Shown: piece after piece, positions 1-64,000 of the stretch
How positions within the stretch are numbered: position 1 is the first letter of the stretch
How the letters are laid out: every line of letters starts with the position of its first letter
Assembly: GCA_001051155.2 (NCBI GenBank)
Contig: JYIP02000010.1
Location: 186,001 to 250,000 of the forward strand
Origin: Chrysoporthe austroafricana
Taxonomy: Eukaryota; Ascomycota; Sordariomycetes; Diaporthales; Cryphonectriaceae
Direction of reading: 5' to 3'
Length of the DNA stretch: 64,000 bases
The notes under the pieces: model-generated
What the model was told of the DNA's origin: nothing
Seen by the model: only the letters and a program-made list of their open reading frames with translations
Databases searched by the model: none
Made by a program: the position numbers and the translations under genes

Positions 1-1678
1 TGCCGTAGCCCAGGAGGAGGGAGTAGATGATGGCGTAGAAGAGGCGGGTCGAGCCGGCCGTGATGGACTTGGACTGCAGCTCGAGACTGCCGCACAGGAC
101 GATGTAGCCCGGCAGGATCGTGGTGATGGAGGACTCGGCGACGGAGCCGAAGCAGAAGTACTCCTGCGCGCCGCCGATGGAGGCGAAGGCGCGCGCGCCG
201 AAGGAGGTGATCAGCGCGGCGGTGACCTCGAGAACATTGGCGTACAGGGGGTTCTTGGCGGCGAGGATGACCTGCAGCGTGCCCACGATGCAGCCGAGCA
301 GGAAGGCGATGGGCATGTCCATCCAGTACCCGCCATACGCCCAGATACACGCCAGAGACGACGCGAAGCCGTAGAAGGGCACTATCCACCACGGCTTGTA
401 GTAGGGCGGCGCGGCGATGAGGTTAGCAAGGGCCTGCGTCGCGTCCTCGATGGAGACGTCCCCGTGCACGACGTCCTTGTAGAGGTGGAAGACCACCTCG
501 CAGGCGCCGATGTCGAGCCCCTGGGCCTTGACGATGGTGGTGTAGGCGGACCTCGTGAAGGGGTCGGCGGGGTCGATCGGGTTGATGAAGGAGATCTCCG
601 TGCAGCCGACGGTGTAGTTGACCCGGCCCTCCATCTCGAGGGCCTTGAACAGCTGGAGGGTGTACTCCTCGATGCGGTGGGTGGGCGCGCCGTACGCCAT
701 GAAGGCGTAGACCATCAGGAGCACCAGGTTCCTCCGGTGCGCTAGCTCGGCCTTCGCCTGCACGTACTTGGCCTGCTTGCTGTCGCCCTTGGCGGCCTTG
801 GCCTTGAGCTTCTTGAGCGCGCTGGACAGCTCGTGGGCGTCGACGCCGGGCCCGAAGATCTTCCGCAGGGTGCCGGGCGTGGTGGTGCCCGAGCCGACGG
901 CGGTGGTGCTGCCGGAGTGGGTCGTCTGGACGGAGGCCGTGGACTCGGTCCTAGTGCCCAGGCCCGGGCGCGCCAGCATGACCGACGGGGCGATGAGGTT
1001 CGAGATGTGGTTGCCGGAGTTCTTGCGGCCCTTCTTGGGCCGCCCGGCGATCCTGCGGATCGTCTGCAGGTCGATGCCGATATCACCGATGAGGTCCTGG
1101 ATGTCCTGGTCCTTGTCCGGCGAGCCAAAGTCGTCCTTAACAGCCTTGATCCAGCCCCTCAGCGACCCCCACCACCCGCGCTGGTGGCGGTAGAGCTCCT
1201 GGTCCTTCTCCCCGCCATAGGCATCCGCATCGGTGGCGGTCAGGTCCGTCCGCGCGCGGAGGGGCGCCGAGTAGGCCCTGGCGAGCTGGCCCGGCTCCGA
1301 GGGGAAGCGCGCGCGGCGCGGGGTGTCTACGGGGCGGGGGCTGGCTAGGGGTGTGCCGTCAGGGTGGACAGGCGATGTCGGCCGCGCGGGCGAGAGGACC
1401 GGCGAGGCTGCCAGGCGCGAGAGGGAGCCCGGGGTGTCGGTCTCGTCGCCGGTGTCGTCGTGGCTGTCATGGCGGGCGTGGAAGCGGCTGTAGCTCCCGC
1501 TGCGCGGGCGCAGCTCCTCTGGCGCTTGGATCGGGGAGCTGGCGCCGGGCTGGTCAATGGAGTCGGACTGAGAGCCGAAGTTGACGCCCTGGACCGGGGG
1601 CGGCTGATGGGTGAAGAAGGAGGCGTTCTCGTCGGTGCCAGAGATCTGAGGGGCGCCTGGTATGGCACCTTCCGCCAT
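1..1678 (-). CDS. PRM10: Prm10-like membrane protein (ThrE/DUF1212 family), 3' end outside window
   Basis: One uninterrupted minus-strand frame runs from an ATG at 1678 to the window edge (559 codons, no stop, no intron needed), so the C-terminus is missing. Residues 1 to about 240 are hydrophilic, rich in Ser/Pro/Asp and probably cytosolic and disordered. The conserved core then begins with family motifs such as MVYAFMAYGAPTHRIEEY, a Cys-containing TEISFINP stretch, and later LPGYIVLCGSLELQSKS and AGSTRLFYAIIYS. Several hydrophobic membrane segments follow, e.g. around the Trp-rich YYKPWWIVPFYGF. The family (yeast Prm10, bacterial ThrE) consists of polytopic putative exporters. The substrate in fungi is not known to me, and pheromone regulation is only known from yeast. 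The family call is strong; the function is not established. Confidence 0.88.
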   Translation of the reverse strand, partial: MAEGAIPGAPQISGTDENASFFTHQPPPVQGVNFGSQSDSIDQPGASSPIQAPEELRPRSGSYSRFHARHDSHDDTGDETDTPGSLSRLAASPVLSPARPTSPVHPDGTPLASPRPVDTPRRARFPSEPGQLARAYSAPLRARTDLTATDADAYGGEKDQELYRHQRGWWGSLRGWIKAVKDDFGSPDKDQDIQDLIGDIGIDLQTIRRIAGRPKKGRKNSGNHISNLIAPSVMLARPGLGTRTESTASVQTTHSGSTTAVGSGTTTPGTLRKIFGPGVDAHELSSALKKLKAKAAKGDSKQAKYVQAKAELAHRRNLVLLMVYAFMAYGAPTHRIEEYTLQLFKALEMEGRVNYTVGCTEISFINPIDPADPFTRSAYTTIVKAQGLDIGACEVVFHLYKDVVHGDVSIEDATQALANLIAAPPYYKPWWIVPFYGFASSLACIWAYGGYWMDMPIAFLLGCIVGTLQVILAAKNPLYANVLEVTAALITSFGARAFASIGGAQEYFCFGSVAESSITTILPGYIVLCGSLELQSKSITAGSTRLFYAIIYSLLLGYG

Positions 1679-4303
1679 GTTGACAACGATTCGACGGCGG
1701 GGGCAGATAAGGGTGCCGGAGATCGATCGCCACGTAGGCAGCCCGAAGCAGGTGGGTGTGTGTGTGTGTGTGAGATCGAGGTTGAGGAGGGTGGGTGGGT
1801 GCTGGCCAGACCGTGGGTCTGATGTCCTGGGTATTGTGCGCTCTGTCTGGTGACCTGGATAGTGACTATGGTGATCACGAGGCCGCCGCCGCCGACGGAG
1901 ACGGGGAGGGGAGGAGGGCGTCTCGTTTAAACGGTGTTGCGGTTTCGCTTGCGAGTGTCCACGCCCTGTCGTCGGCCACGCTGACGACAAGATGCCATGT
2001 CATGCGCGGCGGGCGATCAGAATCTCAGGTGGAGGAGGGAGGAAGCAGGTCCACTTCGAGAAGGTTCACGGCAGCAACCGACGATTTCATCATCGCGTGG
2101 CCCCTGCGCTCGCTTAAGTAGTCTGCAGTCTGCAATCTGCAGGTGAGCGATTTGCAGGTGCAGCATGGGCCAAGACGGCGAGAGAGAGAGATAGACACAT
2201 ACACACACAGAGAGAGAGAGATAGGGAGACGGTGGCGGGCGACCTGAGTAGGGGAAAAAAGGCCCTGGCCTCCGCCCACAATTTCTGAGCCGTCTTTTCC
2301 GTCCTGTCCCTCCACGTGGCGTGGCGGGCGATTCGTTTCTTCGCGCGCGGCCCTGAAAATGTTTTGTGTTTAGAGGGGACTCGCGGCGGGCCTGCGATCT
2401 GTGTTCAAGGCTGTTCCTGGTTGTTTCGTCATAAAATTGGGCCCATTGACGCAGGGGCTCCATCATTTCCCCGGACACACGGCACCACCTCTCCCCCGTT
2501 TGGCGCTTTGGTACGTGGTCGTGGGCGATGTCAGTGAGCCATTGGGGCCGCGAAGATATGGATCGCCGTGGGGGGCGCCTGGCAGGGTTCTCTGATTGCG
2601 TTATGTGGAGGGTGGTGGTTAATGCGTGTGCGAGTAAGGAAGAAGACGCGACGGGCGGCGAGGCTGATGAGATTCACCGAGCGCAACCGAGCACCAAAGG
2701 TACCAAAGTACCTACGCACCTACTGACACGATACGCATTATGTAAGCAGTGCCAAGCGTACCAATGGGCGGGAAGGACCGGGAGTGCCTGTCTGCCGCCA
2801 GGAACAGCTTAGCGCCTCCTGTCAGCTAGACTTGGCGGCCCAGCATGCCTGGCTGACCTAAGCTGGATGGCCCCGCAGAGCCGCACCCACTCGCGCCACT
2901 GTTTACCCCGCAAGTGGCTGAGCTGCGATGTCTGCACACTCGCCACATGGTATCTTCCAGATCCCAATATCCCCAGCATACCACCACTCATCCTCCTTCT
3001 CTACAGGCCACGAGACGATACGCAGGCCGCGATGGCCGCGCGATACATCCAGGATACCCAGCTGCCGCTCCAGGCGGCGCGCCCTCCCCCGCGCCGTCGC
3101 TCTGCAGGCTGCCGGTGGACAGCATCAGCCACATCGTCCGCATGCTCGTCGACCGGGCGACCATCTTCATGTTCGAGCTCAACACTTTCTATCCATGGCA
3201 AGGAGGCCTTGGCTGGTGACCGGGAGGGCGATCTGGCGCGGCGACGGCATCCCAGCACGCGAGGCAGGAGAGGCTCTTGATGGAGGCCGTGAGAACTGGC
3301 GGGATTCGAAGCTTGGTCTTATGCTGAGTGCGTACGCCCAACAGGTCGTCCTGCTCTGTCTCGTTGGGTGACTGGCTGGGGCTCCCGGCTTGAGCATGCC
3401 ATTACTGGTCTGTGTGGTGATTGGCATAAACACCGAATCCAAGCTGGATCTATTGCCTTCTAGTAGCTCGCTGCGCGTTTCCATGTCCTGTATCTCCCTC
3501 CGTCCCTCTCCTCCACATCTCTTCTTCCCGGCCTCTCCTAGGCGGATTGCCGTTCTTGACGAGCTTTCAGTCAGTGGTCAGCCATATGATCCTAACTTTG
3601 ATTGTGTCTTGTCAGGGCGAGAAGATCTCTCCTCGATATTTCTTGCCCCGTGGGTAGTTCCCTCTCTGCCCGAGCCCGTGCGGTCCGTCCACCGTACGCA
3701 GTAAGTGGCTGTAGCTGGTATAGTACGGATTTGGACCGGCTGAACGCCATAGCCTGACTGCTCAGTGGCATCGGAATGATCTGGTCTTGTCTAGAAGCCC
3801 AGGCAGCTTGATATTCTCCTGGCGATGAGTTGGTGGTGTCCAGGTTTTCGGCCGGCTGGTCGCTGCATATCGACCGTGACCGTCGAGGACCATCCACATA
3901 CGCTTTTCAGGATAAGGCTAAGTTCAGGGCCCTACCAAACGAGCCGAGAATCTATGATCCTCCCTGGGGAACAGGGAAAAAAAAAACCAATGAACACATG
4001 CAAATGCACTACGTGGAAAGCCCATGTGAGATGTTGGATAGTCCGCCGAGGTGAAACAACCCACAGCTTCACATTTATTAACGCTCAGTTATAACGCTCA
4101 GTCATTAACAGAATGGTCTTCACCGCCGACATGGCTGGCAAACCATACAAACACGCTAGACTTGGTTTGTAGGGGACCATCCAGCCTGCACCTAAGCTGA
4201 CAGTCTGCAGACGATACTGGAAAGGTCCCTCGTATCCACGCCAGCTCGTCCGATCAAGCTCCACCCGCCACCACGCGCCCTGCTCCCATATCTCCCTCAC
4301 AGA
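1679..4303. other. Intergenic, 2.6 kb, simple repeats
   Basis: Upstream region of the Prm10-like gene. It contains a (GT)n tract near 1752-1771 and GA/CA-rich tracts near 2179-2223. Open frames in both strands here are short, low-complexity and mutually contradictory. A stretch at 3105-3219 reads in one frame like ordinary protein (it includes LPVDSISHIVRMLVDRATIF), but I could not extend it into a gene. Confidence 0.6.
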
Positions 4304-4675
4304 ATGGCATCCTACCGTGGAGCCTCCGGCAGCAGTGCCCGGACCGGAGGGCCGGAGTATGGCGGCGAGCACGCCCACCGCATCAGGGACTTCCGGAGCG
4401 GCATCACTAGCAAGGCCCTCCGGACGCCCGCCTCGAGGCCGCGCCGTAGCCGGCCGCGCAGTATGTCTCTGGAGTCCTCCGCTGGGCAGCACAACGTCGT
4501 CTGCAAGCTCCGGTTCGACGACGGCGACGAGTGGGTTGCGAGCCTGCGGATGCCGCCCGTGCGAGATCGTGATGGGAACAAGGCCGACGCTCGGCAGAGT
4601 ATCCTCGATGGCATGGAGTCAGAGCTGGTAGCTTTCCGTCTCCCTATTGTCTACTCTCCATCCCCGTTGGTTTGA
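4304..4675 (+). pseudogene. Fragment resembling the N-lobe of an aminoglycoside phosphotransferase-like protein
   Basis: An ATG-started frame of 123 codons. Residues about 65-112 contain a pattern typical of fungal APH/choline-kinase-like proteins: NVVCKLRFDDGDEWVASLR, then a spacer and GMESELVAFRL, corresponding to strands 1-3 and the start of helix C. The rest of the kinase fold (HRD-like HGD loop, DxD) is not found downstream in any frame up to 5.9 kb. The ORF ends 15-20 residues after the helix-C start. Either the gene is truncated, or this is a chance resemblance in GC-rich DNA. A donor-like GT follows the SEL codons, but no convincing next exon was found. Confidence 0.4.
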
Positions 4676-5963
4676 CCCTAGAGACTTCTATCTGTGAAAC
4701 ATTCACACTACCACTCAGCATTCGTCTCCCTGCTTCCCTGCTGCCCTCCTGCCCCCAACCACTTCACTCCCTCCCCCATCTGCGCAGACTCCCGCCGTTG
4801 GCCCGTGGTGGAGGCTGCCCATCCCGCTGTCCGGAGGCGGGAGCAGCGGCCGCGCAGGCTTACAGAAGCCGTGGAAGAAGCGTCACGAGGTGCGGAGCGG
4901 TGCCAGCCAGGCCGATTCGTCTCCTCCGGGTCGCGCTTCTGCTCCAGGGCGGTGTTCGCCTACCCGTGCTTGTAAACGTGCAGATACGAAGATGGGCGCT
5001 CTGTTTCTCGAAGAGCACAGATAGCTCTTTTCCTGACCTAGGCACGTAGGCTCTCGCAAGGACAGGAGGGCCATCAAGAACGGAGAGCTCCTCGAGAAGG
5101 AGGGATAGTTGCAACGAAGAAGCCAGCAGGACAGAAGACCTGGAATTATTGTTGCTGGTTTTGTAAAACGCCGACCAGACAAACGCCAGACAAGGTCAGG
5201 TCCAGCGAAAAATGCGTCAGTAGGCAATGGACGACGAGAGAGCCGTAAGGACAGACAGGCAGGGATCATTGCTAGCGCTGGAATTAGAATTATTATAAGG
5301 TCTCTTTATATACAAGTCCAAGACTCGTATGAACCTCCCATTCAAGGAGAGATCTTGTCCTAAGACCGCACGGCCATCCGTGTCCTCCTCTCTCGGCGCC
5401 ATCGCCTCCGGCTCGGATGGTCTCGAGCCCAGGAAGCCCGTCGCGCGACGAATGCGAGCTGGCCACACATCTCCCCCTCCAGACACCCCCCTCCTCCCAA
5501 GCCTAATACTCCCTCCAAACTCGGCCAGCTCGTCATTCAGCCTCCCCATCGAGGCTGTCGCCGCCGCGCGCCGGCGCCGGGAGGACCACAGTGACCCGCG
5601 CGCGTGCTGTTGGCAAGGAGGTCGGATATGTGGGAGCCGCGCGGTCCCCGTCCCCGGGGAGCCACGAACGAACTCGTCTAGAAAAATGCACCTCCCTTTC
5701 TATCAGTGGTATCTCCTCCGGCATGCCCGTGTGCTTTTTGGTTTGTGTCTGCCTCTCCCCTACGCTCATCCGGCCTGCACGCCGCGTATATGGGCGTGCC
5801 TGGCCTCGCTGTTCCCTCTTTCTCGAGGGTAATAATGATCGTGTTTGCCCCGTTCGTTCGTCTGCTTCCCCTCCACCTTCATGATGCGATCGGTCGTCGC
5901 CAAGTCGAAACAAAAACAAACAAACAATGATGCAAATTCCACCCTCCGGTCCGGGTTCCCTCA
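4676..5963. other. Intergenic, 1.3 kb
   Basis: No convincing gene. It lies between the kinase-like fragment and the 3' end of the CFEM gene. Open frames are short and lack family motifs. Confidence 0.55.
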
Positions 5964-6708
5964 TCATAAGATGGCAGCCCCGGCGATCACCACCGGCACC
6001 ACATACCGGATGACGTCCATGGCGGGCGTCGGCCGCGCCGCGCCGCCGACGACCGACGCCGTCGCCACGGTGCCCACACTGCTGTACCCGGTCCAGGTGG
6101 CGCCGTTGCCCTGGCCGCCCGTCGCGGAGGTGGTCGTCCCCGACGCGCCCGCGGAGCCGCCCGCGGTGGCCGTGGTGGCGGCGGTCCCGGATCCCGACGA
6201 CGCCGCCGTCAGCGTGGTCGCCGTCACCACCGTGGCGGTCGCGCTGTTGCTCGCCGGCACGGTGCCCGATATTATGCTCCCGGACACGGTCGCTGTACCC
6301 GCGGCGCCGACCAGCACGGCCGGCGACGCGCAGTCACATACTGGGCAGTAAGTCAGCCAGAACGCACACCAGTAAGACAGACAGACAGACAGCAGCCAGG
6401 GAGGGCATAATACCAGTAGAGGCGCCGTCGATGACGGCCTGGAAGCTGGCGGCGGGACAGGCGGAGGCGACGCAGCCGTCGGCGGCGGCGTACAGGGCGG
6501 CGGTCTTCTGGCACTGGCAGGCGAAGTCGGTGCCGGCGCAGCCGACGGCGGTGGCGCCGTTCAGGATGCAGTTCTGGGCGCAGCTCGGGATGACGGAGAG
6601 CGCGGTGGCGACGCAGTTCTGGGCGCGGGCGGGTCGGACCTGGGAGAGGAGGAGGAGGGCGGCGGCGAGCGCCGGGAGCAGCAATGATGGCGGCGGCAGC
6701 AGCCTCAT
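5964..6708 (-). CDS. CFEM-domain GPI-anchored cell-surface protein
   Basis: Two exons, 6708-6414 and 6340-5964, with a 73-nt intron (6341-6413), encode 223 residues. Residues 1-30 form a Leu/Ala-rich signal peptide. The CFEM domain follows with eight cysteines at 32, 43, 47, 57, 64, 66, 79 and 84 in the classic order, including the FACQC core and the Asp (TDF) that binds haem iron in yeast CFEM proteins. Splicing then gives STVCDCASP. A 100-residue Ser/Thr/Ala/Gly-rich stalk and a hydrophobic C-terminus (VVPVVIAGAAIL at the end) suit GPI anchoring. CFEM proteins act at the cell wall or membrane in haem/iron capture, adhesion or as effectors; which role applies here cannot be read from sequence. 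A pentanucleotide repeat lies about 185 bp upstream. Confidence 0.9.
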
Positions 6709-6890
6709 CGTGCCTTTGGGAAGGGGGGTTTATGTACAGACGGGAGGAAGGACACCTTAATCTCGCTGGGCTGCACGCGTCGACGCAGGGGAAAGGGGGA
6801 TGGTGTTTCACGATCTCTCGAGGTGGGTGGGTGGCAGAGAAGGGCAGTGGGCAGGATTCATGGAGGACGAGATCGGGGCGCGGACAGAAC

Positions 6891-6947
6891 AGAGCAGAGC
6901 AGAGCAGAGCAGAGCAGAGCAGAGCAGAGCAGAGCAGAGCAGAGCAG
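6891..6947. repeat. (AGAGC)n microsatellite, about 11 copies
   Basis: Perfect pentanucleotide array beginning 183 bp upstream of the CFEM start codon, in its promoter or 5' leader. Confidence 0.97.
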
Positions 6948-7860
6948 TACAAGTGGGTACGTATGCGACCTGCTCGGCATGCGATGATGGGGCCAAGGAG
7001 GGGCCATCAGCGAGAAAACAGGAAGCTGGAGGAGGGGAGGGGAGGGGGGAGGCGTTGATGATGTACTTACGAGAGTCACGTCGCTCACCTTCCGGGAACG
7101 TATAGCGGCGGCGATGCTGCGCTGACTGGAGACTTACACGCAAACCCCGGATACGAGAAGCACGAGTTGGGAAAGACTATACGCCCCCATACGCCCTCGC
7201 TACCCCGCAAGGCGCTGTCCAAGTGATCAGAGGGCCTGGGTTAAGGCCCTGGTAAACAGTCGCAGGCGACAAGGGACGACCAAGGCGGAGAGGTGAGACA
7301 GGCAGCTTTCACATGCTGTTGCCGTCGGCGTGGGCGGCGGGCGGCGGCGCTGAGGGCGTCCCCAAGCTCGGTATGATCTCACACACCACACACACTCCAC
7401 TCCCCGCGTGGCTTTGCTTACTTAGTACGATCAGCTAGCTATGGTAGCTTAGTAGCTATGCGCAACGTTGTGGTTCCCACCTGGTCGGGAAGCACTTATG
7501 CATACTACTCCCAAGCGCACGCACGGCCCCGACGGCGCACCGCTTCCCTGAACGGCAAGTATCGACGCCATGCCTCGACCCCATCATCCTGCTGCCCATC
7601 CATCCACTGCCATCCTGCCCATCCTGGCCCGCCGGACGCTTCTGCCCAGTGCCCGATCCGGTAGGTGAGGCCGTATCCAGCCCCCTCCGCCGGCCCGGCC
7701 GATCTGCACACCCTTCGTCCTCCTCCTCTTCTGGTCCTCCCACACCACCTCGGCCCAGCTCTGCAGCTTTCCCCCTCACGTGCAGCTGGCACAGCTCTCT
7801 CTCGCATGTGCCTCCAGCAGCTCAGCCCGGGGGAGCCTGCCGGGGATGAGCGCACGCGCT

Positions 7861-7861
<1 letters not shown>

Positions 7862-7892
<31 letters not shown>
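7862..7892. repeat. (CT)n microsatellite
   Basis: Perfect CT dinucleotide tract of about 31 nt. It is complementary to the GA tract 140 bp downstream. Confidence 0.97.
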
Positions 7893-7895
<3 letters not shown>

Positions 7896-8030
7896 TACTT
7901 AACCTACCACGGCATCCTCGGCTCCCGGTCCATGGTCCACTTGCGTGCTGGCGGCGCTGATCTCGCCTTGCCACGCGCGGGGCGGGGAGCAGCGCAGCTA
8001 CTGACTGGAATTGTCTGCCGCGGCTATGGC

Positions 8031-8033
<3 letters not shown>

Positions 8034-8072
<39 letters not shown>
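8034..8072. repeat. (GA)n microsatellite
   Basis: Perfect GA dinucleotide tract of about 38 nt. With the upstream CT tract it forms an inverted repeat with a loop of roughly 140 nt. Confidence 0.97.
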
Positions 8073-8074
<2 letters not shown>

Positions 8075-11000
8075 CGTGAACCAGGTCGGACAGCCCGTAT
8101 CCCGAGATGCCCCCCTCCGCCCATCCTCCGGGGTTCATTCGTCATAGGACACATTGTCTGCTCACGACTATCCGCATACAGCATGCTCATTCATTTTGCT
8201 GAAAAGAGATACGGTCAAGTCCGAATCTCCCATTCACCCCATTGACTGCACGTCTTGTCTTCTTGTTCGCTGCTCACTTGGTTTTGGGACTGGATTGATT
8301 TATACTTTAAAGAGCGGAGCGATTTAGGAGCCCGGCGTGCGGGGCGACAGGCATCAAGTAGAGTAGAGTTGTATCCCGGCCGAGGCGCAGAGTCAAAATC
8401 ATGTGGCGCGCCGGGTATTGCGGCATTGCAGAGGAGCCAGTGGATGGATGAGTTCAGTGGCAATATCGCAGTAGCAAAGATGTATAGTCTTGACGACTGT
8501 ATACTACAGTAGCACTATAGCCAGTCAACGCTCTTCAGATAAGTACTTGCTGCAGCGTCCCAAGACAGCCCGAGGCCTTTCACGATGATGTTAATTGATC
8601 CACCACCCCTGCCATCCGAATACTCCCTCCCCTCACCATGACAGAAGCACAGAGCCAGACGAGCCCACGTCGTCTGAGCACCCCAGCACAGATGCGCCGA
8701 TGAGTTCCAGGAGAGAAAGGGCTCGAGCCCCCAGCCCCAGCTCTGCGCAAAAAGCCCCCGTCGGCACTTGTCGTCGCGCCAGTCGCCAGCCAGGCTCGTT
8801 CATCCTCGCTCGACCGGTTTACGGCGCAGGAATCGTGCAGCGGAGACGGCAAGGCGGCTTCCCTGGTATCATCTCGCGAGCGCTGTAGCAGTGTGTATTA
8901 ATAGTTATCGGCCGTGTCCGCGAGACGCGGCCGGCCGTGCTGCAGCCTGGCTCGTCGCGTCTGCTAGCCAGGCTCGAGGCGAGGCGGCTGCATTGCATCA
9001 GGTGTGCGAGTCACTATAGTCTACTACGAGAGTAGCTGCTAATACTATCAGACTGGCCTTTACGGCCTCAGCTCGGGTCTCGCCTATAAACGGCTTGTGA
9101 GCGGTACAATAACGGTCGTCGCGAGCCTATATGTCGGCGAGCCTAGACGAGCCTCCCTAAACACATATCTTGATTGTGACTAGGCATCCAGTCGGGGCAT
9201 TAACTGAGGGGGCCGACCTTTCGCTAGTCCGGAGCTGGATCGAGAGGCGCTCTTGTTCAAGCAGAGAGAGGGGAGGGGGATATGGCAGAGACAAACTCTG
9301 GCCGTCGCGACTGAGTCGCATCTCTCAGCAGATCTAAACCGGCGCTGCTGTTCGGCGAGGGCAGATGGGATCACGATAGCGGCTGGGGCAGGCGCCGGAA
9401 GAAGACACGGCGGAGACCGGCCTGCCCAATCTGCGCAGCAACTTACCGAGGCCCTCTGCAAGGGCAGCAGCGAGAGGGTCTCCGCGTCGAGAGAGAGAGA
9501 GATACGCCAGCACGCAGCGCGAGCCGAGACAGGCGCACACCTCGCACCTGAGCTGAGCCCGCGAGGTCTCTGGCATCGCCTGCGGGGGTAATATCTGCTC
9601 GCTCGCTCGCTCGCTCGGCCGGCCGGGTGCCTCGCTCGGGACCCGGGCCGCTTGTGAAGCCGTCACGACAGGAAGGGTCTGTCTCGCTTCGCGTTGCCCA
9701 GATCGGTGGTGCCATGGTGACACGGCTGCCGAGGCCAGATCGTCCATGTCGTTATGTTCCCGGCGGGGGGGGGGTCGAAAAAGCAAGCTAGAGGGTCCTC
9801 GGGTGGGATATCTCAAGTCCCTTTATCCCCTAGCGCAGCGAGAGTACCTACGTCTCGACAGCCAGCCAGGCTTCCATTTCCAGCTGCGGGATCTTCGTCA
9901 AAGATGCGCGGTAGGGTAAATAATACGCGAAGGGGAGCGTGCGGTCTGAGACTCCTGCACAGATCGATCCCACCATGATCTATCTATTCACGAAATTTGA
10001 GGGCCCGGATGAGCAGTAAAGTCTCCGTCACTTGTCGAGACACACATACTGGGACAAAAACCTCTGCGGTCTCGGGGCGAGGCTCGGATCTCAATCTCCT
10101 GCCGTACCCGCAGGCTAAAGGCCCCGCCGCCGTCGATAGCGACAGCGTCACACCGGCTCCCTGACAGCTGCAGGGCCCCGGGGCCTGGCGGCGAGGAGGC
10201 GGCGGCTGGCGTGTGTGTGTAACGTGCAGGTTGTCGCGAGCGTGTGTCTCCCAGCCCTCGCCGGCTGGCCATAGCTCCCGAGCGGGTCCTTGCTGGGAGG
10301 TGTCAAGATCGTGGCGACACGGACCCCCCACGGGTCTCGAGTATCGATAAAGTGTGTGTTCACAAATACCCCGGGCTCCAAGCGGGGCGGGTCGGATGGC
10401 GTCTGCTGCGAGGCGAATGAGCCCCTACGTGCGGCACGCATCCCACGCGCAGCACATCGTCTACGTCTCACGGCGCCGCGAGCAGGCCCCAGCCAGATGA
10501 GTCGACGTCGAAGGGCCTCCGACATCATCAAAGACGGCCGAGACGTGACCCAGGGTAATTCGAGATGCCCAGACCGGTCAGGGCATGGCATACCAGGACC
10601 CGGATCGGTTGGCCGGCGGCGGGCGATGAGGCGAGGCACGAGGCGAGACAACGAGGGCACGAGACATTGCGGGGGGGCACCAGCCGATTGGGCGGATGCG
10701 GCTTTGACAGACAAACCTGCAGTACCGGCCGGTTGTCTCGGGAGGCGGCATGTGCTTCGCCAACGTCTCGCTTGGGGGAGGGCACATGCCAGCTTAGCTA
10801 CGACTCTGTAGGAATTATCGTCACGGTAGTTGTGCTGAGCCTCTAGGGCCGAGGCGACGGGGTGTGGTGGTTAGGCGAGTAGCTCTAGGGAACAGTGTCT
10901 CGTCGGTATAGTAGACAAATATGAGATCCTCTTGGAGCGTTTTCGAGTATATGAAGACTCATGCCTTCAGCATCATCATCCAGACTGAAGGACAGATCAA

Positions 11001-11108
11001 CCCCATCGTCCCATCAGCACTCGCCTCTCTTCCCCTCAAAGTCGTGAACTCACGCCCTGCCATCATAACCCAAAGACCCCCCGCTACAACCTCCAGCCAC
11101 CCTCCAAG

Positions 11109-11438
11109 ATGCAGTCCCTCTCAAAACTCGCCCTGGCCCTCGCCGTCCTCAGCAGCACCCTGCTCTCCGCCGCCGCCGCTCCCGCCCCCACGCCGCAGAC
11201 GCTCGCCCTCGGCGACGAGAAGCCGCCGGCCGCCGGCGCCTCCGCCGTGTGGCCCAGGCAGTGCCTCCCCATCGGCTCCGGCGAGGAAGAAGAAGAAGAA
11301 CAGCGTCGGGAGCGCGGGTACGCGGAGGAGGACTGCATCATGGCGCCCAGGCAGGCCCTCCACGGCGCCGAGAACGAGGGCGTGGATGCCGAGAGCAGAC
11401 TGGCCGGCGAGCTGGACATGGTCATGGTGGATGAGTAA
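11109..11438 (+). CDS. Small secreted protein, unknown function
   Basis: Single-exon frame of 109 codons. The first 24 residues are a textbook signal peptide (Lys near the start, Leu/Ala core, AAAA-PAP cleavage region). The mature part is acidic, with a run of Glu (EEEEEEQ) around residue 60 and only two cysteines (in RQCLP and EEDCIM), so it is not a classic disulphide-rich effector. The EEEEQRR-to-RGYAEEDC segment could be a processing or disordered region. It is isolated between two long intergenic stretches. I do not recognise a family. The signal peptide and ATG context favour a real gene, but the size and GC-rich setting leave doubt. Confidence 0.6.
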   Translation: MQSLSKLALALAVLSSTLLSAAAAPAPTPQTLALGDEKPPAAGASAVWPRQCLPIGSGEEEEEEQRRERGYAEEDCIMAPRQALHGAENEGVDAESRLAGELDMVMVDE

Positions 11439-13285
11439 AGACCTTCATCTGGCTAGTAAGTCGTGCACCGCCCCGTGGTACCCTTTTTTAGACTACTTGC
11501 TTGGTCTGGACTTATTGTTGACGACGTGCCCCAGCAGCGGATCCGGTCCTCCACCCGCTTTGGTTGGATACTCAGCTTCCAAATTGGATGAGACGTGGCA
11601 AATTATTCCAGCCAAAGCTATCTTGGATGGATGGGAAGGTTCGGATTCCACGAGAAGGGATTTTCAGCTTTGGTGCCAGCAGGTCATAGGGCTTGTAAAA
11701 AAGGTGTATATGCCAGCCTCGCGTGCTATTTGGTATAGACGGTGAGGTCTACCAGGTGGAGATCGGTTCAACGAAAAGAAAGGCAACCAGACTGAGTAGT
11801 GTATGTAATTGTACAAGTTTCTAAACGTGCCGCGAAGACTCAACAGTTGCTGGAACCGCTGTCCTTGAACCCACCTCCTCCCCAGGGGGCAAACCTCTCC
11901 CCTCCGCGATCCGAACCCTCGCAACGCTTCGAGAGGTTCATCTTCCAGGAGACCCCATCGTGAGTAAAAATACTGCATGTATCAGCTCCCTCGTCCTCAC
12001 AGCCTTGACATAGGCTGGCCACGCTGCTGCCCCTGATGCCGGATATGCCAACTCGCCTGCGTCGCGAGTGTTCGACCTCCATCATGCCCGTGTCCGCGGT
12101 AGCGTTCGTGACCACGACCTCGGCCTTCTGGGCGGTGCTCAAGGGTGTTGTGCCGGTCGGTCGAGCCCTACTACTACAAATCGTAAAAGTCCAAACACGC
12201 TGGCCATGAAGTCCTTCTGTCCATGCGACGAAGCCGATCCGCTCCGGTCCTGCGTTCTCGACCATCCGCAGCTCGATCGTGGCCATGCACCGCACCAGCC
12301 GTGCCAACCTGGCCCTGGGACTTAAGACACATCCGCCAACGGGTCCAAACCGAGTCGTCACTGGTAACTTACTGTGACTGCGGTGTCATACGCCATGTCG
12401 AGTAAGGCACGACCACAGCACTACAGCCAAGACAGGTAAAAAGGACATATTTCGCCCAGGCGGTGTGGTGAAGAAGAATGAATTGTTTAAAATAGAAATA
12501 TGTCTACCCTCAAAATATCTGTCTCGAACATCCCAGAAGATAGTATATTCGATCCAGCTATTAGTGAGACTGACCACGATACATAGGGGGCATGGGGAGT
12601 ATCCCGGCCTCTGCGATACATGGGTTCAGGTGTAAATTGTTTTTCTCGCACAAGTCAGAGGACTGACAACCGTGGCTCGTCTCCGCCCGGTTGCCACCCG
12701 ACCTTTCCTTTTCGTCGTATCCTCTACTCGAACTGCAGACTGTGAGCCTGCTCAGACCGAGTCATTCTTCCACCTCTCTAAGCCCCCGGATATCCAAAAA
12801 TAAAAACCCCTACCCAGCCCAGACAAGAATCGATGATGTACAAATGATGTCTTGTCGCCAGGCGTTGCCTGTTGTGGCAGTCCGATCTGCAAATGATCGA
12901 TGCGCCACGTTTGTAGTTCCCTTGCCCCTCTAGGAAAAATTTGGTATCACAAAACCATCCGTCGTGACGAGATAACGGGTACGCTGTCTCGACAGGACGA
13001 TCGCGTCGCTGAGCATCTCGAGGCTCGTGTCTCGCGCAGACGTACTGAGAAAAAGGAGAGGACGGTGGAAGGCCACTGCCATCGGTGGGTGATTAGGCTA
13101 TATGATGCCATCATCACAGCCCACAATGTTCAGCTGTTCCCACACGAAATAACACGCCGCCGGAGGTTCGTCGCGTGGATCGATGCACCGGCTACTTAAG
13201 CAGGATTCCAAAACGCCGAAGATGCCGATGATGAAAGAGTAGAGTACAGGCAAGGAGTCGTTCGTCGTAACAGTATTGATCTTGC
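11439..13285. other. Intergenic, 1.8 kb
   Basis: No gene that I can support. A minus-strand frame at 11840-12361 (173 codons) has a fairly protein-like composition but no signal peptide, domain or flanking exon; see rejected items. Confidence 0.5.
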
Positions 13286-14328
13286 TCACGCGTTGGTGAC
13301 CTAAGAGATTGTCAGTAGTGAACCGAGGCGACGCAGGTGTGTTCTGGTAGTACGTACGCGAAGTATCCGACGTGAGTAGTCTTGGTTGTCTGCGATGCTG
13401 CCACTGCTCAGCCTCCTCTGGGCCATGACAGGATCCATCCGGGCGTCCGTGTCGATGGAGTAGCTACCGCTGCTTCCAGGAGGCTTCATGAAGGCGTTGA
13501 CCGCGGCGTTGCGGCGGTGCTCTTCCTCGATCTCCCGGTTCTTCCTGCGTCGCATCCAGAAGAACATACCTCCAGCTATGGCGAGCAAGGCGACGACGCC
13601 GACCACAACTCCTGCCACGATGCCACCCACACTCGCCGAGCCCTTGCCGGATGACGCTGAAGCACTCGAGGTGACATAAACGACGCTGGCTGTTACGGGA
13701 AGTTAGCAGAGCGACCTTATTGTACTGCAGGACCAGGTAACTCACTCTGGCCGCCCGAGACGACGGTGGACGAGGCGACTACACTGCCTGTGCCGCTTGC
13801 CGAGCTCGACGCATTGTCTGTGGAGTATGAGACCTCAAGCGAGATCCCTGTGTTGAACACCGAGAAGTATTTGGTGTTGTCCGAAAAGCCACCACCTGAA
13901 ACATGTTAGCCATGACCTAGCAACGAGCTGTCGCGAGAGAGAAGGGACTCACAAGCCTCTTGAGGGTAACCGGCACAGCCAATGTCGCACTTGGAATCGG
14001 CCGCCTTCGTATCCTCCGGAGGGTACTCATTACCGCACCAGCATTGATTACCATCCGTCATCGCGGCCACCAGATAGCCTGCGTCTGTACAATTGACGGT
14101 CGCACACGAACCTCGGGATTGGAATACCGAGACGTTTCTCAGGATCAAGTCACCCCATGATGAGAAGCAACCCTGGGAGATGGCAACGCCGAGCGTGGGC
14201 TCAGCTGAAGGCGACGCAACGCCGGTCGCAGTCGAAGCGGTCGAAGAGGTGGTGTCACTCGTGGTAGTGGCGGCGTATGCCGGGTATGCAGCGGCGACTA
14301 CGGCCGCGAAGATTGTGGTTAATCTCAT
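13286..14328 (-). CDS. WSC-domain membrane protein (cell-wall stress sensor type)
   Basis: Four exons, 14328-13953, 13895-13746, 13689-13358 and 13300-13286, separated by introns of 57, 56 and 57 nt, encode 290 residues. Residues 1-19 are a signal peptide. A Ser/Thr-rich segment follows, then a WSC domain from GCFSSWG to about residue 140 with eight cysteines (motifs NQCWCGN and CDIGCAGYPQEACGGG; the last is created by splicing). Next come a Ser/Gly-rich stretch, one transmembrane helix (GGIVAGVVVGVVALLAIAGG) with a MRRRK stop-transfer signal, and a cytoplasmic tail ending DYSRRILRVTNA, which resembles tails of fungal Wsc-like sensors. Such proteins sense wall stress and signal via Rom2/Rho1 to the cell-integrity MAP-kinase pathway; that role here is inferred from architecture. 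Confidence 0.9.
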
Positions 14329-14871
14329 CTTGGCTGTGACTCTTGGTCGGTCGAACGAGGAGGATTTGAGTCTAGGTGCGTGACGAATGTCAAGTCGGAG
14401 GGACGGAATCGGATCAACGACTCGGTCTGACTTGAACGTGAAGGCGTTTGAGCGAGTGTCGTAGAGGTATTGATGAGGTTGGCAGAGCTAATGGGGGTGT
14501 CGACAGGATCGTGGGAATTGCCGTCGTCCGATTTGTGTGGTATCGGGGTACCTCCTTTGTTTATCGAAGGTATCAACACGCCACGGGGATGGTCACCCGA
14601 CTCGAGTGGTGTTATGTCGGCGGCCTAGTACGAGCAAGAACAGGTACGAAGACGTGTCGAACAAAGACTCGAGCGATCGGCTTGCGAGGCGACGGCGAGG
14701 AAGTATCGCAGTCCCTTTGTTCGTGCTAATCCAAGTCGTCCCGTTTCCTGGCCTTGGGAACGACTGTTCCTTTTTATTCTCCCTCCTGATGCTCACAGCT
14801 GAGATGACATCGACCTATCCCGAACAAGAGCGTCGACCCTTCTTCGCCGGCAGTTGATGAGGAGAGGCGGC

Positions 14872-14935
14872 GGCGGCGGCGGCGGCTGCTGTTGTTGCTG
14901 CTGCTGCTGCTGCTGTTGTTGATGTTGTTGTCTGA
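14872..14935. repeat. Trinucleotide repeat (GGC)n-(TGT/TGC)n
   Basis: Imperfect CTG/TTG repeat preceded by a GGC repeat, about 0.55 kb upstream of the WSC start codon. Confidence 0.9.
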
Positions 14936-17117
14936 CAGACCTACCCGGGAGGGATGGACAGACAATGGCGGCTTGTCGTTCGGTCTGGGGAAGGGCAGCC
15001 GTGGAATTCGGGGGTTGGATAGACTGTCGGAGGGCCAAGTAAGGGAAATCAACAGGCCAAGGGATGTCAGCCGGGTTGAGGGTGAGGTCTCGAAACGTGG
15101 TCGCGGGCGGATCGTCTATGAATAGGGGGTGGCCGTGGGGGTTGGTCCTGTCCGCTTCCAGCCACGCACGCCCAGGTCAAGGTCAACAAGACGAGACGGC
15201 AGACGGGAAGGCTACCCAACAATTGACGATGCAACGAGGACGGATCCGGACTGGATTGGACAGAGTCGAGAGAAAACGAAACGAACGACGGGGGCGCGGG
15301 CGAATGGCGGGCGTCGTGCGTGTGCGCTGTTTCGGGGTGTCTCACAGCCTCTTCCAAGGTTTTGGTCTCTCACTCTCTCACTCTCGTCTCGACAGATTTA
15401 GAACGGTCGCTGTGCGAGAGAGGGGAGGGGGAGGTGGCGGAGGGAGGAGGGAAGGTTGATGGGACGAAAGGCGATCAGAGGGAGAGAAGAAACGACTGTG
15501 TGCGTGTGTCGGTGCGAAAAGTGACGGGATGAGGATGAAAAGGGAACGGACGGTGGGTTCGTCTGGCTGGAGAAGCGAGCGTACAGCCAGTGCAAGTTGC
15601 AGCGGCAGGTTGAAAAGAGTGGTCTGGTTCAGGTCATGTCAGGCCAGGTCGGTCAGGCCTGGGGGTCAGATCGTGCGTGTGTGAGGGAGGGAAAGGAACG
15701 AGGAGAGGAGAGAGATGATGGACACGGGGGCAGAGACTTGGCTGTCTCAGTCATCAGTCCCTCGGCACCTTGCTTGGGTCTCCCCCTCCCCTCCCTCTGC
15801 TCCTGCCCTGCTCCTGCCCTGCCGCTCCAGGCTCCCCCTCCTCCCTGCCCCAGCGCTGGCCTGCTCCTGCCCTGCCACGCCAACTCATGCACCAGGCACA
15901 TGCTCCTTGCTCCCCGTCGAGACAGGGCAGGTACCCACCCGTCCCACGGCCTGGAACGGAAGGAAGCCCACCGCCGCACCCGTGACACAGTGGCACCGTG
16001 CTGTGGGAGGTACACAGCACGGCCGCCGTCGACCCACTGCCTCAAGCGCCAGGTGCCCAAGGTTGGCAGGGGCCGGGGGCCAGGGGGCGTGGGGCAGGGG
16101 CCATGCGCTGCACCTTCCCACGCCCCGATTTGCCCAAATCTCACTTGCCATAATAGAGGCCCCACAATCACGGTCGAGGGAGATGGCTCATGGCCACCAG
16201 GCACATGAGGTACTGCTGCGTACGGCCCAGGCCTGACCTCGCGGTCCTCGCTGCCTGCGCCCTGCGAGCCGCCTGGCGCTCTGCCCCTCCGTCTCCTGTC
16301 GTGCGTGCGCAGGCGAGGCACCGTACTGAGCGCCCAGCACGTGTGCGTACGCGTGTTGCCCGGTTGCGGGAACGCACCACTCGTACCAAGTAGGCAGAGA
16401 CGGGAAATTACTGATGGGGCCCCTTTCGGCGATCGACGGTACGTACCCTCGCGCTGCCGCCTCTGAGTGGACGGAAGCGGGATCTGTTCCTGACTTGTCA
16501 TGGGTGTGGGGCCCCACCTCATCACCCGCTCACACAGTGCCTTCCTCGCGCTACTGTGAGCACATGCGAGTCCCTGCCTCACGACGTGCCCGATCAAATT
16601 TTGGGTTTGATCATGATGGGACCCCACTGCCGCCCCTCGGGGCCAATCGCCGTCCAGGGCTCGGGTCCCTCCCCAGACACAGACAGGTCCAGCATGAAAC
16701 GGGAAGCCTGCCAAAAGCAACGACCCCCCCAGTGCTTTCCTCGGCGCGTTGTACCTGCTACCATAGCGTGCATAAGTCGCAAGTAAGAGTTTTTGGGCGA
16801 TGACGAAACGCCCCTGCCCATTTCACCCGCATTGGATTAATCTAACAAGCGATGTCAAGGCGGATGTCTCCTGAGCTCCTCGAAATGAGCGTCCTGATAG
16901 CGGGCGCGGCCTCCAGACCGTCGCCGCGCTATCACCGCCGTGCCCACGGGCTGGGCTGGATACCCTCATGCCCCCTCTCCGTGATAACGACACGCGGCCA
17001 AGCCCAGCCGCCAACGCCCACCATTCCCTTCTGGGCCTGACGGACAGCCTCGCGGTGGAATACCGGAATACTAAAACGCTCGAGACTACCAGCCTAGGCC
17101 GCACTCGGTTGGCCTCT

Positions 17118-17161
17118 CGCCCTCGCCCTCGCCCTCGACCTAGCCCTCGACCTCGACCTCG
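17118..17161. repeat. CCTCG(C/A) hexanucleotide array
   Basis: About seven imperfect copies of CCTCGC/CCTCGA in tandem. Confidence 0.9.
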
Positions 17162-20112
17162 ACGACCGCTGACGCGCACGGCACCCGCCCTGAAGATCAC
17201 GACTGCCGTTGCAGATGGCCCAGGCCAGACAGAGGAGCCCGGCCCGTCAGAATCGTGCATGCGGCCTGCCGAAGACGGACCGACGTGGTCGACGGCGGCG
17301 GCGACGGCGTGCATGCATGCATGCAGCGCGCAGGCAGAGGTTTCTTCTTGACGATGCTGCTCGTATACTCGACACAACAGCTCGCATGTCGTCGGCGGCC
17401 AGCATGGCACACGTTCTACGTGTGCAACACGGCCACGCCCTTTGTGTCTCCCCGGCTGCGATACCATCCAGCAGGCGGCCGCAGCGTCCACGTCTCACCA
17501 TCTGGTAGTGATCCTCCCGAGCACGAGTCAAAAGGCCCAACGGCTCGGTCGCGCGATCGTAATCGCGTTTCAATTGTCGCCGTGACCCCCAGACGATCGA
17601 CTGGATCGCCCACGGCTCCAGCGATCAGTACACAACCACATGGCGCATGCTATAGTAGTAGCTTTCTCAAGGCATTGGAAGGGGGCCCATTGGGTTGCAT
17701 CCGTTTCCCAGCGCCGAGCCCTTGGCGGTAGCTTCTTCTAGCGGTGTCGATACGAGGCACACAGGACCATTTTGGCTTCTCTTGGTGAACCCCCAACCAT
17801 CCACGCCGGCCCGGACAACTGGTGCACTGCTGTAGGCCTGGCTTTGTCATACGTGCAGTAGCTTTCTAGCCACGCAGCCACGGCCACTTACGGGCGTCGC
17901 TGTCCAGACCACAAGGGCGCGGCCATCTCACCTGCAGCACACGTCGACGGGCAGGTGGCCGACAATACGAGCCCAACATCATCTCCCTTGCCGTGAACTA
18001 TCAGCGGAAAGTTGCCAGATCCGGAAGAACATTCGGATACACGGAACGTACTGCTGCCATCCGTTGATAACGGAGGCTGGCTCTGCACGCGAGGGAGGCC
18101 CGGCCATTCTTCCATGCCGTTCGCTGTGCGCCGAGCATGAATCAGCAATGTCGCTTCGTGCCTGCACAGCCTCACCACAACCAGAAAACTTTCTTTTGCG
18201 GCCCACGTCGCGGCAATAGCATCCTATCAAGCGCCGTCAAGAGCCTGCGTCCGACGCGACACGCCTGTCGTCCCCGAGACAACATCACTAGCAGGCCGCC
18301 CTGCTTAGCTGATGAGACTAGTCGCGGGATCAAGCTGCCGGTTGCGCCTGGTCGTCGTCGTCCTCAGCGACCCTTGCGGGGAGCTCACAGCATGCAGTCT
18401 AGCTACTCCAGCCTGCCTCAGGAATTGGATCTCGTCAGCACCGGCGTCGCGGCTGGGTGCGTGCAAGGCCGTGGGCCGTGACTGCGTCCGTCCGGCCGGC
18501 GGAACCGGCCTTGGCAACGAGATGGTTCCGTGGTGGTCAGACCTCTGGAGTCGCAACCAGCAGTGTGGTGCCGTCGCAAGGGGCTAAACCTTGATTGCGA
18601 ATCCCCTGCCCGATCTGGACAGGCCAGACAACAGGCCTGGCCGGTTCGGGCTGGCTCGTGGTATCGGTCTCGATGTGAGATTTCCAAGACGACGACGCGT
18701 ACGGCGATGGATGGATCCATTGCCAGCTTCGATTTGGCTCCCTGCTGCCATAAGCCGATTCTCCCGTCAATAGTCTCGGGCCCTGTGGATCCACGAGCCC
18801 GTATCCCGCGCCGGATCTCGTCATTTCGCAGCCCTACGCGGCACGGGCGTGTTTACGGTACGAACGCCGCTATTTCGTGGAAATGGGCCAGGATCCTGTT
18901 AAGCGAGTGCTTTTTATATCCCGATCCACCTCCACATGGGAAGGCCTCTGCGGTAAATGTCAAGATAACTTTGAAAAAACCTTCAACCCATCCTGTCCCG
19001 CCATCCTGGGCGGCAAGGTCGGCAGACAAGCTGGGTGGGGGGGAGCTAAGTCAATGAGCACCAGCTCACCCCAAGGATATACTATGTGCACTCCGTATGT
19101 GCTGTGTCAGCAGTCCCAGACATGTTTTCTGCGTGGCCGGCCTTCCTCCGGCCTGGGAAACGCCATCCTTCTTGTCTGGAGGACGGCCGCTCGAGAGGGC
19201 CAGGGCCAGCACGCTAACAGACAGCGCCCGTTGGCACTAGTTCGTTCGTTCCAGAGTTGGCTGGCGGGTTGACAAGGCGGGTTCCCCGGACGCGGGCGTT
19301 CGCGGGGGACCCGGAAATTTGGTCTTCTCGTGTCTGGCCCACCCAAATCACCAACTCTGAGTGGGAGTGGCAGCCTGGCGGTCCTCGGTGCGGAAGTCGC
19401 TGATGAGCACCTCGTTTTCCCAGAACTTGCCCACATTGCCCGCCACATCACGAACCTCTCTATTGAGCCGCGGAGCCGTGGTAGACGGATGCGTTTCACA
19501 GCGCGATGATCTCATCCTGCTCCGGCTCCAATCCTGCTGATAGGCGGTCGTCGGTGTCCGTGGACGTCCACCGCCGACCAACGACAGGCAAGGTTGACGA
19601 AGCGGCACCCATCAATATGAAACGACACGTGGGGACGACCGGGTGTGCGCTCCCACGTCTCTCTGGAGGCCGCCGCCGCCCGTCCGCAGCGCCAGATTGG
19701 CTCTGACTGTGATGAAGGGGACGAGATATGCTTGTTCACTGTCTAATCTCTCCGCTGATCGCGGGGTGAATGACAAGCTCCAGCCGAGGTCGTGGTGCGG
19801 TGGTAGAGGCTTCTTGGAGCTGTCCTCGTGACAGGAGAACGCACCACAAGCGCGATTCCCCCTGGACCTCCTGTGCCCCCCCCCCAGACTACACCCAGAT
19901 TAAAAAAAAAAAAAAGCCCCTGACTTCGACTTCCATGAGATTGCGTGAAGGGTTAGGGTTGTAGTGGCCTGGTCCTATGCCGCTCGTAGCCGACGCATCC
20001 CGCCCGACTCGGCATAGACGTCATTGGCATTCCCGAGTCTGTAGAGCCTCAATTGAAGCCTCTCCTGTGATTTCGTCACGATCTCCATCGCCCAGAGCCA
20101 TTGAAGCCCAGC

Positions 20113-21310
20113 ATGCCTCCACGAACGCTCCTCCTCCGCCTCCCACGGCGGCCCGTCCCCGGCCCCGGCCCCGTCCTCCTGCCCGCTGCCTGGCGATGCT
20201 ACTCCACGAGCCCCGCGGACGAACCCCCCCTAATCCGCATCACCAATCTCCCCGCCCCGAACACGGGCCACATCCGCATCCTGGAGCTCAATCGGCCGTC
20301 GGCGCGGAACGCCATCTCCCGTGCGCTCCTGCGCAACCTTCGCGACGAGGTCGACGCCGTGCACGCGCAGTACGACGCGGCGACGGGGGACGAGCTGCCC
20401 GCCAAGAGCTGGAACAACCGGTTCGGCGGGCTTGCCGGCGAGGACGAGAAGGGCCCCACGAGGGCGGTGATCATCGCGAGCGCGGTGGACAGCTGCTTCT
20501 GTGCCGGGGCAGACCTGAAGGAGAGGAGGGGCTTCACGCCGGAAGAGTGAGTCCGGGCCTCCCCCGCCCGTCAACGCCGCCGCCACCACCACCACATGCT
20601 TGGTGGACAGGACCGAGCCCCGTCGTCTGGTTCCTGACCCCAGGGCGCGGACACCATATTCAGACAAGCCACACCGGCTGACAACCCCCCACAGGACCGA
20701 GGCCTTCCTAACGACGCTCCGAGCGACGTTCACCACCCTCTCCGCCCTCCCCATCCCGACCATCTCGGCCATCGGCTCCCTCGCCCTCGGCGGCGGCCTC
20801 GAGCTCGCCCTGTCCACGCACTTCCGGGTGCTCTCGTCCAACGCCATCGTCGGCCTGCCCGAGACGCGGCTGGGCATCATCCCGGGCGCAGGCGGCACGC
20901 ACCGCCTCCCCTCGCTCATCGGGATCGGCCGCGCGCGCGACCTCGTCCTCACGGGGCGGCGGGTGTCGGCGCCCGAGGCGTACTTCCTGGGCATCGCAGA
21001 CCGGCTCGTCGAAGTGCTGCCCGAGACGGACGCGGACGCGGAGGCGCTGCGGGCCGGGGACGCGGACGGGGCCGCGACCGGCCGCATCCTGGCGCTGGCG
21101 CGCCGCGACGTGCTGAGCGAGAGCGTGCGGCTCGCGGCGGAGATCTGCGAGGGCGGGCCCGTCGCGGTGCGCGCGGCGCTGCAGGCGGTGCAGCGGCCGC
21201 ACGAGAGCGTGGAGAACGCCATGTACGAGAGGGTCGTGCGCACGGAGGACCGGGACGAGGCCCTGAGGGCGTTCGGGGAGAAGCGGAAGCCTGTGTTCAA
21301 GGGGAGGTGA
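20113..21310 (+). CDS. AUH: Methylglutaconyl-CoA hydratase (AUH-type enoyl-CoA hydratase), mitochondrial
   Basis: Exons 20113-20546 and 20695-21310 (148-nt intron) give 349 residues. The start is the ATG of MPPRTLLLRLPRRP, an Arg/Leu/Pro-rich presequence that continues to RCYSTS, typical of matrix import and cleavage. The crotonase fold follows: ILELNRPSARNAIS, the oxyanion-hole segment SCFCAGADLKERRGF, then GSLALGGGLELALS and the catalytic-Glu region LPETRLGIIPGAGGT. The C-terminal helices end in KRKPVFKGR, a typical family ending. It hydrates 3-methylglutaconyl-CoA to HMG-CoA in leucine breakdown; other mitochondrial crotonases are the main alternative. Genes of the other leucine-pathway enzymes are not in this window. 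Confidence 0.88.
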
Positions 21311-22837
21311 GGCCCGCTGGGGGTGTCCTCGAGAGGCCAGGATGGGCGCGGCGGCAATGGCCAGTCAGGCGGGAGTTCAGCCAGCGACCATCGCCTGGCC
21401 GCTGTGCTGTTTCTGGGAAGTGTTGGCCTCATCGGTACGCCGGGTAGGTGATTCGATACCGCAGTCGTCTTTTTTTCTCGACCTTCTGGGTTATGACTGC
21501 CTCACCGCCTTGAATGAGGCCTAGGAGGGAGAGAGGCCGCTTTTTATGTAGGACACGGCGCCTCGAATTTTTTTGCCACCGGGGAACTCTCAAGCAAATG
21601 AGCCCTGTGCCTCAATTCTGTGGGCTAGCTACATATATGCCTTTTCCATCCTCGGGCTGCGGCACTCCGGCCTCAATATCTACTATAGTAGCCGCGAAGG
21701 CCCACTGTGCTGGGCGCATTTTTGGAGATCTTGTCGTACCAAACTAGACATGCGTTGAAACGCTCATACCAGCCGCGCGTAGCTGTAAGGACGGGAGGAG
21801 GTAGTGGCTGCATGTGACTGCTGATCTGGCACGCCCTGCGTAACCCCTATTCTTCAAGCCTCGACATCCATCCTTGCATTGCCAGGCCCTTGTCATTCCC
21901 TTAGCTTCTGGCCTCAGAGACTCGACATTCTCCTCGTCACAGATGGTCATTTCCCATAGAGGGCGCCGTTCGTTTCCAGCTGGGCGGGGAATGGAGAAGG
22001 TATGGGGAGGGTATGGGGAGGGTATGTCACGACTTCCCGGCCTTCGGATTGAGGCTCAGGCACGATGCCACCCTGCTTCGGCTCGTCTCCTGCCTGCAAC
22101 GGCTCTGCCTCGACTCCTCAACAGCTCCATGAAAATCGACTGTTCGGACCCGGCAGCATTTCGGGATACCGTTGGATGGTGATGCCCCCAGCATACCCGT
22201 CTTGCTGGTCAAAGGTCAGGGTCCTGCTCGAGACGAGGCTCGGGATTCAGTCACTCCGCACAAGGATAGCACCTATACGCGACTCGAGGACTGCGAGGGC
22301 TGCAAGACCCTCGAGAGGCAAAGGTTTGGGGCAATTGTTAACGTCCTCGCGGGTAGGAGGCTAACTCATCACCTAGGTGCGACTCCGCATTCTATGGCCA
22401 TCCACGTCTAGCTTTTGGTTGCATACCTAAGTCATGGGGATCGCGCGCCGATAGATGAGCATCTGATAATAAACGTACCATTTACTGCGCATCTTAGCGG
22501 GACTGTAGCCGAACGGATCGTCACCTCTCTCCCGGGAGCGATCGCTGATAGGCTGTCATCGTTTCTTGAAGGGGGGGGGGCATACTTGGCAGTTGTGGGG
22601 CTACTTTGCAAATGGCAGGCTGGAGAATTAACAATGGTATGGATGAGTGCAAGCTGGGTCGGGTCTGGCAGCTCTCAGCGACACGATATAAGTATGACCG
22701 GTTTGTCTTCTTCTACGAGGACACTGGTAAACCGTTGATTAATCTGATGTGCCTCTCGCCGTGATTGCATGCGAAGTCTGCTGTCGCAGTCCCTTACTGT
22801 TGGTTCCACTGCGAGAATTGCCCCAGACACTTCCCAG
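21311..22837. other. Intergenic, 1.5 kb
   Basis: No supported gene. There is a short GGTATGGGGAG tandem repeat near 21998-22025 and a G-run near 22570-22580. Confidence 0.55.
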
Positions 22838-24035
22838 ATGGACGCCGACCGACTCTCTTTGTCGAACAGTCGGCTTAGTCATGAGTCGACATATCAGCTT
22901 CAAGACAACCTAGATCTAGGGGCGGGGTCCCCAGTATCAGTGGTCCCACCATCAGCAACCTTAGCTGCCGGGGGTATGGTGCATCATCTCCTGCCACAAA
23001 GCTATCCAACCACATCAAGCTCTAGCTCGTGGGCAGACCTGGTAAGCACCTCAGCTCCTCAGCTCTTCGCTTGTCCCGACGCAGGAAGCTGATTCACAAA
23101 GCCCACGCCGAACATTCCTGGCCAACACGATTCGCCCTTTATCACTGCTCCCTCGGCACTGTCTGGACCTGGAACTGTAGGGTTTCCTGATGCCGTCGTG
23201 GGCTTATATGTGCCCAACCCACCCATCTCATCTCCATCCGCATCCCAATGGCCCTATGTGCAACAGTTCGCCTGGAGTAGCACACTTGCTGGTCCTACAA
23301 CGTTTCCACAGGGTCAGTCAGGTCCACCATGGATAGCTACTGAGGGGCTAGACCAGGCCAACGTCGGAGGTTTTGGGAGCGGTTCCGCCCGCCCCGCATC
23401 CTGGCAGCCCCCATTCGTGGATGCCACCTATAGAGGCGACCCCGCGAGCACTTCTGGACTGCCCGACTTCCATTACGCCAGCTACGCAGCAGCCGGCGCC
23501 GGGGATGGACTACGTATGCAAGCTCCCAGCATACCCTCGATTGCCAGCTGGCAAGGCTCAGGTGCCGTTCCTGCGCCGACTCTTGAACCCTCGCGACCAG
23601 ACTCGGGCGAGAGCGCCATCTCATCCCAGGAAAACCGCGAGGCGGGGAGGGTGGCTACATTCAATCAATTATGCTATGAGCATTACCAAGGGCAGTATCC
23701 TACTCAGACCCCGCCAAAGTACGTAGTTTGGGACAGCCCCTATTCTACGTGCATTCCTCGTTCCTTGCCTTTGACTTCCTCCTGGGCTGACCATATTCCG
23801 CAGCCGCCACCGGGCCCAAGTAACCAAGACTTACATGTGCCCCGATCCAAATTGTTATTTCACAGCCGACTCTCTCAAGGACGTCATGCGCCACTTAGGT
23901 ACTAAGCGGCACCAACAAGAAGCCAGTCACATCCAGCTGGAGAAACAGGTATGCAGCGTCGCGGGATGTAATTATTCAAGTTATCGGTTGGACAACTTCA
24001 ACCGGCATGTGAAGAAAGTGCATGGGCTTGAATAG
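22838..24035 (+). CDS. C2H2 zinc-finger protein, paralogue A
   Basis: Proposed exons 22838-23041, 23102-23718 and 23804-24035 give 350 residues. The first 270 residues are Ser/Pro-rich and low-complexity. After the second intron (phase 2) the sequence reads RHRAQVTKTYMCPDPNCYF...HLGTKRH and then CSVAGCNYSSYRLDNFNRHVKKVH: two CX4C-type C2H2 fingers at the very C-terminus. The finger that should straddle intron 2 is degenerate here (one Cys, LCYEHYQG), unlike paralogue B. The intron-1 acceptor is uncertain: a TGA just upstream forces use of an AAG acceptor at 23099-23101 in my model. Probably a nuclear DNA-binding regulator; target unknown. It lies 1.5 kb upstream of its paralogue, same strand. 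Confidence 0.72.
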
Positions 24036-25548
24036 CCGGTCTGGAGGGGAATTGCGAGCACCCTTCGAGCGGTATAATGCAGAAGAGTGGTTCTTTGCTG
24101 ACAATCGCCCCCCAGTAGGGCGAACGGCTGACAAGACGTCCCGTTTGCCAGACCCCCGTCGTGGCTTGATTATATCTATTGTGTGCCGGTGTTGGGTGAG
24201 GCTTTTCCGGGATTGAGGGCCCTAGGGTTGAAGGGTTTGAGTAGGATGGAGTTGCGATTCAGCGGGGAAAGGGGGATATCCGGGAGTGCACTTGGCGGTC
24301 AAAAGGCGATAGAAGGTGATGCATTTATATTTGTTTGAGATGACTTGCAATACGATTCCCCTATGTTGAGCGTTGGGCGAAGACAGTCAGTTTAACAGAG
24401 TAACCCAAACAATGCCAATACGGATAAGACGCGATGCATGCAATACTACTCAAGGATAACCGCTAAATCAGTCAAGGCAGGCGTTGGGCAACTAAAACAA
24501 ACCGGAGCATTGTTAGTTGCGTCTTCGTGCCAGGATCTGACTAGTGGCTCCTGCTCATCATTTCGTCGCTTTCGCTCTGATTTACCTAACTCCTACGCCA
24601 CTGAGGCCTACCAGAGGTTGGTGGCATCTGCTGATGGTTGATGGCGTACAGTCAAAACTAGGCAATACAGCCAACCCGTAGCCACGGTTTATCCTGGCCG
24701 TCAAGGGGCGCTTACGGAGCCTGGTGCGTGCTCCGTCCACTGCAGGCCCGTTCATGTGAGGCCATGTGAGGCCAGGTGATGCCATGTGAGGCCCTTTCCT
24801 TCTTCCTTTCTTGCTTTTTTTCCTCCTCTTTTTCGTTCTTTTTCTACTTCCACTCCCGTAGCTGCAGAGCCGGATGCTACGGTGACGACCATGAGGCCAC
24901 CAAGTGCAGCTGTGTGGGATGCGCCCCTCATGTGGCTGCTTACTTGCATACAGTGAGGAGCTTCGTTGCGTGTTACTGAATGGTGGCCTCATTTGATAGT
25001 CTGCTGGCCTCAATGCAAGTCACTGCCGTCTCATCTCGCATTGCTCGTCATTAAAATGCTGGCATGTCCGTCCCCATCTCCCCGGCATTACGGCCTACTC
25101 TCGTAGTTCCTGACAACCCAAGTCATTGGGCTGTTGACCTCTTTAAAAGCTTCCCTTTGTCATCTTCTCCTGGAACGTTCAGCGCTGAACATTTTTCTCC
25201 AGCGCCGCGCCCCAGAACAACGGCATCCAGCCTCGGAAACCTGAACTTCGTAAGGTATTGCATTAGGAATAAGAACATAATCGGCCCGGAGTTTTGCTTC
25301 CAGTCGCCCCTTCTCACACTGCTGGAGGTGTGATCGAGTATCTCTGCGCCAAACATCGTCAACTCGGATTCGTCGCATTAGTACAAGGCTTTCGCGAACA
25401 CTTCAGCACTGGACCTTTCGGAATCGGACTGTTCTATCATCATTACCGGCAGATTCTTCTCGGAGTCATCCCGCAGCAGCGGAGCCAGAGGAAGGAGCCC
25501 TCAAGCTTCTCTCCCATCATACGTTTACTCTCCTCAAGGAACCGTGCC
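24036..25548. other. Intergenic between the zinc-finger paralogues
   Basis: Contains a short GCCATGTGAG tandem repeat at about 24750-24793 followed by a C/T-rich tract to about 24850. No gene is supported; the frame at 25064-25333 has no recognisable feature and probably belongs to the promoter or leader of paralogue B. Confidence 0.5.
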
Positions 25549-27154
25549 ATGGAATCTTCGCTTGTTCTGCCCACCTCACCCTACCTGAGGACAGATGACT
25601 TGGAACCATTGTCTCTCTTGCTAGCCCATCCATGCTTGCATGGCGGGCTCAGTCAGAGCGTGACAACGGATAGCCATCTGTCTCTTGGTAGGCTGAGGTC
25701 GGACATATCAAGTATAGTTCCTAGTGCAGGCCCCTTGGGTTGTGATGAGACTATGTTGGTGGGGAACTTGATGGGTCTCTCCTCTCTCTTGGCTGACGAG
25801 GCAGCAATGCCGCCGTCGATGGCAACTTCGTTGCCACTAGCACCCAACATTGGGGTGTCTAGTACTATGCCATACACAGCTATACCTGGCCAACTGGCCC
25901 GCCCTTGCGCGTGTCAGCTGGCTTCAGGTCTGGCTGCAGAGAGGGCGATTGCTCATCAGATCCTGCCGCAGAGTCTATATCATCATGGCTCGCGCTGGGA
26001 TCTGGTGAGCAAGCTGCCCCATCTCGCACTTTGGAAATGATATAAGACTGACCACCGAGGCTGAAGTTGAACCAGCAGTTTGAGCACATGCCTTTCGTCC
26101 AAGCTGCTGAGCCGTCCTTCTTCGACGCGGCCCCTGGCCCGGGCGAGACTCTTCTCTCTGAGCCGAGCGGTCATACAAATGGCTGGCAAAGCAACAACTC
26201 CCAGGCGATGTCTTTGCTACCGCTAGCGGGCGACGACTTCTTGACGGATTCTCTGGACTTGGGCACCGCAATGCTGGATCAAACACTCTCGTCTGTCGAT
26301 CAGACCATCTCAATCCAACCAGTTCATCCTGTCCACTGGGACGCGCTTTCCCGACACCAGCCAGTCTCATCCGCAACGATGGCCACGGCTCAGACTGCTG
26401 CTTTTCGCGACGACGCACCAGTTCTGATCGATGTCGCGAGCTTCGAGTTCGGAGCTGGGCAATCCTCGTTCCAACAGCTGGATAACACACCCGGCGCAAT
26501 CGAGGGAAGCGAGGTGGAATTAAGCAGCCTCCAGCAACCAGAAGCTCCCAACCCCCAGCCTTCCTCGCCTAGCGGGCTGGTCGAAGAACAAGCAGCCCAA
26601 GGACCTACCATTGACTCCTCGTCGAGCTCCGCTTCCAAGTCCCCCACCGCCACAATATCCCGACCACCGTCCGTGAGGTCACGGCCGAGCTCCGCAGAGC
26701 CTGCCAGCCCGCAGCCCGTGGAAGGTCTACCACGGGAGATCCCGAAGCTGGAGACGTTCCGTTGCGAACACTGCTCAAAGCTGTTTGCGAACCGCATCGA
26801 ATTGAGGTGAGTCCTGCGTCTCTTTGTCAACCCCATGCGCACGGAGGGGGGCTCTTGCTCACACGACCCATCCCAACCAGACGCCACACGGACCGAGTGG
26901 CCAAGCGCCTGAATTGCCCGGTCCCAGAATGCCCCTTTACCGCGTCTTCCATGAAGGACGTCCAGCGACACATCACCACCATCAAGCACCGCGGAGAGGC
27001 AGGCGACATTACGAACCACATCTGTCCGGTGGGGGGGTGTTCATACCAGAGCCCTCGTTCAGACAATTTCAGACGGCATATGCGAATGAAGCATCAGCGT
27101 TCGATCGTGCCGCCAACGACGGGGGGTAACAGAAGAAGCTCAGGATTGGCATGA
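25549..27154 (+). CDS. C2H2 zinc-finger protein, paralogue B
   Basis: Exons 25549-26004, 26076-26806 and 26881-27154 give 486 residues. About 400 residues of Ser/Gln/Pro-rich, partly acidic sequence (a possible activation region) precede the fingers. The first finger FRCEHCSKLFANRIELR-RRH is split by intron 2. Two CX4C fingers follow: NCPVPECPF...HITTIKH and ICPVGGCSYQSPRSDNFRRHMRMKH. Both intron positions and phases match paralogue A, and the text around intron 1 (HQILPQS...WDL here, HHLLPQS...WADL in A) aligns. This supports tandem duplication. The intron-1 acceptor may be the CAG at 26073-26075 or the next CAG. Likely a transcription factor; regulon unknown. Confidence 0.82.
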
Positions 27155-27939
27155 CGATGGCTCTTCCAGATACCATTTTCAGAACTCTGTTGAAGTATAC
27201 AGCTAGGTAGAGGAGGCAGGTCTGCAGGACAGAAACATTTACCAGCGAAGATATTAGAGTCAGGGCATGAGTAAAAGCGATGGGAGGGCGAGTGGGTCTG
27301 AAGACTAGGGATACAATAAAGTATCTAGAGGACTTGCTTTGGTTTCACATGTGCGAGGCGTTGGTTGCTTGAGGTGTAGATCTGGGGTCGGGTTGCGTCA
27401 TTGATCACTGGAACGAGGAGATGCAGTGCAAGGTGACCATGAGAAGACTCACGGGCGGATCTGTGCCAGCTGCATACCACATGCAGTCGAAGATCGTTGG
27501 CTCTTTACGGAGATTTCCCTCCTGAGCACCTGAACAACTATGGCAACGTCATATTCTGGCGTACATTGCCTAGCTTAGCTCCAGCCAACAATAATATGCA
27601 ACTGCAGCGCTACAGAGAGCTACCCCGTCAGCCCGTTACGACCGTCTCCAAGGCCATCGTCATAGTGATCTAGAATAATTTCATGACATCATCCCCTCAT
27701 CCCTCGCCTGCAGATGAGACCAGCCAGACCCTTTTAATAATTCACCTCTCGCCTGTTCGCGGACGTGTGCGACCATAACCGCAGAGCTCTCCTACAAACC
27801 TCACTTCCGCGAAATCAATCCCTAGAATTGAAAAAGAGATCCACGAGCAAGCTCTCACGTCGCGACCGACCAAACCCGGACAGAACAACCTCTCTTCACC
27901 TCACAAAGATCAACCACGCCACCAATCGCCCCTCTCACA
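27155..27939. other. Intergenic, 0.8 kb
   Basis: 3' region of the zinc-finger gene and promoter of the LEA-like gene. CT- and CA-rich leader sequence directly precedes the ATG at 27940. No gene seen. Confidence 0.55.
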
Positions 27940-28406
27940 ATGTCGTTCCTCACCGAAGCCACCGCCCGCCGCATGACAGCCCTCAGCCGCAGCGCCGCGA
28001 ACGCGACCTTCACCACGCTGCCGCGCGCATCCTTCAGCAGCACCGTGCAGCTGCACAAGAACCCCGTGGACGCAGCAAAGGACACGCTGAAGTCCGTCGA
28101 CCGCGCGGTGAGCGACAAGCTCGTGGATGGCATCAACGTGGGCAGTACGTCGCAGCTCCAGACCACGCAAAAGGGGGGGATGAGGCCGTGCACCTGACAG
28201 ACTGACTGACTGACTCGCTTCCCACAGCTCACGTCAAGGACAAGGTAAAGGAGGCCACTGCCGACATCTCCTCCGGCAAGGTGAGCGGTGATGCCGCCAA
28301 GCTGCGGGGCGAGGCCCAGGGCAAGGCGCAGGAGCTCAAGGGAGAGGCGAAGGGCAAGGCTAGTGAGCTGAAGGGCAAGGCGAAGGAGAAGGTGAACGAG
28401 CTGTAA
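27940..28406 (+). CDS. LEA/CsbD-like stress protein, probably mitochondrial
   Basis: Exons 27940-28144 and 28228-28406 (83-nt intron) encode 127 residues. The N-terminus (SFLTEATARRMTALSRSAA ... RASFSST) has the Arg/Ser/Ala character and RxSFSS pattern of a matrix-targeting presequence. The C-terminal half is made of Lys/Glu/Ala/Gly-rich 11-residue-type repeats (GEAQGKAQELK, GEAKGKASELK, GKAKEKVNEL), as in late-embryogenesis-abundant and CsbD-like proteins. These are usually unfolded in water and protect membranes or proteins during desiccation or heat. No catalytic motif. The intron 3' end has four overlapping CTGAC branch-site-like units before CCCACAG. Confidence 0.82.
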
Positions 28407-30821
28407 GGTGGGGATCCGCACGGGGAAAGGAGAACGAGAGGTGGTGGTGAGACTCCAGTGATTATCGGCGCAGAGGTGGTCATTGGCCTGGCGAGTGGAT
28501 TTTAGCTGCTATTACCGGCACCCCCAGGCATTGCATCGTTCAGGTGTTCGGTTTTGAAATTTAAAAAGCTCATAATTCCAACCTTATCCTGTGCTCCCTC
28601 ACGATATACGGCTTGTTGGGCGTAGAATTCATGGGAACTCTCGCTGCTCGTACGTATTTCTGACTGAGAATTTACTATCTCATCACTTGAGTAGCAAAGG
28701 AAGGGATCATCAACAGGGCATATTGTAGTCTACACATAAGTGGGGCACAAGTCAACCGCCCAGGGGGAACTCTTGCTTATTGGTGAATGGGTGAGCTTGT
28801 CTGAAATTGACTTGAATCACAAAAGCCATTCTGCTGTCAACCTACCCTTGAGGCTATGCGGCAACAATGATGACCCGAGGATGAAATTGCCGATCTCACT
28901 GAAACATGACAGACACAGCAGATCAGGGGATCAGGACCCAGAGAGTAGGGAGATTCGAAAGCAAGAAAGAATTGTTCGTCGTCGATTAGTATCACAAATA
29001 CGAGGGAAATAGGTGCTAAAAAAAAAAAAAACAATACAAAGCCAGAAGACTTGAAGTGCCCCCGTAATTGTTACTGGGCGGACTTTCGAGAGAAGGAAGC
29101 CTGCGGTGTGGCGAAGCCAAGCCATGCTAGGGCGCTTTCTCTTCGACCCGCTCAGCTCTCGAACATAGATAGACCAGTAGCTTGGGGTCCGCCAGGAGGA
29201 TTAATCAATATTGATGTGAAACCTGACTACACGTCAGCTCGTAACGGATACCTGGTATGGCTCCGAAAAGTTCATGCGCGCTGCGTGTCGCTCGGTTGCT
29301 GGATTGAATATGCCTGCGTATTTACGTAGGATAGTAATTACTGCGCAGGAACAAGTCCGTCTTCAGTTCAATACGCTCTAGGATGAGAGCATTCTAATAC
29401 GGAGATCGCTCTAGACCGTAGATGCAATCAGCCATGTTCTGTCGTCTAGTCCGTCATCAATATTGATATATCAGTACCCTAGATTAACAGCGCCACATAG
29501 CATATCCGACGCCATTGGTTGCGCCCTCAAATGAGTCTTCCTCGATTATTCACACTTGACTCGATGAGCTGAGGTTATCTTCATAGGAATGGCTTCAAGG
29601 TCCTCACCATATATCCCCTCCATGCCTACCTGGGTAATGTGATAAGCGCTCAGCATTCATCTCAAGGGAGACGCCATGCTTACGACGGCCTGTGGCGCAG
29701 CCATCAGAGATGTCAGCTTCCCAGGTGAAGGATATTACACCTTTGGCTGCTGAAGGATAAGCAGTGCGTAGGACACTAGCAGGCTTAATAATATAAAAGA
29801 TTAGTTAGACCGGACGTGGTAATCGGGGAAACTTCCGTCCGCAGAGCTCAGATGCCAGTCTCAGGTCGGAAGAGAGGGAAGATGCCATGGACATCCGATT
29901 ACATTCAATGGCACCATATCAGTATGTTCGGAATAGTTGAAGCTAGCGGCATAGGAATCGCTAAGCGTGGCTGAGTTCTTTTCAGATATCGACGGGCGTC
30001 GCAACTCGCTCGGACTGGCGAGGCATGGCATTGCTGGCTACCTCTACAACCTGGTACCTTGGTTAGCCTGAGTGGGAGTTCGTGAATTATCTGCGAAGCC
30101 TCTTCAACCACGTGGCGCAGGAACAGGCAAAGCGAAATTCGCAAACTACCCACTAAAACCTGACGGCAGCAGACAACAACAACAAGACTATCATCGCAGC
30201 GCGCCTGATGCCAGCATATCGATGTCAGCAGAGCGCAGCTGCATCCTACCGGCCCCAACCCCCAGGTACCAGAGCGTGCATAGGTAGTAGTAAAAATACC
30301 TTCGTACTCAGCTGCCAAGAGCGTAGCCTATCTCAGCCATCGTTGTCGGCTTGCTTATGCTAAGTTCGCACGTTCGTCAGGGACAACTCGGCTGGGACCC
30401 GTCGCGAACGTCGTTCTCGCTTTGGACCCACACCTATCCGGGAATGGCCCGGAGAAAGAAGCCTGGCATGTCGCTTGGGAAGCCTCGTCATTGGCTGCCG
30501 ATGAGAATAAGCATCGTGAAAGTGTGGGTCTGGTCCGACATGCTGGGATCCTCCCTTGGTGGCTCGGCGTGCACTCGACAAGGGCCTCGAGAATTAGTGT
30601 GCTGCCTTGGGCCATTTTTATCTGGACGGAGGATCCGGAAGGCCATAGAGATATAAGACGCAGAGGCTTCCATAGCGGAATGAATGACGTCCGGGGAAGT
30701 ACTCTGATAACCAAAGCTCACCCAAGACTATCAGCCGTTGGACTGCTTCCCGAAACGAGGCAGCCGTCCCGAGAAAAGTTGTTCGATAATCGAAAGGCGC
30801 AAGCAGAAAATCTTATCCAAC
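28407..30821. other. Intergenic, 2.4 kb
   Basis: More AT-rich than the left part of the window. It contains an A13 run near 29018-29031 and no convincing ORF, tRNA or repeat family that I can identify. Confidence 0.5.
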
Positions 30822-31884
30822 ATGGGCAGAAGCGCAGCCGTCGAGGCCCAGATAGAGGCGATGCATCAAGCCAGCTGCTACCCTTATACGCCGGGAATTG
30901 AGCCCTCATATGGCTATGTCCCCTCGGAAGCAGCAGGCATCGTCTTCGTCGTCCTCTTCGCCATGCCGTTCTTTTATCATACCTTTCAGTCCATCCGATT
31001 ACGTGCGACGACATCCATTCTACTTGCCCTTGGCGCTTTGAGTGAGTTTATGCAACCCCCTCCACCTTTGGGAGAGAAAGAAAAAAATGAAAAAGAAAAA
31101 AACAAAAGAGTGTTTTTGATTACCTTCTCCTTCGTACATTCGTATATGTACTGACTCTTCCCTCCCCCATACAGCCGAACTGATAGGATGGGCTGCCCGC
31201 GTGTACTCGTCCCGCTGCCCGTACAACGGCGACGCCTTCCTTGCGCAGGAGGTGACCCTGATCATCGCGCCCGTCTTTTTCTCTGCGGCCCTTTACGTCC
31301 TTCTCGGCCGCCTCATCATCGACCTCGGCCCGGGGTCCTCCATGCTCTCCGCGAAGATGTACACGATCGTCTTCTGCGCGTGCGACCTCATCTCCCTCAT
31401 CGTGCAGGCCATCGGCGGCGCCAAGGCGAGCACGGCGGGTGACGACATCGCATCACAAGAGATGGGGACGCACATCATGGTGGCCGGTATCGCGTTCCAG
31501 CTGTTCACCATGACCCTGTTCGGCCTGCTCGTCGTCGACTTCTTCCGGCGGGTACTCGCCCGGGGCAGCGAGTTCCGCAGCATGGTCACGAGGCCGATGC
31601 GGCTGGTCCTGGGCGCCATGATCGTGAGCTTCGCCATGATCTACATCAGGAGCGTCTACAGGACCGTCGAGCTCGCGCAGGGCTGGTCGGGCTACCTGAT
31701 CACGCACCAGGGGTACTTTCTCGGGCTGGATGCGGCGATCATGGTCATCGCCGTGGCGGTCTTTGTGGCCATTGACCCTGCGCTCATGTTCAGGAAGGAG
31801 GGGTATGGCAGCATGCTGGGGGCGAAGCAATCCCGTGAGGCCTCTGACTCTGAGACTGGTATGTCTATGGGGCCGATGCGGTGA
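30822..31884 (+). CDS. RTA1-family seven-transmembrane protein
   Basis: Exons 30822-31041 and 31175-31884 (133-nt intron) give 309 residues. The N-terminus is extracellular-like with one Cys (ASCYPYTPG). Seven hydrophobic segments follow, starting with EAAGIVFVVLFAMPFFYH. RTA1 signatures include TELIGWAARVYSS after the splice, LGRLIIDLGPGSSMLS, CDLISLIVQAIGGAKAS and SVYRTVELAQGWSGYL with its Arg-x-x-Tyr-Arg motif. The tail is short and charged. RTA1/RSB1 proteins are linked to lipid translocation and resistance to membrane-active compounds such as 7-aminocholesterol; substrate here unknown. No obvious functional link to its neighbours. Confidence 0.92.
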
Positions 31885-33045
31885 ACAACGGCGAGATCGA
31901 CGGAGCACACTGGCAGATACTGAAGGCAAGGTGTCGTCGTACCGGTGGAGCGCACTTCGCATTCTTCTTTTTCCTTTGTTTTCTTTGGATGGTCGTAGAC
32001 GGTGGCACATTTCTGTTGAGCTTCTTTCACTTGGGTTCAGACATGAGGCTTGGGCAGGCTCACGGCGTTACGGAGGAGCTGTAAAACAGTTCGTTTGGAA
32101 TAGATACCATATGCACAGACCAGCAGTCATGAAGCCCAAGGCCGTCCAGTGGCGCTTATTGGGTGACTATTTTATCGGTCAAAATTCTTGCCTACCTAAA
32201 CCATATCACACAGTCCACTTCATTTGCTCCTTAAGCCCTGTCGCAAAATCATCTCGCTGCATGCACAGCCGATAAGAAACCTTGCCACTGCCTGATGTTA
32301 AACGCGGCATCATGACAGGGCCCGGTGTATGAAACACAGATTCACTCCATTTCGCCCAATTCCTCCTTTGGTGCAGGCGAGGAGTCTGCGAAGGACGAAG
32401 CTGGAAATGTTTTAGACAGATGAGAAATAATACGGCTTGCGTGGGTACAATGTTGAAACTTTAGTACTACAAATTGGTGGAGTTTCATTTCGTAAATCAT
32501 CAAGAAGCCCTGTTCGCGGTGATCGGACTGAAATGTACTATCAGCCCCTGGATACGATGTGGTGAGAGAAGTCTTTAAGTGTTTTCACGTAGCCAAGTAC
32601 GGCGCGCTAGCCTAACCGGCTCTAGAGAGCTGTGTTATGTAAGCCTTAGAAGCCTTAGGGGCAGGGATCGGGGGCGACAAGGGTGCAGGGACCCCACGCG
32701 TCGACACCACAGCACGCAGTAGAGCTCTCCAGCCTGCCAGCTTCGCCTTCGCTTTGACCTCACCAGCGCGTCCCTCCCAAATTTTGCCCGAATGCACGAA
32801 AGAGAGAAAGGCAACAAACAGGCCTTGTCTCGCACCGCAGCCACGGCCACCAACGAGTTGTTGACGATCAGACGCCTTGGATTGTGCCATTGCTTTCAGC
32901 TTTAGCACGTTATGTCTCTCTGAGCTCAACGCGCCGCGTAGAAATCTCGAGCGCCCTCCGCCTCTTCCCCATTACGGTCTTCCTCTACCTCCTTGCGGAT
33001 CCCCTTCCCAACCCTACGACACTCGCGACCTCCAAGGCAGCCGGT
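31885..33045. other. Intergenic, 1.2 kb
   Basis: 3' region of RTA1 and promoter/leader of the Nup37-like gene. No gene supported. Confidence 0.55.
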
Positions 33046-35402
33046 ATGACGGATTACTTGAAGCCGCGTGTGCGGCACACAGTTCAAAACACACAATACA
33101 CGTACGTATACTCGCTATGAAGGCCTTGCTCTGTGTGCTGCAGCAGCAGCAGCAGCAGCCGAGGACCACTCTGGGCTGACCGCATTTGAATAGATACAAC
33201 CTCAACCGCCGCATTCGTGACGTCAAGACGTATCCTATCCTCTCCCCGCAAGGCTCCTCAATCTTCCTCTACGGCCACGAGAATGGCGTCACCGTCGTCT
33301 GGCGAGGTGGCCGTCGTCTCAAGCCCGCCAAGGCCCAACCACCAAGGACGGCCCTAGGCAACAAACAGAACGGTTCCTCAGGCGGCGCGGACGATGCTGT
33401 CATGATCCTCGACTCGGATGAGGAAGATGCACCATCATCTGCTCCTGCCGCCTTCGTTGACAGGCCCGAATTCGAGAACGAAGTAGTCGAGGATGTGACT
33501 GGGTATTCTGAGATCATTCAGACGTTGGATCTCGCCCTAGGCACCGACGTGTTCCACATCGCAGTCCTGCCTCTTACACCACGGCCTACTGGGGAGACGT
33601 TAGGGGATGCCGCCATACTGTCGGAGAAGATGGTCTTCGCTGTGACCTGCGCAGCAGGTTCCGTCTACGTTATAACACTGCCGCTGACCCCGCCGTCACA
33701 CGACAGCAAGGCCCGCGAGGAGCTACGTGCGGACCTGCTTGCCGGCGCCGCGGGCAGAGGCAAATGGGGCGAGACCCTGATCCAGTTGACTGGCCAGCTC
33801 AGACACGCTGATGGCATAGCCATCACTGTGATGCGCAACAGGCCGAACAGCTCTGCTTCACGTGGCCGATCAACCCCGCGTGTCATCGTCGCGGTCCACT
33901 CCAAAGATGCGTCAGGCGTACTGCGCCTATGGGATGTTCCCATCGATCGGACCACTGACAACACATCCCTCGAAGCCTTCCAGACCGAGTTCCTTCCGAG
34001 CCCACTGACCGGCATAGCCTTCAACCCGAACCCGTCGCACCCGACCCAGCTCCTCGCCGTCGCGTCGCCCCACGCCGTTCGAATATACGACTATTCCATA
34101 TCATCGATCTCGCAAGATGACCTCTCTGAGGGGCCTTGGCCTATCCATGGCTCGTGGCTCATCTCCCTCTACGCGCCGTTCATACGTGGCAGCGTGTCAT
34201 CCTCAAGAAAACCGATCGTCGGCGCCAACTGGATATCGCACGGAAGAGCAATCATAGCCTTGATGGCAGATGGACAATGGGGAATATGGGACGTTGAAGG
34301 CGCAGGGCCATTGGGAAATGGAACCGGCGACTCGACGTCTCTATTTGGAAAGCACAGCTCTGCTGTGCGAGGGGCCGCCCTAACAGCCTTCAACGCATCG
34401 GGACAACTAGAGGGTTCGAGTCCGCTGCGAACTACAGGCTCACACGGTGACAGTTTTGGATCCAATGATTTCAATTCGAGCGGCCGTCGCAGTTCCCTCT
34501 TGTCAGTTTTTGCCAGCGGACCAGAACGACTTGCCTCTGTCAAGGGTGGTGTGGAGGTCGTACGACTGCCCAGCTCGCGGGATCTGGTTTCTGGCGAGGA
34601 GAGCGTGGTCCTCTGGATTGGCGGCACCGATACACTGGTCTGCGTTATTCCTGTTGTTGCGAAGTTCTGGGATACGCAAATCCGACGCAGTGCTGGCGGT
34701 GGAGTCAATCTCTTCAGTGGTGCGCAACCTTCACGCATGATACGTCTAACAGAGCTGAACGCGGGCCTACTCGGCGAGCGATTCTGCGGCGTGGATGCAG
34801 TGCCCAAACTACAACGTCGCCAGCCTGCTACGTCAGACGACCCATATGATGCTCCTGCAAACGAGAGCACAGGGTTGCCTGTCGAAGTACTTGTCCGTGG
34901 CGAGAGCAGGCTCGTAGTCGTTCAGGATTACCAAGACGTCGATACGGCACCTTTACGACACCCTACGCAAAAGAAGAGACTTGTCCTCGCAAACAAACCG
35001 GTGGAGCCTGTCAATGCCATCATCGTCCACCAACGGCCCGATGCACCGAAACTCACCCAGACTTTTGAGAACCTCAGCCTACGTCCCAGCACGCGGGGCA
35101 GTGTGCAAACACAATCGTTGAAGCTTTTTGGTGAAAGCTTCAGCCAGTCGCATGACAACATGGCTGACGAGACCATGGACTACCAGCCTGCACCAATGGC
35201 TCTCCCATCTCGACCTAGTAACATGGGTCTCGAGTTCATGGATGACCTGGACGCCGCGGCGGACGCAGGTTACGAGTTGGACGCTGAAGACCGCGATGTC
35301 GAAAACGAAATCATGGACCTCATGGAACTCGACTCACAGCTGGAGCAGATGGAGGAGGAGCGCATGCGCGGGACAAAGCGGGTGTTCTTCGAGGAGGGTT
35401 AG
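33046..35402 (+). CDS. NUP37: Nup37-like beta-propeller nucleoporin
   Basis: Exon 33046-33101 (MTDYLKPRVRHTVQNTQ...) joins exon 33194-35402 through a 92-nt intron containing a CAG repeat, giving 754 residues to the first TAG. The start region YNLNRRIRDVKTYPILSPQGSSIFLYGHE, then NGVTVVWRGGRR, and WD-type blades (DASGVLRLWDVP, LLAVASPHAVRIYDYS, MADGQWGIWDVEG) fit the large fungal Nup37 of the Y-complex. From memory the Chaetomium orthologue is about 750 residues. An acidic loop (MILDSDEEDAPS) interrupts the first part. The C-terminal third is low-complexity and ends in an acidic helix. The family call is moderate: other WD40 scaffold proteins are possible. The same frame continues open after the TAG (next entry). 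Confidence 0.65.
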
Positions 35403-35912
35403 CGCCCCTCTGCGAAGCCTGCCGGCGGAGGTCAGCAACAGAGCGAAGGCCAGGAGACGCGGTCTAAGAGACAGGCGACCAGCGAGAAGCACGTCAGTTT
35501 TGAGGGCCAACTGGTGGATTTGAGCGACAATTCGGATCCCTATCATCCCACTCCCGCTATTCAGAGGACACCGTTGGCTGAAAAGAAAGTGTTTCTTGAA
35601 GGATATACCGATTCTCCCGAGTTCACACACGTTGAAAATCCGGTCGTGCATATGGAGCAAGAGGTGCTCCCCGAGGAGCGCAAGGATCACCTTAGCCATT
35701 CGATCCGGCACCCACTCAGTCAAGTCATGAATATGGACGACGAGAACACATTGCCCGAGAGCCTGCGTGGAGGAATCGCTCCAAGTGTGGAAATTGGCGG
35801 CGAGGGCGTCGGAGCACCTATCGCGATCAGCGATGATGACGAGACCTTACTCGATGAGGAAGAGGACCTTGGTGAGCCCGACGACGATACGTTCGAGTTC
35901 CTGCTGAGATGA
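35403..35912 (+). other. In-frame coding-like extension after the Nup37-like TAG
   Basis: Immediately after the TAG at 35400-35402 the same reading frame stays open for 169 codons to a TGA at 35910-35912. The text looks like genuine protein, not 3'UTR: KHVSFEGQLVDLSDNSDP, EKKVFLEGYTDSPEF and a very acidic end (AISDDDETLLDEEEDLGEPDDD). No ATG is well placed for an independent gene. Three explanations fit: a nonsense change or sequencing error, stop-codon readthrough, or removal of the stop inside a 54-nt in-frame intron (35382-35435, GTGTTC...GTCAG; no good branch site). Confidence 0.6.
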
Positions 35913-38900
35913 GCTGGAAACGACATTGGCATCTGTTGGACAGCACCACAAGGGAGTGAAGACCGCTACTTGAGCTATGGAGACTTGTACGTTACGATAC
36001 CCTCGCTGCCAACTGCTGGCGTTTATGATAATGCGGATCTGTTGAATACAAGGGCTCGAGCCCTCAGTCAAAACTGTCATTGCAGACCTCGCACATCGTG
36101 GCTTTTGCTTCAGATATGGAATGGCGGATAGCCGACACCACCTCCATGCTTTCATTTCTCATCCTCGTTCTCTCCGGGCTTCTACCCTATCTCTTTCCCT
36201 CTCCGCACGGCAAGGTGGAGCACAAGGCGAGATTCATCCTTGACCCAGCTCTGTATTCCGAGCGGTATATCAAACAAACAGGAGCCTCTGACGTTGTCCC
36301 CAGGGCACTCAAGCTCTTTGCGACACCCTTTCTTTCTATACCAAAAAAGTGAATTGACCATTTGCTCTCCCGACCTCACGGATGCCTTTCTAGTCTAGCG
36401 CGATTTTTCAAGCTGGATGGGTTGGGCATGTTGGGGCTGGGTGGTATGGATGTCGATACATTCTTTTCCTTTGGTTTTTCTCCTGGCCTTCCTGCTAGCC
36501 GACTCGGTCGTGTGTACAAAACGCCTTCGTACATGACTATTTCATGCGCTCGACTACTACTACATACTAGTTTTCGCAGGTGAATGTGCCCATTGTCACC
36601 ACACGTCGCCATGTCTAAGTGCGGAAGGAGGGACTCTTATGAGAACCTCTTAGCTCCATGTGTTCGGGCAATTGGTGTCATGTAGTCCAGGAGCAAGAAA
36701 TGCTAGCCACGTTGCCACAATGCAGCTGGGTGTGATTGTGCAGTGAAAATCTATAGGAACATCCAGACAGTGACGCGTCCTGCAAGCCGATCGATATAGC
36801 AAATTGGACGACCATACCATAGTAGATGATATGCAGCATAAATCTCAAGCAGCGACGCATCCTTCCAGGCTGAAGTCAGCTTGCCTTGACGACCAAATGC
36901 TCATACAAATCTCCTCCCTGAACGCTCTTGTCATATCGCCCTCCGGTGGCGGTGATCTTATCTTGAGAAATACCTAGAACGTGGGCTTGTCGAAGCCTAC
37001 AGCCGACCACAAACGTCCAATGACGCAAGGCTACTTGTGAGAGGCTGCCCTGGGTGACAACATGACTGGGATGGCTATACAGTTGGTGTGTATGCAGCGA
37101 AGCTTCGGGTATCTGCGCTCATCGGCGCCAGCAGTCTTTGTGGGGTGACTTTGCCGCGCCCTGAACTTCAGGGTTCCATCCTCACTCTGGCCCGATTATG
37201 ATCTGGAATCGAAGCTTTTGACGTTGCGAGGCTTCTACCGCTCATAATCTTCAGGCTGAAGCTGAAAATAGTGGAAGTGCTATTGCTACTTCTCCAGTTC
37301 TTGATTGAAAACCGATACTTTAGTCTTGGCCTGATATGCTTTGCGTAGGCGCGTTTGATGCTGCGATCGCGGCCAACCTCAACGAGCCAAGCAAACTCTA
37401 ACATGATTCTTAGATACCTGTCTAATGTCACAATGCTATTGATGTAAACTGTGCTAATTTGAGCTTAGGCTCTGAGTTGCTCTCCCTTCCGGTTTCAGTA
37501 TGGCTAAATTCTCATGTAAGAGACTCGGTGGTCTAATGCCAACTCGGAGATAAGCCCGGCATTCGCTGCCGGGAGACTCGGGATGTGAAGGGTTGAGCTT
37601 CTTCATACGACGTGCAGCATAACATTAAGCACATCATTCCGTCTAGATAAAAGAAGGGCAGTTTGTCTCTTTCCTTATCGCGAACGAAGAGGACGCAACG
37701 CACACCAAGCACGTGTCCAATATCCATTTCTGAAATCAACCCAATCGAGATGGACGCACAATCGTAAAGGGCATAGGTTTTTGTGTCGACTGTGTGGCCC
37801 CTTCTGGGCTGCAGGCCAATTAATCGACACGCCCATACACCTTGATCATGATGGGTCTATACCCGGAGGGGAAGCCGGCTCTCGATACGAAGCACACTGC
37901 TCACAACCGACCTGCGAGATTCCGCATGTCAGCAGAAGATTGCATGGTATCTCACATGGTATCTCGACGACGTGGCAGCGTTCGCCAGCACTTTGTTTGG
38001 TCCTGGCCAGTGATCTCTACGCCTGGCCTGAGTAATGACCCGAGCCCGGAGCTCGACGAGGTCAGCTGAGACTGTCCGGACCACGTCTGGAGGTCTATGA
38101 AATCGTAGGCGCCGGGCTTTCCAGAACCTCTGGGGAAGTGGATTGGTTGCCTAGGCTTACACACGCGATGCATCCCCCCTTGTATCTTCACCTCGGATAA
38201 TGATCTCGGTCCGGCTTGCCAACGCTTGGCGATTCCCACATACGTAGAATTTCCCCCGGACTGGAGAGCGTTGATCGAAGCGGTGGGGTCTCAGGTCAAG
38301 TTTTTGGGCGACATGACGGCTGTACAGCCAAAGTATGGAGTTCTCAATGAAACATCCCGATATGGATCGACGATTGTCTGTATGTAAACGTAGGTGGTAT
38401 CGGTCTACTCTATAGACGATCGCACATACCACTACTTTCCGATTATCCGGACAAGTCTAACCGTTGATTCTGGCCAGCCATTTCCCCAAGCTGCAGCTGC
38501 AGCTAGCCTGTTACCCGTCAGCATGACAGCAGGCGGATACGAAGAATTGCTTGGCTCAACAAATATGCGACCAGCAACGTTCCTTATGATAGCCATGGCT
38601 GCTGTCAAAGTCTGGCGTCTTCTTCCTGAAGGGTTTCCGTAGAAGTCCACTCAGTCGTTTCGCTCTTGACGGATAATGAGTATATTGCATCCCAAGGCTC
38701 CAGCCTTCTCATCACTTTCCCTAAGAGGTAGTTCACCTACCACTCAGACTTAGACGTGAGTCCATGGATTCGGTCTTTTAGAGACACAAAGGTCCATAGT
38801 GCATCACCGTTGCACTAATAGATCACCGCTCGTGTTACCAACCACAACATTCCCAACCCGGTGCTTCGGTGTGACTTTGCATTTAGTGACAAATTCCGCA

Positions 38901-38989
38901 ACTTCTCTTCATATCGGTATTATCCTGTCGGCGAGATCTCCCTTTAAGTTCTAGGACAGAATTTCATCGGCGTCGAGCTCTCGGTTGCA
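35913..38989. other. Intergenic, 3.1 kb
   Basis: No supported gene. An ATG frame at 36116-36352 (78 codons) has one hydrophobic segment but no family resemblance. The rest has short frames only and no notable repeats. Confidence 0.5.
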
Positions 38990-40585
38990 ATGGCAATCGG
39001 CAAAGAGGGCAACGTGAAGTGGGTAGATGTGAGTGAGCTTTTGGTTTTCGCCCGGCCGTGCCAGTTGAGACTTCTCCCACACATTTACACAAGCCCCTCC
39101 AAACTTTCATGGGCCCGCAGCACAAATTATTTATACGAAAAGCTGGCCTACGTTGATGTGATCTAGGATCTGTGAAGCTTAATATATTCACCACTGGGTT
39201 TTCACAATGCATGGCCATACCGTTCTCTCTGCTAACATTGATATCTGCTCAAGGGCCTTCGTGGCATAGCATCCGCATTAGTGGTGCTCACACACCTAGC
39301 GCGAGCCTGGGATGGCGAGCTCTTCGGCGCAACCTCCAAGGAAGACGCGCCCCCAAGGTTTCTGCAACTGCCGTACCTACGAATCCTCATACAGGGGCGC
39401 ATTGGCGTGACGATCTTCGCGTTCGTCACTGGGTACGTCTGCGCGCTCAAGCCCATCAAGCTGTACAAGCAGGGCAACCAGGAAGCTGCGTTCAACTCGA
39501 TCAGCAAGTCCGCCCTACGACGCTTCCCACGCCTATTCCTGCCCGCCGCCGCCGCAACTTGTGTGAGCTTCATCCTGGCCGAGCTTGGTCTATACACGGT
39601 GGCCAAGCACCAGGACAGCTGGTGGGTGGACGTTCAGTCCCCCCAAAGGATCGCGTACTTGGGCGAGGCGTTTGTCAACCTGATCTACAACATCGTAACG
39701 ACGTGGACACGGGCTGTGAACGACTACGACAATAGCCAGTGGACGCTGTTGCCGCTGCTGAAGGGCAGCATGTGGGTCTATGCCTTCATGGTGGCTACGG
39801 CGTACGTGAGGCCGAGGTACCGCATGTGGGCGAGCCTTGGGCTGTGGGCGTACTTCTTTTGCGCTTCGGACTGTCAGTACTCCTTCCCTGCCACCAATTT
39901 CTTGGATTTCAGCTGATCACATTTCTATCGTCGACCAGCGGCTTTCGGTATGCAGTTCTTCTGGGGCACACTCGTCGCCGACCTGCAGAATTGCGACGCA
40001 TTCACGGCTCTTGTCGCCAGCCGTGCACGCGCGAGCGCCATTATCTCGGCTATTTTGGTATTTATAGGTCTCACATTCGCTTCGTATCCTGAAGGACATG
40101 CCGAGTGGATGACCTGGTCACGGGCCTTGCTCAACATAATGAAGCCAATCCTTCCGAAGAACCCAGATTTCCCGCGGTTCGCAAGCGGCATCGGTCTAGA
40201 ATTCATCTCCATCGGCATCATTTTCAGTCCCTTCCTGCAGAGGGTCCTGAGCAGCAAGTATCTGCTGTTTCTGGGCAGGATGAGCTTCGCAGTTTACCTT
40301 TTACATGGGCCGTTGTTGAAGACGGTGCTCGTGTGGATGCTGTATGGAGTGCAGACGCTCCCGGATCATGAGAACGACAAAGGCGAGATGGTATTCACGA
40401 GGTTGAAGTACCCAGGGAACCTGACTCTCGTTGCGTGGCAGATCGTGTGGTTGCCAATGCTGTACGGCATTGCGAATTTGTGGATGACCTATGTCGATCC
40501 GTGGTGCGAGAGGATGACCAACAAGTTGGTCGAGTACGTTAAGCTCGACGTATCGGAGAAGGTGCCTGTATTACCTACAAGGTGA
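38990..40585 (+). CDS. Acyltransferase-3 family integral membrane protein
   Basis: Exons 38990-39028, 39254-39872 and 39939-40585 (introns 225 and 66 nt) give 434 residues. Splicing of the tiny first exon (13 codons) produces the family's opening motif KWVD-GLRGIASALVVLTHLARAW. The His is the conserved catalytic residue of acyltransferase-3 enzymes. About ten membrane segments follow, with the typical RIGVTIFAFVTGYV, LRRFPRLFLPAA and, near the C-terminus, FLGRMSFAVYLLHGPLLKT (second conserved His). Such enzymes O-acylate membrane or secreted sugars, lipids or metabolites; the acceptor here is unknown. The first intron is long for this genome, but no additional exon is needed to complete the domain. 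Confidence 0.88.
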
Positions 40586-41535
40586 GGACAGACCAGACTA
40601 TGAGAAAGCAAAGCTGCACCGTATTAAACGTCGATTTTCTCAATGGTGGGATTTATTGCTTCGCCTTTCGTTACGGAGGCGTATACATGGGGTTTCGCGA
40701 GATCGAAAGTTTATTTTCCCCTGGAACAAAGTCCACGTGCTTTAAAGCCAATTATTCTTCGAACGTAATGACCGGAAAGGCCGTAGAAATTGTGTGTGTG
40801 TGAGAGAGAGGGAGTGAATGGAGGCTGGCCAAAAGCTCGAGCGCATTCGCCTAAGCTAGGTAGCCACTTCTCGACGTCTCACACCCTGAGAGCAAGGCCG
40901 CGCATGAGGAAGGCGTTTTCATAAATGAGATCCTATGTAATCAATGACTCTTGCAGACTGCCGCTCTTGAGGGTCCAATTCAAGGATGTATTTACGGTCA
41001 ATGCTGGGGAATGTCTGAGAGCCCGGCAACTGTAAGCTCGCCGGGCCGTGAACCTTATCGCGGAGTATCTTGTAGCTAAATTTACGGCCCGGTGGCCGGA
41101 GTGGTGGCTTGTTAGAGCAATCGTTTCGGTCGGACGCGTCTCGCTTTCGCTTCGTCTCGTCCGAAAGGGATGAAAAGTCGGAGCGACCGGAGTTAATCTA
41201 TGCTGGCTTCAACATAGCCGCAGACCCGGACTCTGCCCTTGATTATACAGCTTCCGACCTCGCACGGGTCTTTCGTAATCAAGATCGTCGCCTTGAATAT
41301 TTTCAAACCACATGCAACGGTCGCTGAGCCCTTTAGCCAGAGTTTATGGTCCCACTTGACTCACAAAGCCGTCTACAGGAAGCTCGGGCTGACTTTCCAC
41401 GGATCGCTTTGGCAGGGTAAACATTTCGACCCTTGTTGAATTGCAGCCCCGGCCTTATCAAGAGCCTCACGACACTGTCCGCGATCACCGAGGGGGTGTG
41501 CACGCCTGAGCATCGAGATTCTGACAGCACCGAAT
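40586..41535. other. Intergenic, 0.95 kb
   Basis: Short GT/GA dinucleotide tract near 40792-40812; otherwise nothing recognised. Confidence 0.55.
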
Positions 41536-42823
41536 ATGGCACAACCGAACCGGCTTGCCGACGATGCTCCAAGGGACATCTTACTCACTATGTATCCCGC
41601 GCCACGCCGGGAGGCGTGGGAGGAACGGCTACTTCAAAAACACAATGGGAAGCTGGAAATTCGCTTCGCAAGCACCCATAAGCCAGATGGTACTCCTATC
41701 AAGCCTTCGGAGCAAGACCCCGCCGTGTATGAGGACGTGACGATGCTGTTCTCATATTTACCGGCACCTGCAGGTGGGTTGACTACCAAGCCCTATCAAT
41801 TGTAGTGTCTAGCTGCTAATAGCCGCAGAGCTTGTACCAAAGCTTCGATTCGTCCAGACAACTTCGGCGGGCACTGACTTATGGGCCAATCACCCTAAGT
41901 ATTTGGATAAGGGTGTGATTTTCTGTACGAGCAGTGGTTCTGCTGCGTAAGTACATGGCGATAGCTTAGCTTACCATGTGGAATAGGGAGCCGCTAACGC
42001 ACTCGCAGACCTCAAATCGCTGAATGGGTCGTTGGAAGCTGGCTTAGACTCCGCAATAACTTCCCTAGGTACGAAGAGCAGCAGCGGCAATGTCATTGGA
42101 AAGAAGCGCCCCGGGACTCCTGGACAGCAGACTCCATTAATGCGCGAGTGTAAGTCGCCTGATACTATTCCCTAACCCACTCAATGCTAGTGTGCGGAAT
42201 CTGGCAATTTTCCCTAATTGACTACTTGTTCTAGTGGTATCCTCGGATACGGCGCTATCGGGCGTCAGGTTGCTCGCGTATGTAAGGCCATAGGCATGGA
42301 TGTTCTTGCTTTCACCTCAAGCCCCCGGCTCACCCCCGAATCTCGCCGCGATCGCGCCTATTGTGTTCCCGGGCTTGGTGACCCGGACGGGACCCTCCCC
42401 AGCCAATGGTTCCATGGCAAGACCAAGGACGACTTGAACAACTTCCTGGCGCAGGGCCTCGACATGCTCGTCATCTCCCTACCACTGAGCAAGGCAACCG
42501 AGAAGTTCATCTCAAAGGAGCAGTTCGATATACTGAGCGCCAAGAAGGCATTCGTTGTTAACATCGCACGTGGTCCGATTGTCGACACGGAGGCTCTGGT
42601 CGAGGCTTTGGAGCACGGCAAGATTCGCGGCGCGGCGGTGGATGTTACAGATCCGGAGCCGTTGCCCCCGGACCATGCGCTCTGGAAGGCGAAGAACTGC
42701 TTGATCACGCCCCATGTTAGTTGGCAGTCGACAAGCCAGTTCGAACGGGTCCTAGGCATTCTTTCTGTTAACATCGAACGATTTTTCGACGGCGAACAAT
42801 TGCTGAACGAGCTCAAGAGGTGA
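41536..42823 (+). CDS. D-isomer-specific 2-hydroxyacid dehydrogenase
   Basis: Four exons, 41536-41773, 41829-41946, 42009-42149 and 42235-42823 (introns 55, 62 and 85 nt), encode 361 residues. The N-terminal substrate domain includes FVQTTSAGTDLW. The NAD-binding domain starts with VGILGYGAIGRQVARV (GxGxxG). Catalytic residues are present: Arg in NIARGPIVDTEAL, Glu in TDPEPLPPDH and His in CLITPHVSW. Exon-2/3/4 junctions were fixed by these motifs and by frame. Members reduce glyoxylate, hydroxypyruvate or other 2-keto acids; the long insert after the Rossmann glycines (SSPRLTPESRRD to QWFHGKTKDDL) is a feature of the fungal subgroup. It converges on the double-GFA gene with only 161 bp between stops. 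Confidence 0.9.
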
Positions 42824-42984
42824 TTTGAATCGCATGGGCACAGGTCTGCGAGCACGTTTAAAGTTCAGGGCATTGGACAGGCTATACGTTCACAATTGCA
42901 CACTTATTGTATTGTTCACATTAGAAATTGGTATTTATGCCCTCAGCTATAGATTTCATTTAGACTCAATACAGCAGATAATAA

Positions 42985-44186
42985 TTACTCGTCATCGTCC
43001 GGAACTACATATCCGTCTGTACCCTCATCACTCCTCTCTACGCTGATCTCATCCCATTCAACATCATTCATCGCCCTAATATACAGCTGACGAATACGTC
43101 TCTGCTGCTCCACGAATTTCTGCTTTGCTTCTGGCAGCTTGTTTACCAACTCTTGTGGGGGACCTACAGGCAAGCCGTAGCACGCGACGCCGCAAGTCTT
43201 GCAGAAAGGGGCGAGGTTGAACTTCCGGCCAAATGCGTAGGCCGTGGTATTTTCTTCCCCCACAAGAGTGACTTGATCTTTGTCCGGGTAGATGCTGGCA
43301 GCCGCTCTCTGTGAAGAAGGTTAGGAGCCGGAAAGACAAGCAGGAATATGAAGCGATTCCACGTACTCGTACGCAGATGCTGCAATTATCCTCTTTGATC
43401 TCGACATTTTTGAGGGCAGGAGTCACCACAGCGAATGCCACAGTGCCGCACTGACAGGAGCCGGTGTAGACCCTATTCCCGCTGTCTTTGCCGTCTTGCT
43501 GTTTAGAGGAATAATTCTGCACCAGGAGCTCCGGTAGCTGAATTGGCGTCTCTGAGATACTCGCAGCGGTACTTGTTTATGTGAGAGACTATAGCTTCAT
43601 GGTGATCTCCGGGCAAATCTCACTCACTCTGCTGCTTCGATTTCGATCTTGAACGGGTTAACACCGATCAACGATCTGACCTGCCGTCGGATAATGTTTT
43701 TAGATTGCCATTAGCACAGACGGCCTTAGGATCTTCCAAGAAAACCCACGTTGACTCCTATTTTGTCCTGCAGGGGCCCTGCTGTATGGGTTCCATATAG
43801 CCCCGTCCCGCAAGAGGTACAGAACTGCGAGCTGAAGTTAGGGCATAATCACAAATCTGACCTGAGCTCACCGTGTCAAAGCAACGAACCTCATGCCTCA
43901 CAGCCTCCGTCTCAAATACCCCCAATGTATGAGTGTTGCCTTTGGTGTACTCGATGTGGCCCACCTCAGGAAATGCCCAAAGATAGCCCGACTTGTGGCA
44001 TAGGCTGCAATTGCAGCTCGTTGCACGGGTGACCTCAGGCACTGTGACTTCGAATTTGTTCTTGCCACAGTGGCAATTGCCCTTATACAAGATGATACCG
44101 TCGGCGCGGCTTTTTGAGTTTGGTTGTTGATTCGTCTTGGAGAGGCGATTCAAGCTCAGTCCCGTCTCTTGTCGGTCGACAGGCAT
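42985..44186 (-). CDS. Protein with two GFA/CENP-V-type zinc domains
   Basis: Five exons, 44186-43872, 43824-43750, 43680-43628, 43571-43367 and 43308-42985 (introns 47, 69, 56 and 58 nt), give 323 residues. Domain 1: YKGNCHCGKNKF, NCSLCHKSGYLW, then FCTSCGTGLYG, completed by a 53-nt exon that supplies NVRSLIGVNPFKIEIE. Domain 2: YTGSCQCGTVAF, NCSICVR and FCKTCGVACYG. Each has the CxC, CxxC, CxxC zinc ligands of the GFA (formaldehyde-activating-enzyme-like/CENP-V) fold. The C-terminus is acidic (SERSDEG-type, ending PDDDE). An upstream in-frame ATG exists in part of the leader, but the one at 44186 suits the domain start best. GFA proteins are linked to glutathione-adduct handling; activity here is unknown. 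It could be mistaken for two genes, but domain 2 has no start codon of its own. Confidence 0.78.
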
Positions 44187-45334
44187 GTCCGCGGCTGGTC
44201 TCCGGATGGTTGGTCGGGTGTCTGTGTCACAATCGAATCTGTGGGTATCACTTCGAGATGGACCTTTCTGGTGACCCCGCAGCCAAAGCTGGCTTGAATG
44301 ACTGCGGCGCAGCAAGACTTTAATCCGAACGAGCTTCGTGTTCCGAGGCGGGGGCCGTAAGCCCCGGGCTCTGGGCACGAAGCGTGTTTTGCTAAGGGCG
44401 CTATCAGCTCCTTAGACTATTTCGGCCAAAGCTGAAAAGCGAAAATAATAGCGTTTTACCACGCTGCCCCTTGCTCATCACTAGCACCAACCCTCGTTAT
44501 GATGACTCGCAAAAGCCGAATGCATATCTTCTAAGTCCGCTTGCTTCTCCATGCTTGAAATGAGCAAAGTCTAAACTGTCAGTTTGGGTATCTATAGCCC
44601 ATTCGTACTGGTGTTGATGGACGAATGGCATATTACATGGAACCAGTTCTCTTTTATCCTACCGGCCTAATATCTGTGCTGCTATAAGCTGCAATGCTGC
44701 AGGCGGAAGTGGACATAAAATTTACATGACTGAAGATGTCCCAAGTCGGTAGGGACAATTAGTGGCGGATGGAGTTGGCGGGTCCTATCAGAGTTAGAAA
44801 GTGCGAGTGACGTTCTTCAGGAACATCAAGATCTAGCCGCGAAGGAAGAGAGAAAAAAAAAAAGGAAAAAAAACCAACGGAGATAGGAAGTAATTAGCGG
44901 GAAGATCGTGGCATAGATGATGGGGTAATTAGTAGCTTCGCCGATGGACATTTGGTGGATATGACTGACGTTACAGGAACATTGAGGATACACGTCTTTC
45001 CGAGCTATGTTCCAGGGAGTTCGCTAATAAATCCCGTGCCTTTGGTGAAAGGGCAGCTTGACTCGTAGTTCTCCTGGATTAAGCGACTGATCTGGAATTG
45101 CTGCTGATAGCTCTCGATGGCTACGACTAGGTAGTGAATCTTTGTGCGATGCATTTCTATCTTTGCGAATATCTACCTTAGGTCGAGCAACCCACACCAT
45201 TCCACATAGGTGGATTGGGGATAATCTACTTCATTCAGGTTTCAGCACTATGGGTCTATGAGAAAGGTAATCTTCTGCTAACAAAAGCTAGCTTTACACA
45301 CATATACCCGAGACTTATGTACGAGCACCAGCAT
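44187..45334. other. Intergenic, 1.1 kb
   Basis: A-rich tract near 44851-44872. It is the promoter of the double-GFA gene at the left and the 3' side of the HeLo-pseudokinase gene at the right. No gene seen. Confidence 0.55.
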
Positions 45335-47086
45335 TCAAATTCTACACCACGCCAACTTGTCCACCACGTCTGCTTGAACCTCCAAGGATGCATCTTCGAT
45401 TCCATTCTTTCTCACCATGGCCACGCATCTCTTGACGGCTTCCAATACTTTTGTTCCAGCTTGGTGAGTTAGAATTGCCATTGCACCCGGTTGATCTAAG
45501 AGGTCCTCCAATGATGGTACTTCGGTCACGCCATTCGTCATTTCTGCTGCGTCCAGTTTCTTGCTTAGGCCAGTAATGGTAAATTGAGAATGCAGTGCAA
45601 CCAGAGATTTCCATGCCATCAGCTCGACTAGAATGCAGGCGAGTGCGTACATATCGAACCTCTTCTGATACGTCTCGCGTTGTGCACCTCGAGCCTGGGG
45701 GTGCCGATACAGCTCTTCTACCAGGCGACCTTCTGGCAATTGTGTGAATGCTTGCGCAGATTCTGGGCTGTCTGGACGGGCATATTCGTATCCCACAAGG
45801 AACGGTTCTGTTTGCAGGATGTCTTCCGACTTCGACCCTTTTTTCGCCAGGAAAACAACGTTCTCAGGGCGCAACGACTTGTGCATCCAGCCTGCCGTGT
45901 GCAACTGGAGCACCGCCTGTGCGATATTGCGCCCAATGCTGAGACGCCGAGCGAGGCATACGCAATGCACATCTGCAATGAGCTGCTCTAAAGTCGTTAT
46001 CTCGAGATCGTAGGAGTTTTGCGGAACGGAAAATATGATAGCGTGGCGTCCAGCATCTTGTTTGTGGAGAGAGCCTGCACACGGCAGCGACCGGAAAGAC
46101 TCGTGGTTCAGAGACATCAACAATACGGCAAGACACTTCGTCTGCTTCTCGTATCTTTCCCATTCGACACCTTCGGCAACCTTCCACTGGATGAGGACCG
46201 GTTCGTCCTGATACAGGGCCAGTTCAATTCCGATCTGCTGCAACTCCGTCCCGGGGCGAGATCGCACGTTCTTGTACTTGAGCTTCTTCAGTGTCGGCAT
46301 GAAAGCAGGGGCCTTCTTGAATGCAGGTGTCTCCTCGTCTTCGCGCTTGTCCGCACTCAGTACCAATCTGACCTGCTTCACATATGCCGCGGCCTTGATT
46401 GCTTCCTCTGACACATCGCTTTGGTGGTTTCCTTGCCCCACGAGCTGCTCGATCTGTCCGGCCTCGAAGGTGCCGGGACTCAGAGAAACTAGGTCACGTA
46501 GGAATTTGTTGTAGTTGCTTTTCTCGCTTTCCCACTCGGCCCGATCAAGGAGAAACTCCAGCTTATCGACTGAGCCTTTGATGTCGTCTAGGTACTGCTT
46601 CAATTTATTCCTGTCGCGGGTTGCCCAACGCAGCCTCTTCACAGCCGAATTGTTGTTCTGAATGATGTTCCCAGTGGTTGTGTATATCGTCGGCCGTAAG
46701 TAGTTTATCAGTTTCCTCATCCCTTGCTTCGGTTCTTGCACAGCTAGGCGTCTCTCTTCGGCTGTCACAATCTCCTCAGACACGTCTAAGGAGTAGCGGG
46801 TCTTCAACCTCTCAGCCGATGTCAGAGACCATAGCAGCTGCTCCAGCACTCTCGTGGCAATCTGCCAATTCACACCAGGCTTCTCTGACTGCCCGAGTCC
46901 GACTCTCTCAGACCATCGAATAAGGCGGTATTTCTCGAATTCCAGCCCTGTGCGGAGCAAGTCACCTTCTGCGCCGATATGTTGGGCAGTGTCGAAAAAT
47001 TCGAAAGCCTGCACACAGCCTTGAAATGACTGAAAGGCAAAGGATATCAGGCTGACGGCCGTCGCGGCAACGTCAATTCCAGCCAT
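45335..47086 (-). CDS. HeLo-domain pseudokinase
   Basis: Single exon of 583 residues from the ATG at 47086 (13 codons upstream in the same frame lack an ATG). Residues 1 to about 220 match the HeLo (prion-inhibition and propagation) domain: MAGIDVAATAVSLIS, a CVQAFEFFDTAQ helix and the hallmark KYRLIRWSERVGL, followed by amphipathic helices. Residues about 280-583 have kinase-fold order but dead motifs: the HRD position reads HKS (402-404, in MHKSLRPENVVF) and the DFG position reads GYE (432-434). A putative ATP-Lys equivalent may be in LIQWK. HeLo domains, as in HET-S, attack membranes when activated by a partner. Here the dead kinase could hold or sense the trigger. It is divergently paired with the kinase-ankyrin gene. 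Confidence 0.87.
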   Translation of the reverse strand: MAGIDVAATAVSLISFAFQSFQGCVQAFEFFDTAQHIGAEGDLLRTGLEFEKYRLIRWSERVGLGQSEKPGVNWQIATRVLEQLLWSLTSAERLKTRYSLDVSEEIVTAEERRLAVQEPKQGMRKLINYLRPTIYTTTGNIIQNNNSAVKRLRWATRDRNKLKQYLDDIKGSVDKLEFLLDRAEWESEKSNYNKFLRDLVSLSPGTFEAGQIEQLVGQGNHQSDVSEEAIKAAAYVKQVRLVLSADKREDEETPAFKKAPAFMPTLKKLKYKNVRSRPGTELQQIGIELALYQDEPVLIQWKVAEGVEWERYEKQTKCLAVLLMSLNHESFRSLPCAGSLHKQDAGRHAIIFSVPQNSYDLEITTLEQLIADVHCVCLARRLSIGRNIAQAVLQLHTAGWMHKSLRPENVVFLAKKGSKSEDILQTEPFLVGYEYARPDSPESAQAFTQLPEGRLVEELYRHPQARGAQRETYQKRFDMYALACILVELMAWKSLVALHSQFTITGLSKKLDAAEMTNGVTEVPSLEDLLDQPGAMAILTHQAGTKVLEAVKRCVAMVRKNGIEDASLEVQADVVDKLAWCRI

Positions 47087-47487
47087 GGTCACACCTCCAG
47101 GTGTGTTGTGCTCGAAGACTTCCACGACATAAGCAAAATAAATCTGACAGGCCCCGCGCGATGATGCCTAAATACGGGCGCGTCACATGCATGAGCGCAC
47201 CGCAGCTTCTGCATCTCGCTAGTTTAGGACTAGTTATATATTGAATGACCTGTCCGGCCCACATTGATTCCTCATTTCGAATGGAACTGGCCTCCTACAG
47301 CCCTTGAGGGATTTTCCTACAGTCCTAGTCATTGAGGGCAACTTGCGAGGGACTCGGCTTCACTCGCATGCCTAACGACGCTAAGGCCACGAAATACTAA
47401 CTGTTTCGTAGTCAACCCGACAGACAGCTATCTTCTTAGACATCGCCTCCTCATTCTCGCCAAGCGTAGCCTTATCAGAGACGCGCG
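47087..47487. promoter_or_regulatory. Shared divergent promoter region
   Basis: The 401 bp between the start codons of the HeLo-pseudokinase (-) and kinase-ankyrin (+) genes must hold both promoters. I see no perfect palindrome or clear TATA box. The small size makes co-regulation plausible but does not prove it. Confidence 0.5.
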
Positions 47488-50400
47488 ATGTTTACTGCGG
47501 GGGCACAAGCCTTTGGCCAAGCTTCCGCAAGATGGCTCGATCAAAGCAGAAGTGGTGTTCGTCATTCCCAAGTTGACTCCGTCGTGAATGAAAAAGAGAT
47601 CGACGCACAGTTACGCAGACTATGCAATCCGTGGCATCAAGGACAACGCTCTGGCACCACGGCAACGCGAACGATCCCGAAGAGAGATATAGCGGAGTTG
47701 CGAACGTATCTGCACTATCTAGATGTCAAGGCGAATCGACAAGATGCTTACGCATGGAGTCATACTCCTCTCACCTATGCGATACTCCGGAGTATTGGAG
47801 CTCTAGACTACATGCCGTACTTCAGGCAGTACTTCAACGACTTTCACCTTCCATATAACGAACGGACTCTTCCATCCTTCCTACCAAATACCGATGGAAA
47901 TAACCTTAGACAAGCATTCCTGAAGGCGCAGCAATATTTCTTGACTGACACCAAGCGCATAGAAGCAGATGGAACTGCAGCACACTACAGTCTAGACGTA
48001 TCAGGTGATTCTCTATTCCAGCCTGTCAGGATGCTAGGGCAGGGAAGCTTTGGGTAAGTCACCTCCCCGTTTTGTCTAGCTCGGCTGACAACTTCCAGAG
48101 GAGTCGACCTGGTTTTGAGTCGCCTGAGTTTGAAATATTATGCACGTAAAAGAGTGCTGCGAGGACGAGACTCCGAGCGGAACCGCGAGTCGCAGATAGC
48201 CCTGATCAATGAGTTGAACCAGTTGAAACAGCTCTCTCACATCCACCTCGTAAAGATAATGACGAGCTATACCGATAATGAGTACATCTCATACCTCATG
48301 GAGCCTGTGGCAGACTGCACTCTCGAAGCGTTGCTTGCGACATCCAGGGCCATAACACCCGACCAAAAGAGCATGCTCAGGACGTTTTACGGTTGCCTCG
48401 CGGGAGCTGTAAACTATCTCCACCAGAACAAAATCAGACATCGAGATCTGACGGCTAGGAATATTCTCATCAAACGTGATCAAGTGTACGTTGGCGACTT
48501 TGGATCCGCTTATAACTGGTCGCATCGGACGGGAAGTGCCACACGACACCTCTATACGCCCGTTAGTCCGGATTATATGGCACCTGAGGTGGCGAAGAGG
48601 GAAGAGCGGGATTCGAAAAGCGATATGTTCTCTTTGGGTGTGGTTTTCCTCGAGATGACCACGCGATTACTCGACCGCTCAATTGGGGAACTGAAGAGAG
48701 CCCTTCAGCATCATGCAAAAAAGAACAAGTCCAGTAACTCGTACGTCTACGCCAATCTCTCTGGGGCTGTAGCGTGGCTGGATGAGCTTTGTAAAGGCAA
48801 CACAGTTGAACACGACAACGAACCCCTCGCGTGGGTGAGGTTCTTGATACAAGAAAAGCCACACAATCGACCATCGGCAATAGCTCTCATGCAGGATATC
48901 CTCGACTCGCCCTCTTTCCCAAGCTTCTGCTGTTTGAAATGCCACCATGAGTTTGAAGAGCGGGCTTTCGAATATGACACCGCAATGAACCATGAAGGAC
49001 CCTTGGTAGACTCCGTGGACACAAGGAATACTGTAGCTAGTATCTTCGGCGGACCTGGGAACAGCGACAATACCTCGCGCACGCAGCCGGAAAAGAATGA
49101 AGCAATAACGAGGTGGCTCGGAGTCTCTTCGGTAAATGAAGATCAGGCAACACCGATCACAACAGGCACTGAGACTCTACCTACTGAGCAGCAAGAAGGC
49201 CGTGGAGCTACTTTCGAGAACAACTACGTGTCCATGCCCGAGTCGTACGCCGACTGGTTCAACACTGATGGCTTTGGCGAGAGCACCCCGGGAACCGCCT
49301 ACCCTATAGAAATGATGACAACCGGACTGGCTCAAAGCACCGTTATTGAGTCGATCGTTGAATCTGTTCCAGCGGAGAACTTGGCTGGTACCGAAACCAA
49401 CGGTATGGGCCTTGACTATGATAGTCACGACACTGAGAGGGTTTTCCGGGATACAGGGCTTGGTTTCCGGGAATGGGGCAGCAGTGATTCGGAAGACGAG
49501 TCTGGGAATCAACTATTTGAAGAAGTCTCGGACGATTCGGACACTAGCTCTGACGACGCAACGGAAACTGGGCTGTCGAAGAACGGGCCTGGGACCCGCA
49601 ATTTAGGGATCATTTTGGAGGTTGACGAGGCTTCTGACAGTGGAGCAGAAGCCAATGCTTTGCATCAAGATTCTAAAGACCAACATCTATTCGAGGAAAT
49701 CTCCGACGATTCTTCAGACGAACAGCAAGATGGCCCTGAGCCCTCCGAGCCACCAAACTTGGACACAACCGAAATCGTCAATGCGGGCATCCTTTCTGCG
49801 GGCCTACCTCCACAGGATGAGTTGCCGGCACCTATTCATGCACAAATGGAGGGTGAGAAAGAAATATCAGGAGTGCGCATCATACAGAGCAGCTCCAAGA
49901 ACGATGCCTTCAAGTCTACTCAATCCAGCGATATGAACAATGTCACTTGTCAGGTCAAAGGAGAACCCATGATCTACAACTCAGAACCTCTTGATCCACA
50001 ACAGCTTGCGACTCCGCAAACATTGGATGTGAAGAATGTATCAGAGGCGATCTTGGATCAACCAAAAAGCCATCACAGCAATGAGCAAGAAGAGGTTGAC
50101 TCAGCTCGGAAGTCGCGTCAAGAAGCACGCGGAGCTCGGGCGATCCGCTTCGAGGTTCCTCATACAGAATCACTGTCTGAATCCAATTCACTGATTGATG
50201 AGGAGACTTCCACGCACTTTGTTACACAAGGTCATTCTTCAGGGCTCCCAGTAACGATAGACCGCCCGATCAAACAGGATGTGAAGCGACCAACACCATC
50301 TGAAACACGTTATCCTTCTAAAGCAAATCATGCAGCAGGTGGGGATGACGAACACGCTCCTGAACAAGCTCCTGCAGAGCACCAGCCAAAAGGTAATACC

Positions 50401-52368
50401 CTTGGGAGTGGTCAGTTCTTCATGCATAAATCCTCGCCGCAGCCGAAGGGACAAGGAACGTCCAACCCGAATGAGAGGCTTGCGAGACTAGGCAAACAGC
50501 CACCTACTCTCGATTCACCTGGTGAAGGCGTCCAGCACAGCTCTGTTAAACCAGAACATTGTGTTACATCAGAGCCAAATACGACCTTAGACCATTCTCC
50601 GGATCTAAATATTGAGGGCATGGCTAGAACCAGAAACCACGGTCCTGTGACAGCTAAGCCCGTCTCCGCAACAAATACCACAGGCGGCGCTGAGCACCAA
50701 CTTGATCCTCCATCATATTTGAATACCGGGACGACGGAGGAAACGACCGAGAAAGACACCAAGAACGCCAAGAAAGAGAAACGTCAGACATCGGAACATG
50801 TTCGGAGCGCGAAAAGCAAACCTACAAACGCAGCTCCCAAGGCTGATCCCTTGTCAAAAGCTAATTTGCAGGCTCTGAACAAGAGTAATGAGCAAAGCAA
50901 ATCTCAATTGGACTCCCTGCAATCGTTGCCACCGTCCGAAGACTCCAAGCACAAGTCAAAAGATACACAGGCCAATGAAGCAAAGCTCGATGTCGAACAC
51001 CTAGGTATTCAAGGAAGCGTCCCAGCCTCGGGCAAAGCAGACACTAAGAGTAACACGAACCCGGGGACCTTCTCAAAACCAGCTGGAATTAAAAAGCAAA
51101 CTTCTGAGACCAAAGGAGCATCGTCATCACCCAGAAGTCCTCGAAATCGTGACGCGCTGCCGCCAATCAACGTGAAAGCCCTTCTGAAGACAACGTGGGA
51201 AACTGCTTCGGCGCCGACATCCACCATGTCAGAGACAACCAAGAAGAAGCTATCAAATATTCTTGTCCCGTACAATAGCTTTGATATGACCCATAGCCTG
51301 CTTCTGCATTATTGCACAGAGGGAAAGGCAAGTGCAGTTAAGTACCTCTTGCAAAAAGGATGTAATCCCGGCACGAAGCAGCATCCTCGCCGCGGGCCAC
51401 TTCTTGCAGCCATTCGAGGCGCCACCGAGAGGCACAACAAATGCGTTCGGGAGCTCATAAAATACGATGTTGACGTCAACGTGAGAAGCAAGAAGTCCAG
51501 AGACCCTGCGCTACACCTCGCGATTGAGAATGCCAGTTCCAATAGCTACGTCAAACTAATCTGGTTGCTTGTCAATGCTGGAGCAAATTTGGATAAACCC
51601 GATGGGAATGGAGACTCCGCGTTGACTAAGTTGTTCTCTGGGGCCGACTCGCGGCCCTTGGAAAAGCACCGTCTTGAAGCTCTGGCTCTGCTTCTGCAAG
51701 GTGGTGTGGAAGTGAACCAGCACGCTCCAGGCACAGGGAATACACCCCTTCATCTGGCTGTACGCCGTAAAGACAAGTGGGCCGTTGCAATGCTCCTTTA
51801 CAAAGGTGCAGATGTCAACGCAAAGAACTTTTCCGGCTCGACTCCTTTACAATTGACAGCGAACCAGTTTCGGGGTGATCTAAGCCCTGATCATGCCCAG
51901 GTCCTGGATCTTCTGCTCGAAGCCAATGCATCAATTGACGAGAGGGCCGGTGCGCTCAACCGCACCGCTCTTCACCTCGCCGTTGTCTCAGGTACAGCAT
52001 ATGCTGTCAGACTTCTATTAGATCGTGGTGCCGATCCGTCGTTGGTTGACAGTGAGGGCAGAAATGCCATACAGCTGGCAATCAAAGGAGCCGGCAAGCT
52101 CACGTCTGACCCGCATAGGGTGGAGGATCATGTCGAGATCATGGACCGACTGGTTAGAATCCTTGGAGAACCCTGGGAAACGGTCAAACAGAAGTCCAAC
52201 GGAATGTGTCCTGTCGAAGCTGCGTGTTCTGAAGGCGGCCTGGATCTGTTGCGTACGTTGGTGGTCAAAGGCAAGCTTGACAGAAAGTCAAAGTTTAAGG
52301 ACGGGACAATTCTATCACTGGCTGAGAGCAAAGGCATTCCAGAGGCCGTGGAACTCCTGAAAACATAG
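47488..52368 (+). CDS. Ser/Thr protein kinase with long acidic linker and C-terminal ankyrin repeats
   Basis: Exons 47488-48053 and 48099-52368 (45-nt intron, splitting the glycine loop) encode 1611 residues. Residues 1-175 are a helical N-terminal region common in fungal kinases of this type. The kinase domain (about 176-480) looks active: GQGSFGG, Lys in YYARKRV (about 206), HRDLTARN (303 onward), DFG (322-324), and APE (350-352). A CCLKCHHEF Cys/His cluster follows. Residues about 500-1230 are low-complexity and acidic/Ser-rich, with a duplicated LFEE(V/I)SDDS motif. Residues about 1240-1611 are ankyrin repeats (TPLHLAVRRKDKWAVAMLLYKGADVNA, ALHLAV..YAVRLLLDRGAD). Likely a signalling kinase whose ankyrins bind a partner. 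Its divergent neighbour is a HeLo-pseudokinase, a plausible substrate (inference). Confidence 0.9.
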
Positions 52369-52859
52369 ACATAATCTGTCGTGAGCCACCTGGAATTGAG
52401 GCGGCGGGTATACAGCAGAAAGAGGCATGGCCTTTTGCGCATCAGTTGGTGAGTTCACAAGGGATCGCAGTTGTTCAGCACAAATACAAGCGAGAACGTC
52501 TAATCAAAAGAAGCTGTTTGTTGCGCCATACATTGAGTCATTTGGCTTTCTATATAATAACTATCGCGGAGAAATTTTTGTAAACTCCTTTTATACAAAT
52601 GCTTTTGTGTATAACCCCGCTACAGAGAGTCCCGGCTCTGCGCGCGGGAGTGGCCGAAGTTTTCGACGCGCATTATCGAAGCTGTTCTGTAGGGTCTAGT
52701 ATTGCCTGAATAGGGTACGTCTCGCGTTCTCATCGGGCTTCCACTCCCGATATCGTTAACAAGGGGCGATATCGTTAGATCGGTTTGAGAGAGTCAGCGC
52801 TTCAAGAACCCATACTGCGATATGAATAGTCGACTCACTAGTGAGCTCATTATACATAG
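52369..52859. other. Intergenic, 0.5 kb
   Basis: Contains repeated GATATCGTTA elements (near 52749-52777). Otherwise no features. Confidence 0.5.
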
Positions 52860-54084
52860 TCATATTGGTGAGAATGTGTCCCTGAGCGGTAACGACGCAT
52901 CTCCCAGCTCCAAATCAACAGACGAATCGTCGCAGAGAAAATATTTTTGGGGTGTCTTGTCGGATGTGCCAGTACTATTGTAGTCGGGTTCTCGTACTTC
53001 CACTGGCGTTGTCTCAGGCTGATTGGCAGGTGTAAACTCTATGTTTTCCCGATAAACTACCTGAGCACGTGTAAAAGCCCTTCCCCATGTCTTCCGCGAT
53101 GTCGTTACTTGTGAAATGAGGTTCTTGATGCAGAACAACGCACAACAAATAATGCTTGTCATAGAGCCCGACGCGGATAGCAGGGACAGATAGCTTTGAG
53201 AGTACGAGAAATCAGGCGATACCGCGCTGCGTAACGCAGCCAAACGCAGGGCTGTTATGATCAAAATACTGTGCAGTCATTGTTAATATGGCTACTCATG
53301 TCGGTTATACAAGTTTTGTACGCATTTAATATCGATAAAATGAATTATTCAGAACTTACATTGCTGCGGCGTCCCACAATAATATTATCGAAAACTTTTT
53401 CCGTTTTGACATCTTCAATGTAACAGTTATTTTAACTGGAAGCACGAGTAGCATCAAGTCGAGAGCGAGACCAATGGACTCTAAAATTGTAAAAGACATA
53501 ATTTGGTCCCCGCACGTGCCTAAGACGTGAGGGTCCCACTGCGCTGCAAAGGGCCTGCAAATTAAGAAGATCTCGACGATGGAGGCTAAAGCGAGCGCGG
53601 CGCTTGCAACTATGACGACACAGACTGCGTATGGAATTCCGTAAAAGGGGCATATTCGGTATATGAAGCGACCCGCTGAGATGAGGAGCAAGCTGTTGAC
53701 GAGGGACCATAAGGCTTCGGTAACAAGGAGGGACTAAGTAAGTAATGCTCAAGTTAGACTAGTCTAATATGAGGACTTAAATGAAGAAATTAATAGAAAA
53801 AAAAGAAGGGAGGAGCCGGGTAATTGAGTGACCTTTGCTGCCCTTGCAACTTGAGACCCTGAGATATCCCACTGGTGCTCGCCCTGACCTTCGTCGACGA
53901 TGGTCCACGAGGACAACGCTACCAGGGCCGTTCCGATCACGAACGCGCAGTAAACCAAGATTTCATCCCAGGTGGTCTCTTTCCGTCTGGTCGCATAAAT
54001 AGCCACCATAGATACAAACGCCAGGAGGGTCAACGTCCAGTTGACAACCAGTGTGACTATAGCGAGCGATGTATAGTTGTGCAT
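52860..54084 (-). CDS. Fungal rhodopsin-like (SAT4/PTH11-type) seven-TM protein
   Basis: Exons 54084-53833, 53733-53360 and 53268-52860 (introns 99 and 91 nt) give 344 residues. Seven hydrophobic stretches are visible, from LAIVTLVVNWTLTLLAFVSMV to SGSMTSIICCALFCIKNL. Family features include TTWDEILVYCAFVIGTALV in TM2, the FAAQWDP segment with nearby CGDQ between TM4 and TM5, and the TALRLAALR loop. The cytoplasmic C-terminus (about 90 residues) is hydrophilic. No N-terminal CFEM domain is present, unlike PTH11. Members include putative receptors for surface cues; many lie beside secondary-metabolism genes. Ligand unknown. Confidence 0.85.
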
Positions 54085-54706
54085 GGCGTTGATTGTAACA
54101 GAGCACTGATCGCTTTGATTGAGGAGCCGAAGCTCGGTATAGTCGCAGATACGAAGTAGAAATTTAGGGAGTTATAGAGAATATTCTCAAGGTTTACTAG
54201 GTGAGCCTTGAAATCGTTTGCATGCAAATCGGGCACAAATCAGGGCTGTGTAAGCTGCGGTAGCACTACACAGGGCAATGAATCTGCCAGAGGCGAAGTG
54301 CATGCTGACTGCATGAGGAGATTATACGCATGACATTGGCTGGGAACCACCGCAATCAGGCTGAGCCAGCTGCATGCTGCTCATCGCACGACGCCTTGTG
54401 GCTTGTATAGAGGACAGCTTGATTCTGTCCACGTTGCTTAGCCAGGCCTGCCAGCACATCCCGAGTAAGCGAATGTCCACTTCAACATTTGCCCCGGCCT
54501 CGAACGCCGCACCAGCCTGCTTCGTGTACTTGGAGCGCTGAGGGGTCACGCATGCAGGATCCCGCTCTGTCTTATCGCCGGAATCCGCCAGCGATATCGG
54601 CTCGAAACTTCTTTGCTATCACCTGATAGGCACGGAGCAGGCAAGCTCACAAGACGACGACGGCTGACCTTGGTACCCAGATCTCGCCGCATCAGTCAAG
54701 TCTGCA
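54085..54706. other. Intergenic, 0.6 kb, divergent spacer
   Basis: Between the start of the rhodopsin-like gene (-) and the start of the dioxygenase gene (+). No further gene. Confidence 0.55.
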
Positions 54707-55848
54707 ATGATGGACGGAAAGGCTGACGCCCCGCAAGCCATTGCGCCCACCGAAAAGGAACGCCAAGCGGGCATCTACTCGCCGCGCAACCTGCAGAAGG
54801 TGCTTGGAGCGTTGCACCGGGACGGCCTGGTCGTTCTGAGGGATGTCATTGACAAGGAGCATATCGATGCAATGAATGTTGCCATGTGTGAGGACGCCGA
54901 GAGGATGATAGCCGATCCGAAGCAGGCGTATAATCAGAACGTGAAGTGTGAGTGGCGCACCGCTTGCTCTCCTCCCTCGGCTTGAATGGGCTGGACTGAC
55001 AGTGCTCCTGAAGCAAACTTCTTGCAGAGGCCGCCGGTGACCGATCAAGCTCATCTACATGAAGACATATACTTCAATTCTTTCCTCCTGCAAATCGCGA
55101 ATGCGTCAGTGATCCAGGTACAAGGGCGTCACGAGTCATGGTGGTGCTGACCCGGTCGCAGTTATCTCGGCCAGAAACCCATCTGGAACTGGCTCACAGC
55201 CAACACTGCGCTCGCGAGTACTGCTGGAATGCGCCAGTCCGAGCACAAGGACTCATCCTTCGACCATCCTCAGTGTCCATACTACTTTATCGCCAACATC
55301 CCCCTCTGTGACTTCTCCGTCGAGAACGGGTCGACGGAGTTCTGGCTCGGATCCTCCGTCTACACAACGATCCAGGACCAGAAAACCGTCGACGAGGACT
55401 GTATAGTCTCTAATAAGCCATACAAAGCAGGCGACCGCATACCCTGGATCTCGGACGAGGCTAAGGAGGCTCGACGAGCTGTCCGCCCGCCGCTTCAGCC
55501 GGAGGCTTTTCGTGGAGACATCATGATCCGGGATCTGCGGACGTGGCATGCTGGCATGCCTAACAATTCTGACAAGCACCGAATCATGCTTGGATTAGGG
55601 TATCAGGTGAGCCGGAAATACCATGCTGGCCATCATGGAAGGGCGTGAACTGATACGGGTTTTAGAGCCCCATCCATCCGAATTATAAACAGCGACTCCA
55701 TCTTCCTCTTTCTCAGCAGGAGTTCTTCTTGGGACAGGCAAAGGGAAGAATAGAGGTCAGGGCCAATTTCTACGACGATGAAGAGTTCTCAAAGTCCAAG
55801 GCAGACACGTATTTTGATATTCGTCCTCAGTACGGGTCGGACGAGTAG
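54707..55848 (+). CDS. Phytanoyl-CoA dioxygenase (PhyH)-family Fe(II)/2-oxoglutarate oxygenase
   Basis: Exons 54707-54947, 55014-55104, 55162-55606 and 55666-55848 (introns 66, 57 and 59 nt) give 319 residues. Domain landmarks: DGLVVLRDVID at the start, NFLQRPPVTDQAHLHEDIYFN across exon 2, WNWLTANTALA, the metal-binding HxD as QSEHKDSSFDHPQCPYYF, STEFWLGS, then the distal metal His in RTWHAGMPN and the 2-oxoglutarate Arg in DKHRIMLGLGYQ. All residues needed for catalysis are present. The exon-2 acceptor is AAG (55011-55013) and the exon-3 start depends on frame. Fungal relatives hydroxylate or desaturate secondary metabolites; substrate unknown. It shares its upstream spacer with the rhodopsin-like gene. 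Confidence 0.88.
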
Positions 55849-56672
55849 TTCCTGGAGGGTGACGACCATCCCCGAAGCGCCAAGGTGCATCAAGACTGTA
55901 TGTGCCAACACATCCACCATGGAGTAGTGATTGACAACTCGATGACCAGCCGTAGTCAGACAGATTGTAGCGCAAAATAACAGATAGAGAAATGGGAATG
56001 AAGTTTCGTCGCGGCCATCCGCCGACCTTTCGTTGAAGGACCTGTGCCTGATTATCTACGACTCAGATTCAACTCTACTAGTGCATGCATTTTGCGGAGG
56101 GCAGATTATGTTACTGCAGCTGATCGACTAAGTTTCGTTTGTTTCCCCGAACAAGTCCCCATGTCGCAATCGATGCCTTGAACGATGCCTGTTTCGGTTT
56201 CGTCAATCAGAGCGGGGAAGTGAACAGGATCATGAACTCATGATACGGTGTACAGACCTTGTTCTCACAGCAAATCTGACTTGACCCGGGATAACTGCTT
56301 GCGCCGTTCTTCGTATGCTTCGACCGTGCAGATGATAAGCTTAATTTTATGCTAATACTGCGTAGATGTGTGGCCGTGTGACTGAGGACTCGAGGCTCTC
56401 ATATTGATGCTCTTTGCACGAACATTACCAGCCCTTCGTCTCGCTAGTTTCTCCGGAAGTCAATACATAAGCTCCAACAGTAAAATAATCCTGCCTCTCT
56501 CGCACTGTCTCTGACGCACATCTATCATGAAGGTCAAATGACGAATTGATTCATCTTTCTATCTCCGAATCATGCAGAGCGTAAGTATAACCGCCGACAG
56601 TGACAAGCAAGTTGCCGGTGAAGGTCTCATGAACTACTTGCACCAAACACAAACGCGTCTCGACCGTCCATC
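55849..56672. other. Intergenic, 0.8 kb
   Basis: 3' ends of the dioxygenase gene (+) and the secreted-protein gene (-) face each other here. No gene seen. Confidence 0.55.
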
Positions 56673-57503
56673 TCAACAGTTGCCCTTCTTGACGATGACA
56701 TTCCATCCACCAGAGTAGAACTGCTGGCCGCTGAACTGGCCATTGCAGACGATACCACTCGACGTAAAGGTGCAGTCATTCATGATTTGTTTCGCACCGA
56801 GACCGATATCGTAGAAGCCGCTGAGAGTTAAGTCGTGGGCATTCTACAGGAGAACGAACTGTCAGCATCTTCATAACGTTGTTGCTTGTCACACATAGTT
56901 ATTGTACGCACATCATTGCACCACCAGATTGCAGAGTCAAACGAGCAGCTGACCTGACCGCAATTGCCGGGACCAGGGCCGTTGGATGGGGTGCCAGGGA
57001 TGGACAAGAGGTAGTTAATGCCATATTCGATTCTGTCGCACGACGCATCCTCGAAATTATAGCAGTAGTGCTCGGTCGGCGTGTACATAGGGTCGCTGCG
57101 AGGGGCAATCTCTGTCTTCGAGGGGCTGAAGCTGGTATTCATCGCGGCGACTTTGGGCGAGTCGTACTTAACAAGGACATCGTAGGCGTCCTGGACGGTG
57201 CCAGTCACGGGGATCGAGAGGGTGTCGTTGATCTCAACGTTCCAAACGATGTCCACAACGCCGTAGACCTTGTTACCAGCTTGAATGAGTTTGGAGGTAT
57301 TACTCGGGGCCTAAGTTTGCCCATATGGTTAGTCATTATGTGCCCTGGGATAGCTTCGTTTGTGTTGTGGGGATATGTGAAGGGCAGGAGCCAGTTGTTC
57401 GGGAGTGCGACAGAATCTGTGAGACGCAAGACTTTTAGTTGCTTACAGCTTGGACAATGAGAGCTCCCAACAGGGCAGAGAGAATGATGACGAAGTTCTT
57501 CAT
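56673..57503 (-). CDS. Secreted cysteine-containing protein, unknown function
   Basis: Exons 57503-57447, 57310-56912 and 56843-56673 (introns 136 and 68 nt) encode 208 residues. The first exon is exactly a signal peptide (MKNFVIILSALLGALIVQA). The mature protein has eight cysteines: YCYNFEDASCDRIEY, GNCGQVSCSFDSAIWWCND, then after the last intron NDCTFTSSGIVCNGQF and a C-terminal GNC. The SAIWWCND...DLTLSGFYDIG pattern vaguely recalls Ecp2/Hce2-type secreted effectors, but I cannot assign the family. The TATA-like box in front and the cysteine pairing argue for a real, extracellular protein. Role in host or microbe interaction is only a possibility. Confidence 0.8.
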
Positions 57504-59633
57504 ATTGGCAGCAGGGTAGCTCAAAGAGTAGCAATATGTCGCTCAGTCGTATGGCTGTCTTTGTTCTTGTGGTTGCCGGTGTTGATCTCCGTCGCTGCAG
57601 ACAGAGAAGTTTGGTAGCTTGGTGCTGGAGGAAATAATTTGAGAGACTGCCTGGGGGTTAGGACTATATATAGTCAACTCAGGTGACCGTACTAACGCCT
57701 GCTGTTGATGTATGTATTGTGACTGAAAGACTTAGACCCTGACCTTTCACGGTCAGCTGTGAAATCGTGGTAAAAAGATATGAACTGTAAGCTTAGGAGT
57801 TAAGTGGTTCCTTGTGGAAGGAACCCGTTTTTTTTTTTCTTTTCTTTTTTTTTTCCTTCTTTCCCTCTTTTCTTGTAGATAATCTTCACAATGGCTTTAA
57901 TGCTATGGGTTTAGGCTAATTAGGTTCTGCAAGAGGCAAAGCATCTTACTCACGATCTCATCTCCAACAATGTACCGAAGGCATATTGAATGTTCAGTCA
58001 TTCTTTTCTGTCAATTGAGCCACCTGTCTGGCCTTCTTTTCTCCGGCTGCTCTCTCGTAAAGCTGGTGAAGCGAGAGAAGAAAGTCTACAATGGAGAGAC
58101 AGGCCTATGAACCGCCACAACAACTGTGTAGACACGACGAAAAGCCCACAGAAATCACAAGGCTTCATTCATGGGCCATAATTAGCCTTAACCTAATACA
58201 GGCCAATATCATCACCTACGCTTTAGACAAATGAAATTCCTTCGAGTCCAAGTCTAGACACCAGAAATTTGGGCGTCGAAGAACTAGTGGGAGTCACCTG
58301 GTGAGCCTCATCACCGAATACTACGTAATCAGGGCCCACGAAGCTTCGGACCTGCATGCGTGTGCCTGCGCCAAGGCCTTCCATTCCGAATCTGGACTTG
58401 GCTTTCTGCACACCGGGAACCTCATGTTCTAGAATGGGAAACTTATGTTCTAGAAGTACTACTGTTCGCTACCATAGGCTATCCTGAGAATGATTTTGGG
58501 CACGAAACCCAACAGCTGACATCACAACATGCAAGACTGACGACTATCTGAGCCACCGTATCACCCTCAGTAGCGGGAATTACATCAAACGGGGGGGGCC
58601 TCTAAGGCGCCAGGGCACCTCTGCTCCGGACTTTGAAGAGAAAGCAGTTGACTTGAAGATATCCAATAGAAATGAGTTTGCCTGTCTAAAAGCTTTGCCA
58701 TGGTTCGATCCAGTCCTTGAGCAGACCAGTCCATCATTCACCATTCGTCTTTAGCACAGGGCGTTTCGTTTTATCGCTCAAATGCAATCATGGCCCCTCG
58801 GAGAAACTCACGCGGGGACAGCCCACGGCGCCGGTGCCTGTCTGTAACCCATCAGCGTGACCCACGCATAGTGATGCTACGTCGAAGCGGGTGAGCTAGG
58901 GTATGCCTGTCCCGGACCATAAAGTACCAAATGAAGGCCAAACCCAAAACTTAGCCTGTAGCCTGCGGGTTATATGCAGGAGAAGTCTCCACTGATTCAA
59001 TTTATCTTGAGGTGCCTAGCACGACCACAAACGTAGCCGTGAGATTCGATGACCAGGAAGTCGCGGGAAATATATTCCCCTTCGAGAAACGCTTCCGAAA
59101 AGAGGACCTTGTTCTCGAGCTCGCTAAGGACAATGGGCATCTCGCGAACGCTACGCAACCAGTGCGTCTTATCTAGATTGGGCACTGGTAGTGCGCGCGC
59201 TGGGCAACTTGGTAGAGAGGTTCGTATGATATCCAATGAGCCAATAGAAGAACCAGTGAACGCCGAGTTAGCATGCGAGCATTCTCAAGAGATACGGGAG
59301 GGGTCCGCATTGCACCATGCGTAGTGTTTATTTACGTTAGCACGTTAGCTACTTATGTGCCCGACCCTGGCCAAGGATGCACAGCTACGGATCCCACCAG
59401 CCTGCGCGACCCATCCTGGAGATGCGGATGATTATCCCAAGAACGGATTGTTCCGAACTGTTGGTACCTTGATAGTACAGCCGTCTGACGACGTATATTA
59501 AGGGCTTGACTCGTCCTGCCTCGCGGCGAGTTTGGCTTCCTCATGGGACCTCGCTCACTCTTCATCTCATGCCTGGCTTTTATCTGTGATTTATTGGCTT
59601 TCGGCCCGTAACGTTCTTTGCAGCCCCCACACC
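57504..59633. other. Intergenic, 2.1 kb
   Basis: Divergent spacer between the secreted-protein gene (-) and the GMC oxidoreductase (+). It contains a long T/C-rich tract (57830-57876) and a G-run near 58591-58597. A TATATTA at 59494-59500 is a plausible TATA box for the GMC gene. No ORF of note. Confidence 0.5.
57664..57674 (-). promoter_or_regulatory. TATA-like element of the secreted-protein gene
   Basis: The palindromic stretch CTATATATAG lies about 165 bp upstream of the ATG at 57503, in an otherwise mixed-composition region. Confidence 0.4.
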
Positions 59634-61942
59634 ATGTTTGTGCAACGCCAGCTTGCGGCTCTGGCGCTTGTAACAGTGGCCCATGCTCTTCCCTTCCATG
59701 GCATCCACGTCAGCGAAAGAGATCTCGCCAGCGACTACGACTACGTGATTGTTGGCGCGGGATTAGCTGGTCTCACCGTGGCGAATAGGATCTCCGAGAA
59801 CAGCGGTAAGCTGAACCGTCCTACGGCCTCGACTCGGCCCGCTGCACTTGGCCGAAAACTGACCTGTCTATTTTTTTAAGACGTGACTGTGCTCGTCGTC
59901 GAGGCGGGAGACTTGTAAGTCCGCCAACCCCTGAACATACCGAAACCTTCTTTATCGCTAGTGTTGACTAGCGACCATCCAGTGATCAAAACGAGGACTA
60001 CATTACCATTCCGGGACTAGCTGGCGGAGCAATTGGGACCAAGTATGACTGGAACACGACCTACGCAGCTAATCCAGAGCTGCAAAATCGGGAAGTGTCC
60101 ATCCCCCAGGGCAAGGTCGTTGGTGGCTCAACAAAGTTGAACCGCATGGTCTTTGACCGAGGCTCGAAGTCGGACTTCGACCGCTGGGCCGAACTGGGTA
60201 ATACTGGCTGGGACTACGCTGGGCTGTTGCCCTATTTCAAGAAGGTTGGTTCACAAGCTTGACCATGCCAGCATACCATACCACAGGAAGCTGACTTGTT
60301 TCCCGCAGTCAGAGAAGTTCACGGCCCCGAGTGCAGAAATCGTCGCGGAGTACGGGGTCGAGGTTGATACCAGCGTCCACGGGTATTCCGGCAATGTGCA
60401 GGTCAGCTATTCGCCGTTCTTCTGGCCACTGACCCGTAAGTATCTGCATTGATAAATACTTGAGAACCAAGGGTCTCGACGAGTCTAATTCCATGCATCC
60501 AGACAATATCGTGAGTGCGACAAAGGAGTTGGGGATCACCATCCCTCAAGACCAGGCCGCTGGGGAACCAATTGGCGGCTATTTCTGCCCGCACGATACC
60601 AACCCGATCACTGTCACGCGGTGCTCTGCAGAAGAGGCTGAATACGATGGTGTGCGAAACCGCTCGAATCTCCACCTGGTCACCGGCCAACAGGTGACGC
60701 GGCTGATCATGGACACGTCCAACGGCACGGCGAAGGCCACTGGGGTTGAGGTGAGTAATTCTAGCGGAATGCTCAAGGCTCCGTATTCAGCAAGTTCAAA
60801 GGCTGACTCCACTGCAGTTCGCAGCATCCGCCGACGCGGCCAGATCAAGTGTTTCAGTGAATACCGAAGCCATTCTGGCTGCTGGGTCGCTCTTCACGCC
60901 GCAGATTCTCCAGATCTCTGGGATTGGATCCAGCAGCCTCCATCAGGAGATTGGGGTGTCGACGGTCGTGGACCTACCAGCTGTTGGGCAGAACTTCCAG
61001 GATCATATCCTCCTGTCCACGGTTGCCACGGGTGAGTAGATTCGGTGCGCTGTTTGCCACGCCATGAGACTAACAAAATCATCCAGTGACTACCGACGAA
61101 ATTACCAGCAGTGACCTCACCAGCAACGCTACATTTGCCGCTGAGGCTCTGGCAGAATATGAACTCCAGAAGACAGGGCCTTATTCCACGCCCACCGGAG
61201 ACTTCTTGCTGTTCTTGCCTCTGACTACTTTCAGCAACGACACCTCCATCGTTGCTCAGGCAGCGGCGCAGAACGGAACCCAGTACCTCCCAGCCGACAC
61301 GCCCGCCGAGGTGGTCGCCGGCTACGAGAAGCAGCACGCCGTCCTGAACAGCCGCCTGAACCGCACTGACTCGGCAATTATGGAGTACATCTGGGATACA
61401 GGCACGCTCGTCCTCGGACTCGAGCACCCTTACTCTCGCGGCACCGTCCGCGCCGCGTCGAACAGTACTTTTGATGCACCGATAGCCACCCCCGGGTACT
61501 TGTCCAACCCGATCGATCTGCAGGTCCTGATCGCAGCCGTCAAGTACAGCCGAGTCATCAGGAACACCGCCGCCATCCAGAGCCTGCTGCCCGTCGAGGT
61601 TCTGCCCGGGCTGAATGTGACGAGCGATGCGGACATTGAGGACTTCGTCCGGGCGAATGCAGCAACGCTGTACCATCCGTCCGGGAGCTGCAAGATGGGG
61701 CCGCGGGAAGAGGGAGGCGTGGTCGATACCTCGTTGAAGGTGTATGGAACGAGCAATGTGCGGGTCGTGGATGCAAGTGTCATGCCACTGCTGCCTGCAA
61801 CACATATAATGACGGCGGCCTATGGCGTTGCCGAGAAGGTATTTGTTTTCTTTCCTAGCGTGTTATCCTAGCGTGACGATACAACTACTAACCACGACTT
61901 CTTTCACAGGCTTCCGATATCATCAAAGGCGCATCACCATGA
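59634..61942 (+). CDS. Secreted GMC (FAD-dependent) oxidoreductase
   Basis: Eight exons: 59634-59805, 59881-59914, 59983-60244, 60309-60435, 60503-60750, 60818-61031, 61087-61838 and 61910-61942, giving 613 residues. The signal peptide (about 19 residues, ending AHALP) is followed by the ADP-binding motif YDYVIVGAGLAGLTVANRI, the split VLVVEAGDF, and GMC signature 1, GGSTKLNRMVFDRGS. Signature 2 reads GSLFTPQILQISGIG. The C-terminal active-site part has YHPSGSCKMGP and PATHIMTAAYGVAEKASDII with the catalytic His pair region. Several NxS/T sites fit secretion. Relatives oxidise sugars, aryl alcohols or other alcohols and may make H2O2; substrate is not predictable. Exon 2 (34 nt) and exon 8 (33 nt) are very short but frame-critical. 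Confidence 0.93.
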
Positions 61943-62461
61943 GGAATATATACAACTCGACGCCTAACGAACTCATATCTGCTCTTGAGGCCGTCAGACG
62001 TGTATTTACCTTCCAATGGACATATAAGGACAGTATTATATACCAAGTCTTGTTGAGTTCTAGTTCTGGGTCTCCAGGCCTCTCTGTTCCGCTCTCATTG
62101 TCCCATCATTGCACTCGTATCGAGTAGAGATTTCTCAGCGTAACACTGGATTACAAGAATGAAGTGCATGAAAGAACAATCCTTTCGTTATGGCAAGGCA
62201 GTAATCATACGCCGCTTTCGCAGGTTACAGTTATCGTTGTGCACTTATGTAGGATGAAGAATCCCAGGGTAAGCTATGATTACAGCACATCTCGTCTTCC
62301 ACGACCGAATCAGTGGGACTGTCATAGCTCTGAAATGCCTGCAGGGATCTAGCCGGAAGCTGTGAGGGCCGCCACGCTGCTTGGCTGTCAAAAGTTGTGC
62401 AGACGCTCCACATGGCCCACAGCTCAACGTTATGAAAAGCAAAAATTTCCTCGATTCCACT
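61943..62461. other. Intergenic, 0.5 kb
   Basis: 3' region of the GMC gene and 5' flank of the tRNA gene. No further feature recognised. Confidence 0.55.
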
Positions 62462-62479
62462 GGCAAGATGGCCGAGCGG

Positions 62480-62533
62480 GTAAGCATCACCTACGCATCC
62501 ATCTGAACGCTCCTTGCCTAACAATGTCTCCAG
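62480..62533 (+). other. 54-nt spliceosomal-type intron in the tRNA D-loop
   Basis: The insertion begins GTAAGC, has a TGCCTAAC branch-site-like motif 15-20 nt before its end, and ends in CCAG. Excision joins GAGCGG to TCTAAGG, the usual tRNA-Leu D-loop. Size and signals match the protein-gene introns of this window (45-99 nt). It lies directly behind the complete A box. Confidence 0.8.
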
Positions 62534-62553
62534 TCTAAGGCGCCACGTTCAGG

Positions 62554-62572
62554 TCTTCAGCTTGAACATACT
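62554..62572 (+). other. Canonical tRNA intron (19 nt)
   Basis: Placed between positions 37 and 38 of the anticodon loop, as in ordinary nuclear tRNA introns processed by the tRNA splicing endonuclease. Confidence 0.8.
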
Positions 62573-62616
62573 TCGTGGTCTCGAAAGAGGCGGGAGTTCG
62601 AATCTCCCTCTTGTCA

Positions 62617-62628
62617 TTTTACTTTTTT
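62617..62628 (+). terminator. Pol III terminator (T4 then T6)
   Basis: TTTT follows the discriminator base immediately, and a T6 run follows within 10 nt. Confidence 0.8.
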
Positions 62629-63043
62629 ATTTTTGGTATCAGATGCAATGGACAGGAGAGAGAAACATCTTTTGTTCGCCCGCAAACGCCTGGCGGAATC
62701 TATAGGTAGCTAAGCCAGGGCCGTCGTCTGCAAAACGCAAGGGCTGGACTTTGCTTTCTGGTTTGAAATGGCAAGGCAAATAGGAAACTTATCGCACTTT
62801 TGGGTGCTTTATTTCCTTTTGTATTACTTTTCGATACTGTAACTCTAGCTCGTAAGGTAAGGCTAACCCCGACCTAAGATCAAGGTGACGAACTAAGTCA
62901 AAGCACCCATAAGTGGGCCACCCTTAGTGAGCCACCCTGGCCAGCCACACCGCCAATTTAACCACCCCTATATAGTTTTTATTTTCTTTGCCATTTTTTA
63001 TCCAAACAACTTTATATTTTCACAATATATCTATTATTGACCA
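62629..63043. other. 5' part of a pogo-like element, with subterminal repeats
   Basis: AGTGGGCCACCCT (62912-62924) and AGTGAGCCACCCT (62926-62938) are near-perfect direct repeats in front of the transposase start, of the kind seen near pogo/Tigger termini. The exact element end and TA duplication could not be fixed because the right end lies outside the window. Confidence 0.4.
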
Positions 63044-64000
63044 ATGAAACCATATAAAGAAAATGAAGTTCATCAGGCCCTCGAGGCTATCAGAAAACGC
63101 CAGTCTATACGGAAAGCCTCGATCGAATGGGGGGTTCCGAGGGCTACCCTTCAACATCGCCTTGCTGGGAAAGAACGACGTGAAATAGCCCACGAATCAA
63201 GACAAAGGCTCTCTATTGACCAAGAACGACGGCTAGCTGAATGGATTCTTTTGCAAGAAAGCCTAGGGCTCTCGCCTAGCCATTCAGATCTTAGGATTTT
63301 TGCTCAGAAGATCCTATCTATCAGAGGGGACCTTCAACCTTTAGGGAAGAGATGGACTGAATCTTTTTTACGGCGAAATCCAGGCATACAGGTTAGAAAG
63401 GCTCGTCGGATTGCTTCAGCCCGGACCAATAGGGCTACAATCGAAATAATTCAACGTTGGTTCCGTCTGCTCGATATGCCTCGCCTTCAGCCAATCAAGC
63501 CAGCTAACCGATGGAATATGGACGAAGCTGGAATAATTGAAGGCCAAGGAGAGAATGGCTTAATCCTGGGAGGGTCTTCTTCGCGTCCGATACAGAAAAA
63601 AGAGCCTGGTTCTCGAGCTTGGACCTCTTTTCTCGAATGCATATCAGCTGCCGGCATTTCTCTTCCTCCTCTGGTAATATTCAAAGGAAAATCTGTACAG
63701 CAACAATAGTTTCCTTTGGATATAGAACCTTTCAGAAGCTGGCAATTTACTGCTACGAAAAACGGCTGGACGGATAATGATACGGCGCTCGAATGGCTGC
63801 AAAAGATCTTTATTCCGAATAGCCAGCCAGACGACCCTTCCGAAACCAGGTTATTGATCTTGGATGGCCACGGCAGCCACGCAACAGCTGATTTATGTGG
63901 GAATGCTTCCAAAACAATATTCTATTACTTTATTTGCCCCCTTATACTTCACACGTTCTTCAACCTTTAGATCTAAGCGTCTTCTCTTCTCTCAAGAGGG
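63044..64000 (+). mobile_element. Degraded pogo/Fot1-type DDE transposase, 3' end outside window
   Basis: Residues 1-60 hold a psq/CENP-B-type helix-turn-helix (RKASIEWGVPRATLQHRL). Residues about 65-125 hold the second Tc5-type DNA-binding domain. The DDE domain begins with RWNMDEAGI (first Asp), continues with PPLVIFKGKSVQQQ, and after a stop reads RLLILDGHGSHATAD (second Asp). The frame is broken twice: TAG at 63707-63709, where the family normally has Trp (QQQ-W-FP), and a one-base shift near 63894, after which the family text continues in another frame to the window end (TSHVLQPLDLSVF). It is therefore an inactive relic, or inactive unless read through. The TGG-to-TAG change is CpA-to-TpA on the other strand, as in repeat-induced point mutation. 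Confidence 0.85.

Follow-up and report, generated by a model that had tools for sequence, protein, structure and literature searches.

Probable spliceosomal introns in the D loop of three tRNA-Leu genes of Chrysoporthe austroafricana

A tRNA-Leu gene with two interruptions

The window (the whole 64,000-nucleotide stretch of contig JYIP02000010.1 that was analysed) contains a 155-nt gene at 62462-62616 that gives an 82-nt tRNA-Leu with the anticodon CAG after removal of a 54-nt insert and a 19-nt intron (Table 1). The insert is located between G19 and U20, immediately 3' of the A box, which spans tRNA positions 8-19 (PMC3978253). It is thus not at the canonical site of tRNA introns, one base 3' of the anticodon, where the gene has a separate canonical intron. 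On reading the sequence, the insert has two equivalent placements that are 1 base apart (a G lies on either side), and the GT-AG frame is one of them. ARAGORN identified the spliced gene as tRNA-Leu(cag) with a 19-nt intron, whereas the unspliced gene was called Ser with a 77-nt intron; when the whole window was scanned with the settings used, ARAGORN reported zero tRNA genes. These results agree with the initial annotation, which had recovered a tRNA-Leu(CAG) only after removing the 54 nt and whose sequence and coordinates for this gene were confirmed on re-reading. All the features expected of a functional Pol III tRNA gene are present, namely an A box, a B box, a T-run terminator and a cloverleaf; the segment that we take to be the B box is assigned by its consensus.

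Approximately 430 bases behind the tRNA gene starts an ORF in which the Tc5 and Psq helix-turn-helix domains are accompanied by the beginning of a DDE_1 match slightly below the cut-off, presumably a Fot/Pogo-like transposase fragment. Elsewhere in the window, a gene for a protein with a HeLo (prion-inhibition) domain and a sub-threshold kinase match lies beside a 1417-aa kinase-ankyrin repeat ORF, and the two are possibly fungal immunity or heterokaryon-incompatibility genes. The four best matches of the HeLo protein have 63-79% identity, and the best named ones are from Coniella lustricola (74%, partial) and Diaporthe citri (60%), both Diaporthales.

Table 1. Parts of the interrupted tRNA-Leu(CAG) gene and other features of the window
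Feature	Position	Strand	Basis
Exon 1: acceptor strand, D-stem 5' half, through G18G19	62462..62479	+	sequence
A box TGGCCGAGCGG, intact, last base abutting the 5' splice site	62469..62479	+	pattern match position
D-loop insert, 54 nt, spliceosomal-type intron (probable)	62480..62533	+	empty sites in paralogues, same-site inserts, rule test
5' splice site GTAAGC	62480..62485	+	sequence; GTAAG in C9, GTACG in C1
CTAAC, branch-point-like, 11 nt before insert end	62518..62522	+	in all three inserts
3' splice site CAG	62531..62533	+	sequence
Exon 2: remaining D arm, anticodon stem 5' strand, anticodon CAG	62534..62553	+	ARAGORN, sequence
Ordinary anticodon-loop intron, 19 nt, after position 37	62554..62572	+	ARAGORN on spliced sequence
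Exon 3: anticodon stem 3' strand, variable arm, T arm, acceptor, discriminator A	62573..62616	+	ARAGORN, pairing
Presumed B box AGTTCGAATCT	62595..62605	+	sequence
Pol III terminator-like T runs (TTTT, later TTTTTT)	62617..62628	+	sequence
ORF, transposase fragment (presumed)	63044..63709	+	Tc5, Psq domains
HeLo-domain gene	45335..47125	-	HeLo domain
Kinase-ankyrin repeat ORF	48115..52368	+	

The Leu(CAG) and Leu(CAA) genes of the genome

We searched the genome (48,151,211 bases in 22 contigs) with the region of the window gene, using a search that scores the best candidates and skips very common words. Five places were found, all of them tRNA-Leu genes, and a T-arm pattern (≤3 mismatches) returned the same five genes plus one further place with three mismatches (control, zero). 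Three of the genes are interrupted at the identical site: the window CAG gene (54 nt), a CAG gene at C9:109028 (59 nt) and a Leu(CAA) gene near C1:4895136 (58 nt), so that the insert site is common to two isoacceptors. Each of them also has a canonical anticodon-loop intron (19, 20 and 34 nt, respectively), which, judged by reading the sequences, can pair with the anticodon region. The observation is real and extends further than first reported, when one gene had been described; the recurrence of an insert at this position in two more Leu tRNA genes strengthens it decisively. Leu(CAG) copies that lack the insert, which the initial annotation had proposed to look for, were found on C21, where the A box is at 750049, and on C22, where it is at 196069; both have the empty site GAGCGG/TCCAAGG. 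The sequence of exon 1 is the same in all five genes.

When the spliced C1 gene was submitted to ARAGORN, the program called Val(cac) and placed the 34-nt anticodon intron differently. Against this call, the sequence and the pairing assign the gene to Leu(CAA), with the loop CTCAAG and a 34-nt intron. Approximately 220 bases behind it, a second copy of its 3' tail and downstream region is present (locus L005, 1761-1890), with long T runs and one N, which looks like a partial tandem duplication. A spliced CAA query matched the C1 locus only. A 17-base exon pattern (≤2 mismatches) gave one exact and seven inexact places (control, 4); three of the inexact places, on C12, C16 and C17, were considered as further Leu(CAA) genes and rejected, as ARAGORN found no tRNA there. 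The genome-wide T-arm pattern (≤3 mismatches) did not reveal a second Leu(CAA) gene either. As far as searched, and given that the assembly may be incomplete, Leu(CAA) thus appears to be a single-copy gene, and this single copy is interrupted. Two loci on C19 and C16 (L028 and L029), called Leu(caa) and Ser(cga) by ARAGORN with introns of 30-33 nt, seem by their sequence to be intron-containing tRNA-Met(CAU), the calls being errors of intron placement.

Further cases were sought with patterns. An A box followed by GTRNG at one-base spacing occurred at 45 places in the genome (75 for the reversed control pattern). Thirty of them were scanned with ARAGORN, with trial splicing where CTRAY and YAG followed the donor, and four more were inspected by eye; among these 34 of the 45 places, no D-loop-interrupted tRNA was found beyond the three Leu genes. 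A narrower pattern with two-base spacing occurred at 3 places (control, 5), all of which were judged by eye not to be tRNAs. The acceptor-side pattern CTAAC...AGTNNAAGGCG matched the three interrupted genes and 2 other places (control, 8). Pattern scans of viral contigs and genome contigs gave no relative of the interrupted gene among the matches listed; 126 loci were scanned in all (123 from these patterns and 3 from the Leu(CAA) search), and the four that were viewed were not tRNA-like by eye. With two further viral-contig patterns, one had no match and the other gave three loci that were likewise not tRNA-like by eye.

The Rfam tRNA model detected both uninterrupted CAG genes (46.0 and 45.8 bits) but, at E ≤0.1, did not detect any of the three that are interrupted; in the genome-wide search with this model 63 of 1207 candidates were scored, so the tRNA set is partial. 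If the interrupted genes work, standard tRNA models can miss working genes, since this one missed all three.

The extent of the matches bears on the possibility that the genes are read mainly within longer Pol II transcripts, where the intron would serve the transcript or the release of the tRNA from it. Spliceosomal introns normally reside in Pol II transcripts, and a GMC oxidoreductase coding stretch lies upstream of the window gene on the + strand. However, the position of the intron is tied to the tRNA and not to the flanks: the matches on C9, C21, C22 and C1 start ≤1 base from the tRNA 5' end and run either to its 3' end or no more than about 18 bases into the T-rich tail. Moreover, TTTT stands directly behind all five genes. 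We consider Pol II transcription as the main source of these tRNAs very unlikely.

Splice signals, insert interiors and mature tRNAs

Fungal introns typically have the donor GTANG and the branch-point sequence CTAAC at a usual distance from the 3' AG. The donors of the inserts are GTAAG (window and C9) and GTACG (C1), CTAAC lies 11, 11 and 13 nt 5' of the insert end, and the 3' ends are CAG, TAG and CAG (window, C9 and C1, respectively). All three inserts thus have the GT...AG borders with GTANG and the CTAAC at the usual distance that characterize U2-type introns; in addition, precise excision leaves an intact product and the interiors have diverged. When the three inserts were shuffled by single bases, 0, 1 and 0 of 300,000 shuffles conformed to the rule GTANG...CTAAC(4-20 nt)YAG with its ends fixed. 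A looser rule that also allowed CTGAC was satisfied in the window by 1 of 127,892 54-nt stretches (the window insert is such a stretch), 0 of 127,882 59-nt stretches and 1 of 127,884 58-nt stretches. Layouts of the GTANG..CTAAC..YAG type were enriched in the window, with 10 counts, which include the window insert and nested starts, against a mean of 3.56 and a maximum of 8 in 50 shuffles; in these 10 layouts the median distance after CTAAC was 11 nt.

We then compared the interiors of the inserts, omitting the first 6 and last 20 bases of each. In pairwise alignments, 19/38, 16/33 and 19/38 columns matched, compared to shuffle means of 0.49, 0.51 and 0.51. The interiors are as unlike as shuffled sequence while the donor, branch-point and acceptor signals are kept. 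This divergence argues against a recent burst of introners, elements that would account for intron gain in many genes. Introners form near-identical families at many sites, whereas here the region search matched only Leu tRNA genes among its best candidates and the three interiors are dissimilar, so an introner-like element was rejected. The initial annotation had also considered a recent introner-like insertion that silenced this copy; this found no support, as the interiors are at the shuffled level and the stems of the host tRNAs all pair. Its other suggestion, that an intron of the spliceosomal type interrupts a Pol III gene whose A box is intact, gained support from the three copies, the two isoacceptors and the intact spliced products.

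The two CAG inserts match at 14 of their last 16 nt. This likeness means that they are related and not fully independent cases, and the window and C9 inserts look related by descent. At mature position 21, the three interrupted genes have T and the two uninterrupted genes have C. The simplest account of the five genes would be a single old intron that came to be shared through common descent or through gene conversion affecting the 5' half; the uninterrupted CAG genes may either never have been invaded or have lost the intron. In the best reading, then, the inserts would be old rather than recent.

We also considered a non-canonical tRNA intron with a bulge-helix-bulge junction, of the kind that the tRNA splicing endonuclease removes in red algae and archaea. 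Introns outside the anticodon loop, sometimes two per gene, are described for archaea, nucleomorphs and Cyanidioschyzon, including D-arm introns in nucleomorphs and similar ones in Cyanidioschyzon; the same source attributes non-canonical introns to the splicing endonuclease, with the bulge-helix-bulge in archaea and C. merolae, and states that the cutting in nucleomorphs is unknown (PMC4090602). The interruption of the tRNA body outside the anticodon loop is shared with the genes described here, and the Sen pathway must act on the same transcripts anyway. Unlike in archaea and C. merolae, however, the junctions of the D-loop inserts have no above-chance bulge-helix-bulge: with exon offsets of 1-3 and intron offsets of 0-3, the best central helix had 3, 3 and 2 of 4 pairs, a level reached by 1393, 1063 and 1949 of 2000 shuffles. 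The minimum-energy folds of the three precursors have no common junction structure by eye, and the lack of above-chance similarity in the interiors contrasts with the conservation of GT, CTAAC and YAG. Removal of the inserts by the endonuclease therefore seems a remote prospect.

Between the mature tRNAs of the window and C9 genes, 1 of 82 bases is different, a change that keeps the pair (U-A to U-G). Over the four distinct mature sequences, a small set from which the fifth, identical to that of C22, was left out, all 92 of 92 helix cells of the cloverleaf are paired. Two-sided changes are present in 5 of 23 pairs, a level reached by 0 of 500 shuffles; the weakest measure, further pair types, was reached by 20 of 500. 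Slid-structure controls were ≤54.5% paired and had zero pairs with two-sided changes. Four of the five compensatory pairs distinguish CAA from CAG genes and may have existed before the inserts. The sole one that differs among the CAG genes is pair 59-73 in the T stem, which is G-C in the two CAG genes with an insert, U-A in the two without, and U-A again in the interrupted CAA gene. Minimum-energy folds of the spliced CAG tRNAs were not cloverleaf; the uninterrupted ones misfolded in the same way, so single-sequence folding does not separate the two sets. The position of the inserts, their signals, their recurrence in three genes, the empty sites and the intact spliced product are direct observations.

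Could the interrupted copies be decaying pseudogenes that the insert has disabled, while the intact CAG genes do the work? The two uninterrupted CAG genes have an identical mature sequence, exon likeness could be kept by gene conversion without function, and short insertions in the D or T arm of eukaryotic tRNAs are described as mostly residing in one of many synonymous genes and presumed to mark pseudogenes (PMC4090602). On the other hand, three genes from two isoacceptors carry the insert at one and the same site, one of them being the only Leu(CAA) gene found, and the A box, B box, T runs, anticodon intron and all stems are intact. We rejected the pseudogene reading in that no broken helix was found in the four distinct sequences and no broken box in the window gene. 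Near-unchanged exons next to diverged interiors with kept splice signals are hard to reconcile with decay, which we regard as improbable.

A possible role of two splicing machines in making tRNA-Leu

We think it highly probable that the D-loop inserts are U2-type spliceosomal introns within working Pol III tRNA-Leu genes. The most likely interpretation of the sequences is that these GT-AG introns in intact-looking genes are removed by the spliceosome, which suggests that the mRNA-splicing machinery is needed for making some tRNAs of this fungus. We infer that Pol III transcribes the genes and that the spliceosome removes the inserts, in the order set out here. Pol III would initiate from the intact A and B boxes, and U1, U2 and U6 would recognise GTANG, CTAAC and YAG in the precursor. 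The spliceosome would then excise the 54-59 nt and rebuild the D arm, and the tRNA endonuclease/ligase pathway would subsequently take out the anticodon intron. A first exon of 18 nt is very short for a spliceosome substrate and Pol III transcripts have no cap; both count against removal by the spliceosome. Yeast Sen54 probably contacts the D arm and the acceptor stem of the precursor (PMC3978253). If the same applies in this fungus, Sen could cut only once the D arm has been restored, which fits splicing of the D loop ahead of Sen.

The initial annotation had named a supply of the cell by other CAG copies as a point against its reading, and this applies by half: two uninterrupted CAG genes exist, so that the cell could cope with losing the interrupted CAG copies, but the one Leu(CAA) gene found is interrupted. 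Because this gene carries the intron, the cell would rely on the spliceosome for a normal supply of tRNA-Leu(CAA); UUG could also be decoded by a Leu(UAA) tRNA. We lean towards the view that transcripts of one nuclear tRNA class must each pass through two unrelated splicing machines, with the spliceosome acting on the D loop and the Sen endonuclease on the anticodon loop, and that the cell's only Leu(CAA) gene depends on this.

Introns of tRNAs and of mRNAs are treated as separate worlds with separate enzymes. According to a 2026 review, tRNA splicing is carried out by enzymes other than the spliceosome (PMC13149111); the tRNAscan-SE 2.0 paper describes eukaryotic tRNA genes as limited to one intron (PMC8450103). 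In the sources consulted, eukaryotic tRNA introns are mostly canonical and Sen-cut, with algal exceptions (PMC4090602, PMC8450103, PMC8917221, PMC13149111, PMC3978253, PMC5372738). Such an intron at 37/38 is present in each of the three genes as well, whereas the D-loop insert differs from it in its place between G19 and U20 and in its GT-AG signals. Among the matches listed in open-licence PMC (titles and starts of abstracts), no spliceosomal intron in a tRNA gene was named. If the interpretation is correct, these would be, as far as the literature was searched, the first spliceosome-dependent tRNAs; the spliceosome would be able to act on tRNA precursors made by Pol III whose first exon measures 18 nt, translation capacity would be tied to splicing, and splicing activity might be linked to the decoding of UUG codons. 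The five-gene family also offers a defined setting in which to study how spliceosomal introns originate in non-coding RNA, including reverse splicing and gain and loss between paralogues.

The U6 RNA of Schizosaccharomyces pombe originates from Pol III and has an intron of the spliceosomal type. This intron-containing U6 is the nearest precedent, and its mature and intron-containing forms are both visible on northern blots (PMC8917221). The two systems are alike in that the intron lies within a Pol III transcript, the Pol III transcription being presumed for the tRNA-Leu genes; they differ in that the host here is a tRNA with an additional canonical intron, and in that three genes are concerned. 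U6 in the genome of C. austroafricana is uninterrupted, with one 103-nt match above the cut-off and two below it.
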